A DNA stretch of 48,645 nt from Thermoproteota archaeon. Its GTDB lineage: Archaea; Thermoproteota; Thermoprotei_A; Sulfolobales; Ignisphaeraceae. Where the stretch lies: the NCBI GenBank assembly GCA_013154235.1, contig JAADCV010000081.1, forward strand, positions 1 through 48,645. Reading direction: 5' to 3'. The notes under the pieces were generated by a model. The model did no database searches. It worked only from the letters and a program-made list of their open reading frames with translations, and was not told the DNA's origin. The translations under genes were made by a program, and so were the position numbers. Every line of letters begins with the position of its first letter. The stretch's first letter is position 1. Positions 1 through 48,645 of this stretch are shown here, one piece after another.

Positions 1-141
1 AATGCTGCGCTAGGGTCTATAGCAACAACCATTGGAGAGAGGAACAGCGGGAACTACATAACCGAGATAACCACAGTAACAGCAGTAGCAATAGCAACAA
101 CAACCATAGCAATAACAGCAAGAAAGAGATTGAGAAGGTAA
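1..141 (+). CDS. C-terminal fragment of a protein ending in a hydrophobic helix plus basic tail (probable membrane-anchored surface protein), truncated by window start
   Basis: Frame 1 open from base 1: NAALGSIATTIGERNSGNYITEITTVTAVAIATTTIAITARKRLRR*. Confidence 0.55.
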   Translation, partial: NAALGSIATTIGERNSGNYITEITTVTAVAIATTTIAITARKRLRR

Positions 142-312
142 TGGTGTTGTGTTTCGCGATACTATCTATCTGTAAAGGAGGTTAGAGTGGAGGTTGCATG
201 CTATGTCAAGTGGTGCTAACTAAGTTTTTGTACTACATTGGCTGCGCAACTCCGTACTGCTGTATTAGTCTCTCAATCGATGTTTTGCTTAAGTTCCGTG
301 CTTTGTTTATTC

Positions 313-1254
313 TTAGTACTCTTCTAGATCTGTAATGTTAGTATTTGCTTTGAGTATCCTCAGTCCGTCACTAGGATCCTCCTTGAATAGGTCGCGTCTT
401 CTGGCTTCTAGGAGAAGAGGTTCTCGCCCCATGAACTGCGATGCCAGCAGTATTCTCTTACCTAGCTTGGTCGCTTTCTCGAAAAGGGGCATCATCTTTT
501 CCTTGAACTCTAGCTCTCTTGCGCTGTGGTGGTCGAGGACCATTGTTTCGAGCCAGGGCTCTTCCACGACCTTGGCTAGGTTGGCTATGCTTTGCTCGAG
601 GCTGCTGGTTCCGAACTTGTATCCCGCTAGGTATGTTGGAGGCCCATCGACTACAGCTATTCGTGGCTTACATGAATAGAACGGTTCTATCTGCTGTGGT
701 AGTGGTGCACCTTCTATGTCTGAGGTAAAGAGCATTCTCTCCTCTCCATCATCTATGCATATCTCTAGCACGTACCCTAGTCTAGGGCTCTCGCCGTGCG
801 GTACGGGGCTAGATATAGTGATTCTGGTTCTACCTATCGAAATCTCTGTACCATCACCAACAGAGATTTCGCTTACTAGGCCTCTAACTAGCTTGAGAAA
901 CCTGTACGCTCTTGCTCTCTGAGACGCGTTTATTCTAGCGCTAGGGTTCTTGATCACAAGCTTCTTCCCTTTTAGAACGCTGAGATCCATGAACTTTCCA
1001 GGGTCGTGGTGATCGTAGTGGTAGTGGGTTACGATAACTATGTCGCAGTCTCTAACCCTATCCTCTATAATCCTAAACGCCTCTAGAAGCGCCTTAGCTT
1101 CCAGCATGTGGGGAGGTAGCCCAAACCTTCGGGGCGCTAGCGCTGCAGAAGGATCTATCGCTATGATGACGTCGCGGGTCCTAACGATAGTGGCCATAGA
1201 CCTAACTCCCATGCTTTCGAACGCTAGCAGCTCTATCTCCACGCTCTCGGCCAC
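313..1254 (-). CDS. Metallo-beta-lactamase-fold hydrolase (UPF0282-like archaeal family)
   Basis: 313 aa ORF; VTHYHYDHHDP metal-binding motif, LDHHSAREL downstream histidines. Confidence 0.8.
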   Translation of the reverse strand: MAESVEIELLAFESMGVRSMATIVRTRDVIIAIDPSAALAPRRFGLPPHMLEAKALLEAFRIIEDRVRDCDIVIVTHYHYDHHDPGKFMDLSVLKGKKLVIKNPSARINASQRARAYRFLKLVRGLVSEISVGDGTEISIGRTRITISSPVPHGESPRLGYVLEICIDDGEERMLFTSDIEGAPLPQQIEPFYSCKPRIAVVDGPPTYLAGYKFGTSSLEQSIANLAKVVEEPWLETMVLDHHSARELEFKEKMMPLFEKATKLGKRILLASQFMGREPLLLEARRRDLFKEDPSDGLRILKANTNITDLEEY

Positions 1255-1410
1255 AAGCTACTGCTCTACGCACCCGTTTAAGCACGGCGGCATTCAATAA
1301 AGAGCGTCAAAAACCCATCAAGTTCGCTACAGCAAGCAGAAGCTCTCTACTCATCCCTCTACATAGCTTTATTCCAGCGAACCTCCTTATCCGCTAAGCG
1401 GCGGCTAGCT

Positions 1411-2298
1411 ATGTGTAGGCTTCTAGCTCTTCACTGCATTGAGTGTAGGGAGCTAAGCAACGCTATCTCGCTAACGCTCGACGCGCTAGTCGAGGCCTCT
1501 AGCTTCGATTCTAGGCTTATCGCTGTAACCGCTGGCAGGAGGGAGAGCCATGGCGATGGCTGGGGCTACGCTCTAGCTCTCAACCGCGGAGGTGCACCCG
1601 CGGTAGCTCACGACAAGTTCATTCTTCCGATATTCTCGCAGTTCTCGCGAGAGGTTCTAGCCCAGGTTGCTAGGTTTCTAGGGGTTCGAGGCGAAGCTGC
1701 TGCTATACTGCATGCTAGAGCCGCTAGCCCTAGCGAGCCTCTTGGGTCTAGAGCTTCGCACCCCTACGAGTATAGGATTCGGGTTGGAGATGAAGAGGAG
1801 GCTACGCTCTACTTCGCGCATAACGGCGGAGCTAACAAGGATGCTTTGAGGAAAGAGCTGAAGCTAGCTAGGCACTACCACACCGATAGCTACGCGCTTG
1901 GGCTCTACATAGCTAGAGCTCTTGAGAGCTCGCAGTGCTTAGAGGAGAGGTGCTTAGCTAGAGCAGTTGCTGAGGCTGTGGGTAGGTTCTGCGTAAAGGA
2001 TGGGAAGCCTCTAGGAGGAGTTACTGCAGCGCTGCTCGTGAGCGATAAGGGTTTCGCGCTAGTGGCTAGCTCGTGGTTCGACTCTAGCGATGAGCTTAGA
2101 GCGCAGTACTACCAGCCCTACGCTGCCCTCATTAAGAGGGGCGAGCGAGCGCTAGCGGTCTTCGCGTCTCCAACGGTTATAGATAGGCTTAGAGAGCTTG
2201 GCCTAGCGTGGAGGGCGAAGCCCATCGATGCTGGTGAGGTGATCGCTATTGATGCTCGAGCGGACTCTGGGTTCAGGAGGTTAGCTAGAATAGGTTAG
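1411..2298 (+). CDS. Class II glutamine amidotransferase family protein
   Basis: Starts MCRLLA (N-terminal nucleophile Cys2); HGDGWG and LHARAAS, FAHNGG motifs. Confidence 0.85.
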   Translation: MCRLLALHCIECRELSNAISLTLDALVEASSFDSRLIAVTAGRRESHGDGWGYALALNRGGAPAVAHDKFILPIFSQFSREVLAQVARFLGVRGEAAAILHARAASPSEPLGSRASHPYEYRIRVGDEEEATLYFAHNGGANKDALRKELKLARHYHTDSYALGLYIARALESSQCLEERCLARAVAEAVGRFCVKDGKPLGGVTAALLVSDKGFALVASSWFDSSDELRAQYYQPYAALIKRGERALAVFASPTVIDRLRELGLAWRAKPIDAGEVIAIDARADSGFRRLARIG

Positions 2299-3284
2299 GA
2301 TACGTAGTACGCGTACTCGCTCTCCTCCTCAACGCTAACCAGCTCCGGCTTCTCAAGATCCTCTAGATACCTTCTAACAGCCTTCTCAGCCTCCTCGTAA
2401 TCCACCTCCACGAACCTAACCTGGGTTCCCGGTGGGCACTGAGCTAGCTTATCGACGTCGGGTGGAAGCACGTGTAGCGCTACAGCGTAGCCACCGGTTG
2501 TCTGCGAGTCCGACATTAGCACTATGGGCAGCCCGCTGGGAGGAACCTGCACGTATCCCCTGTCTACCGGTAGGCTAGGTAGCCTACCTAGCTTGGTCGC
2601 GCTCTCTAGCTTAGGCCCCTCGAGCCTATAGCCCATTCTATCGGACTGCGGCGAGACCGTGTAGGTAGCTCTAAGCATCGAGTCTATATCCTCGAATAGG
2701 TCGCTGTTAACCCCCTTCGTAACCCTGAGCTCAACAACGCCTAGAGGGGCTCTAGCTAGCCTAACGTAGTCTGGCGCAATCATGCCGCTAACCCTACGCC
2801 AAGTGCTGTCTATATCGATGGGCTTCAGCGGAAGCCTATCACCAGACCTCAGATACCTCCCCTCGAATCCTCCGAAGCCCGCTCTAGCGTAGGTAGCCCT
2901 GCTACCTAGCACGGGCTCAACATCTATGCCTCCAGACACAGCTATGTAAGTAACGAAGCCGTGCATAGGTGGAGATACTCTGAGCCTAGACCCAGCCCTA
3001 GCTCTAATGGGCTGCCACTCTCTAACCTCAGCGCCGTCGAGCTCGACAACGCACTTAGCTCCGGTGACTGCAACTATAGCGCTAGAGAAGAACATCAGCT
3101 CTATTCCGCTCCCTATAACCTCGATGACAGCCTCCCTCGGATCGTTACCTACTAGGGCGTTAGCGTAGGCAGCTGCAAGCCTATCCATAGCTCCGCTAAC
3201 CGGCACCCCTAGAGCCCGATACCCCCTCCTACCAAGATCCTGAACCGAGGCTATACCGCACGACACTACCTCTACGAAGCTCAT
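2295..3284 (-). CDS. pxpC: 5-oxoprolinase subunit C / biotin-dependent carboxyltransferase family (KipA)
   Basis: SVQDLGRRGYRALGVPVSGAMD and SDSQTTGGYA motifs; adjacent to pxpB and pxpA. Confidence 0.88.
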   Translation of the reverse strand: MSFVEVVSCGIASVQDLGRRGYRALGVPVSGAMDRLAAAYANALVGNDPREAVIEVIGSGIELMFFSSAIVAVTGAKCVVELDGAEVREWQPIRARAGSRLRVSPPMHGFVTYIAVSGGIDVEPVLGSRATYARAGFGGFEGRYLRSGDRLPLKPIDIDSTWRRVSGMIAPDYVRLARAPLGVVELRVTKGVNSDLFEDIDSMLRATYTVSPQSDRMGYRLEGPKLESATKLGRLPSLPVDRGYVQVPPSGLPIVLMSDSQTTGGYAVALHVLPPDVDKLAQCPPGTQVRFVEVDYEEAEKAVRRYLEDLEKPELVSVEEESEYAYYVS

Positions 3285-4015
3285 TGAATCACCTCGCCTA
3301 GGTACACCCCCCTAAGCTTCTCGAACTCCTCCGGCTCTATCCTATAGAACTCGACTAGGTCCCCCGGCCTTATCGGCGTGGGGGGATCCCTCCTCGGATC
3401 GAACGTCTTCAGGGGTGTCCTACCAATAAGCCTCCATCCACCCGGGCTCTCTACACCATAGATCCCCGTTTGCCTACCCGCTATACCTACAGAGCCTGGA
3501 GCAACCCTAGTTCTCGGGCTCGGAAGCCTTGGGGTAGCTATCCTCTCATCAACATCCCCTAGGTATACGAAGCCCGGAGTAAAGCCGAGCATGTAGCACA
3601 CGTATGTTCGCGAGGTGTGTATCCTCACAACCTCATCTGGATCCAGCTTCGCGTGCTCCGCAACGCTAGGCAGGTCAGGTCCGTACTCGCCCCCATATAC
3701 AACGGGTATCCTAAACCTACGCGGTTTAAGGATCTTGGATACGTCTGTCGCTCTAGCCTCGCTCCACAGAGACTCAATGAGTTCAGCGATTCTCCTCCAG
3801 CTCGCTTGCCTAGGATCGTAGAATATTGATAGCGATGAATAAGCTGGAACAACCTCTTCAATTCCGCGCACGCTACCCTCCTTAACAGTCTCTAGAACTT
3901 TGTAGTAGAGTGCGTGAACAAGCTTGTTGCAGTCTAGGCTTATCTCGTTGCAGAGCTCTACGTGAATCACGTAGCCACCGCTCCTCCTAACCTTGGGCCT
4001 CTCGTAGATCACCAT
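3281..4015 (-). CDS. pxpB: 5-oxoprolinase subunit B (KipI family)
   Basis: CYMLGFTPGFVYLGDVDERIATPRLPSPRTRVAPGSVGIAGRQTGIYGVESPGGWRLIGRTP is characteristic of the family. Confidence 0.9.
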   Translation of the reverse strand: MVIYERPKVRRSGGYVIHVELCNEISLDCNKLVHALYYKVLETVKEGSVRGIEEVVPAYSSLSIFYDPRQASWRRIAELIESLWSEARATDVSKILKPRRFRIPVVYGGEYGPDLPSVAEHAKLDPDEVVRIHTSRTYVCYMLGFTPGFVYLGDVDERIATPRLPSPRTRVAPGSVGIAGRQTGIYGVESPGGWRLIGRTPLKTFDPRRDPPTPIRPGDLVEFYRIEPEEFEKLRGVYLGEVIQ

Positions 4016-4016
4016 G

Positions 4017-4796
4017 CTACGCGCGCCTGACGAACTCCCTTAGCGGAGCTACTCGAATCCCTGCCTCTTCAAGCCTAGCACGGAGCCTCTTAGCCATCTC
4101 CACAGCGTTTGGCGAGTCGCCGTGTATGCATATCGTGTGAACCCTTATCTCTATGTCCTTTCCATCTACAGTCTTGACCCGGCCCTCGCTAACCATTCTA
4201 ATAGCCCTCTCGATAGCCTCATCGATGCTCCTAACGAGCGCTTCTGGATGGCTCCTAGGCACGAGCCTCCCATCGCTCCGGTAGTTCCTATCCGCGAACG
4301 CCTCGAATGCTACAGCTATGCCCATCTCCTCAGCAGCCCTATGCATCTCGGATCCGTAGGGGGCCACTAGAATGAGCTTCGGATCGAACGCCTTGATGGC
4401 CCTTACTATAGCCTCAGCGTAGTCCCTACGAGTCCACGCAGCGTTGTACATAGCGCCATGGGGTTTAACGTGCTGAAGCTCCATGCCCTCAGCTCTAGCG
4501 ATAGCGTGGAGAGCCCCGATCTGGTAAATCACGTAGTTCTCTAGATCCTGCGGAGATACCTCCATGAATCTCCGGCCGAAGCCCATAAGGTCTGGGAGGC
4601 CTGGATGCGCCCCAACAGCTACGCCTCTCTCCTTAGCGAGCCTAACGGTTCTTCTCATAACGCTAGGGTCTCCCGCGTGGAATCCGCAGGCTATGCTAGC
4701 AGACGTTATGTACTTGAATAGCTCCTCCTCGTTACCCAGCTTCCATCTTCCGAAGGATTCGCCTGAGTCCGAGTTTAGGTCTACGTATAGAGGCAT
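4017..4796 (-). CDS. pxpA: 5-oxoprolinase subunit A (LamB/YcsF family)
   Basis: DLNSDSGESFGRWKLGNEEELFKYITSASIACGFHAGDPSVM. Confidence 0.93.
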   Translation of the reverse strand: MPLYVDLNSDSGESFGRWKLGNEEELFKYITSASIACGFHAGDPSVMRRTVRLAKERGVAVGAHPGLPDLMGFGRRFMEVSPQDLENYVIYQIGALHAIARAEGMELQHVKPHGAMYNAAWTRRDYAEAIVRAIKAFDPKLILVAPYGSEMHRAAEEMGIAVAFEAFADRNYRSDGRLVPRSHPEALVRSIDEAIERAIRMVSEGRVKTVDGKDIEIRVHTICIHGDSPNAVEMAKRLRARLEEAGIRVAPLREFVRRA

Positions 4797-4841
4797 AGAG
4801 CCCCAAAACGTGTTTTTACCTAGCTAGAAATTAAGGCTGGT

Positions 4842-4896
4842 TCAGTGCAGGTCAGCTTCATCACGTTCTCAGGGCTTAAAGGCAGAGGCTCATCAC
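4842..4896 (-). ncRNA. Candidate C/D box guide sRNA
   Basis: Minus strand: C GTGATGA (4896-4890), 17-nt guide gcctctgcctttaagcc, D' CTGA (4872-4869), spacer gaac, C' GTGATGA (4864-4858), 12-nt guide agctgacctgca, D CTGA (4845-4842). All four boxes match consensus. Confidence 0.75.
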
Positions 4897-4952
4897 TACC
4901 CCTAGCTCTAGAAGTATCGAGTCTAAAAGCTGGTTAGCTAGGTATCGCTGCT

Positions 4953-5861
4953 TTGGATAGAGGGCAGGTCTTCGTGAGGCTAAGAGTGCTGAGACCCTTC
5001 GACCCGTGGAAGAGCCCCCTCTGCACCTGTCCACCCAAGTACAGTCTACAGCCCTACACCGGGTGCAGCCATGGTTGCCTCTACTGCTACGCCACTAGCT
5101 ACATCGGTAGGAGGCCCTCTAAGCCTAAGAGGGACTTCCTAAGGAACCTAGCTCTAGATCTTCTTAGAGCTAATCCCAGCATGCACATAAGCATGAGCAA
5201 TAGCAGCGATCCCTATCCGCCAGAGGAGGAGAGGCTACTCCTAACTAGGGAGGCGCTGAAGCTCATAGCTAGGAGAGGATTTAGGGTTCTTATCGTTACT
5301 AAGGGCAGCCTCGTGGCTAGGGACGCAGATATCCTATCGTCTATGAGATCCGCCGTAACGATGACTATCACGACTCTAGACGCATCGCTTGCTAAAGTGC
5401 TTGAGCCAGGAGCACCGTCCCCGAGAGACAGGGTTTCGGCTTTGGAGAGGCTTAGTAGTGCTGGGGTGCCTATAGGGCTCAGGCTCGATCCTGTGATACC
5501 GTACCTAAACGATGATGAGCGATCCATACTCGAGGTACTAGAGGCTGCTGCAAACGCTGGAGCTAGGTTTGTAGTAACGTCGAGTTTCAAGGCTCGGCCA
5601 GACTCGCTGAAGAGGATGTGTGAAGCGTATCCAGAGCTCTGCGGTAGATGGATCGAGATTTATCGGAGGAGAGGCACGTGGTTGAGAGGCTACTGGTACG
5701 CCCCCATAGAGCTTAGGAAGAGGCTGCTAGCTAGAGTCATAGCGATTGCGAGGAAGCTCGGTATGGAGTACGCAACATGCAGAGAAGGCCTTCGCGGAAG
5801 GGAGTGGTTCTCCGCTCCAACATGCGATGGATCGCACCTGATCAACTGTGGCCGTAGCTAG
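4953..5861 (+). CDS. Radical SAM protein, SPL (spore photoproduct lyase)-like family
   Basis: CSHGCLYCYA radical SAM CxxxCxxC; SMSNSSDPYPPEE. Confidence 0.85.
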   Translation: MDRGQVFVRLRVLRPFDPWKSPLCTCPPKYSLQPYTGCSHGCLYCYATSYIGRRPSKPKRDFLRNLALDLLRANPSMHISMSNSSDPYPPEEERLLLTREALKLIARRGFRVLIVTKGSLVARDADILSSMRSAVTMTITTLDASLAKVLEPGAPSPRDRVSALERLSSAGVPIGLRLDPVIPYLNDDERSILEVLEAAANAGARFVVTSSFKARPDSLKRMCEAYPELCGRWIEIYRRRGTWLRGYWYAPIELRKRLLARVIAIARKLGMEYATCREGLRGREWFSAPTCDGSHLINCGRS

Positions 5862-5873
5862 CGTGCTAGGGCT

Positions 5874-5894
5874 TATTCCTCCGCTAAAGGAATA
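5874..5894. terminator. Perfect 7-bp inverted repeat TATTCCT-N7-AGGAATA in the intergenic region (terminator or operator)
   Basis: tattcct ccgctaa aggaata. Confidence 0.4.
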
Positions 5895-5916
5895 GATACT
5901 CTGCGGGCTGCTAGCC

Positions 5917-6543
5917 GTGTCCAGCAACGATGGCAAGAGCCTCACAAGGAGGGTCATAGAGTTTCTAGAGAGCTACCCAGGTGCTAGACCTAGCGACATA
6001 GCTAACGCCCTAGGGGTTAGCCGACTTGCTATCTATAGGGTTCTAGCGTACCTAAAGAGTAGGGGCATTGTCAAGAAGGTTGGAGGAGGCTACGTCCTAG
6101 CAAGGCCGTTACCTAGGAACGCTAGCCATGTAGAGAACTCGGTAGAGAGCATAGGAAAAGAGCGGCAAGCAAACGCTTTGGAGGAGATAAAGGAGGAGGT
6201 CTCTAAGCTGAAGGAGGATCTAAAGCGCTTATCGGAGTCGCTAACAAAGATCCTTGAAGCTCTATCCCTACTCTCAGCGAGAGATACTAGAAGCAGCAGC
6301 GCTGATGCAATCCTCAGGTTTCTACGAGATGTGAAGATATGCGACGTAGACTCTCTAGCGCTACTCCTAAAGCTCGCGGGTTCTAGAGACATGTGCTCTA
6401 AGTTCGTGGTTCTAGGGTATCTAGCTGTGAGAAGGGATTTTCTCGAGGAGATAAGGGCTGGTGCCTACTCGTCAGAGCTTGAGAGGATCCTTGTTAGAGG
6501 CTACGAGATGGGTTCATACGAAGATTTGTGCATCTACCTGTAG
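5917..6543 (+). CDS. Helix-turn-helix protein with coiled-coil C-terminal half
   Basis: GTG start; GARPSDIANALGVSRLAIYRVLAYLKSRGIVKKVGGGY wHTH. Confidence 0.7.
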   Translation: MSSNDGKSLTRRVIEFLESYPGARPSDIANALGVSRLAIYRVLAYLKSRGIVKKVGGGYVLARPLPRNASHVENSVESIGKERQANALEEIKEEVSKLKEDLKRLSESLTKILEALSLLSARDTRSSSADAILRFLRDVKICDVDSLALLLKLAGSRDMCSKFVVLGYLAVRRDFLEEIRAGAYSSELERILVRGYEMGSYEDLCIYL

Positions 6544-6547
6544 GGCA

Positions 6548-6564
6548 GTACCTAGAGTAGGTAC
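6548..6564. terminator. Perfect 7-bp inverted repeat GTACCTA-gag-TAGGTAC just after the HTH gene stop
   Basis: gtaccta gag taggtac, 4 nt after the stop codon. Confidence 0.4.
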
Positions 6565-6617
6565 AAACTTAGAGCTGACTCTCAATGCTTATTACCAAGT
6601 GAAGAGTAGTTAATCTG

Positions 6618-6917
6618 GTGCACTGTATGTCTTCCTCTATCTCCAAGGTTGACCTAGTCGAGATGATCAAGGCTAATAACATGGTTGAGGACTTCCTCGA
6701 GTGGCTGAGGAAAAGAGGTATAGACACGGCTGAGCCAATATCGCTGATGGATGTCGACACCGAGCTTCTTCTTGAGTACGCGCGTGAGAAGGGACTCATA
6801 GGCAACGATACCAACTCTATTGAGGAGGAAGCGCGTAAGCTAACTGATCCGGAGCCTGAGGAGCTTGGCGCTGATGTTAGGCCTACGAAGCCCAAGAAGA
6901 TTAGGAGCAAGAGATAG
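6618..6917 (+). CDS. Small charged hypothetical protein (start GTG 6618 or ATG 6627)
   Basis: 99 aa ORF with basic C-terminus RPTKPKKIRSKR. Confidence 0.6.
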   Translation: MHCMSSSISKVDLVEMIKANNMVEDFLEWLRKRGIDTAEPISLMDVDTELLLEYAREKGLIGNDTNSIEEEARKLTDPEPEELGADVRPTKPKKIRSKR

Positions 6918-6951
6918 CTCTCTTCAACTCATCATTTTAGCCCAAAAATGT

Positions 6952-8106
6952 TTAGAGCCCAATGGCCCCGAGCTTCTTTAGGTAGTCCAGCATGTTGTAG
7001 TAAGCCACTATCCTAGCTATGTTCCTAGATCCCTTAGGCCCTGGCGCCTTCATGAAGAAGGCGTTTATCTCGTAGCTAGTTCCGCTAACACCGTGCTCTA
7101 GCAGTATAGAGCTTATCCTTATCAGGTCCACGAGCAGTCCCGCCAGCGCTGGGCTATCGTTTATCCTCATGTTGATTACAAGCTCGTCCTCTAGCCCGTT
7201 GAAGGTCTTCCAAGCTATGTGCATGGCGACGAACTTCTTGTCTCCTAGGGGCTCTAGATAGCCTGTGGGCTTTATGAAGTGCGGTACGCTGTAGCCAAGT
7301 ATATCCTCGACTATGCTGCTCTTAGTCTCCTCCTTCATGAGGTTTCTCTCGGGGAATGTCAACGCTAGGAAGTCGGTGTTTCCACCTATGTTGAACTGCG
7401 CTATTGACAGGACCTTCCTGTTCCTCTGAGCTAGGTGCTCTAGTATATCTGCGGTTAGCGGTGTGGCTCCAGTAGCTCCATCGTCTCCTAGAACTATTGA
7501 CGCGACCCTCCTGTAGAGTTCGACGAACGCTGGGTCTCTAGCTATGGGTGTTGGAATTACGTTTATGAACGCGACCCTCCTGCCTCTCTTCCTAGCGTAC
7601 TTAGCGACCGCGTAGGCATACGCTTGAGTTGCAGAGAGCCTACCCTCCTCCACAGCCTTCTCCAGCTCGTCAATAGTGTTGAATGCCTTCGCAGGCTCGG
7701 TAGTTATAACGTTTACGAATACGTCAGCACCGAAGCCACTGAACTCATCCACGAGCCTATCTATAGCCTCAGCGACACCTCCAAAACTTTCGAGCCCTTG
7801 CGCCTTTATTGGCATTCCCCTAGCTGACCCTAGGTGAATGCCCATGGATACCTTGAGCTGCTTGAGGCTCTCCGGCACGGGCACGTCTCTACCTATTAGC
7901 TCCCTGCATATGTCGTAGACGCTCCTTCCGATCTTGTAGCTATCGATGTCGTAGACTCCTACGAACTCTATGTCCTCTATGCCCTTGCTCAGCTTGTACT
8001 TAGCTAGGGGGACTCCCCAGGGCTCTAGGCCCGCCTTTATCCTCTCGACTCCCGTTAGCAAGTGCGCAGCGACCATTCCCATACCGAAGACAACTACCCT
8101 TATCAT
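6952..8106 (-). CDS. ino1: myo-Inositol-1-phosphate synthase
   Basis: MIRVVVFGMGMVAAHLLTGVERI Rossmann start; IGGNTDFLAL and SSIVEDILGY; ORF extends upstream to 8178 but MIRVVVFG fits the family start. Confidence 0.88.
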   Translation of the reverse strand: MIRVVVFGMGMVAAHLLTGVERIKAGLEPWGVPLAKYKLSKGIEDIEFVGVYDIDSYKIGRSVYDICRELIGRDVPVPESLKQLKVSMGIHLGSARGMPIKAQGLESFGGVAEAIDRLVDEFSGFGADVFVNVITTEPAKAFNTIDELEKAVEEGRLSATQAYAYAVAKYARKRGRRVAFINVIPTPIARDPAFVELYRRVASIVLGDDGATGATPLTADILEHLAQRNRKVLSIAQFNIGGNTDFLALTFPERNLMKEETKSSIVEDILGYSVPHFIKPTGYLEPLGDKKFVAMHIAWKTFNGLEDELVINMRINDSPALAGLLVDLIRISSILLEHGVSGTSYEINAFFMKAPGPKGSRNIARIVAYYNMLDYLKKLGAIGL

Positions 8107-8207
8107 GGCTTTGGCACCACCACCCCTACCCCCAGTTAGAGTTATAAGAAGAACGTTGCACTCGGCTACACTCAGCAAGAAACGGATTACCAGGAGTGTA
8201 CCCAGGT

Positions 8208-8774
8208 CTACTCAAGGCAGCGCTCGAGGGCATCGCTCCACGCTGCAGCATACTCATCGTCGCGGATCCCAGCCTTGGCAAGTGCTCGCGATCCCCAGTA
8301 GCGCGAGAATAGCAGTGATGTAGTCCTGATCCTCTCAGCATCGATTCTCCTACACGGCGATACGGTAGCGCTGAACCTCGGGCGGCAGCATCTCGCTAAC
8401 GCAATCCTATTCGAGTTCAGAAACGCGGTAGCTCCATCGCGACTAGGGAACAGTAATAGGGCTAGGCTTAAGCTAGCTAGCCTCCTAGATAGAGGTAGAC
8501 CAAAGCTCTTTACGCATCTAATCAGTATGTCTTTCTCAAAGATTCTCTGACTCGATATATCTAGAGCTAGGAGGGATAGGCAGCTACCGTTAATTAGCAC
8601 AAGCGTAGCTCCCCTCATCCTCTCGATAATGAAGCTGGCTGTCCTAACGCGGCGTATATCCTCCGAGGTAACGATACCTAGCCTAGGATCGCCCCCGAAC
8701 CTGCGAATGATGCTCCTCCATCTCCTCCCTCTCGGGGGCTCTAGGACGATAGCTATGTTCAAGGCGCTTACCAC
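8208..8774 (-). CDS. Hypothetical protein (188 aa)
   Basis: GTG start ORF with TATA box just upstream; no family recognised. Confidence 0.5.
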   Translation of the reverse strand: MVSALNIAIVLEPPRGRRWRSIIRRFGGDPRLGIVTSEDIRRVRTASFIIERMRGATLVLINGSCLSLLALDISSQRIFEKDILIRCVKSFGLPLSRRLASLSLALLLFPSRDGATAFLNSNRIALARCCRPRFSATVSPCRRIDAERIRTTSLLFSRYWGSRALAKAGIRDDEYAAAWSDALERCLE

Positions 8775-8790
8775 TCGATTCTAAGGGCAA

Positions 8791-8806
8791 GGTGTATATA
8801 TTCACC
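8791..8806. promoter_or_regulatory. Divergent promoter: near-perfect palindrome GGTGtATATATtCACC centred on a TATA sequence
   Basis: Lies between divergent GTG starts at 8774 (-) and 8833 (+). Confidence 0.5.
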
Positions 8807-8832
8807 TAGCGACTAGGTACTACGGTGGTCAC

Positions 8833-9183
8833 GTGGAGGAAGATGATAGGAGGTTCCGCGCCTCCCTCTTCGATGTGATAGAGCGTGTTCTAGAGAGAAT
8901 GCTAGCAGATCTAAACGGCGTGATAGGCGCTGAGCGGCAGGTAGTGAGCCCGCTGACGCACATAATGGAGAAGGGAGACTCCGTAGAGATCGTTGTCGAG
9001 CTCCTCGAATGTGAAGACCCTAACCCCCGCGTGAGAATAGGCAAGGATAGGATACTGATCCGCGCTGAAGGAACGAACATATGCTTGAAGTCTATCGAGG
9101 TACCGCCGTACCTAGACACGTCTAGAGCTAAGGTACGCAACCTGAGAGACATGCTCATAATCGAGATACCGAAGAAGCGATAA
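8833..9183 (+). CDS. Hsp20/alpha-crystallin-like small protein
   Basis: Beta-rich ORF: DSVEIVVELLECEDPNPRVRIGKDRILIRAEG...VRNLRDMLIIEIPKK, consistent with a CS/ACD fold. Confidence 0.6.
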   Translation: MEEDDRRFRASLFDVIERVLERMLADLNGVIGAERQVVSPLTHIMEKGDSVEIVVELLECEDPNPRVRIGKDRILIRAEGTNICLKSIEVPPYLDTSRAKVRNLRDMLIIEIPKKR

Positions 9184-9197
9184 GCTGGCTTACCTTG

Positions 9198-9216
9198 CTC
9201 AGCTACGGCCGCTGAG
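9198..9216. terminator. Hairpin CTCAGC-N7-GCTGAG at a convergent gene junction
   Basis: ctcagc tacggcc gctgag. Confidence 0.35.
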
Positions 9217-9805
9217 AGCCGCGCATACCCGCGGCTAGATGATGCGGCCGGTCAGACCCCCTATACACATCTAGGCAGATTCGGGGTACTGCAAGGCATA
9301 GCTGCTCAGCGTACTCAATGCTTCTCTCAATTATCTCCACGCCTATAACTAGGGGGAGCGACGCTATCGCTCTAGGCAGCCCGTAGTTACGCCTAATCAC
9401 TGTAGACACTTCGCTAGCTCTAGGGATCTCTCTAGCGAGCGCGAGAGCCATAGCTATGAATATGCTGGCTCTCGAAGCTCCAAGCACGTTGAGTACATCC
9501 GATACGGAGATGAACCTAGCGGCTAGAAACGATACTAGGACTATAGATGCTAGAGCAGCGACGCTCTTTGCTATAGCTATAGGTGCTCCGCTGACTAGGC
9601 TCGCTAACACCGTTAGGAAGGTGTATGCCCCTACGAATAGCGCTAGCGCGACCGCAGCGCTCTTAAGCATAGCCCTATCGATGAGCGCTATCGCTACCGC
9701 GGCTGCAGCCGCGATAGCTATGTCGATTTCTAGGGGCAGCAGGTAGGATGCTGCTAGCACAGCTGCTGGAGATAGAACCTTAGCTAAGCTCAACAATCTC
9801 TGCAC
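9203..9805 (-). CDS. ECF transporter transmembrane component (EcfT-like; biotin cluster)
   Basis: Highly hydrophobic 200 aa; follows the ATPase and BioY genes; IRRNYGLPRAIASLPLVIGVEIIERSIEYAEQL. Confidence 0.7.
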   Translation of the reverse strand: MQRLLSLAKVLSPAAVLAASYLLPLEIDIAIAAAAAVAIALIDRAMLKSAAVALALFVGAYTFLTVLASLVSGAPIAIAKSVAALASIVLVSFLAARFISVSDVLNVLGASRASIFIAMALALAREIPRASEVSTVIRRNYGLPRAIASLPLVIGVEIIERSIEYAEQLCLAVPRICLDVYRGSDRPHHLAAGMRGSQRP

Positions 9806-10934
9806 TTCGCAGCCACCTAAGATCGCTCCTGGACTTCCCAGTCACGATAGCGCTCTTGCCTAAGCTAGCTGCATCCTCAATAGCTTCGCAAAAGAGCTTA
9901 GCAACATCGTCGTCTAGACCGAGAGCTAGCTCGTCTACCACAAGAAGCCACTTGCGCGGCGAAGCGAGAGCTAGCTGCATCATTAGGGCTCTCGACTCGC
10001 CGAGGCTCAGAGTATAAGGGTTTCTATAGGCTATGCTTCTCCAGGGCTCACCTAGAGCCCTAGCGTCGACGCTGAGCGCCTTAGCCTCTAGCTCGATACT
10101 GGGGTACGCGAAGAGCCTTGGGGGGATCTGGGGAACAACGTATACAGATCCCTTTAGCCGCGCTGTGCCCCTAACCACCTTCGCTGATCCTATCAATGCT
10201 CTAACTAGCGTTGTTTTCCCTCTAGCGTTAGGCGCAGCTACCCCAACTACATCCCCTGGCCCTACATCCAGATCTAGCTCGCTTAGATCGACTATTCTAG
10301 AGCCGTAGGATACTGCTAGCGAGCGAATCGATGCCGCACCGCTTCTCCTAGGCTCGGCAACGACCACTTTCGAAATCTCTACACCTCCATCGATGTAGGT
10401 AACGCTATCTACGTACTTAGCTAGAGGATGCTCGCTGTGATCAGCTATCACCACTGCTCCACCTCTAGACGCAATCCTTCTCAGAGCCTCCATAGCCTTA
10501 GGCAGCTGCCTTTCATCGAGATAGCTGCTAAGCTCTTCTACAAGCACGAGCCTAGCCCTAGATCGCTCGGCAATCTTTAGACACTCCATCAGCGCCTCGC
10601 TAGCCGCCATCATTTCTCTGCGGAGCGACCCAGCAGCAACTAGGCTACGCACACTCAGCATACTCGTTGGATCGTGCGGAACGTAAACAACTTCTCCCCG
10701 CTCCATAGCCTCAAGGGGGCTCGAGCCCGTAACCTCTAGAAGCCCCCTAATCTCTATTCCTCCGTAGAGCTGGGCTACCCCAGCTAGAGACTTTAGAACT
10801 AGACTCTTTCCGCTGCCTACCCTACCAACGATAAGGTGCATCGATCCAGACTTCACAACGAGATCCAGCCCCTTAACGATGATCTTGCCACCAACGTATA
10901 TGCGGAGGTCCTTAGCTCTAGCTAGCGCGGCCAT
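9780..10934 (-). CDS. Fused two-domain ABC ATPase of an ECF-type biotin transporter
   Basis: Two Walker A motifs (GRVGSGKS; APNARGKTT), LSLGES signature in domain 2, LLVVDE Walker B. Confidence 0.85.
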   Translation of the reverse strand: MAALARAKDLRIYVGGKIIVKGLDLVVKSGSMHLIVGRVGSGKSLVLKSLAGVAQLYGGIEIRGLLEVTGSSPLEAMERGEVVYVPHDPTSMLSVRSLVAAGSLRREMMAASEALMECLKIAERSRARLVLVEELSSYLDERQLPKAMEALRRIASRGGAVVIADHSEHPLAKYVDSVTYIDGGVEISKVVVAEPRRSGAASIRSLAVSYGSRIVDLSELDLDVGPGDVVGVAAPNARGKTTLVRALIGSAKVVRGTARLKGSVYVVPQIPPRLFAYPSIELEAKALSVDARALGEPWRSIAYRNPYTLSLGESRALMMQLALASPRKWLLVVDELALGLDDDVAKLFCEAIEDAASLGKSAIVTGKSRSDLRWLRSAEIVELS

Positions 10935-10935
10935 T

Positions 10936-11625
10936 CTAGGCTAGCCCCCTGCTCCTCATCAGCTTAGCTGCGGCTATCCCTAGCGCTACCCCTAGAACGT
11001 GGTCCATGAACATGTCCTGGGGAACGAATATCGCTACGCTAGCTAGGAACAGCGCTAGGGGTAGCGGCATGCTGGAAGCGCTTACGCGAAGAAGGGCGTG
11101 TATAGCTCTCGTGCTCCACACGCAGAGCCCTCTCGCTCCAAGGACTACAGCGTATGCATAGAACACTGCGTAGCCGAGGATGTACACAGGTGCTACGCAT
11201 GGAAGCGTTAGCAGCCACAGCACCGCGTAGTCACGTAGCCTAGCATCGGCTAGGCTCCTACCGACCTTAGCTAGGTAGCTCCGACTAGCAATAGAGTAGA
11301 GCGCGGATGCTAGCGGAAAGGCCCATAGGTATCCAGCAGTGTACCCCAGGAGTACGTAAGGCCCTCCGTGCGCTCCAGCAGCTATCGGAAGGCCGAATGC
11401 TATGAGCGCTAGGTAGCATAGCTGCGCTAGAGCTGCATCACTAGGAGAGAGCATTAGCCCCGCGAAGACGATGCCCATGTTCTGCATCGTGTATGGGACA
11501 GGCCCTACGTAGATACATATCTCAGCTCCGACAGCCGTTAGCGCTATCGATGCTACGAAAGCTGCTATCCTAGCTATCGGCGACCTAAAACCGTATACAT
11601 AGATGTCCCTAGCCATCTTAACCAA
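10936..11625 (-). CDS. bioY: Biotin transporter substrate-binding component BioY
   Basis: VGPVPYTMQNMGIVFAGLMLSPSDAALAQLCYLALIAFGLPIAAGAHGGPYVLLGYTAGYLWAFPLAS. Confidence 0.92.
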   Translation of the reverse strand: MVKMARDIYVYGFRSPIARIAAFVASIALTAVGAEICIYVGPVPYTMQNMGIVFAGLMLSPSDAALAQLCYLALIAFGLPIAAGAHGGPYVLLGYTAGYLWAFPLASALYSIASRSYLAKVGRSLADARLRDYAVLWLLTLPCVAPVYILGYAVFYAYAVVLGARGLCVWSTRAIHALLRVSASSMPLPLALFLASVAIFVPQDMFMDHVLGVALGIAAAKLMRSRGLA

Positions 11626-11687
11626 TACCGCGTAAACAGTCTACATAGAGGTATATCAACCTATCGATACGATACGACTGGGGGGCT

Positions 11688-12644
11688 TTGAAGTACCTAG
11701 CTCTAGAAGTGCTCAAGCTCCTCAAGTCGAGCAGTGGCTACGTATCTGGCTCAGAGATCGCGAGAAAGCTAGGTCTCTCGAGATCGACGGTGAACAAGGT
11801 AATAAACGAGCTCAAGAGGCTAGGTTACGTTATAGAGACCCACCCACGCCTAGGCTACAAGCTCCTAGACCTCGACGACCTATCCCTCTCTCCACTCTAC
11901 CCACCGAGCGTCAACGGCAGGAGGATCTCCATACACTACATGGAGCGCTGCAGCTCCACTCAGGATGTCGCTGATACCCTAGCTAGGGAGGGTGCTGAAG
12001 AGGGTACTGTTGTGGTTGCCGAAGAGCTTTCCAGCGCTAGGGGTAGGCTTGGAAGAAAGTGGGTAGCGCCAAGAGGCGGGCTGTGGATGACTATCGTGTT
12101 GAGGCCAAGCCGCGTCGAGTGCCTACATTCCCTAAGCATAGCTATGGGTGTCGCTGTGGCTAGAGGCATTGAGCTGATAGCTGGTGTCGAGCCCAAGCTC
12201 AAGTGGCCTAACGACCTAGTTATAGACGGGAGGAAGCTCGGGGGGATACTGATAGAGGCTCGTGCCGAGGCCGATAGGCTGCTGTACGCTCTCGTAGGTA
12301 TAGGCATAAACGTCAACAACGAGATACCTCCGGAGCTGCAGGGCTTCGCAGTTAGCCTAAGGGAGGTTCTAGGGAAGAGGGTTCCTAGAGTCCCCCTTCT
12401 CAGATCGGTGGTCACGCACCTCTTCGAGGAGTACGATAAGCTGCTCAGCGGGCATGCTAGCGAGGTTGTGAAGGAGTGGAAGCAGCTTAGCTACACGCTA
12501 GGGAAGCACGTTAGGGTTAAGCTAGTCGACGGAAGCGTGGTGGAGGGTGTTGCTATAGACGTTGATAGGCTCGGTCGGCTTATCATCGACTCTGAGGGTA
12601 GGAGAATCGTTATAGACTCGGGAGATGTTGAACACCTTAGATAG
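11688..12644 (+). CDS. birA: Bifunctional biotin-[acetyl-CoA-carboxylase] ligase / biotin operon repressor
   Basis: TTG start; N-terminal HTH; SSTQDVADTLAREGAEEGTVVVAEELSSARGRLGRKWVAPRGGLWMTIVLRP; KWPNDL. Confidence 0.93.
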   Translation: MKYLALEVLKLLKSSSGYVSGSEIARKLGLSRSTVNKVINELKRLGYVIETHPRLGYKLLDLDDLSLSPLYPPSVNGRRISIHYMERCSSTQDVADTLAREGAEEGTVVVAEELSSARGRLGRKWVAPRGGLWMTIVLRPSRVECLHSLSIAMGVAVARGIELIAGVEPKLKWPNDLVIDGRKLGGILIEARAEADRLLYALVGIGINVNNEIPPELQGFAVSLREVLGKRVPRVPLLRSVVTHLFEEYDKLLSGHASEVVKEWKQLSYTLGKHVRVKLVDGSVVEGVAIDVDRLGRLIIDSEGRRIVIDSGDVEHLR

Positions 12645-13448
12645 CTAGATCGATCCTATAAAGACCTTCCTCGATCCTATCTCGCGGAATCCAAGCCTGC
12701 GGTACATTCTTCTGGCTGGGCACGAGGCTCTTACTGCAGCAGCAACGAGAGCACCAGCCTCGACGCCAGCTCTCGCAAGCTTGTGGAGCACTGCTGAGCC
12801 CAACCCCATTCCCCTATACCTATCTCTCGTAAACACATCCTCGACAATCCAAGCGTACCTAGTTCTAGCGAGAGAGCACGCTATAGACGCTAGCTCACCG
12901 TTTACGAAGGCTCCGAAGCATAGCTGCTCCAGCAGCTCATCCCTAGCAGCGTCGATACTCAGCTCAACCCCCCTCTCCTTCTCCAGAGCCGCAAAGGCAG
13001 CGGCGTCGCTCCCGGAGAAGGGGTCTAGAGCCCTAATGCACGTGCTCGCTACAGTAATAGGGCTTAGGCTAGCCCTATCAACAGCTAGCTCCACTAGCTC
13101 GTCATCTATAACTGTTCTAAACAGGGACTTGGCCAGCCTAGCCACGCGATCTTCAAGCTCGCTGCTATGCACATGGAGAATTACAGAGGGGTGCCCCCTC
13201 AAGTGATTCGCTAGGCCACGGAGAACATCCTCGGGCAGCGATCCCCAGAAATGGGCGTGCAGCCCACGTAACCTCTTGCAGAGAAGTGCGTAGCCCTCGA
13301 TACGCCCATCCCTAGATACGTGGAGCCACGCTACCGATCTAGGGTCGTACACAGCGCTATGCAGCAGGTAGCTATGGAAGGGGCTCTCCCTAGCGAGCCT
13401 AGCTATCTCTCGAACTATCTCACTAGCCTTCCCAAGCTCTACGATCAT
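12645..13448 (-). CDS. GNAT family N-acetyltransferase
   Basis: VEDVFTRDRYRGMGLGSAVLHKLARAGVEAGA...RRMYRRLGFREIGSR. Confidence 0.8.
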   Translation of the reverse strand: MIVELGKASEIVREIARLARESPFHSYLLHSAVYDPRSVAWLHVSRDGRIEGYALLCKRLRGLHAHFWGSLPEDVLRGLANHLRGHPSVILHVHSSELEDRVARLAKSLFRTVIDDELVELAVDRASLSPITVASTCIRALDPFSGSDAAAFAALEKERGVELSIDAARDELLEQLCFGAFVNGELASIACSLARTRYAWIVEDVFTRDRYRGMGLGSAVLHKLARAGVEAGALVAAAVRASCPARRMYRRLGFREIGSRKVFIGSI

Positions 13449-13457
13449 CAGCTAGCC

Positions 13458-14417
13458 CTAGATGTATCTACCGAGGTACGGAAGCAATAACGCTACTAGA
13501 GACGTGGATATCCAGATACCGCAGCACACCCAAGCGATCCGTAGAGCTGTTCTCAACTGCTCAGCTCTAGGAAGATCTCCATCACCGATTGAGTAGAACC
13601 CCGGCTTCTCCAGCTTAACGCCGAGGATCCCAGCCATAGCCGACATTGGGTGTCCAGCGTTCACGCTCTCCGTAGCTCTCCTGTACCTAATCCAGGTTCT
13701 GAAGCCTCTCCTCCAGTCGAGGCCGAGGAGCGCTGCAGCGAGTATAATTGATAGGGCTGTGAGCCTAGCTGGGACGAAGTTGAGCAGGGTATCGGCGCGT
13801 GCTGAGAACCAGCCTACATTCCTATACTCCTCGCTCTTGAAGCCGAGCGCTCCATCCATGGTGTTTGCGAGCCTCTGCAGCAGCGCGCCGAGAGGACCTA
13901 GGGTGCAGAAGTATAGAAGGGGTGAAGTAAAGCCATCTACTAGGCTCTCAGCGAGGCTCTCCACGGCTGCTGAAATGACGTGGGGCTCGCTGAGCTTAGA
14001 TACGTCTCTCCTAACTATGAGCTGGACCCACCTCCTCGCTTCATCCCAATCGCCGCGCTCTGCAGCCTCTCTAGCGGAGTCCACGATCCTTGTAAGGAGC
14101 ACGATGCTCATCGACACCTTGGCTATGTAGGCGCTGATCAGCACCTGCGCTACAACCCCTAGCCTACCGGCGATGATCAGCAGCGCTGCGTAGGGAGCTA
14201 GATGAGTAGATACGCAGGCTATCCACGTGGCTATACCCCTAGCTCGAGAGGAGTAGGGTTTTCCAAGGGCTTTAGCCATGACGAAGCACGTGTGTACGGG
14301 ATGAATCTTCAGTAGAAGGCCTCGGTGCTCGGGGTAGGCGAGGTCTGCTAGAAGCGCTATGATGAGCGCTGAGGCTAGCACCGCGTTGCTAGGCCGAAGC
14401 GCTAGCGCTATATCCAT
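13458..14417 (-). CDS. cbiB: Adenosylcobinamide-phosphate synthase
   Basis: DLAYPEHRGLLLKIHPVHTCF; VDGFTSPLLYFCTLGPLGALLQRLANTMDGALGFKSEEYRNVGWFSARADTLLNFVPARLTA; NAGHPMSAMAG. Confidence 0.92.
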   Translation of the reverse strand: MDIALALRPSNAVLASALIIALLADLAYPEHRGLLLKIHPVHTCFVMAKALGKPYSSRARGIATWIACVSTHLAPYAALLIIAGRLGVVAQVLISAYIAKVSMSIVLLTRIVDSAREAAERGDWDEARRWVQLIVRRDVSKLSEPHVISAAVESLAESLVDGFTSPLLYFCTLGPLGALLQRLANTMDGALGFKSEEYRNVGWFSARADTLLNFVPARLTALSIILAAALLGLDWRRGFRTWIRYRRATESVNAGHPMSAMAGILGVKLEKPGFYSIGDGDLPRAEQLRTALRIAWVCCGIWISTSLVALLLPYLGRYI

Positions 14418-15184
14418 CGTATGGACACCGCTATAGCGCACATTATAGCTATGCGCGCGATCTCGTTGCTAGCGCCAAGCACGTCACCGTTCGCAAACCC
14501 TAGCCTCTTCCTACAGTCCCTAGACACGATGAGCGCTACTGCAATCGAGGCTGGCGCCGACACGAGCGTGATAGGGCCAGCGAGCCAGAAGCACAGGGCT
14601 GCTGCTAGAGCTACCCCCACGCAGTTCAAGGCAATCCTGCGCCTATCCTTAGAGAACTCCACGAACTTTCTCCCCAAGCCGCTGTAGGGCTCTGGCGGCG
14701 AGAGCGCAGCGACTATATACATCGTCTCTAGGCTCCAGAGGTACACGCTCTCTATTGTTCCGAGGAGGCTGCGCAGCGAGAGCACCGAGGCGGTAATGGA
14801 CTCTGCAGAAGCTATGAATAGAGCTACGTACAGACCTAGGGCAACTATCGCAAACGCTCCCTTCCTAGGATCCTTGAGTACCCTAAGCGCTTCCTCGCCA
14901 GTTCTAAGGCTTCCAACAACGTCAGCGTAGTCAGCTAGCGCATCTAGGTGAAGAGCTCTGGTTATAGCTACGTGAGCTGCCAGAAGGGTAGCTGCAGCCA
15001 TTAGAGGAGTTGACAGGTATCTAACGGCTGCAGTAGCTGAGAAGGCTAGGGCTCCCTCGAGAAGCGCAACGAGCGGTATTGCGAAGAACATTCTTGCAGC
15101 GCTATCGAGATCCAGAGCTCCTGTTGGTATCGACGTGAAGAAGGAGACTAGGGACCTTAATCCCTTTACAGCTCCTCTAGGCAA
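14408..15184 (-). CDS. cobS: Adenosylcobinamide-GDP ribazoletransferase
   Basis: TSIPTGALD; RALHLDALADYADVVGSLRTGEEALRVLKDPRKGAFAIVAL. Confidence 0.92.
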   Translation of the reverse strand: MPRGAVKGLRSLVSFFTSIPTGALDLDSAARMFFAIPLVALLEGALAFSATAAVRYLSTPLMAAATLLAAHVAITRALHLDALADYADVVGSLRTGEEALRVLKDPRKGAFAIVALGLYVALFIASAESITASVLSLRSLLGTIESVYLWSLETMYIVAALSPPEPYSGLGRKFVEFSKDRRRIALNCVGVALAAALCFWLAGPITLVSAPASIAVALIVSRDCRKRLGFANGDVLGASNEIARIAIMCAIAVSIRWI

Positions 15185-16200
15185 CAGCTCACCTCCTTCA
15201 GCAGCTCATCGATCTCGTTGCTAGGTCTAACCGAGATCCTTGCGTAGCTACTATCTAAGCACTTAAACGATGAGCATAGCCTTATCGATACTCGCTTCCT
15301 CTCCAAGCACCTAGCTATATCTATCATTCTATCGTGCCTAGCGAGAACGTAGGGAGCTGCAGAATCGAATGTCTCTAAGCCAAGCCTCTCGAGTCCCTCG
15401 ACGAGGAATCTCCTTAGCCTAAGGATGGCGTTTCTACTCAGCTCGGTGAACTCCCTGAGATAGCTTCCGTATCGGGACAGCAGTATCTCTACGAACTTAG
15501 CAGCTACGGAGTTAACGTTCCACGGCTGCCTAGCATCCTCTATAAGCTCGCGAATCCTCCTATCGCTGATAACAGCAAACCCTATTCGGAGCCCGGGAAG
15601 CGCTAGCAGCTTCGTTAAGCTGAACACAGCGATAACGCCGTCGTCCGCAACCACCTTTACGCGCTTGGTAGATAGATCGGCAAAGGCGTAGTCTGCTAGA
15701 ACAAGGCAACCGCGGCTAAGCGCCTCATCTATAGCCTTATCGAGCTCTACCGATCCCGTGGGGTTGTTAGGTATAGAGACTATCGCTATGCATGTACCCC
15801 TACAACTCTCTAGAGCCCTACTCAAATTAGCTAGATCTAAAACCCATCTTTGGCCTCGCGCAACCATGCACGTGCTTACCCTCGTGGCGCCGACGGCGCG
15901 AGCGTGATCATCTATGTCTCCGAACGTGGGGTCCACGCTAACGATGTTTCTAGGTCGAAGAGCTAGGGTTACGAGGGAGTACGCTTCTGCAGCGCCATTG
16001 AGGGGCACCACACTATCTTCGTCAAATCCATAGAAATCTGCTAGAGCCTTTACGAGCCTGCTATAGCTAGGATTAGGGTACCTAGATAGCGATCTGAGGC
16101 TCTCCGCAAGTATGGGCATCGCGATCGGTGGAGGGCCTAGAGGGTTCGCGGGAGCGCTAAAGTCTAGAAAGCCTTCGGGAGCCCCTCCATGGATCTTCAC
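15166..16200 (-). CDS. cobD: Threonine-phosphate decarboxylase-like PLP aminotransferase (CobD/CobC family)
   Basis: HGGAPEGFLDFSAPANPLGPP; SIPNNPTGS; FSLTKLLALPGLRIGF. Confidence 0.88.
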   Translation of the reverse strand: MKIHGGAPEGFLDFSAPANPLGPPPIAMPILAESLRSLSRYPNPSYSRLVKALADFYGFDEDSVVPLNGAAEAYSLVTLALRPRNIVSVDPTFGDIDDHARAVGATRVSTCMVARGQRWVLDLANLSRALESCRGTCIAIVSIPNNPTGSVELDKAIDEALSRGCLVLADYAFADLSTKRVKVVADDGVIAVFSLTKLLALPGLRIGFAVISDRRIRELIEDARQPWNVNSVAAKFVEILLSRYGSYLREFTELSRNAILRLRRFLVEGLERLGLETFDSAAPYVLARHDRMIDIARCLERKRVSIRLCSSFKCLDSSYARISVRPSNEIDELLKEVSCCLEEL

Positions 16201-16726
16201 TGCAGATCCCCCTCGCTAGCTCGAGATCCCTACTCGTGTTAACATTGAGGAACTCTATGCTTCTAGGAATGCATATCGTGCACCACCCACCGTTATCAGC
16301 CCTAAACACCGAGATTCCTATGAAGTCTCTGCACTCCACGCTCAGCGTAGCTACGCTCTGATCGCACTCCTCAAGCGCAAGGGATAGAAGGAACTCGAGA
16401 CTCTCCCGAGAGACAAAGGGGGTGTCGCTAGGCACGACCAGCAGCGGTCTCTCCCTAATGAACTTCAGTGCGAAGCCTAGATCCTCCGAGTAGCCGTAGC
16501 CCGAGGTCTCTACGCAGTCGAGGAGAGGACTCGAGGAGCACACGCTTCTCATAGCGCCTCTCGTTCTCCACGATACGAGCAGAACCACGTGCTTGCATAG
16601 CTGTGCGCAGGTCTCGGCGACGTAGGTAACAATAGGTTTCCCGCATAGCTCTAGCGCTGGCTTTATCGCGTAGCCTAGCCTACTTCCAGCACCACCCGCC
16701 ATCACTACAGCTACGCTACAGCTCAT
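16157..16726 (-). CDS. cobY: GTP:adenosylcobinamide-phosphate guanylyltransferase
   Basis: SVAVVMAGGAGSRLGYAIKPALELCGKPIVTYV; VVPSDTPFVS; within the cobalamin operon. Confidence 0.88.
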   Translation of the reverse strand: MSCSVAVVMAGGAGSRLGYAIKPALELCGKPIVTYVAETCAQLCKHVVLLVSWRTRGAMRSVCSSSPLLDCVETSGYGYSEDLGFALKFIRERPLLVVPSDTPFVSRESLEFLLSLALEECDQSVATLSVECRDFIGISVFRADNGGWCTICIPRSIEFLNVNTSRDLELARGICSEDPWRGSRRLSRL

Positions 16727-17855
16727 CGCCAACCTCCTTAAGCCTCCTCGTATACACAATCGAGAGAGCGGAGGCGATGAGCGCTGACACAACGTCGTCT
16801 AAGAACATGGGGAGCTGCGAAACCCTCTCAAGAACCCTCCTAGACTTTAGCCGCTCGATCCAGTAGGTAGCGAACACCGCTCGGTATCCATGGATGTAGC
16901 TAGCTAGCGATATACCCATAATCTCGTCAGCCACTATCCTAGGCGAATCAGCCTCGTACTCGCCTCTAGGGAGCCGCCATATTGTTCCTGCTCGACCGCG
17001 ATCATCTAGGTACCTAGCTGATAGCAGTATGCACCACACATTGGGGTCGCTAAGCACCTCTGCGAGAACAGCCCTAATCTCACTCTCTATCTCGCTGTCG
17101 CTAGCTCCAGGGATAGGCGCCTCTCTGTAAGCTCTCATAGCTTCCCTAACGAGATCGTCGATTGTGAGCCCCACAACATCCTTAAGCGCATCGCCAACAC
17201 GCCTAGACCTCCTGTAGAAGCTTACCAGCGCGTTTCGAATCATCTTAGCGACCGCGTTACCGATGTCTGTCGCGATGCCAGCGCATACAGCGCTACCAGC
17301 TCTAGCTGTTACCGCTACACCATCCGTTAGCGTTCCAAAGGGTAGGGATCTGCACTGAAGCGTTAGCGAGGCTATGGCTACAGACTTGGCTTCGACTACT
17401 AGCTTGAACAGATCAGCGAGCCCTGGAGGCGCTAGACCCTCATCTACAGAAACAACCACGTTTATCGTTGCTGCTCCCAAAGGTCTATACACAGTCTCTA
17501 TGTCTACGCATGCCGGCGGCTCGAGTCCTACGGTAGCAACAACATCTATGCTGACCGGACTCTCTGTCGAGTCTAGAACTAGGCTCTCTGAAACCTTAGC
17601 TGCGGTGAGGAGCATGAGAGTGGAGCTAGGATCAAGACCTTTCTCTCGCGCAACGCTCTCCACGATCTCCCTAGGGCTATCGATTCTCAGATCCCTAGGA
17701 ACCCTAGCTATAGCTACGTATCGATAGCTTCCTAAGCGCCAGTTTATAGCATTGCTCATAACCGTATGGTTCGGCGGAACCTCTAGAAGCAGGAGATCGT
17801 TACTGAGCTCCTTTATCCTCAACAACCTTAGCTTCGAGGAGCCTTCGGTACTCAC
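16716..17855 (-). CDS. cbiS: Bifunctional adenosylcobinamide amidohydrolase (CbiZ domain) / alpha-ribazole phosphatase (CobZ/PgpA-like domain)
   Basis: N-terminal CbiZ-like half (FGTLTDGVAVTA, NAINWRLG); C-terminal PgpA-like half (PRIVADEIMGISLASYIHGYRAVFATYWIERLK...DDVVSALIASALSIVYTR); fusion as in the described Methanopyrus CbiS. Confidence 0.85.
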   Translation of the reverse strand: MSTEGSSKLRLLRIKELSNDLLLLEVPPNHTVMSNAINWRLGSYRYVAIARVPRDLRIDSPREIVESVAREKGLDPSSTLMLLTAAKVSESLVLDSTESPVSIDVVATVGLEPPACVDIETVYRPLGAATINVVVSVDEGLAPPGLADLFKLVVEAKSVAIASLTLQCRSLPFGTLTDGVAVTARAGSAVCAGIATDIGNAVAKMIRNALVSFYRRSRRVGDALKDVVGLTIDDLVREAMRAYREAPIPGASDSEIESEIRAVLAEVLSDPNVWCILLSARYLDDRGRAGTIWRLPRGEYEADSPRIVADEIMGISLASYIHGYRAVFATYWIERLKSRRVLERVSQLPMFLDDVVSALIASALSIVYTRRLKEVGDEL

Positions 17856-18912
17856 GCTCGATCACCTTAACGAGGCTCTCCTCATCTACGCCCATCCTAA
17901 CCATCGCTGCTATCGCTGTTCCCCCCGCTCCAACACCCTCCTTTACGTACCCCTTCTCGTACATCCTGAGACCCTCGAACTCCGACCTCTCGAAGCTTAT
18001 CCTCGCTGCCGCTAGAGGTACCGAGGGATCTATCTCTCTGACGAGGCCGAGGATGTCGCTCTGCTTATCCTTCACTATCCACCTAGTTGTCCATATAGCT
18101 AGCTTTCCACGGTACTCAACGCCTAGCCTCTTCAGTATAGCTAGAACCGCGCACATCTGGGTGCCCCCGGCTAGCACCGTAACACACCCCTTCTCCACAG
18201 CGCCAGCTACGAAGCCCGCTATCGATACATGAAGCGGGTCTCCTACCTCGTCGAGCACGTCAAACACGTTCTCTAGGCCTCTAGCTCTCTCAAGAGCTTT
18301 GCTAACAACCTTCCACTTCAGCTCGAGCGGGTTAGCTGGCGAAGCGCTGCTAACCTTGTCTCTCGCCCGGTATCCCAGAGCCTCCATTATTGCCATAGCT
18401 GTGGTTGTGCCTCCCGGCATGCTCTCCCCCACTAGAACCGCGCAGCTTCTAGGTAGGGCCATCGAGGCTAGGAGCTTAGCGTCTTCGAATAGCTCTCTGG
18501 ACCTTCCTTTGGGGAGCGCTGGCTCAATATCTATTCTTCCCCCTACAGTCTTCGAAGGGAGATCTATGTGAGGAATCCTAGGGTCAATGAAAGAGCCTGC
18601 GTCCACAACCATTAGAGGATCGTCTAGAAGCGAGGCTGCTGCCCTAGTTATGACAGCTGGGGTAGGCAGCCCCTCTGGAGTGACCGGAATCTCCTTAGCG
18701 GACCTAGGCATCCCAAGCACTAGGTACTCGACGTCCAGCGCTGGCGTCCAAAGGGTTTTCTCGGGCGTAGCCCCAGCTACGCTTATCCCAGGTATCGTCG
18801 AGGTTTTCGTAGACGCGATAAAGTAGAGAAGGCATAGCTTTCGACTAGCTACCTCAACCGCTATTAGGTGGCATCCCTCAGGGTTGTTGATGGGATCGAA
18901 GGCTGCTGCCAT
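17800..18912 (-). CDS. cobT: Archaeal CobT-type nicotinate-nucleotide phosphoribosyltransferase
   Basis: GESMPGGTTTAMAIMEALGY; VLAGGTQMCAVLAILK; first gene of the cobalamin operon. Confidence 0.88.
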   Translation of the reverse strand: MAAAFDPINNPEGCHLIAVEVASRKLCLLYFIASTKTSTIPGISVAGATPEKTLWTPALDVEYLVLGMPRSAKEIPVTPEGLPTPAVITRAAASLLDDPLMVVDAGSFIDPRIPHIDLPSKTVGGRIDIEPALPKGRSRELFEDAKLLASMALPRSCAVLVGESMPGGTTTAMAIMEALGYRARDKVSSASPANPLELKWKVVSKALERARGLENVFDVLDEVGDPLHVSIAGFVAGAVEKGCVTVLAGGTQMCAVLAILKRLGVEYRGKLAIWTTRWIVKDKQSDILGLVREIDPSVPLAAARISFERSEFEGLRMYEKGYVKEGVGAGGTAIAAMVRMGVDEESLVKVIEREYRRLLEAKVVEDKGAQ

Positions 18913-18939
18913 TACTCGCCCGTGGTGAATCCTTCAGAG

Positions 18940-18980
18940 ACCCTCACTATAATAACTCTGCTGTGATTGAAGGTGAGGGT
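18940..18980. promoter_or_regulatory. Divergent cobT/thiC promoter with perfect 8-bp inverted repeat ACCCTCAC-N25-GTGAGGGT around TATAATA
   Basis: accctcac (18940-18947), tataata (18948-18954), gtgagggt (18973-18980). Confidence 0.5.
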
Positions 18981-18988
18981 GCTGCAGA

Positions 18989-20335
18989 TTGACGCTCATA
19001 GAGGAGGCTAGGAGGGGCGTAATAACCGACGAGATTAGGGAGGCTGCGAGAGCGGAGGGGGTAGATCCTCGTAAGCTTGCTAAGCTCGTAGCTAGCGGAA
19101 GAGTGATAATCGTTAGGAACGTGAGGAGAGTAGGCAAGGTTAGGATAGTTCCCGTGGGCGAGGGTCTCGCAACGAAGGTGAACGTCAACGTTGGAACAAG
19201 CGGTACAGTGGTAGATATAGAGATGGAGAAGGAGAAGGCTAGGATAGCCGTTGAGTACGGCTCTGACACCATAATGGATCTCAGCACGGGAGGCAACCTA
19301 GACGAGATAAGAAGGATAATCCTAGAGGTATCGCAGCCCCTACCCCTAGGCACAGTCCCTACATACCAAGCGTGGATAGATGGCGTTAGGAAGTACGGAG
19401 GCATAAACATGCCTTCCGACTGGTTCCTAAAGGTCGTAGAAAAGCACCTTAGGGACGGAGTGGACTTCATGACTATCCACGCGGGGATAACCAAGGAGAT
19501 GGCTAGGAGAGTCGTTAGGAGCCGTAGGGTAGCTCCCATCGTTAGCCGCGGAGGCGCTATGCTCGCAGCTTGGATGATAGAGAACGACGAGGAGAACCCA
19601 TATCTAAAGCACTGGGACTACCTCGTAGAGCTGTTCAGGGAGTACGATGCAACGATAAGCATAGGCGATGCAATGCGCCCAGGAGCTATCTGCGATGCAC
19701 ACGACGAGTTCCAGGTTCAGGAGCTCATAAACAACGCTAGGCTAGCTAGGCAAGCAATAGAGAAGGGGGTTCAAGTCATGATAGAGGGCCCGGGGCACAT
19801 GCCCATGGATAAGGTGGTTGCCGACGTTAAGCTCATGAAGAGCCTGAGCGGTGGCGTGCCCTACTACGTTCTAGGCCCCCTCGTCACCGACATAGCTCCG
19901 GGATACGACCACATTGCAGCAGCTATAGGGGCTGCCATAGCTGCTGCAAGCGGTGCTGACCTCATATGCTACTTAACCCCAGCCGAACATCTATCCCTAC
20001 CAAAGCCAGAGCAGGTTAAGGAGGGGCTGATCGCTGCTAAGATAGCTGCGCACGCGGGAGACATCATCAAGCTTGGTCCTAGAGCTGCTGAAGCTGACGT
20101 CGAGATGGATCTAGCGAGAGCTAAGCTCGACTGGCGTAAGCAGCTAGAGCTAGCGATAGATAGGAGAAAGGCTGAGGAGATATACACCCAGTTTAGGCAA
20201 ACGGTATCCTCGTGCACAATGTGCGGCCAGTACTGCGTATTTCTAATACTAGAGAAGTACCTAAAGCAGAGAGAGGAGCTGAGCAAGGAGGAGCTTATAG
20301 AAAGGTTCTTGAGAGCGCCCTTCACAGTACCTTAG
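18989..20335 (+). CDS. thiC: Phosphomethylpyrimidine synthase ThiC
   Basis: TTG start; [56 protein letters not shown] cluster motif. Confidence 0.96.
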
Positions 20336-20340
20336 AAGCG

Positions 20341-20841
20341 GTGAGCAGCTTGATTCAGCCGTGGGTGTGGAGCACCTGGGTAAAGGCTCCTATCCTCAAG
20401 AGCAGGAAGCTTTTCATAGTTTCTGCATGTCTTCCCATAGTCAATCCAAAGCTCTTCGAGGAGATATCTAGGCAAGGAACTGTACTTCTAGCTTGCCCAG
20501 AGAGGGAGCCAGCTACGCACTACGGCAAGATCGCTAGCATGATTAGGAGCAACGAGGAGAGCATCGAGGAGGTAGTGGTTATAACGATCGACGGAAGTCC
20601 CCACTGCTTTACATTACAAGCGAGTGTTAACGAAGCTGAGTACATACTTGGTAAGAAGCTTAGGAAGAAGCACTACGTTCTAGTTGATGGTCGCGAGCTA
20701 GTCGAGATAGACCCCGTGGCGATAAGGGTCGCTAGGTACCTGCATCTAGTGGATAAGCTCGTTAAGGAGAGAAGGCAGCAGGTTGAGGAGGAGCTGCGCA
20801 AGCACAGTCTCGAGCATAGGAAGACCATGGAGTACAGATAA
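20341..20841 (+). CDS. Conserved hypothetical protein downstream of thiC (GTG start 20341)
   Basis: ORF begins 6 nt after the thiC stop; VVVITIDGSPHCFTLQASVNEAEY. Confidence 0.7.
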   Translation: MSSLIQPWVWSTWVKAPILKSRKLFIVSACLPIVNPKLFEEISRQGTVLLACPEREPATHYGKIASMIRSNEESIEEVVVITIDGSPHCFTLQASVNEAEYILGKKLRKKHYVLVDGRELVEIDPVAIRVARYLHLVDKLVKERRQQVEEELRKHSLEHRKTMEYR

Positions 20842-20844
20842 AAT

Positions 20845-23748
20845 CTACTCTATGTATATACCAGGTTTTAGCGGTACCGCTGCACCCTTCTTCCCGCCTA
20901 GATCCGGAGCTTCGGCATCCAGAGCGCTGTAAACCTCGATTCTATCCGCACCCACCTTCTTAGCGATGTAGCTGCTGAGCTCCTTAAGCGCCTCAACCTC
21001 GTCTATGCACGCATTGCGAAGCAGCTCCTTAGCCTCGTCATCTAGCTCCCTGAGAACCCTAATCATCCGCTGCGCTAGCTTAAACGCTCGATCCTTAGGT
21101 ATGCCAGCCTCTGTAAGCGCCTTTCCAATATCTCTTACACTACTGCATGAAAGCGCTACGCGTACCGCACTACACACAGAAGCTGGGTAAGCGTATATCG
21201 CGACCATCCTTATCCGCTCCTTCTTAGTAGCTCTAGCAATGCTCTTAACATCTTCAATGACTCTAGATGCTAGCTCTACGGATAGAAGCGCCTCGTAATC
21301 AATCTCTCTAGCTTCAGGCCATCTCGCTAGAGATACGTAGCTTTCGCCACCTAGCTGCTCCCACAGCTCCTCAGCTATGAACGGCGTGAATGGAGCTAGG
21401 CTCCTAACCCATGCATCACTAATCTTTTCGACCACCTCCCTACTAGGCGCTTCAACCATAGAGAGGTACTCCTCTACAGCTTGAGCCACTTGGCTGAACA
21501 CTTTGATGGCAGCCGACCTTATCCTAACGTTCTCGAGATCCTTACCAGCTTCGTCTATGAGCTTGAAGACCTTTGACACGAGCCATCTATCGGCTACACC
21601 ATTGCTAACGTTCCTGCACTTCTCCCGAAGCTCCTTGATCAACGTGTATACCCTACGTATGTAGCTTATAGCAGTCTTCATCAAGTCATCCGTTATCTCG
21701 AAATCCTGGGGAACCTCAGCACCTATAGCCATGGCTAGCCTGGTTGGGTCAGGCCCCCATGTATGTACAAGATCCTTTAGCAGAACGATGTTTCCGCGGG
21801 ACTTACTCATCTTTCCTCCTTTGAGGAGCACCCATCCGTTAGCTATGATTCCGCGCGGCCACTTCGATTCGGGGAATATCGCCGCATGGTTGAATATGAA
21901 GAACGTTAGGTGGTTAGGAATAAGATCCTTGCCGCTAACCCTCCAGTCAAGCGGGTACCAGTAGTCGAACTCCCTTCTAATCCTCTCTACAGTACTCTCG
22001 TCAACCCCTAGCTTCCTAGCAACGTCGCTCGAAGAGCCTTTTCCTAGAAGCACGTAGTCCCAGAACTCCTCACTGAGCTTCTCGGGATCGAGCTTAGCTT
22101 CACGTATCCTATTGACTACCGTGTAGAACGCCATGTATATAGTCGAGTCGCTGAGGCTCTCGATAATCCAGCTGGGATCCCATGGAAGCGGAACTCCTAG
22201 CCCTCTAGTTCGTGCGCAAGCCCTTCTGCGCAGCCAGTCTATAGTTGCTAGGAACTGGGCTCGAGCCTCTTCGGGCACTATCTTCATGGAGCTTAGGAGC
22301 TTCTTAGCTAGCTCCTTCCATCTAGGATCTCCGTAGTTAATGAACCACTGGTTCTCGAGAAGCTTAACCACGACCTCAGATCCGCATCTGCAGTAAACAG
22401 GCTTGTTTATTATCTCGTAAACTATCCTTCCATCTCCCCTATTAAGTAGCTCTTCCCGAACCCTATCCCTAGCTACCTGAACGCTAGCGCCGCTGATCTC
22501 CTTAGCTAGATGCTCGTAGCCTTCCGCTGCTGGAACCTTCTCATGGAGATCCTTTATCATAGAGCCTCTTCCTAGCTCCGTAGAGTAGACGAACTTCGTT
22601 GCTTCCTCCAGCTTCTCAAAGTCCTCCTGGGACGAAATCCCGTACTTCCTAAGCGCGAATAGAGCCAGAGGTTCTTCGATTCCAGGAACATCTATTATCT
22701 TCCTAGGCTCGATAGACCTAACGACCTCTAGTAGCTGCTGAGGCAGGTCTGACCTCTTCTTAAGGTCTAGAAGAGCTGCTGCATCGTAAGGAGCGTGGGC
22801 TGGTACAGACATCACGACCCCGGTAGCGAACGATGTGTCTACGAACTCAGCCGGAAGCACTGGAACCTTCTCTCCTGTCACCGGATTCCTAACAACTCTT
22901 CCCACGAGCTCAGAGCCCTCGAAGCACTCAACGACCTTAAACCTAAGCTGGTACTGTAGCCTCTCGCAAGCCTTCTCGCCAACTACCCATTTCTTACCGC
23001 TATTCTCAAGCTCTATAACGCAGTACCTCTCGCGGGGGTTCACCCACAGGTTGGTTACTCCAAATACGGTCTCGGGTCTTAGGGTTGCTGTTGGGTACCT
23101 TAGCTCGCCATCGCTGAACTCTATAGCTACGAACTCACCTATATCCGGCTCCTTATCCCCCTGAGTATCATGTGCCCCTACAGGCATCTGGTGCTTTGGG
23201 CACCACCCCACGGGGTGGCTGCCCTGCACAATGAAGCCCATGTCCTTAAGCTTCTTGAACTGCCAATGGATGAACTTTCTGAATTCTGGGTCTATGGTAG
23301 TGAACTCCCTTCTCCAATCTATGGATAGTCCATACTCTTTGAATACCCTCTTAGACTCCTCGTGGAAGTACCTAGCCATAAATAGGGGATCCTTCATCTT
23401 CTCAATGAGGTTCGGCGGAACATCGAATCTCTTCACTAGGACCTCTATGAAGCTGCGATCGCCGCTAGCAACTCTCTCAGCCATTGCGAGTATAGGTGTT
23501 CCAGTGTAGTGGAACCCCATGGGGAACAGAACGTCGTATCCACGCATCCTCCAGAATCTTGCGAGAACGTCCGCAACTAGGTACGTTCTACCGTGACCCA
23601 TGTGCGCTGGGCTGTTGGGGTACATGAACGCCGCAGTTATGAAGAACTTAGGCCTAGAGCTATCGGGATCAGCTTCGAACACTCTATCCCTTTCCCAGCG
23701 ATCTAGCCACTTCCTAGCTACGCTCTTCAGCATATCCACGAACTCCAT
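20845..23748 (-). CDS. leuS: Leucyl-tRNA synthetase
   Basis: PNSPAHMGHGRTY (HIGH-type motif), GGKMSKSRGN (KMSKS), archaeal LeuRS editing domain. Confidence 0.96.
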   Translation of the reverse strand: MEFVDMLKSVARKWLDRWERDRVFEADPDSSRPKFFITAAFMYPNSPAHMGHGRTYLVADVLARFWRMRGYDVLFPMGFHYTGTPILAMAERVASGDRSFIEVLVKRFDVPPNLIEKMKDPLFMARYFHEESKRVFKEYGLSIDWRREFTTIDPEFRKFIHWQFKKLKDMGFIVQGSHPVGWCPKHQMPVGAHDTQGDKEPDIGEFVAIEFSDGELRYPTATLRPETVFGVTNLWVNPRERYCVIELENSGKKWVVGEKACERLQYQLRFKVVECFEGSELVGRVVRNPVTGEKVPVLPAEFVDTSFATGVVMSVPAHAPYDAAALLDLKKRSDLPQQLLEVVRSIEPRKIIDVPGIEEPLALFALRKYGISSQEDFEKLEEATKFVYSTELGRGSMIKDLHEKVPAAEGYEHLAKEISGASVQVARDRVREELLNRGDGRIVYEIINKPVYCRCGSEVVVKLLENQWFINYGDPRWKELAKKLLSSMKIVPEEARAQFLATIDWLRRRACARTRGLGVPLPWDPSWIIESLSDSTIYMAFYTVVNRIREAKLDPEKLSEEFWDYVLLGKGSSSDVARKLGVDESTVERIRREFDYWYPLDWRVSGKDLIPNHLTFFIFNHAAIFPESKWPRGIIANGWVLLKGGKMSKSRGNIVLLKDLVHTWGPDPTRLAMAIGAEVPQDFEITDDLMKTAISYIRRVYTLIKELREKCRNVSNGVADRWLVSKVFKLIDEAGKDLENVRIRSAAIKVFSQVAQAVEEYLSMVEAPSREVVEKISDAWVRSLAPFTPFIAEELWEQLGGESYVSLARWPEAREIDYEALLSVELASRVIEDVKSIARATKKERIRMVAIYAYPASVCSAVRVALSCSSVRDIGKALTEAGIPKDRAFKLAQRMIRVLRELDDEAKELLRNACIDEVEALKELSSYIAKKVGADRIEVYSALDAEAPDLGGKKGAAVPLKPGIYIE

Positions 23749-23825
23749 CTCCTTAGCAATAGCCGATCCCTAGAGGCGTAGCCGAGCGCTTACCTAAAAA
23801 GCCCTTTGTCTAGTGGGGGGCTAGC

Positions 23826-24695
23826 GTGGATCCATTGAGCTACCGCAATCACAGAAGGTGCGATAGAGTTAAGAGCGAGCTAGGCATCGAGAACCCCTCT
23901 GACGGAAGTGGTCGAGGTATGGGTGAGGGCATCGTAGAGGAGGTCATACGTAGTCTGCTCCAGGTAGATACGATAGTGGTGTCGTACCACGGTGTTGTAG
24001 TGCCCCCTGTAGTACCTAGATTCAGAGCCCTTCCCGACGAGGCTGTCGTAAACCTTCTAACGCAGCTACGCAGGAAGTATAAGGTAATCCTAGTCTCGTT
24101 CAGATCGTATAGCGCGATATACAAGACCGCCGACGCCTTTGACGCCTCTATATGCTGCAACGGGTGCGAGATAGTGACCCCCGAAGACATAATAGTTCCT
24201 CGAAAGACTGAGGAGTACACACACATGGTTCTAGACATCTTCAGGAAGCTCAGGGACGCTCCTGACGTAACGATAGAGCTTCGTAAAACAAGGTTCGGCG
24301 ACGCTGTAGGTCTATCTATAGAGTGGAATGGGAGGCTAAGCACGTCCTCCCAAGACCTCATCTACGGAATTGTTGGTCAGGTAAGCCAGAGGAAGCCCGT
24401 GAACTCCAAGTGCTTAACCGTTTACGCAGACTCGAACAGCAACTACATAGAGATCTTCGCCCCCGTGTGCCGAAGAGCTAGAGCTCTCAACATACTCCGC
24501 AAGCTAATGGATCTAGGGAAGGTCGCTTACATTGGCGAGGGGCTTATAGATAACGAGGTTCTCCGGAGCGTGGACGTACCAATAGCAGTGATTCACGATC
24601 TCAACAAGAGCCTTGCCGACAAGATCTTTGCAAAGTTCAAGATCAGCAGAAGCGATCTACTCTACGCTCTAAAGATGCTAGCTGCATCGATCTAA
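23826..24695 (+). CDS. Trehalose-6-phosphate phosphatase-like HAD protein with degenerate catalytic motifs (start GTG 23826 or ATG 23919)
   Basis: IVVSYHGVVVPPVVPRFRALPDEAVVNLLTQLRRKYKVILVSFRS aligns with T6PP DYDGTL...VSGR but lacks the Asp nucleophile. Confidence 0.65.
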   Translation: MDPLSYRNHRRCDRVKSELGIENPSDGSGRGMGEGIVEEVIRSLLQVDTIVVSYHGVVVPPVVPRFRALPDEAVVNLLTQLRRKYKVILVSFRSYSAIYKTADAFDASICCNGCEIVTPEDIIVPRKTEEYTHMVLDIFRKLRDAPDVTIELRKTRFGDAVGLSIEWNGRLSTSSQDLIYGIVGQVSQRKPVNSKCLTVYADSNSNYIEIFAPVCRRARALNILRKLMDLGKVAYIGEGLIDNEVLRSVDVPIAVIHDLNKSLADKIFAKFKISRSDLLYALKMLAASI

Positions 24696-24697
24696 CG

Positions 24698-25372
24698 CTA
24701 CTCTTTAACGCAGCAGCGCTCTCTACCTAGCTTACCTAGTGCACCTCTCGTGACGCTCACAACCTCCTTTATGAGAAATACAATGCCTTCTCTCCATCCT
24801 CTATCCTTAAACACGTTAGCTACCTCAACCCAGTCCACCTTCATTATGATGTATATGAGGTAGGCTGTCACAGCTGTAAGCGCTGCACCAATACCTACCC
24901 CAACAAAGATGTTTCTCTCAAGCATAGACTCAACGAGCCTAGCTGCAGCACCTAGATAGATGCAGGATGCTGCAGTCATAATCACCTTGCCTATGAATAC
25001 CGCTAAGAAGTAGAGGGGTAGAGGGTACCTCGAGATTCCTAAAGGAATGTATAGAACATCGTCTGGAAGCGGTGTAGCAGCGAATACTACGATAGCAATG
25101 AATATAGATCTTCGAAAGAGCTCCGAAAACGCGCTGAGGTTCTGCCTACTCTTCTCACCAATCTTAAACCTGAAGGCCCGGCCAAGAAAGTAGATTATGA
25201 TTTTACCTATAGAAGCCCCTAAGGCTGAGAGTAGCACGGTTAGCGTAGCGTCCCAAAGGCTCATTCTGGAGACCGCTATGCCAACCCCTAGAAGGTATGG
25301 AACCCCAACGAAGGGAATGGAGTTCGATACTAGGCTCCCAGCAAATATTATGAGCGCGAGTACGAGCTTCAA
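24698..25372 (-). CDS. VTT/SNARE-associated (DedA-like) membrane protein
   Basis: Multiple TM segments; ATPLPDDVLYIPLGISRYPL. Confidence 0.75.
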   Translation of the reverse strand: MKLVLALIIFAGSLVSNSIPFVGVPYLLGVGIAVSRMSLWDATLTVLLSALGASIGKIIIYFLGRAFRFKIGEKSRQNLSAFSELFRRSIFIAIVVFAATPLPDDVLYIPLGISRYPLPLYFLAVFIGKVIMTAASCIYLGAAARLVESMLERNIFVGVGIGAALTAVTAYLIYIIMKVDWVEVANVFKDRGWREGIVFLIKEVVSVTRGALGKLGRERCCVKE

Positions 25373-26280
25373 CCTCTACTCCTCCTCTCTAGGTACTTAA
25401 CGAGCATTGACAGCACGAAGTTAGCCTTGGCATCGAGTCCGCACTCCTTTGCGATCCGGCACACAGCACCATTTATGAACTCTATCTCGGTTCTTCTACC
25501 AAGCTCGATATCTTGAAGCATCGAAGACCTATTCCTAGCGGTTTCTCTAAGTACCCTTGAGAAAAGCTGCCAAGGATCTTCAGGTAGCTCTACTCCTAGG
25601 CATCTAGATGCCACCAAGCTAACCTCGTCGATAACCAGCTCTGCAATGGTGCTTAGCTCAGGGTTCGCTACAACCCCGTTCTCCACTCCTAGAATGGCTG
25701 TGATTGGGTTGATAGCAGCGTTAACAGCTAGTTTGAGCCACGTCCACGCATCTATATCCTTAACTACACGAACATTCATACCTGCTAGAGAGAATACCTC
25801 TGCAGCTCTACATACATACCTCGTAATCCCGAATCTAGACCCAACGATTGCTGCTCCCCACGAAACTACAGTAATCGTTCCGCGCCTCTTACTTGCGCCT
25901 AAAGTAAGTAGCGCGTGAACAGCGCGATAACCAAAGTGCTCTATAGCTTTTCCATGCGGATCCCAACCGTTTTGAATAGTCACAACCGAAGTATCTAGTC
26001 CTACCAAAGGAGCTATCTGCGTTAAGGCTCTAGGGAGGCTATAGGCCTTGACCGCTAGGATCACAACATCGAAGTAGGGTATGCGAGGGGCCTCAGGCTC
26101 GACTACAATGATTCTAGGCCTAGCAATAACCTTACGGCCAGATGGAAGTACAACCTCTACACCATCTCTCTCAAGGCTGCGATGCCTCTCGAGAACCCCG
26201 AGCCACACATCGACTTTACGTGAGAGAGCGTAGTACAGAGCTACTCCAACAGCTCCTGGCCCAACAACCAGCACCCTCAA
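25369..26280 (-). CDS. panE: 2-Dehydropantoate 2-reductase (ketopantoate reductase)
   Basis: VVGPGAVGVALYYALS; VILAVKAYSLPRALTQIAPLVG; VVTIQNGWDPHG; KLAVNAAINPITAI. Confidence 0.88.
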   Translation of the reverse strand: MRVLVVGPGAVGVALYYALSRKVDVWLGVLERHRSLERDGVEVVLPSGRKVIARPRIIVVEPEAPRIPYFDVVILAVKAYSLPRALTQIAPLVGLDTSVVTIQNGWDPHGKAIEHFGYRAVHALLTLGASKRRGTITVVSWGAAIVGSRFGITRYVCRAAEVFSLAGMNVRVVKDIDAWTWLKLAVNAAINPITAILGVENGVVANPELSTIAELVIDEVSLVASRCLGVELPEDPWQLFSRVLRETARNRSSMLQDIELGRRTEIEFINGAVCRIAKECGLDAKANFVLSMLVKYLERRSRG

Positions 26281-26362
26281 GATGCTAGCGCCCTACCATT
26301 CCGTGTCGAGCCGAGGAGAATAATTGCTTACAGAACTCGGGAGATCTCTGAGGGCGCTAGGT

Positions 26363-27724
26363 ATGGAGGATATAGAGAGAAAGCTTGGGAGCTGGGCTCT
26401 CGATCTCGAGCGCGAGATAGAGCGCACGAGACCTAGGTCTAGGGAGCTCTTCGAGAAGGCCAGAAAGGTGCTTCCGGGAGGAGTGACTTACCACATAAGG
26501 TTCTATCGCCCGTATCCCCTCTACATAGCTAAGGGTAGGGGATCTAAGGTTACTGACGTGGATGGATTTGAATACGTCGATATGTGGATGGGGCACGGAG
26601 CGCTAATACTGGGGCACAACCCTGAGCCACTTATCAAGGCTATGGAAGAGGCTAAGGAGGTTGGAACCCATTTAGGCTACGCGAATCAGTACGCTGTTGA
26701 ATACGCAGAGCTGCTAACTAAGGTTCTTCCGAACGCTGACATGGTTAGGTTCTGCAATAGTGGAACCGAAGCTAACATGTACGCGTTGAGGCTAGCTAGA
26801 GCCTATACCGGGAGGAAATACGTGATTAAAATGGAGGGAGGCTGGCATGGCGGCTACGACGCTCTTCACGTAGGTGTTTCATATCCATACCGAGGGCCAG
26901 AGTCTGCAGGACTACCTGAAGAGTATATTTCTCTAACTCTAGTGGTCCCATACAACGACATTGATGCGCTAGAAAAGGCTCTTAGAGAACATGAGGTAGC
27001 TGCTGTAGTCCTAGAGCCTGTTCTTGGAGCGGGAGGGTGCATAGGTCCCAGAGAGGGATACCTTAAGGAGGTTATAGAAGTAGCACATAGCTACGGAGCG
27101 CTGGTGGTATTCGACGAGGTTATCACAGGGTTCAGACTGGCGCTAGGGGGAGCACAGGAGTACTTTAACGTAAAGCCGGATATCGTTGTTCTTGGAAAGA
27201 TTGTTGGTGGCGGCGTTGCAGGGGCTGGAGCCTTCGCTGCGAGGAGCGAGATCATGGAGCTTCTAGACAACATTAAGCACCCGGACGCGAGGAAAAGGCC
27301 CTTCCACGGAGGAACCTTCACGGGTAACCCGCTAACTATACTAGCGGGGATGAATATGGTTCGCTACCTAGCGTCGCACCGAGAGCTATACGATAAGCTT
27401 GATGAGATAACGCGTGTGCTAATGAACGGTGTGGAGAAAGCATGCCGAGATCACGACGTGGAGTGCTTCACAACTGGTGCTAGGGGCATGGTAGGTATAC
27501 ACTTCACTAGATCTAGGCCTCTCAACGTTAGGCAGGCACACGAGGAGAGGTGGTCTAACGCTATCTATAGAGCTCTACACAAGTTCGCGATACTCGACGG
27601 CTACCTATACATGACTGAGAGTAACGCGCACCTACTCCCATCGATGGTTCACAGCGAGGAGGAGGCTAAAGGTTTCGTAGATATGTTCTATAGATTTGTA
27701 GAGGAGGTTAAGAAGCTGATCTAG
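26363..27724 (+). CDS. hemL: Glutamate-1-semialdehyde 2,1-aminomutase / class III aminotransferase
   Basis: SRELFEKARKVLPGGVTYHIRFYRPYPLYIAKGRGSKVTDVDGFEYVDMWMGHGALILGH; FDEVITGFRLALGGAQEYF; LGKIVGGG. Confidence 0.82.
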   Translation: MEDIERKLGSWALDLEREIERTRPRSRELFEKARKVLPGGVTYHIRFYRPYPLYIAKGRGSKVTDVDGFEYVDMWMGHGALILGHNPEPLIKAMEEAKEVGTHLGYANQYAVEYAELLTKVLPNADMVRFCNSGTEANMYALRLARAYTGRKYVIKMEGGWHGGYDALHVGVSYPYRGPESAGLPEEYISLTLVVPYNDIDALEKALREHEVAAVVLEPVLGAGGCIGPREGYLKEVIEVAHSYGALVVFDEVITGFRLALGGAQEYFNVKPDIVVLGKIVGGGVAGAGAFAARSEIMELLDNIKHPDARKRPFHGGTFTGNPLTILAGMNMVRYLASHRELYDKLDEITRVLMNGVEKACRDHDVECFTTGARGMVGIHFTRSRPLNVRQAHEERWSNAIYRALHKFAILDGYLYMTESNAHLLPSMVHSEEEAKGFVDMFYRFVEEVKKLI

Positions 27725-28913
27725 AGCTTTTTCTATGTTCTACAAGCTTAGTAGCAACCTCTCTCAAGACACTCATTAGGTACCTGAGCCTTATCCTCGG
27801 AGCTTCGATGCCGTAGAGCCAAAGACTTCTGAGGCTCTCTATGATATCACTGGCCCTCTCGTAAGGCGCTCCCCTATCGAGAAGCTTCTCCGCATGCAGC
27901 TTAGCCTCCAAGAGGTTCCTTGCTGCACGAGGAGAAAACCTCCAGAGATGAAACCTTCTGAACTCCTCGAACTCTATGCCATGCCTTGAGTAGGCGCGCT
28001 CCCACTCCCTCCTCATAATGCTCTCGATCAGCCCAGGATCTTCAACACTCATTCCGGATGCTACGAGCTCAAATATTGGCTTCTGCGGGCAGTACACGCA
28101 GGAAACTCTATGAGCTCCACGAAGATACATGTAGTGCACTAGACTATGCTCCCTGCACTCCTCAACTACATCCACTATAGTTAGAGGCGCTATCACCGTA
28201 AATCCTAAGTTCTTAGAAACTAGCCTATTATCTAGAAAGAACCTGTAGAAGAGTCTCTCGAACCTCTTACCCGCCTCCCACATTCTATCGCCGTAGGCTT
28301 GGAGATCTATGCCAAGGGCTTTCGATCGAAACCTCAGCGGAGCTACCTTGAAGTACGTACAGATCCTGCAACCCCTCTTGGGAAGCCCATGTCGGTAGAG
28401 CTCTCTAAGAACCTCCCTTCTAGGCGGTTCAACAACGGTTACGTCTACACCTACCCTTCTAGCAATCCTAATAGCTTCCGACACATTCCTATCGGGCTCA
28501 ATAAAGGGCATGTGAACGTAGACAACATCGAGTTTCATATCTATGATATTCGAGAGCTTTGTTAGAGCTAGTAGGGCAACGCTACTATCCTTACCACCGC
28601 TGAAGGCTTGCGAAACCCTCTTACCCTTAGCCTCCAAGCACATATCCTTAACCAGTTGAACATAATCATCTACGCTATCTATTGTTCTCGCGAATAGCCA
28701 CGGAGCCTTGTCGAACAGCCTCTCTAGATCAAAAGCGGAGCTACCCAATCGCAGAACTCCGTTCTCTACGAATTCTGTAACATCAACACCTACGTCATCT
28801 ATCCATAGAAACCACCGTACCCCATCTCGGCTAACCGACTTAACAATGTCGTTAACTATCGCAAGGAACCTCATAGGTTTACCGCTGCCATCGACCACAG
28901 GTATGTACTCCAA
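27708..28913 (-). CDS. PAPS reductase-like PP-loop ATPase (paralog of 47266-48471)
   Basis: AFSGGKDSSVALLAL PP-loop; RGCRICTYFK and VSCVYCPQK cysteine pairs. Confidence 0.82.
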   Translation of the reverse strand: MEYIPVVDGSGKPMRFLAIVNDIVKSVSRDGVRWFLWIDDVGVDVTEFVENGVLRLGSSAFDLERLFDKAPWLFARTIDSVDDYVQLVKDMCLEAKGKRVSQAFSGGKDSSVALLALTKLSNIIDMKLDVVYVHMPFIEPDRNVSEAIRIARRVGVDVTVVEPPRREVLRELYRHGLPKRGCRICTYFKVAPLRFRSKALGIDLQAYGDRMWEAGKRFERLFYRFFLDNRLVSKNLGFTVIAPLTIVDVVEECREHSLVHYMYLRGAHRVSCVYCPQKPIFELVASGMSVEDPGLIESIMRREWERAYSRHGIEFEEFRRFHLWRFSPRAARNLLEAKLHAEKLLDRGAPYERASDIIESLRSLWLYGIEAPRIRLRYLMSVLREVATKLVEHRKSSRSAS

Positions 28914-28975
28914 TAAACCCTCCCTAGCGCAATTAATCGATCCAGATATAAGGCTAGCTTAATAGGGGCGAAGCT

Positions 28976-29644
28976 ATGCGCGAGGCTATAGAGATTGCAC
29001 GAAAGGCTCTCGAGCTCCTCTCGCCTTCTAGCCCTAGTCATGGGCTAGATCACGCGGAGAGAGTCTATGCGATTGCTATGGAGCTCGCGAGCAACTTCGA
29101 GAATGTGGATAGGGATGCTCTAGCCGTCGCCGCGCTACTACATGATATCGCTAGGGATCTACCGGGGGACCATGCTGCGAATAGCGCTGATATAGCTTTC
29201 CATATTCTCGTGGAGAACGGTGTTAGCAAGGACTTTGCTGAGCGCGTTCGGGAGGCTATACTGTGCCATAGCTACAGCAGAGCTGCAAGATATAGGTGCG
29301 AATCTCTCGAGGGAGCGATTCTCAGCGATGCGGATAAGATAGACGCTTGTGGAGCTATAGGAATAGCTAGGACCTTCGCTTACGGAGGAGAGCATCGCAG
29401 AAGCATAGAGGATTCTCTACGGCATCTCGAAATCAAGATAGCTCGGTTAGCTGAGTACGCTCATACCGAGGTTGGGCGCAAAATCCTTTGCAAACTATCC
29501 GCGAGGGTGAGAGCATTCATCAGCTGGCTTAGGGAGGAGCTACGGTCAGGGCGCGAAACCTTCCTCACTGCTCAGCAGATTGCAAAGGACCCAGCTCATC
29601 ATCCCATGGATGGCTCTGGCGCTAAAGTTCATAAACGTTGCTAG
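28976..29644 (+). CDS. HD domain phosphohydrolase
   Basis: GLDHAERVYAIA...AALLHDIARD...ILCHS...SDADKIDACG. Confidence 0.88.
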   Translation: MREAIEIARKALELLSPSSPSHGLDHAERVYAIAMELASNFENVDRDALAVAALLHDIARDLPGDHAANSADIAFHILVENGVSKDFAERVREAILCHSYSRAARYRCESLEGAILSDADKIDACGAIGIARTFAYGGEHRRSIEDSLRHLEIKIARLAEYAHTEVGRKILCKLSARVRAFISWLREELRSGRETFLTAQQIAKDPAHHPMDGSGAKVHKRC

Positions 29645-31049
29645 AGCTACCCTCGCTAGTGAGTGCATGGTAACGATACTTGTTAGGAGCAGGAAGGATA
29701 GAGACGCAGTAGCGTATGCGATAGACAGATTCTATGGTGGAGACCCAGCGATTAGAATAGCTACGCTTGGAGGCGTCCGTAAGTGCGACGAGATAGCATA
29801 TAGGGCTTCCGAGGAAGCTAAATCGGTTAGCGATGCCTACATTATGCTTCTAGGAAAGGAGAGCGCAGACTGCTTACCACTGCTAGAGACCGAGCTTCCT
29901 CCTAACGTCTTTGTCCACATCGTTCCGAGGAAGAAGGTTCGCAACCTTAGAATCGAGCATCTCGCATGGGAGATAGCTAGAGCTAAATCGCTCATTAGAA
30001 CAACCGTGTTCTGGGTACAGCATGCAACGGGGTACGCCTTCTATAGGTACAGCAGAGGAGTTAGCCTAGGGATAGAGCCGGACCCTGCGTACGATACATT
30101 TCTCGTCATGGATCGCGGCGCTGAACTACTTAGCTCTATCTCTAGAGTAAGCTGCAGACTGCCGCTGCTTGTTAGAATGTATGGAGGTGAGCACCTTGTG
30201 TACTGCTGCCACAGACCCATATGCAGAATAACCATACCTGACGAGCTCGCACCAATACGCAGCGAGCCCCTAGAGCCTCACCATAGATGCAGCCCCTCGC
30301 TAAATGCAACGCTGGACATAAACCTAGAGATATCTAGGCTCGTAGTTGATCGAGGAGCAAGCATAGTTAGGAAGTTTACCGAGGGGTTCAGCAAGGTCGT
30401 TGTACCATTTAGTGGAGGTAAGGATAGCACCCTAGCTCTCTACATAGCCACCAGAGCTATCGATCCTAGTAAGGTTACTGCAGTTTACGTCGATACAGGT
30501 GTTGAGTTCCCGCTAAACCGAGAGTACGTCGAGAAGATTGCGAGCGAGTTAGGTGTAGAGCTTGTTAAGCTTAGAGCGCCCGTGCGCGATGAGATAATAC
30601 GCCGCGGAGAGCTTCCTTCGCATAGGTGTAGATGGTGTACAGAGCTAAAGGTTGCAGCTCTGGAAAGATACGTGAGATCCCTTGGAGATAGAATCGCGGT
30701 GATAGTTGGCGATCGGGACTCCGAGTCTAGATCGAGATCTTGGAGACCTAGCGTTAGGGACTCCGAGGGTGTTCGCTACATCGCTCCAATAAAACCCTGG
30801 TCAACCGCTCAAATCCAAGCGACTCTCATCAATGTAGGGATAGAACCCAATCCCCTATACCTCTTAGGGTTCTACAGAGTTGGGTGCTATGTCTGTCCTT
30901 CGCTAAGGGCTTGGGAACTCGAGGTGATTCACCGCAACCCACGCTTCTTTAGGGATGTTCTACTGGATGATTTGTTCAAACGCTTTGAACAGCTTAAGGC
31001 TAAGACTCGCAGCAAGCAATTGCGAGATGCGTGCCAAACCTCGACTTAA
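29610..31049 (+). CDS. PAPS reductase-like PP-loop ATPase with large N-terminal extension
   Basis: VVPFSGGKDSTLALYIA; SHRCRWCTELK; GCYVCPSLRAWEL; start uncertain (29580/29610/29667). Confidence 0.82.
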   Translation: MALALKFINVARATLASECMVTILVRSRKDRDAVAYAIDRFYGGDPAIRIATLGGVRKCDEIAYRASEEAKSVSDAYIMLLGKESADCLPLLETELPPNVFVHIVPRKKVRNLRIEHLAWEIARAKSLIRTTVFWVQHATGYAFYRYSRGVSLGIEPDPAYDTFLVMDRGAELLSSISRVSCRLPLLVRMYGGEHLVYCCHRPICRITIPDELAPIRSEPLEPHHRCSPSLNATLDINLEISRLVVDRGASIVRKFTEGFSKVVVPFSGGKDSTLALYIATRAIDPSKVTAVYVDTGVEFPLNREYVEKIASELGVELVKLRAPVRDEIIRRGELPSHRCRWCTELKVAALERYVRSLGDRIAVIVGDRDSESRSRSWRPSVRDSEGVRYIAPIKPWSTAQIQATLINVGIEPNPLYLLGFYRVGCYVCPSLRAWELEVIHRNPRFFRDVLLDDLFKRFEQLKAKTRSKQLRDACQTST

Positions 31050-31090
31050 ACTCGCAAAGCGCAGTGTATACACAGTCTAGGGGCTCGACC

Positions 31091-31558
31091 ATGGCTTCGT
31101 CTACTAGCTCGACAAAGAGGGGGGCAACGTCAGCCGAGGAGGAAATCCGTTTGAGCCGAACCGCGCTCAAGATATATCTATACCTTCTTGGTAGAGATGA
31201 GGAGGTTGGGCCTAGAGAGATAGCCCGAGCTATCGGGCTTAGCCCTAGCCTTGTTTACTACCACCTAAAGAGGATGGAGGAGATGGGCCTAGTCATAAAG
31301 GGGTCCTCAGGGTACAGGGCTTCTGGATCGCTAAAGATAGAGGGGTTCTTATCTATAGGTAAGAGGTTCTTTCCTCGGATGTATGTATACTCCGCGTTTT
31401 TTGCAGGGCTTCTATTCTCGGAGCTTCTAGCGATAGCGCTAGGCAAGGCTCCCGTGGATGGATCTATGGCCGTAGCGCTGTTAGCAAGCGCTACGGGATT
31501 CGCTATTACTCTAGCAGAAGGCTACACGCTGTACCGGAGAATCTTTAGGCGGAGCTAG
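31091..31558 (+). CDS. Membrane-anchored winged-helix transcriptional regulator
   Basis: REIARAIGLSPSLVYYHLKRMEEMGLVIKGSSGYR followed by two predicted TM segments. Confidence 0.78.
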   Translation: MASSTSSTKRGATSAEEEIRLSRTALKIYLYLLGRDEEVGPREIARAIGLSPSLVYYHLKRMEEMGLVIKGSSGYRASGSLKIEGFLSIGKRFFPRMYVYSAFFAGLLFSELLAIALGKAPVDGSMAVALLASATGFAITLAEGYTLYRRIFRRS

Positions 31559-31574
31559 AGACACGATACTGTAG

Positions 31575-31625
31575 ATGATGAAGTTACGCACTCACGGATT
31601 AGATGAAGAAGCCACCTCTCGCTGA
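31575..31625 (+). ncRNA. Candidate C/D box sRNA A (internal boxes degenerate)
   Basis: C ATGATGA 31575-31581; guide agttacgcactca; D'-like CGGA 31595-31598; C'-like TAGATGA; guide agaagccacctctcg; D CTGA 31622-31625. Confidence 0.62.
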
Positions 31626-31682
31626 TGATGAGCTTCACGGCACTCTGATGAGCTAGGGAGTGATGAAAGACGGCTATCCTGA
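31625..31682 (+). ncRNA. Candidate C/D box sRNA B, tandem with A
   Basis: C ATGATGA 31625-31631; guide gcttcacggcact; D' CTGA 31645-31648; C' GTGATGA 31660-31666; guide aagacggctatc; D CTGA 31679-31682. Confidence 0.75.
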
Positions 31683-31686
31683 AGCA

Positions 31687-32091
31687 CTAGTCCGTAGCTA
31701 GTAGAAGTGGGCGTACCAGTAGAACTCCGTCGATAGCCATAAGCTCCCTATATAGATCCTTTATCCTAGAGGTGTCTCCTCTAACAACCACGAGAAGCAT
31801 GCAGCGCACGGGGTCTAGGTGTATGTGCAGCGCAGCTATCACTATATCTAGGTACTTATGCTGAATATCGGTCACCTTCTCGTCAACCTCGTGAACCGTG
31901 TGATCATACACGAGGCCGAGCACTCCTGCTGCACGCCCGGCAAGCCTCCATCTCTGCTCAACAACGAACATCCTTAGCGCTTCTTGCACAAGTCTAGATT
32001 TGCTCTTTATGTTTGTATCGCTCATTATCTTCTCGAGCTCCTCGAGTAGGTCCTTTGGTAGGTATATACCGAATCGGGATCCCGAGGACAA
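31687..32091 (-). CDS. nikR: NikR-type nickel-responsive ribbon-helix-helix regulator
   Basis: RHH N-terminus; IQH-x10-HIH-x5-C spacing matches the NikR nickel site (E. coli H76/H87/H89/C95). Confidence 0.88.
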   Translation of the reverse strand: MSSGSRFGIYLPKDLLEELEKIMSDTNIKSKSRLVQEALRMFVVEQRWRLAGRAAGVLGLVYDHTVHEVDEKVTDIQHKYLDIVIAALHIHLDPVRCMLLVVVRGDTSRIKDLYRELMAIDGVLLVRPLLLATD

Positions 32092-32138
32092 GGCTCCACC
32101 GTGCTAAGGGGGTCTGTCTAAGCGTTAAAAATATGTTT

Positions 32139-32462
32139 TTAGCCCACGAGCTTCTCTATCTCGCTCACAATTCTCTTAGCTTCCTCCTCAGAAACCTGCT
32201 GTACTCCTCTACCGACATGCTTGACTACGTGGATGTGATCCTCTCTAGCTATTATGACGTAGTCGCCGTACTTTATGTATAAGACCTTCCCAGGCTTATC
32301 TACGCAGTCGCTAAGCTCCTTAGCTAGTGCGGCAGATCTTATAGCGTTGAAGAGTCTCGATACGTCGCTAAAGGTTCTAGCGCTGATCCCCTTTCTTAGG
32401 TAAGCTGCGGGTTCCCAAACCTTCAGTGTCTTATTCAGCCTCATGATCCCATCCTTCGCCAC
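32139..32462 (-). CDS. Hypothetical protein (107 aa)
   Basis: ORF in a colinear run with the KaiC-like cluster; no family recognised. Confidence 0.6.
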   Translation of the reverse strand: MAKDGIMRLNKTLKVWEPAAYLRKGISARTFSDVSRLFNAIRSAALAKELSDCVDKPGKVLYIKYGDYVIIAREDHIHVVKHVGRGVQQVSEEEAKRIVSEIEKLVG

Positions 32463-32491
32463 TGCTCTAATGTGGTGCTTAGATAAATAGT

Positions 32492-32956
32492 TTAGCCGCT
32501 GAGCTCCTTAAGAACTTCCTCCAACTTAACGCGAGCCTTCTCAACTCTTTCTCTGAGATCCTTTAGCTGCTGCTCTAGCTCCTCAACGCGCTTCCTGAAC
32601 TGCTCTACCTCAGCAGCGCTAACTATAGGAACCTGCAGCTTTCCGCCCGCTTTCATCAGCATATCGTACGTCTCCTTAACCAGCCTGCCAGCCTCAGTCT
32701 TGCCCGCTAGGTGATTCCTTATGGTTGTAGGTGATCTACCTAGCTCCTCTGCAATAGCCTCTATCGGCATACCTGCTCTATCGCGTGCTAGCGCTCCCGC
32801 AGCAACTATTAGCGAGTCTAGCCAAGTGAGCTTGTCCTCAGCGTTCCTTATCTTCTCCAGCACGTCGGGCCTAGTTATAGTTCCTAGTATTAGAGCTAGC
32901 TCCAGCTTCCTGATCTCTTCCTTGGTCAAGGGTTTGAGGGGTATCTCCTCGGACAT
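32492..32956 (-). CDS. HTH plus coiled-coil protein
   Basis: MPIEAIAEELGRSPTTIRNHLAGKTEAGRLVKETY HTH; FRKRVEELEQQLKDLRERVEKARVKLEEVLKEL coiled coil. Confidence 0.75.
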   Translation of the reverse strand: MSEEIPLKPLTKEEIRKLELALILGTITRPDVLEKIRNAEDKLTWLDSLIVAAGALARDRAGMPIEAIAEELGRSPTTIRNHLAGKTEAGRLVKETYDMLMKAGGKLQVPIVSAAEVEQFRKRVEELEQQLKDLRERVEKARVKLEEVLKELSG

Positions 32957-32967
32957 CTCTATCTACC

Positions 32968-33732
32968 TCAGGCCTCCTCGATCTGTATCCTATCGCCCCG
33001 GATCCTAACTACTTTGTTCGGGTAAACTACTATCCCCTTATCGGTGATCTCGAAGGGGTGTCTACGCATATCGTGTTTCGTCCCACGCATCTTCCAGATT
33101 ATCAGCGTTCTAACAAGCTCACCTCCAACCTCATCTAGATCGAGCCTAATGATGCCATCAGCAGCATGCTCAACTCCCGGCCCTCCAAACCCTCTCTCCG
33201 TAACGCTAACCTGGGAAACCAAGATTGCTGTTGTTCCTAAGCCCGATAGAACCCTCTTGAGCTGCATCATTATGGAGCGAGCTACTGAAGGCTTCGTTAG
33301 GTATAGAGTCGATACCGAGTCTATGACTACCCTCTGCGCCCCAACATCCCTTATAGCTTGCTTAAGCACATCTAGAAGCTCCATAACGTCGTCAACACTT
33401 CTAACAACGTACCTCTCCCTCTTAGCAGCCTCCCCTATGCCTCCGGTAAACGCATCAACTATAGCGAACATCCCTTCCTCTTCATACTTCCTAACGTCCC
33501 ATCCGAACACGGCCATGTGTCTGCGTATCTGCACGGGATGCTCCTCGAGCGCGACGAGAACGCCGGGCTCGCCGTGCTGCAGCCCGTAGTAGAGGTACTG
33601 CTGCCCAAAGATCGTCTTGCCGGTGCCTGGACCCCCAGATAGCAGAACCACGTTTCTCTTAGGGATACCCCCATAGAGGAGCTCATCTAAGCCTGGGATA
33701 CCCGTCTTCACGCGCTCCAGCTTGAAGCTCAA
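32968..33732 (-). CDS. KaiC/RadA-like RecA-superfamily ATPase
   Basis: [54 protein letters not shown]. Confidence 0.92.
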
Positions 33733-33822
33733 TTCTCGTCCACCCCAACACTTTTAGCTAGTAGAGAATATAAATAGCAATTGCTTTTTGTTTCCACGTT
33801 ATAGCACTGTAGGTGCTAACGG

Positions 33823-35055
33823 TTGCGCAGCGCACGAAGACTTGTAGCAATATCGCTAGCTGGCATAGCTGTGGGCGTTGTAACGGGGCTAGCCTACGCT
33901 GCCCTAGCTGAAGCCATGAGAATCGCTAGGGATATCCATTCCTTAGCGTACTCTCTAGCTCCGTGGCTCACGGTACCTCTAGCGGTGCTAGGAGGGGTAG
34001 TAACGGGATTCATACTCAAGTACGTGTCGCCAGATGTAGCGGGTCCAGGTATAGATGCCGCGATAAACGCTATCGTGCGCCGATGGGGCTTGATGAAGCT
34101 TAGGACTACGGTAGCTAAGTTCGTTGCAACAGTTGCTACTGTTGGTCTAGGGGCTAGCGGTGGTCTCGTGGGTCCGATGGCTCAGATAGGCACTGGTATA
34201 GGCTCAAGGATCTCAACGCTACTGAAAATGGATAGGTTGTCTAGAAAGCGGGTAGCTCTAGTAGGTTTAGGAGCTGGAATAGCATCAGTGCTTCAAGCGC
34301 CGGTCTCGGGCGCGCTAGCATGCATGGAGATACTGTATAGAGGGCCAGGTTTAGAGGCTGGCGTGCTAGTGCCGTCGCTCTTCGCAACATTCGCGAGCGC
34401 GTTAACGACGTACCTACTACTCGGAGGATGGTACTCACACCTAGAGATACATGTGCCTAGAGCTCTCTTACTCAACCCTAGATTCTTAGCGTGCTCGCTG
34501 ATAGTTGGAGTAGCTGGTGGGCTGCTATCAATGGCGTTCTCAAGAACATACTTTAGCTTGGAGAACCTGTTTCAGAGAATGCGGATACCTATAGTCGTTA
34601 AGCCAGCTATAGGGTGCTGTATTGCTGCTACAATAGCTCTCGCGTTTCCAAGCGTCTACGGAACTGGGTGGGATCTAGTATGGATATCTATATCCTCTGC
34701 AAGCGCCTCACTACTAGCAACGCTGCTCGTTGCAAAGATGTTCGCAACTATCTTCACTCTGAGCTCCGGAGGGAGCGGAGGGATATTCGCGCCTACAATA
34801 GCGATAGGAGCGCTCCTAGGGTCTATCGTAGACAACGTGTTTGGGCTCCACAGACCGGATCTAATGGCGCTTATAGGCATAGCATCAATGCTATCAGGCC
34901 TGTGCAGGGTTCCCTTAGCTGCTGTAGTTCTGGTTGCTGAGGTTGCGGGAGGGGTCTACACCCTTCCTCCGGCAATAATAGCATCTCTAGTATCCTACCT
35001 AGTTGCAGGTCCAAAGGCGACCATCTATAAGAGCCAGCTAGAGGCGTCGCCATGA
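33823..35055 (+). CDS. ClC-family chloride channel/transporter homologue
   Basis: TTG start; GLGASGGLVGPMAQIG; SGGSGGIFAPTIAIGALLG. Confidence 0.9.
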   Translation: MRSARRLVAISLAGIAVGVVTGLAYAALAEAMRIARDIHSLAYSLAPWLTVPLAVLGGVVTGFILKYVSPDVAGPGIDAAINAIVRRWGLMKLRTTVAKFVATVATVGLGASGGLVGPMAQIGTGIGSRISTLLKMDRLSRKRVALVGLGAGIASVLQAPVSGALACMEILYRGPGLEAGVLVPSLFATFASALTTYLLLGGWYSHLEIHVPRALLLNPRFLACSLIVGVAGGLLSMAFSRTYFSLENLFQRMRIPIVVKPAIGCCIAATIALAFPSVYGTGWDLVWISISSASASLLATLLVAKMFATIFTLSSGGSGGIFAPTIAIGALLGSIVDNVFGLHRPDLMALIGIASMLSGLCRVPLAAVVLVAEVAGGVYTLPPAIIASLVSYLVAGPKATIYKSQLEASP

Positions 35056-35684
35056 CCCAGCTAAAGCTGTGCATAAACCGCCTGCTAAGATGGTATGAGA
35101 GAAATGGGCGTAGATTCATCTGGAGATCATCGAGGGACTGGTATATAGTGGCGCTTGCGGAGTTCATTCTTGTTCGCACGAGAGCTAGCGTGGCGGAGAA
35201 AGCACTTATGGAGATCCTCAACGCGTATCCAAGCTCCAGTGCCTTGTGTGCGGATCCCAGCAGAGCGATAAGGTTTCTAGAGCGCGTGTTTAGAAGAATA
35301 GGGCTTGTTAAGAGAGCTAGGTGGGTTCTCGACGCTGTATGCGCTATACATAGGGGAGAGGTTAACCTATGCGATCCGCGTAGCTTAATGAGTCTTAGAG
35401 GTATTGGCAACTACATAGCATCAGCTCTATCGAGCATCGTCTGCGGCTCGAACGAACCCTTCGTAGACACCAACGTTGCTCGTGTCTTATCACGGTGCCT
35501 CGGTAAGCGCGTTAGCCACGATGATGCGAGGAGGATCATACGAGACCTAGGAGCTAATGTTGCAGTGGTGTGCTTTGCACTAATAGATCTAGCTAACGCT
35601 CTATGTAAGCCTAGAAGACCAAGGTGCAGAGACTGCCCGCTAGCCTCCTGCTGCGTTACTGCACTTAGTTCGGATGTAGGATAG
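35052..35684 (+). CDS. Endonuclease III-superfamily HhH-GPD glycosylase with 4Fe-4S site, MIG/TDG-like
   Basis: SLRGIGNYIASAL HhH with Tyr at the EndoIII Lys position; VDTNVARVL; C-x6-C-x2-C-x5-C cluster. Confidence 0.85.
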   Translation: MTQLKLCINRLLRWYERNGRRFIWRSSRDWYIVALAEFILVRTRASVAEKALMEILNAYPSSSALCADPSRAIRFLERVFRRIGLVKRARWVLDAVCAIHRGEVNLCDPRSLMSLRGIGNYIASALSSIVCGSNEPFVDTNVARVLSRCLGKRVSHDDARRIIRDLGANVAVVCFALIDLANALCKPRRPRCRDCPLASCCVTALSSDVG

Positions 35685-35861
35685 CACTACCAGTTTCCCT
35701 AGCCGGTATATGAAGTAGAGAGCAAGGAGCAGCAGAACCACGAAGGTTCCAAAACCAGCGTACTGCCCGAACGCTTTAGCAACGAGCCCGCTAGCGCATA
35801 TAACGCAGGTGATGATAGCCATAGACGCTATCACGAAACCGACAACGCTAGCGTAGCCCAA
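35640..35861 (-). CDS. Small membrane protein (73 aa)
   Basis: Two hydrophobic segments; overlaps the 3' end of the glycosylase gene. Confidence 0.45.
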   Translation of the reverse strand: MGYASVVGFVIASMAIITCVICASGLVAKAFGQYAGFGTFVVLLLLALYFIYRLGKLVVLSYIRTKCSNAAGG

Positions 35862-35923
35862 GGCTAGCTACCTAGTACCTTCGCTACACCCTCTACCGCT
35901 TTATCTGTAGCGGGTAGCAAGGG

Positions 35924-37381
35924 GTGAGGTTGCTAAAGCTAATTAGTAGAAGGCAGATAGCACCGCTTCGAAAGAACCGCAGAGTGCTTCAGAAGCGCAG
36001 CGTGAAGTTTCTTAGTGCAGACACGCAGTCGCTATGCCTAGAGGTTTTAAAGAGCTATAGCCTAGGCGATGGCGTCAATGTTACCGTATGCATAGACAAG
36101 CACGGAGTTGCGAGATACCTTGTTAACGAACCTCCGCTATCTAGCAGCGAGCAGTCTCTCATATCTACGCTCTTGGACTACATCTACACTTCTTCAATGA
36201 CTATCGAAAACGAGGATGATCTAAAGGACTCGCTCATGAAGGCAGCCTCGGATCTAGGAATTGAGCAGGAACTAGTGAACGTATTCGACAAGGTATGGTA
36301 CTACGTAAGGCGCGATTCCTTTGGTTACGGAGTTCTAGACCCACTATTCAGAGATAGCGATATAGAAGATATAGAGCTTTCACATTGGTCCACACCTGTT
36401 ACCGTAGTTCACAGAAGGTTCCTAGCGTATGAGTCGCTAGTTACGAACATAAGGTTCTCAAGCGAGGAAGAAGTTAAGGCTATCATTGAGAGGCTAGCCC
36501 TAAGAACGGGGCGAGCAATATCTTTAGCTAACCCGGAGCTCCACGCCGCCCTACCCGAGGGCTACAGGCTTGCTGCTACGTTAGGAGAACCCGTGTCCTC
36601 TTCACCAACATTCGATATACGCAAGTTTCCACGCGTTCCAATAGATATCGCGACACTGATGCGAGAACACGTTATCGATCCTTCTATAGCAGCACTAATA
36701 TGGCTTGTAAACGACGCAAAAATGTTCTACTGCGTGATTGGGGGTAGCGGTACAGGTAAGACAACGCTTCTCAATGCCCTTCTTCAGCTAAGCAATCCCC
36801 TATGGAAGATAGTCGTCGTTCAAGATATTCCGGAGGTAAAGCTTCCCGGAAGACCTAGGTTTATCCAGCTATTTGGAGAATCTACTCAGGAACAGTTTAG
36901 GAGATGCGTAACTGCTCTCAGGTACAGACCCGATATACTTGTAGTTGGAGAGGTTAGAGGACGAGAGATAAGGGCTCTAGTTAGAGCAGTAGCTTCTGGC
37001 TCAGGATCAGCCTCGACATTCCACGCCTCAACACCTAGCGAGTACGAGATGGCGGTGCGAAACATTCTTCCGCGCGATCTCTACATTATGCTAACACTAA
37101 ACACTGCAGTGCTCATTCACGTAGCTAGAGTTCGCATAGGCTCAGCAGTTGAGCGTAGGGTTGTAGCTGTCTACGAACGTCGTTCTAACGGCTGGACAAC
37201 TATTTACAGAGTTAACGAATTCGATAGCATTAGGAACTGCGAATCCCTCAAGCGCGCTGCATCGCGCCTTAGGATTGAAGACCCTGTATCTGAGCTAGAG
37301 CGTAGGATAGACTATCTCAATCGCATAGCTCCAGGATATGAAAACGTTGAGAGGCACATGAGGAAGTTCTACGGTGTTTAA
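35924..37381 (+). CDS. Type II/IV secretion system ATPase (VirB11/GspE/PilT superfamily)
   Basis: YCVIGGSGTGKTTLLNALLQL; VVQDIPEVKLPGRPRFIQL; RPDILVVGEVRGREIRALVRAVASGSGSASTFHAS. Confidence 0.92.
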   Translation: MRLLKLISRRQIAPLRKNRRVLQKRSVKFLSADTQSLCLEVLKSYSLGDGVNVTVCIDKHGVARYLVNEPPLSSSEQSLISTLLDYIYTSSMTIENEDDLKDSLMKAASDLGIEQELVNVFDKVWYYVRRDSFGYGVLDPLFRDSDIEDIELSHWSTPVTVVHRRFLAYESLVTNIRFSSEEEVKAIIERLALRTGRAISLANPELHAALPEGYRLAATLGEPVSSSPTFDIRKFPRVPIDIATLMREHVIDPSIAALIWLVNDAKMFYCVIGGSGTGKTTLLNALLQLSNPLWKIVVVQDIPEVKLPGRPRFIQLFGESTQEQFRRCVTALRYRPDILVVGEVRGREIRALVRAVASGSGSASTFHASTPSEYEMAVRNILPRDLYIMLTLNTAVLIHVARVRIGSAVERRVVAVYERRSNGWTTIYRVNEFDSIRNCESLKRAASRLRIEDPVSELERRIDYLNRIAPGYENVERHMRKFYGV

Positions 37382-37383
37382 CT

Positions 37384-39135
37384 ATGATTGAGAGCATGTT
37401 AGCTAAGAACAGGTATGTGCTTAGCTTAGAGGGTCTAGGAGGACTATGGATATCAATAGCTACAACACTACTAGAGACTAAGTTCCTAGTGGACTTCATA
37501 TCTAGAGAGACACCCTCAAGGACTCTATCTCCCGACATGCTTTCAATGCTTCTAGCCTACATTGCATCGGTAATAGGGCTACCGCTAGTACTAGCATGGA
37601 TACCGGGAGCACTTAAGGAGCTTTCGAAAATGTACAGAGCCTTTGCTGAACGCTCGTGCCTACCATTCAGAATACCTAAGCTGAGAACGAGGCTGTCGCT
37701 ACTAGGTTTCGCAATCCCTATATCGTCTCTCTGCGTAGTGGCCTCCATAGTTCTATCAAACCCGCTGCTAGCGCTAGCAGGTTTTGTACCTACTCTAATA
37801 GCGTCTCTTGTGATACTAGCTCCCGTAGTAGCCCTGGGAGAACATAGGAGAAGAATAGATACGGAGCTGCCCTGGTTTGCTGTCCTACTCGATCTTAGCG
37901 AGTCCGTAGGCGCTGGAATAAAGTTTCTAGGGGAGAGGATAAGGAGAACGAGAATACTTCCAGCCATATCCAAGGAGCTCGATGCTATAGCTAGAGACGC
38001 TAGGCTACGATCATCATCATACATAGACTCGCTGATGCGGCGCGCCGACCTTACACCTAGTTACCGCCTTTCGAGGTTCCTCAGAGGATACGCATCGAGA
38101 CTGCGAAGCGGTTCCCCCATTGTTCAGTGGCTAAGGATGTGGATACTCGAGGAGTTCATGAGAAGCGAGTTCAGCTATAGGATGTTCAGCGAGAGGGCTT
38201 CGATAATGATAAGCCAGGTCGCTATAGGCATATACGTCTTCGTTCCTGTTGTTATGGCGGCTCTAGGAGCTCTCTCATCGCCTCTGATGCTGATAGTTCC
38301 AGTAGTCGGTACGCCAGCACTAATAGCGCTTGCCTACGCGATAAGACCCAAGACAATGGATTGCATAGATCGCAAACACATAGTGCTACCAGCCATACTA
38401 TGCATAGCAACATCGATAATGCTTTTCCCTCTACTTAAAGGGTACGCAGTAATCGCTGGTTGGCTTCTAGGCATAGTGGCTGGAATAAAGGCGTATAGCC
38501 AAGTTAGGGAGTGCTCCATGCTACGTAGGGATTCGTTCGACATCCTCAACTACGTGACAGAGCTACGGAGAATAGGCTTGTCAATTCCTTCAGCCTTGAA
38601 ACAGATCTCTAAGGAGTCCAAGCTCCACAAAATATCGAGAAGAAGAATAGAGGAGGTTCTTCAGCTCCACGAGCTAGGCGTGCCGTTAACAGAGACTATT
38701 AGGTACGTAAGGACGCCGAGCTTCATGTTCAAGTTTGTTGTCTTTTCTCTAGGTATAATGCATGAGAGCGGAGCTAGCGATCCCAGCGTCATACAACGCT
38801 TGCTAGAGACGCTAAGAAGAATAGACGTACTTGAGGAGAGCTCAAGAAAGGTTGCACTACTCTTTGACGCTCTATCCGTAGCAACAATCGGGATAGTTAT
38901 CTGGATAGCAAAGACCCTTGCAGGCATAGTTTCAGTTACATCCACCTATACGTTAGCAGCAACGCTTCAAGTATTTCCCGTAGCCCCCCAGCTATCACTG
39001 CTAATCCCCATAGCGCTGCTAGGCTACAGCATCGTATCAACAATACTCAGAACCGGTGCACCCATATTCGAGCTAAGGCAAGTAGCGTTCCTCGCAATAG
39101 CGCTTCTCGCAGTAGTTGCACTGACCCTCTTTTAA
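37384..39135 (+). CDS. Archaeal pilus/secretion platform protein (TadC/GspF-like)
   Basis: Multi-TM 583 aa protein directly after the ATPase; duplicated T2SSF-like layout. Confidence 0.82.
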   Translation: MIESMLAKNRYVLSLEGLGGLWISIATTLLETKFLVDFISRETPSRTLSPDMLSMLLAYIASVIGLPLVLAWIPGALKELSKMYRAFAERSCLPFRIPKLRTRLSLLGFAIPISSLCVVASIVLSNPLLALAGFVPTLIASLVILAPVVALGEHRRRIDTELPWFAVLLDLSESVGAGIKFLGERIRRTRILPAISKELDAIARDARLRSSSYIDSLMRRADLTPSYRLSRFLRGYASRLRSGSPIVQWLRMWILEEFMRSEFSYRMFSERASIMISQVAIGIYVFVPVVMAALGALSSPLMLIVPVVGTPALIALAYAIRPKTMDCIDRKHIVLPAILCIATSIMLFPLLKGYAVIAGWLLGIVAGIKAYSQVRECSMLRRDSFDILNYVTELRRIGLSIPSALKQISKESKLHKISRRRIEEVLQLHELGVPLTETIRYVRTPSFMFKFVVFSLGIMHESGASDPSVIQRLLETLRRIDVLEESSRKVALLFDALSVATIGIVIWIAKTLAGIVSVTSTYTLAATLQVFPVAPQLSLLIPIALLGYSIVSTILRTGAPIFELRQVAFLAIALLAVVALTLF

Positions 39136-39157
39136 ACCCTTCATTACTAGCGGGGGT

Positions 39158-39607
39158 GTGCGCTTGAGGTCCTTCAGAAAAGGAATGAGCGAAATGATGG
39201 CTATAGTGATAGGGGTTGTGCTAACAGTCGCTATAGGGGCAGCACTATGGCCACTTCTAAGCGGTATGATAACTAGCCAGAGTCAGAATGCCAAGATGAT
39301 AGTGAGTGTCTCAGCCTCAGACCTATACAATGGCAACGTCTCGGTCATAGTGAACGTTAAGAATGTTGGCGGCACCACGCTAGAGGACGTTAAGGTCGTA
39401 AAGGTTATAGTATACAATGGAACTACCGCTAAGGTTATTCAAGACATTCCGCAGCCAACTATAGCCTCAAAGCTAGTGATAGGTGCCTCCGCATCGAAAA
39501 TGCTCATAGTTCCCGGCCAAGCTGGCGATAGTATAGTGGTCGTAGTTAGTGCCAAAGCAGGAAACAACATCATATACGCGCAAGGAAAGGCTGTAGTAAC
39601 TAGCTAA
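39158..39607 (+). CDS. Archaeal type IV pilin-like protein
   Basis: Class III signal peptide RKGMSEMMAIVIGVVLTVAIGAALW. Confidence 0.82.
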   Translation: MRLRSFRKGMSEMMAIVIGVVLTVAIGAALWPLLSGMITSQSQNAKMIVSVSASDLYNGNVSVIVNVKNVGGTTLEDVKVVKVIVYNGTTAKVIQDIPQPTIASKLVIGASASKMLIVPGQAGDSIVVVVSAKAGNNIIYAQGKAVVTS

Positions 39608-39666
39608 GCACCTACATACTACGTACACGAACACCTCTTTTTAACCTGTTTTCTCCTTAGGGGAAC

Positions 39667-40014
39667 ATGAACAGAGCTCTCTCGAACCTAATTGCGCTCG
39701 TTATAACTACTGCTATACTAGTCGCAGCATCATCGATAGTAATAATGAAGTACCACCTTGTACTCTCCGCCCTCAAGCCTCAACATGGCGTTTCACTCAA
39801 AGCCATATGCTCTAAAGTAATGAACTCTTCACTGTATCTATGCATAATTAGGTCTAGCGTTAGGTACTGCGGAAAGCTTCACATTATCACAGAGAATGGT
39901 ACGCTAACCCTGAACCGCTGCATTGGTCCTAGGTTAGCTATAGTACTAGCCCTAGCTTCCAAACCTATCGCTGTTCGCGTTGACAACAAGATAAAGCTCG
40001 TGGAGGTGAGGTAG
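39667..40014 (+). CDS. Small pilin-like secreted/membrane protein
   Basis: MNRALSNLIALVITTAILVAASSIVIM N-terminal hydrophobic helix; pilus operon context. Confidence 0.65.
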   Translation: MNRALSNLIALVITTAILVAASSIVIMKYHLVLSALKPQHGVSLKAICSKVMNSSLYLCIIRSSVRYCGKLHIITENGTLTLNRCIGPRLAIVLALASKPIAVRVDNKIKLVEVR

Positions 40015-40017
40015 CTC

Positions 40018-41856
40018 ATGAGGTTCCGCAGCTCCTTCCGTAAAGCACAGGGGGAGTACGTTGCTGCACTTGTAATGCTCTCACTACTAGTATCGATGGT
40101 AGCGCTGCTAGCGGAATGGCAAGCAGCGATTCACCAGAGCGCTGAGCAAGCAATAGAGGATATAGAGAAGAGCAAGGAGATGCTAGAGGTCTTCAGGAGC
40201 TCTAGCTCGATAAGGGTAGTGAACTCGTGGGGCAAACCAAGCACTATTATCGCTATAGTATTCAAATTCGCGGACTCAGAATCCCTGAGCGCTGCACTTG
40301 CTGAGCTTAGCAAAGCAGTGCGTCTAGGTAAGCTTGTTATCGATAAGCACGACTTGATAGCGGTTCTACAGCTGCCTAGAGAGAGCTGGATTACAGTTGA
40401 TCCAGCATCAGCTACAGATATCAACGCCTCGATAGATCCCGCTATTCCTATCCTAGTTAACCATTCTAGAACTGTCTGCGTGTACACACTCTACAGCAAC
40501 ATATTCTGCAACTCAACACCAGCATCCCTAGGTCTAATACCTAACGCTACCCAACCAGCGCTACTATTCAACGACACTACCCATATACTGAACAGGCTTG
40601 CAGTAATTAACTACAGTAAGGTCGTGCCAGTATCCTTCACGTATCCACCATTCTCCGCTGCAATACCGCCTAGCATCCCGATAATAATAGTGAAGGATCT
40701 TAAGAGCCTTCCGAGGTTCCTTGTAGAGACCGTTGTCAAGCTTAAGGTGCTTATAAACTTCTCATGTCATAGCGTAGTATGTCCCTGGACCCCTAGGAAC
40801 TTCACAATAATTTTGGGTAACGGTGCTAAGGTTAAGCCTAGCTACGTATGTCTCTTCAATCCCTACCCAGTGTATCTGATAGGGTGCAGCAATGGCGACG
40901 AACCTGTAAGAACATCGCTTAGGTTTATGTTAGCGGTTGTAGACGGGGTGCCTGTATACATCGATACGCTCAGCGGACCATATCCATACACTGTGTCCTT
41001 CATTACCTTTGCCGGGATCTCTAACGGTACCTACACTATAGCTGAAGCCTATGTTACGTCTGTAGCATTCAAGGGCTCTAACGTTGTGGCTGTAATGCAT
41101 ACAAGCTATAGTTGGCGCTTATGCAAGTTCACTATCTGGAGCTCTTGGGGCCTGTGCTCAAACTCTTTTGTCTATACCTTGGCTGGTAGCGGGCTGTATG
41201 GGGTTGCTAGGTACGGACTCTTCGACTTACCTCTACTGGTGCTAAAGAAGACCTCGCCGCAGCTATATCCTCCAAAAGCACCTACTCCCCCGCTGTCAAA
41301 GGTTGCTGTCACTATATATCAGTACTACCCTGGGTACGCGCCAAATATAGTGTCACATAATCTCAGATACATGAGTGGGGGTTACGCAGACGTAGTAAGT
41401 TTGAGCTCTGTAATGGCAGTATTTATCCAGCCTGTTGCTAGATTGCGTGTGCTAGTACCAACATATGTTGTTGCTAGCAACGGTACAAAGATTAGATTCC
41501 GGATTCCTTTGCTGACGCTAAGCCTCACTAATGTCTATAGTGTCGCTGGATACGTGATTAGCGCCGTAAAAACCAACTACACCGTTAGAGGTGTGGAGGT
41601 AGTTTCTGGAAAGGTGTATAGAGGGTACGAGATAACTACGGGCAGGTTCAATCTTGGTCTACAGCCTCCCGTATCGTCTAGGTATGTATATACGCTATTC
41701 GTTGTAGTTAGCAGCAGCAGGCTTGACGAATTTAGCGTAGTGCTACTGCACTGGCCCGCAACTATAGTTCCAGCACCTAGCTTCCAACTACCAGCTTCTC
41801 ACCGCCACACAGTCGGCGCAGTAGCTCCACTGCTGAAAGTGATGCCAAGTAGCTAG
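40018..41856 (+). CDS. Large pilin-like/adhesin-like exported protein (612 aa)
   Basis: RKAQGEYVAALVMLSLLVSMVALLAEW N-terminus; many N-x-S/T sequons; follows pilin genes. Confidence 0.7.
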   Translation: MRFRSSFRKAQGEYVAALVMLSLLVSMVALLAEWQAAIHQSAEQAIEDIEKSKEMLEVFRSSSSIRVVNSWGKPSTIIAIVFKFADSESLSAALAELSKAVRLGKLVIDKHDLIAVLQLPRESWITVDPASATDINASIDPAIPILVNHSRTVCVYTLYSNIFCNSTPASLGLIPNATQPALLFNDTTHILNRLAVINYSKVVPVSFTYPPFSAAIPPSIPIIIVKDLKSLPRFLVETVVKLKVLINFSCHSVVCPWTPRNFTIILGNGAKVKPSYVCLFNPYPVYLIGCSNGDEPVRTSLRFMLAVVDGVPVYIDTLSGPYPYTVSFITFAGISNGTYTIAEAYVTSVAFKGSNVVAVMHTSYSWRLCKFTIWSSWGLCSNSFVYTLAGSGLYGVARYGLFDLPLLVLKKTSPQLYPPKAPTPPLSKVAVTIYQYYPGYAPNIVSHNLRYMSGGYADVVSLSSVMAVFIQPVARLRVLVPTYVVASNGTKIRFRIPLLTLSLTNVYSVAGYVISAVKTNYTVRGVEVVSGKVYRGYEITTGRFNLGLQPPVSSRYVYTLFVVVSSSRLDEFSVVLLHWPATIVPAPSFQLPASHRHTVGAVAPLLKVMPSS

Positions 41857-42589
41857 TCCTAGGATTCGATGGGCTAGGAACATTCTCTACTTTTATAGTG
41901 ATTCTCGAAGCCTTCGATTCCACAACTATTTCATGTATATTCCTATCGATAGAGGGGTCTGCCACGATCTCTACCTCAGCATCCTTGCCGGAGGCTAAGC
42001 TCAGGGCTGCCGACACGTTGATATTGAATGGAAGTAGCTTAACGGCTTCGCTCGCTCTACCTCTAAATACCACAGTAGGCTGAGTAACTTTCGAGGGATC
42101 GAACTTTATCGCCTCGCAAGGCTTTATGCTCCTAGGAGGCTTGCGAGTCCTTAGAAGAACCCTATCTATTCCAGCTCTCCTCAGCGCCCTTATAGCATCG
42201 AGACCGGCAATCGCTCCGCTAGGCACTAGGATCATAGCGCTTGATCTCTGTGCAGCTTCAAGGAGTTTCTCCAGAAGGTCTCTATCCATGAGCGCTCCAA
42301 CACTTAGAACAACTAGCCATGCTCCGCTCGAGAGAATCTTCTCTCCATACTGCCTCACAGCCTCTTGGCTAGCTGCCTCCACAACTATATCAGGCTTCAG
42401 CTCGAGTAGTTCATCGATGGAAGACGCTATCCGTGGCTTAGCTCTCCTCATCTTCGACCTAAGGTCCTCGCACTTCTCCCTCACGATGTCGAACATCGCC
42501 ACCAGCTCCGCAGCTACGTAGCCCTCATCGATGGCTTTAGCGATTTCGGAGCCTATGGCTCCGCATCCTATTAGCGCAATCCTCCTCAT
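41777..42589 (-). CDS. nadX: L-aspartate dehydrogenase
   Basis: RRIALIGCGAIGSEIAKAI; VPSGAIAGLDAIRAL; NPRTSYLASLSAVELLRRL. Confidence 0.9.
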   Translation of the reverse strand: MRRIALIGCGAIGSEIAKAIDEGYVAAELVAMFDIVREKCEDLRSKMRRAKPRIASSIDELLELKPDIVVEAASQEAVRQYGEKILSSGAWLVVLSVGALMDRDLLEKLLEAAQRSSAMILVPSGAIAGLDAIRALRRAGIDRVLLRTRKPPRSIKPCEAIKFDPSKVTQPTVVFRGRASEAVKLLPFNINVSAALSLASGKDAEVEIVADPSIDRNIHEIVVESKASRITIKVENVPSPSNPRTSYLASLSAVELLRRLCGGEKLVVGS

Positions 42590-42602
42590 CTAGGCCACCA
42601 CC

Positions 42603-43466
42603 CTAAAGCAAGCGCTCTATCTCTAGGCTCATATCAACTCTTTCGGGCTTCATAGTAATAACGCTTGTGCTTATGACATCTGGATCCAGCTTGGCGTAAG
42701 CAGCAACATTATCCTCATCTATTCCTCCGCTAACCTCAACAACAACTCTATCTCTAAGCCCTTCGCGCTTCAAGAGCTCTAGCGCTTCAGCAACCTTACT
42801 TGGACTCATGTTGTCCAGCATAACTATGTCTGCGCCAGCACGTGCAGCTCTAACAGCATCGCTAGGCTCTGTCACCTCAACCTCTACCTTGTGAGCGAAG
42901 CTAGCTCTGGACTTAGCTAGCCGGACTGCCTTCTCGACATCTCCCACAATAGCTATATGGTTATCCTTTATCAATATAGCATCACTGAGAGAAAACCTAT
43001 GTGTATCACCGCCTCCCAGCGCTACCGCCTTCTTGACGAGGGCTCTTAGCCCTGGCACAACCTTGCGCGTAGCCGCTACCCTAACCCTCGGGTTAACGCT
43101 TCTAACTATATCCACTATCTTCCGAGTCTTCGTAGCTATACCCGCTAGCAGCATCAGTATGTTCAAGATCGTTCGCTCGAAGAGTAGAATACTCCTAGCA
43201 TCGCCACCAAGCTTCATCACAGCAGTTCCTCGACGCACCTCCTCTCCATCACCAACTAGGGGTGCTGCCTCCAGTCCTAGGATCTTCAGTGCTCTAGCGA
43301 CATCGCTAACACACGCAACTACACCGCTGCTCTTCGCAATAATGACAGCCTCCACAGATCTGCCCTCCGGCACGAGAAGCTCAGTTGTTATATCTCCGAA
43401 CGGTGCGTCTTCGCGAACCCATTCCAAAATCTTAGAAGCTAAGATATGTGGATCCAAAAACCCCAC
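42603..43466 (-). CDS. nadC: Nicotinate-nucleotide diphosphorylase (quinolinate phosphoribosyltransferase)
   Basis: EDAPFGDITTELL; AATRKVVPGLRALVKKAVALGGGDTHRFSLSDAILIKDNH. Confidence 0.95.
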   Translation of the reverse strand: MGFLDPHILASKILEWVREDAPFGDITTELLVPEGRSVEAVIIAKSSGVVACVSDVARALKILGLEAAPLVGDGEEVRRGTAVMKLGGDARSILLFERTILNILMLLAGIATKTRKIVDIVRSVNPRVRVAATRKVVPGLRALVKKAVALGGGDTHRFSLSDAILIKDNHIAIVGDVEKAVRLAKSRASFAHKVEVEVTEPSDAVRAARAGADIVMLDNMSPSKVAEALELLKREGLRDRVVVEVSGGIDEDNVAAYAKLDPDVISTSVITMKPERVDMSLEIERLL

Positions 43467-43471
43467 CTCAT

Positions 43472-44398
43472 CTACTTCGAGATTAAGTCTAGACTCCGCT
43501 CCAGAACCTCGCGAACCTTCCTAGCTATTGAGCTCTCTACGGCAACTCTATGCTTTAGGAGCTCTAGGGATCTAGCTACGTGGATAAGCGTTATCTTCTT
43601 CATATCGATACACACCGCTAGCGGATTAGCTGGCTCAACATCCCTCTCGGGATACATCTTCTTCGCGCGATACGCGAGACCCTCTTCTGTAGCTAAGAGT
43701 ACCTTCCCGTTGAACTTGGGGATAGCCTTGAGCATCTGGCTGGTGCTTCCAACATACTTAGCTATCGATCTTACATCCCTAGGGGTTTCAGGGTGCGCTA
43801 TCAACGTAGCTTTCGGGTACTTACTCAGCGCCCTCTCTACATAGTATCGATTTAGGAGATGCTCGTGGACTGGGCAGTGCCCGTAGGGTGGTGCTACTAT
43901 GATTCTTTTCCCAGTAGCTTGCGCAACATGATCTGCGAGGTTCTTATCAGGTCCGAACACTATCTCATCGTCCTCGAGCATCGATATTAGCTTCGCTGCT
44001 GAGGAGCTTGTAACTATATAATCAGCTTCAGCCTTCGCCGATGCTAGCGAGTTAACGTATAGAACTACTGGCGCAGTAGGTACTGCGGATCTAAACTCGC
44101 GAACTGCTTGAGGCGAAAGAAACTCAGCTAGCGGGCACCCAGCGCATGGGTTCGGATGAAGCACTATCTTGTCAGGATTTAGCACTGCTGCCATCTCAGC
44201 CATGAACGAAACTCCGCAGAATACTATCACGTCTGCACTAACCTCCATAGCCTTGCGCGCGAGCTCTAGGCTATCTCCAACAAAGTCAGCAACATCTTGC
44301 ACTTCAGGTAGCTGGTAGTTGTGCGCCAAAATGATAGCGTTTCTACGCTTCTTCAACTCGCTAATCCTTTTAATGAGGCTATCCACAGCCGATCCCAA
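43472..44398 (-). CDS. nadA: Quinolinate synthase
   Basis: ILAHNYQLPEVQDVADFVGDSLELARKA; FCGVSFMAEMAAVLNPDK; PNPCAGCPLA. Confidence 0.95.
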   Translation of the reverse strand: MGSAVDSLIKRISELKKRRNAIILAHNYQLPEVQDVADFVGDSLELARKAMEVSADVIVFCGVSFMAEMAAVLNPDKIVLHPNPCAGCPLAEFLSPQAVREFRSAVPTAPVVLYVNSLASAKAEADYIVTSSSAAKLISMLEDDEIVFGPDKNLADHVAQATGKRIIVAPPYGHCPVHEHLLNRYYVERALSKYPKATLIAHPETPRDVRSIAKYVGSTSQMLKAIPKFNGKVLLATEEGLAYRAKKMYPERDVEPANPLAVCIDMKKITLIHVARSLELLKHRVAVESSIARKVREVLERSLDLISK

Positions 44399-44417
44399 GG
44401 TTCTTCGCCACTATACT

Positions 44418-44450
44418 GCTCCCTCAAGCTCGATATAAGCGAGGGGGAGC
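44418..44450. promoter_or_regulatory. Shared divergent promoter/operator candidate: TATA element inside nested inverted repeats
   Basis: gctccctcaagCTCGatataagCGAGggggagc: CTCG-N7-CGAG around gatataag, flanked by GCTCC-CTC/GAGGGGGAGC arms. Confidence 0.45.
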
Positions 44451-44461
44451 GAAGCAAAAAC

Positions 44462-45514
44462 GTGTATGCACGCATTACTGGCTTTGTATCCAGGGGCAGA
44501 GATTGCATACACGACTGCGTGCTGGAGAGGTGGGCTAGCACGCGCGCGTGCATAATCGCTCCCGAAAGGTTAATGCGTTTAGCCGAAGAGCTATCCTCTA
44601 GATGCGAGACCCTAGGAATAGATGTTACTCGGGGAGTCGGCTCTTGCGATATCGCTATAGCTATAGGTACGGATAGAGACATTCTACACCTTCTGCAATC
44701 ACTAGAGAACCCGCCTCCAACACTAACTATAGCTCCTCCCGGCTATACCGGGTACCTAACTCACGCCTACTGGGAAGCGATAGATGATGTACTCGCTAGG
44801 GTAGTTAAGGGTAAGTACAGCGTACGCGAGATCGCTAGGGTCCACGCAGTTATCGATGGGAAGCGCGAGGTAAGCGCACTTAATGAGATAGCGGTGTTCC
44901 CACAGAGGAGCGCTATAACTATGGAGTACACGCTTAAGATAGATGGCGAACCTCTGTGGAGGGACGTTGCTGACGGAGTGATAGTATCTACACCCCTCGG
45001 ATCGACAGCCTACGCTCTATCCGCAGGAGGACCGATAATCCTATTGAACGCTGAAGTACTTGAAGTCGTACCGGTCAATAGCACTGAGCCGAGTCGAAGA
45101 CCAATAGTGGTTCCTCGAACAAGCACCATATCTATAGAGGACATAGCTTCTAGGTACCCTATCGAGGCTATAGCCGACGGGGTAACGAGAATGAGAGTAG
45201 ATGAACGAATAGAGTTCCGCTCCGGCGTGCCCGTGCGATTCATAGAGGTTGAGGGAGGCGCTACATACATAGCTAAGAGAAAGCTAGGTACTTACAAGGA
45301 GCTCCAGAGCCTACCTCCGAGCGCGAAGTTCGTGTATAAGATGCTAGAGCTGGAAGGACCTATGAGCGTTAGAGATCTAGCTGCAAAAACACTTCTGCCG
45401 GAGCGCACAGTTAGGTACGCGCTAAATATTCTCTTGGATAAGGGACTCGTAGAGAAAGTTGTCGACCCACGCGATCCAAGGAGGCACATATACAGAATCA
45501 AGGGCGTACCGTGA
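44462..45514 (+). CDS. NAD kinase-like domain fused to C-terminal winged-helix domain (candidate NAD-responsive regulator)
   Basis: ALNEIAVF and DGVIVSTPLGSTAYALSAGGP are NADK motifs; C-terminal LPPSAKFVYKMLELEGPMSVRDLAAKTLLPERTVRYALNILLDKGLVEKVVDPRDPRRHIYRI is a wHTH; TATA 22-30 nt upstream of GTG 44462. Confidence 0.82.
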   Translation: MYARITGFVSRGRDCIHDCVLERWASTRACIIAPERLMRLAEELSSRCETLGIDVTRGVGSCDIAIAIGTDRDILHLLQSLENPPPTLTIAPPGYTGYLTHAYWEAIDDVLARVVKGKYSVREIARVHAVIDGKREVSALNEIAVFPQRSAITMEYTLKIDGEPLWRDVADGVIVSTPLGSTAYALSAGGPIILLNAEVLEVVPVNSTEPSRRPIVVPRTSTISIEDIASRYPIEAIADGVTRMRVDERIEFRSGVPVRFIEVEGGATYIAKRKLGTYKELQSLPPSAKFVYKMLELEGPMSVRDLAAKTLLPERTVRYALNILLDKGLVEKVVDPRDPRRHIYRIKGVP

Positions 45515-45561
45515 TGAAGATGGGAGCGGCTGAACCTATGATGATCCCAAGGCTTCGCTGA
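45511..45561 (+). ncRNA. Candidate C/D box guide sRNA overlapping the upstream stop codon
   Basis: C GTGATGA 45511-45517; 12-nt guide agatgggagcgg; D' CTGA 45530-45533; spacer acct; C' ATGATGA 45538-45544; 13-nt guide tcccaaggcttcg; D CTGA 45558-45561. Confidence 0.8.
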
Positions 45562-45604
45562 CGCAACTTTCACTGAACTACTCTACGCAGCTTTCCGTTT
45601 ACAA

Positions 45605-45628
45605 CCGAAATTTAATCATTAGTTTCGG
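45605..45628. promoter_or_regulatory. Inverted repeat CCGAAA-N12-TTTCGG in an AT-rich intergenic region; ccgaaatttaat resembles BRE/TATA
   Basis: ccgaaa tttaatcattag tttcgg upstream of the 45682 ORF. Confidence 0.4.
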
Positions 45629-45681
45629 AACTAGTCGCTCATTACCGTTTCTTTCGAAGGGGTACTCGGTGTTAGTGCAAG

Positions 45682-46119
45682 GTGTATAAGCAATCAGAAG
45701 ATTTCTTTCGGTGGGGAGAGAGCGTGGGTAGGTACCAAGAGGTAGTGTACTCCATAGCCGTATTAGCAGCTAGCTACCTTCTATTCAAGGTGCTCAACTG
45801 CTCATCCCCTGCGCTAGTCGCAGCCCTAACACCCATAGTTGCGTTAGCCCATGAAGCTGTGCATCTCCTAACGATAAGGTTGCTAGGCTTAAGACATAGA
45901 GTCGCTGTAAGGGGGATGAAGGTGGGTTTTGTCATAGACTTCGATAACCCTAAGAAATACATTGTTTGCGCACTGAGCCCGCAAGTAATTACTGCTATGC
46001 TTGCTATTCTATCGATACATACTCCGGAGCTAGCAGTACTTGCATTAATCCATGTCGCTATGTCTGTACATGATATCGCTAAGAGCCTTAAGTACGCACG
46101 GATGCTTTCTAATCTATGA
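45682..46119 (+). CDS. DUF3267-like membrane protein, putative integral membrane zinc metalloprotease
   Basis: Multi-TM with HEAVH (HExxH) in a TM segment and a C-terminal SVHDI motif. Confidence 0.62.
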   Translation: MYKQSEDFFRWGESVGRYQEVVYSIAVLAASYLLFKVLNCSSPALVAALTPIVALAHEAVHLLTIRLLGLRHRVAVRGMKVGFVIDFDNPKKYIVCALSPQVITAMLAILSIHTPELAVLALIHVAMSVHDIAKSLKYARMLSNL

Positions 46120-47272
46120 CTACCTCGTGAACCTCAGCGCTTTCGGAAGCCCAGCTAACTACGTCCAAGTACCTAGCAACATCGCTGTCGCGAGCCCTCG
46201 TCTCCGGGGCTCGAGGAACCAGCTTGCACTTACCTACGCTCTTCGCTGCATAGCTGAATAACCCTATGCTACGCAGATACGAAGCGATCTCCTCCTTATC
46301 TAAAAAGATCAGCGGCCTAAGTACGGGAATCGATAGCGAAGCCCTATTTATGACGCTTATATTATGTAGCGTTTGGCTAGCAACTTGGCCAAGGGATTCG
46401 CCAGTTACGACGGCCTTCGCTCCAACCTCCTTCGCTATGCGGGCTGCTATTGCCAGCATGCAACTCTTACATACAACGCATCTAAGTCTAGGCTCGACTG
46501 AGTGAAGTATCCTATCCATAATATTCTCGTAGTTTACAACAAGGAGCTCCAGAGGCTCTGGAACCCACTCGCGAATAGCTTTAGCTACCTTTGTAACTCT
46601 ATCTCTAGCTTTAGGGCTCCAGAACTTTCCGGGATCCATGTATAGGAGCTTAACTATGCAGCCTCTCTTTAGCGCTAGCCATGAAGCTAAAGCGCTATCC
46701 ATCCCTCCCGAAAATAGTGAGACTACAGCGCCTTCCGCACCGTAGGGAAGGCCTCCGGGACCATGTATGGTAGATGTGTAGATAAACGCTCTATCAATCC
46801 ATATCTCTATCCCTATCTCCAAATCGGGCGAGTCGAGATTCACGCTAAGCCCGGTAGCATCCTTGACTCTCTGACCAACGATCCTCTCTACATCCTTACT
46901 AGTCATTGGGTACCTCTTGTCTCTTCTAGCTCTTATCGCGAACGTCTTTACTCCTCTAGACGCAGCGTCCTTAGCTATTTCAATGCAGAGCTTGGAAATC
47001 TCATCGATGTCGTTGCTTATCTCCAAAGCCGGCGATGCTGAGACAACGCCAAAAACTTTCGATAGCGCTTCTGCAGCACTAACATTCTCTCTAGTGTACA
47101 CTAAAACCCTAGCCTTAAGCACATCGATACTATCAAAAGGTATTCTGCAGTACTCGAGCCTGGCTCTAATGGCTTGGGCTAGCAGCTTCTCCATTCTCGA
47201 ACGTGTTGCCGGACCCTTGAGCGCTATCTCGCCATACCTAACAACGACTGTTCGACGCACCAGCTCTAACAC
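46109..47272 (-). CDS. thiI: tRNA 4-thiouridine synthetase ThiI (THUMP plus PP-loop, no rhodanese domain)
   Basis: VVRYGEIALKGPATRSRMEKLL; VSLFSGGMDSALASWLALKRG; VTGESLGQVASQTLHNI. Confidence 0.93.
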   Translation of the reverse strand: MLELVRRTVVVRYGEIALKGPATRSRMEKLLAQAIRARLEYCRIPFDSIDVLKARVLVYTRENVSAAEALSKVFGVVSASPALEISNDIDEISKLCIEIAKDAASRGVKTFAIRARRDKRYPMTSKDVERIVGQRVKDATGLSVNLDSPDLEIGIEIWIDRAFIYTSTIHGPGGLPYGAEGAVVSLFSGGMDSALASWLALKRGCIVKLLYMDPGKFWSPKARDRVTKVAKAIREWVPEPLELLVVNYENIMDRILHSVEPRLRCVVCKSCMLAIAARIAKEVGAKAVVTGESLGQVASQTLHNISVINRASLSIPVLRPLIFLDKEEIASYLRSIGLFSYAAKSVGKCKLVPRAPETRARDSDVARYLDVVSWASESAEVHEVVID

Positions 47273-48471
47273 CCTTCAACCTTGCGATCCTCGTTAGCAC
47301 TAGCTACCCTAGGTATATCTATGTAAGGAACATCTGGCAATGCTTCGAGGACTTTAGCTATCTGCTCAACCTTATCTATGCTTACGCGTGTGCACCTTCT
47401 GCGCGCCGTCATAAACATGGCGATGCCTCTCCTAATATCCTCACAGCTATACTCGCTATCCTCTCTGCCTACAGCTTTCTTAACATTTAGGAATAGTTTG
47501 GCAACACTGGGAACGAATCTCCACAAAGCCTCCTCGGCAAATTCGCTGTATTCAATACCTCTATCAGAGTACCACCTGCGCCACTCCATCTTTAAAACGC
47601 TGTACACAAGCCCTGGATCCTCTAGCTCTTTATCAATGCTATAACTAGATAGCTCGACAATACTCTTATACGGGCATAACAGACATGAGACCCTAATGCA
47701 TCCTTCCCTGTACGCTACGTGAATAGCGCTGAGGGATGTCGCCATGTTTACGACGTCGCATAGCGTTGCCGGAGCTATGGGATACAGCAATTTCTTTACC
47801 GAGAGCTTTCGACGAATTACTACGGGTGCTAGCCTAGAGAACCTCTTTAGGTTCTCCCATATTCTATCGCCTACGGCTATGTAGTCGCATCCTAGCTCGT
47901 TTACAGCGATGTTCTTAAGTTTCCTAGTCTTTAGATACGTACACCATCGAGCTCTTCTGTAGGGCAGTCCCTCTCTCACCAGATACATCTTAACAAGCCT
48001 CCTCGGAGGCTCCCCGTAGACTACATCAACGCCTAGCTTCTTTCCTATGCGCATAGCCTCTTCCGCGAACCTGCGGGGCTCGATAAAGGGCATATGTATG
48101 TATATAACGTAGATTTCGCAGCCTACGCGATCGCAAACCTCTTTCAGTACTGCTGTTAGCGCTACGCTATCTTTACCGCCACTAAACGATACCGCAATGC
48201 GCTTACCTCGAATCTTATCCCCTATGATTCCAGCAACGTAATCAACAGCCTCGTCCAAGCTACTAAAGATAGAGAAGTTCGCAAGCGGACCCGGCTCAAA
48301 CCATTTCATTGGATCGAAGGATACGCCACTAGCACTAAGAACTTGAGGACGCAGCCTATAGACTCCTCTACTGGTAGCTATGTAGAACCCTGCACGTTCT
48401 CTAGAGGCAATAAGCAGTACATCGCCGCATATCCCTAGCCATCTCCTATCGAGCTCAATTAGCTCAACCAT
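47266..48471 (-). CDS. PAPS reductase-like PP-loop ATPase (paralog of 27708-28913), overlapping thiI
   Basis: AVSFSGGKDSVALTAVLKE; RRARWCTYLKTRKLKN; VSCLLCPYKSIVEL. Confidence 0.82.
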   Translation of the reverse strand: MVELIELDRRWLGICGDVLLIASRERAGFYIATSRGVYRLRPQVLSASGVSFDPMKWFEPGPLANFSIFSSLDEAVDYVAGIIGDKIRGKRIAVSFSGGKDSVALTAVLKEVCDRVGCEIYVIYIHMPFIEPRRFAEEAMRIGKKLGVDVVYGEPPRRLVKMYLVREGLPYRRARWCTYLKTRKLKNIAVNELGCDYIAVGDRIWENLKRFSRLAPVVIRRKLSVKKLLYPIAPATLCDVVNMATSLSAIHVAYREGCIRVSCLLCPYKSIVELSSYSIDKELEDPGLVYSVLKMEWRRWYSDRGIEYSEFAEEALWRFVPSVAKLFLNVKKAVGREDSEYSCEDIRRGIAMFMTARRRCTRVSIDKVEQIAKVLEALPDVPYIDIPRVASANEDRKVEGC

Positions 48472-48502
48472 AGCATCCGCTCCCGCGTCTTACCTGAACT
48501 CG

Positions 48503-48645
48503 CTAGACCTCTATACTATCGCTACAAAGCCTTTTAAGAAGATCAACTACCTCGGGAACCACCTTCTTAGCTTCCTCGATCATCATCTTGACTACTTCGC
48601 GTATCTCCCACTGCGCCTTACTCGATAGCCTTAGGCAGGCTATGT
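48503..48645 (-). CDS. C-terminal part of a CDS running off the window end
   Basis: Minus-frame reading ...IACLRLSSKAQWEIREVVKMMIEEAKKVVPEVVDLLKRLCSDSIEV*. Confidence 0.6.
   Translation of the reverse strand, partial: IACLRLSSKAQWEIREVVKMMIEEAKKVVPEVVDLLKRLCSDSIEV

Follow-up and report, generated by a model that had tools for sequence, protein, structure and literature searches.

An NAD kinase-like protein with a winged helix as a probable regulator of NAD supply in Thermoproteota

Proteins in which an NAD kinase (NADK)-like domain is joined to a C-terminal winged helix-turn-helix (wHTH) domain occur throughout the Thermoproteota, and judging from their sequences and genomic context, they very probably act as transcriptional regulators of NAD supply. 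Our best reading of the family is a transcription factor without kinase activity that would sense NAD(P) and control the supply of NAD precursors. An earlier note on the DNA studied here (the window, a stretch of 48,645 nucleotides) had proposed an NAD(P)-sensing regulator of the genes nadA, nadC and AspDH. This proposal is supported by a canonical NADK encoded elsewhere in the genome, by recurrent linkage of the fusion to nad genes and by a shared operator at remote nadA promoters.

An NADK-like domain joined to a winged helix

The regulator gene lies at 44519-45514 (+), within an open reading frame spanning 44321-45514 (+). It encodes 331 amino acids from GTG 44519, a start based on the N-termini of homologues. 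The gene had previously been read from GTG 44462 (+), which gives a 350-aa product. The N-terminus of the closest relative aligns near residue 27 of that reading, making the 350-aa form about 25 aa longer, so GTG 44519 fits the homologues better and is the likely start of translation. With this start, the intergenic region to nadA is 44399-44518 and not 44399-44461.

The NADK-like, putatively sensory domain has approximate boundaries of 44543 and 45247 (+). It matches the Pfam model NAD_kinase_C (PF20143) at 78.6 bits (cut-off 23.7), and the N-terminal model NAD_kinase (PF01513) at 19.8 bits, under its cut-off of 25.5. The wHTH domain at 45311-45499 (+) had been recognized from the sequence before and was recovered by several models above their Pfam cut-offs (MarR_2 with 27.4 bits against a cut-off of 27, HTH_24 and HTH_5). 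A search of PDB sequences matched the body of the regulator to NADKs and its tail to separate HTH proteins, with no NADK-wHTH fusion among the matches. An AlphaFold model built on 11 sequences showed an NADK fold followed by a wHTH with its helices and two-stranded wing (pLDDT 77.9). The top Foldseek matches of this model were NADKs, with TM-scores reaching about 0.78 when normalized to target length.

The donor motif is lost and the acceptor pocket kept

In NADK structures, GGDGT forms the phosphate-donor side, and NE, DG, GS.AY and similar motifs contribute residues of the acceptor pocket. The motifs quoted for this protein in the earlier note are all present, with IGTDRDIL in place of GGDGT, APPGYTGYLT, ALNE and DGVIVSTPLGSTAYALSAGGP. 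The sequence and the alignment of homologues identify GTDRD (44666-44680, +) as a degenerate donor-binding and catalytic motif in which the Asp is retained. The NAD-binding NE motif (ALNE; 44876-44887, +) and the NAD-binding region DGVIVSTPLGSTAYALSAGGP (44972-45034, +) are both retained.

None of the 48 aligned fusion homologues has an intact GGDGT. Within this motif, the first Gly and the Asp never vary; the second Gly is found in 12/48, the third in 3/48 and the Thr in 4/48, and the fourth position is Arg or Lys in 41 of the 48. The N of NE, DG, GS.AY, the paired GG and the Asp that corresponds to D222 of LmNADK1 are each retained in 47-48 of 48 fusions. As the donor motif that defines NAD kinases was examined and is absent, we do not class the regulator as one. 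The catalytic Asp is invariant (48/48), so residual kinase activity is possible.

Distribution and separate NADKs

A family profile built from the first 11 fusions was searched against 214 genomes at the level of the order. Fusions were found in 11 genomes at scores of at least 456 bits, and ordinary NADKs scored at most 138 bits. In a phylum sample of 398 Thermoproteota genomes, 152 contained a profile match at E <= 1e-42; most of the listed matches cover the profile including the wHTH and a few are fragments or lower-scoring members of family f22, so that 152 is not an exact count of complete fusions. Many of the sampled genomes are metagenome-assembled genomes (MAGs). The fusion family is therefore Thermoproteota-wide and no local oddity. 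It extends to families f15 and f51, which we take to be ammonia oxidisers of ocean and soil (Nitrosopumilaceae and Nitrososphaeraceae), partly on gene content. We further assume that f22 comprises relatives of Pyrobaculum and that genus g24 is probably Metallosphaera. A tree was built from 48 fusions, 25 NADKs, most of them encoded in the fusion genomes, and four bacterial NADKs. All fusions formed a single clade in it (support 100/100), apart from the same-genome and bacterial NADKs.

The earlier note had suggested looking for a second canonical NADK, and the source genome (79% complete) does encode one on contig C87, with 283 aa and an intact GGDGT. A third PF01513 match in this genome (G000, contig C57, L001:1498-2631) is a more distant NADK/AcoX-like protein of 377 aa with GGDGT. 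Searches with PF01513 or PF20143 found a separate NADK besides the fusion in 42 of 43 fusion genomes. With PF01513, an NADK-sized match besides the fusion and any C57-type protein was present in 38/43. Four f22 genomes have no PF01513 match; in each, PF20143 finds two proteins, the fusion and a shorter one. The single fusion genome with no detected second NADK is G116, which is 56% complete. The second copies read all have GGDG with T, S or A as the next residue (24/24, or 25/25 with that of the window genome). As nearly all carrier genomes have a separate NADK, their supply of NADP would be independent of the fusion.

The fusion adjoins nad genes or transporters

The genes divergent from the regulator are its predicted targets: nadA, encoding quinolinate synthase (43472-44398, -; PF02445, 324 bits; NF006878, 351.5 bits), nadC, encoding quinolinate phosphoribosyltransferase (42603-43466, -; TIGR00078, 301.7 bits), and an aspartate dehydrogenase gene of the nadX type (41777-42589, -; TIGR03855, 285.7 bits). 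The divergent arrangement described earlier is thus confirmed, with the opposite-strand genes identified by NCBIfam equivalog models.

A check of linkage in homologues, also suggested earlier, showed that fusions repeatedly adjoin nad genes or transporters. The fusion is next to nadA in 15 sampled loci from seven families. It is divergent from nadA in 13 of these (the window, G116, G186, G058, G397, G389, G504, G374, G419, G510, G226, G354 and G344) and lies directly upstream on the same strand in two (G264 and G222).

Elsewhere the fusion faces a transporter, and most such genomes lack NadA, which was searched for in all of them but G379. In five g24 genomes the divergent neighbour of the fusion is an APC permease gene, and NadA is absent in 5/5. 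The divergent gene encodes an aromatic-acid-type MFS transporter in G453, G433, G236 and G379, and an ABC substrate-binding protein in G353. NadA was not found in G453 (85% complete), G433 (82% complete) or G353, and G236 yielded only a 31-residue match. In G023 and G060 the fusion is divergent from an SSF symporter, and nadA is present elsewhere in both genomes. Seven NadA-less genomes (G235, G480, G459, G394, G384, G298 and G250) have no divergent transporter and the fusion has other neighbours, which in G298 include a same-strand ABC gene. In families f48, f60 and f21 and in part of f50, the fusion is unlinked to nad genes and lacks a strong operator site.

Two further neighbourhoods were observed. 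In the presumed ammonia oxidisers (L105-L107, L110-L113, L126, L127 and L130), the fusion comes after a conserved gene for a pfkB-like kinase, beside pyrG. In one g24 genome (L036:8617-10210), a creatininase-family gene and an isochorismatase-family gene lie beside the fusion, and the latter could encode a nicotinamidase.

A palindrome at fusion promoters

De novo palindrome searching by expectation maximization (EM) upstream of the fusions converged on GGCAATAATTGCC, i.e. GGCAA-N3-TTGCC. The input comprised 37 upstream regions (-130 to +60), with the presumed ammonia oxidisers excluded. The log-likelihood ratio was 77.5 for a 13-bp and 85.3 for a 15-bp palindrome, against maxima of 25.6 and 31.3 in 12 shuffled sets each. 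Twenty regions had a partner site above 4 bits, and the spacing was 30-33 bp in 16 of them (under a uniform-spacing null, P about 7e-15). Several lineages have one site across the probable start codon and its partner about 41 bp upstream. We infer that the fusion protein itself binds this palindrome.

In G116, G023, G060, G226 and G453, the fusion promoter holds the only genome-wide match to the strict 13-bp pattern. Other genomes have matches elsewhere, two of them at the start of an MFS transporter gene in g24 species. Counts of the strict pattern per genome are similar to control counts, so only the location of the matches is informative. The MFS genes at L180 and L181, with a strict match at or near the start in two NadA-less g24 species, are candidate NAD-precursor transporters.

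Autoregulation, part of the original proposal, holds up in part: the motif is at the promoter of the fusion in many lineages, but most regions directly upstream of the fusion in presumed ammonia oxidisers lack a strong site. Inspection by eye, unscored, revealed no GGCAA-N3-TTGCC upstream of their pfkB-like gene. Relative to a putative TATA box, the operator is downstream in some lineages and lies 50 bp upstream in the presumed ammonia oxidisers. This difference in order means that the sign of regulation may differ among lineages. We also considered covariation between the recognition helix and the operator, as the residue after RTVR seemed to be Tyr or His where the operator is present and Leu where it is missing. 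This idea was dropped because presumed ammonia oxidisers with Leu have the same palindrome at nadA.

In the window, the candidate operator GGGCAGAGATTGCAT (44494-44508) scores 10.9 bits and is the second-best site in the 48.6 kb. A 13.5-bit site at 34970 is inside a channel-like coding frame and was treated as a chance match. At the position aligned with 44494-44508, the congener G116 has CTGCAATAATTGCCG, which scores 19.2 bits. A GCAAAA..GCAC block is found near the candidate operator. The block GCAAAAACGTGTATGCAC (44454-44471), partly conserved in G116, is a possible second operator element. It contains the first arm of a perfect 10-bp inverted repeat, 44461-44470/44504-44513, which overlaps the candidate operator elements. 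A TATA-box-like sequence, GATATAAG (44432-44439), is conserved in G116. The window operator is moderate and its partner weak, with a spacing of 24 bp compared with 30-33 bp elsewhere. No match to a riboswitch, for NAD or otherwise, was found in 43300-45700. At the far end of the gene, 45508-45564 (+) resembles a C/D-box sRNA (GTGATGA, CTGA, TGATGA, CTGA) and overlaps the regulator stop codon; the Rfam model snoPyro_CD matches there at 22.6 bits, short of the gathering score, 45.

The operator recurs at remote nadA promoters

No remote nadA promoter was used in learning the operator motif, and these promoters therefore served as a held-out set. Sites of at least 10.5 bits were found at nadA promoters in 11 of 14 fusion genomes with a remote nadA, compared with 1 of 20 nadA-bearing genomes in which no fusion was detected (Fisher P 1.3e-5; this and the other tests treat genomes as independent and ignore relatedness). 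The count includes G257, where the nadA start comes from a corrected search, and leaves out G473, where the nadA start was not located.

Presumed ammonia oxidisers are among the genomes with an operator at a remote nadA. In 8/10 of their nadA promoters, a TATA-like element starts 50-51 bp from the centre of the site; such a match in a two-position slot is expected in 0.23%. One of these eight fixed-spacing promoters (G506) has a site of only 7.1 bits.

The exception among genomes without a fusion is G196, a MAG that is 70% complete. Its nadA promoter bears a near-perfect site of 19.2 bits, and no fusion was detected on the contig or in the genome. The site is part of a nadA-nadC cluster (L221, around 2776). 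From this operator, we predict that the missing part of G196 holds a fusion gene.

Discussion

We propose that the fusion is a one-component transcription factor. Its sensor would be the NADK domain, which has kept the acceptor (NAD) pocket and lost the phosphate-donor motif. The ligand is probably NAD or NADP, which would most simply act as a co-repressor that signals sufficiency. The pair of C-terminal wHTH domains would occupy the palindromic operators, GGCAA-N3-TTGCC. Two operator copies about 32 bp apart, or three helical turns, would suit a tetramer; tetramerisation is suggested by NADKs in general and by this two-site spacing. Predicted targets are nadA-nadC-aspDH in lineages that have the pathway, a transporter in many that lack it, and often the regulator's own gene. 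We favour repression as the mode of action in this organism, and in lineages like it the target genes would be repressed when NAD(P) is plentiful. Activation is possible in the presumed ammonia oxidisers, as the operator is upstream of TATA there. More tentatively, the family may form one Thermoproteota-wide regulator, ammonia oxidisers included, in which the Arg or Lys adjacent to the former catalytic Asp recognizes the 2'-phosphate of NADP(H), a tetramer bridges two operators three helical turns apart, and the adjacent target shifts from biosynthesis to uptake as nadA is lost.

Several other readings were weighed. The invariant catalytic Asp (48/48) and the retained acceptor pocket are compatible with a divergent but active NADK with a DNA-binding tail, a bifunctional protein that makes NADP and regulates, and the archaeal RbkR, reported to be such an enzyme-regulator (cited in PMC8305020), offers a precedent. 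However, an intact donor motif is found in 0/48 fusions, 41/48 have Arg or Lys at its fourth position, and the separate NADK of nearly all genomes would supply NADP without the fusion, which makes this improbable. The regulator could instead control NAD genes in response to quinolinate, nicotinate mononucleotide, nicotinate or ADP-ribose. There are precedents for such signals among NAD regulators (niacin for NiaR, ADP-ribose for NrtR), and the fusion faces transporters in NadA-less genomes. Yet the residues it retains are those with which NADKs bind the NAD(P) dinucleotide, and we consider such a signal unlikely.

It is highly improbable that the palindrome is the operator of a different transcription factor, with the fusion playing another role beside it. 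Binding by the fusion is a prediction, and G196 has a site and no detected fusion; against this, the site tracks the presence of the fusion across genomes and occurs at the fusion's own promoter even when nadA is elsewhere (G023, G060), and the exception G196 is only 70% complete. We retain the kinase-dead, NAD(P)-sensing regulator as the preferred reading.

If so, the family would supply a regulator of archaeal NAD synthesis with a defined operator and predicted targets. The operator would provide a handle on the NAD economy of ammonia-oxidising archaea, and it points to candidate NAD-precursor transporters in lineages without de novo synthesis. Among open-access papers, we found no regulator of archaeal NAD synthesis and, in titles and abstracts, no description of an NADK-HTH regulator.

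Among known systems, NAD kinase (NadK; PF01513/PF20143, EC 2.7.1.23) shares with the fusion its fold and its acceptor motifs NE, DG, GSTAY and SAGGP. The fusion differs from NadK in that it has lost GGDGT (48/48), gained a wHTH, forms a separate clade and coexists with a canonical NADK. The bacterial NrtR also combines an enzyme-derived sensor with a wHTH that controls NAD genes. The sensor of NrtR is a Nudix domain, whereas that of the fusion has an NAD-kinase fold and is archaeal; a Pfam scan up to E = 1 found no Nudix match in the regulator. NiaR, a niacin repressor with a 3H domain, and NadR resemble the fusion in regulating NAD synthesis or precursor uptake via biosynthesis or transporter genes. 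Both are bacterial and the fusion is archaeal, and the regulator has no Pfam match to the 3H domain of NiaR or to the NMN-adenylyltransferase and ribosylnicotinamide/P-loop kinase domains of NadR. RbkR, an archaeal riboflavin kinase with an HTH, has a fold that differs from the NADK-like fold of the fusion. Like the fusion, it joins a cofactor kinase to a DNA-binding domain that controls synthesis of its own cofactor, as described in PMC8305020, and it is reported as both a gene regulator and a riboflavin kinase enzyme. The HTH of RbkR is N-terminal and its cofactor is a different one. Enzyme-derived regulators of cofactor synthesis are thus already known (NrtR, RbkR), and we found none derived from NAD kinase among open-access papers. 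To these the fusion would add a clear case in which a housekeeping enzyme was duplicated, stripped of its catalytic motif and now probably senses what had been its substrate or product.
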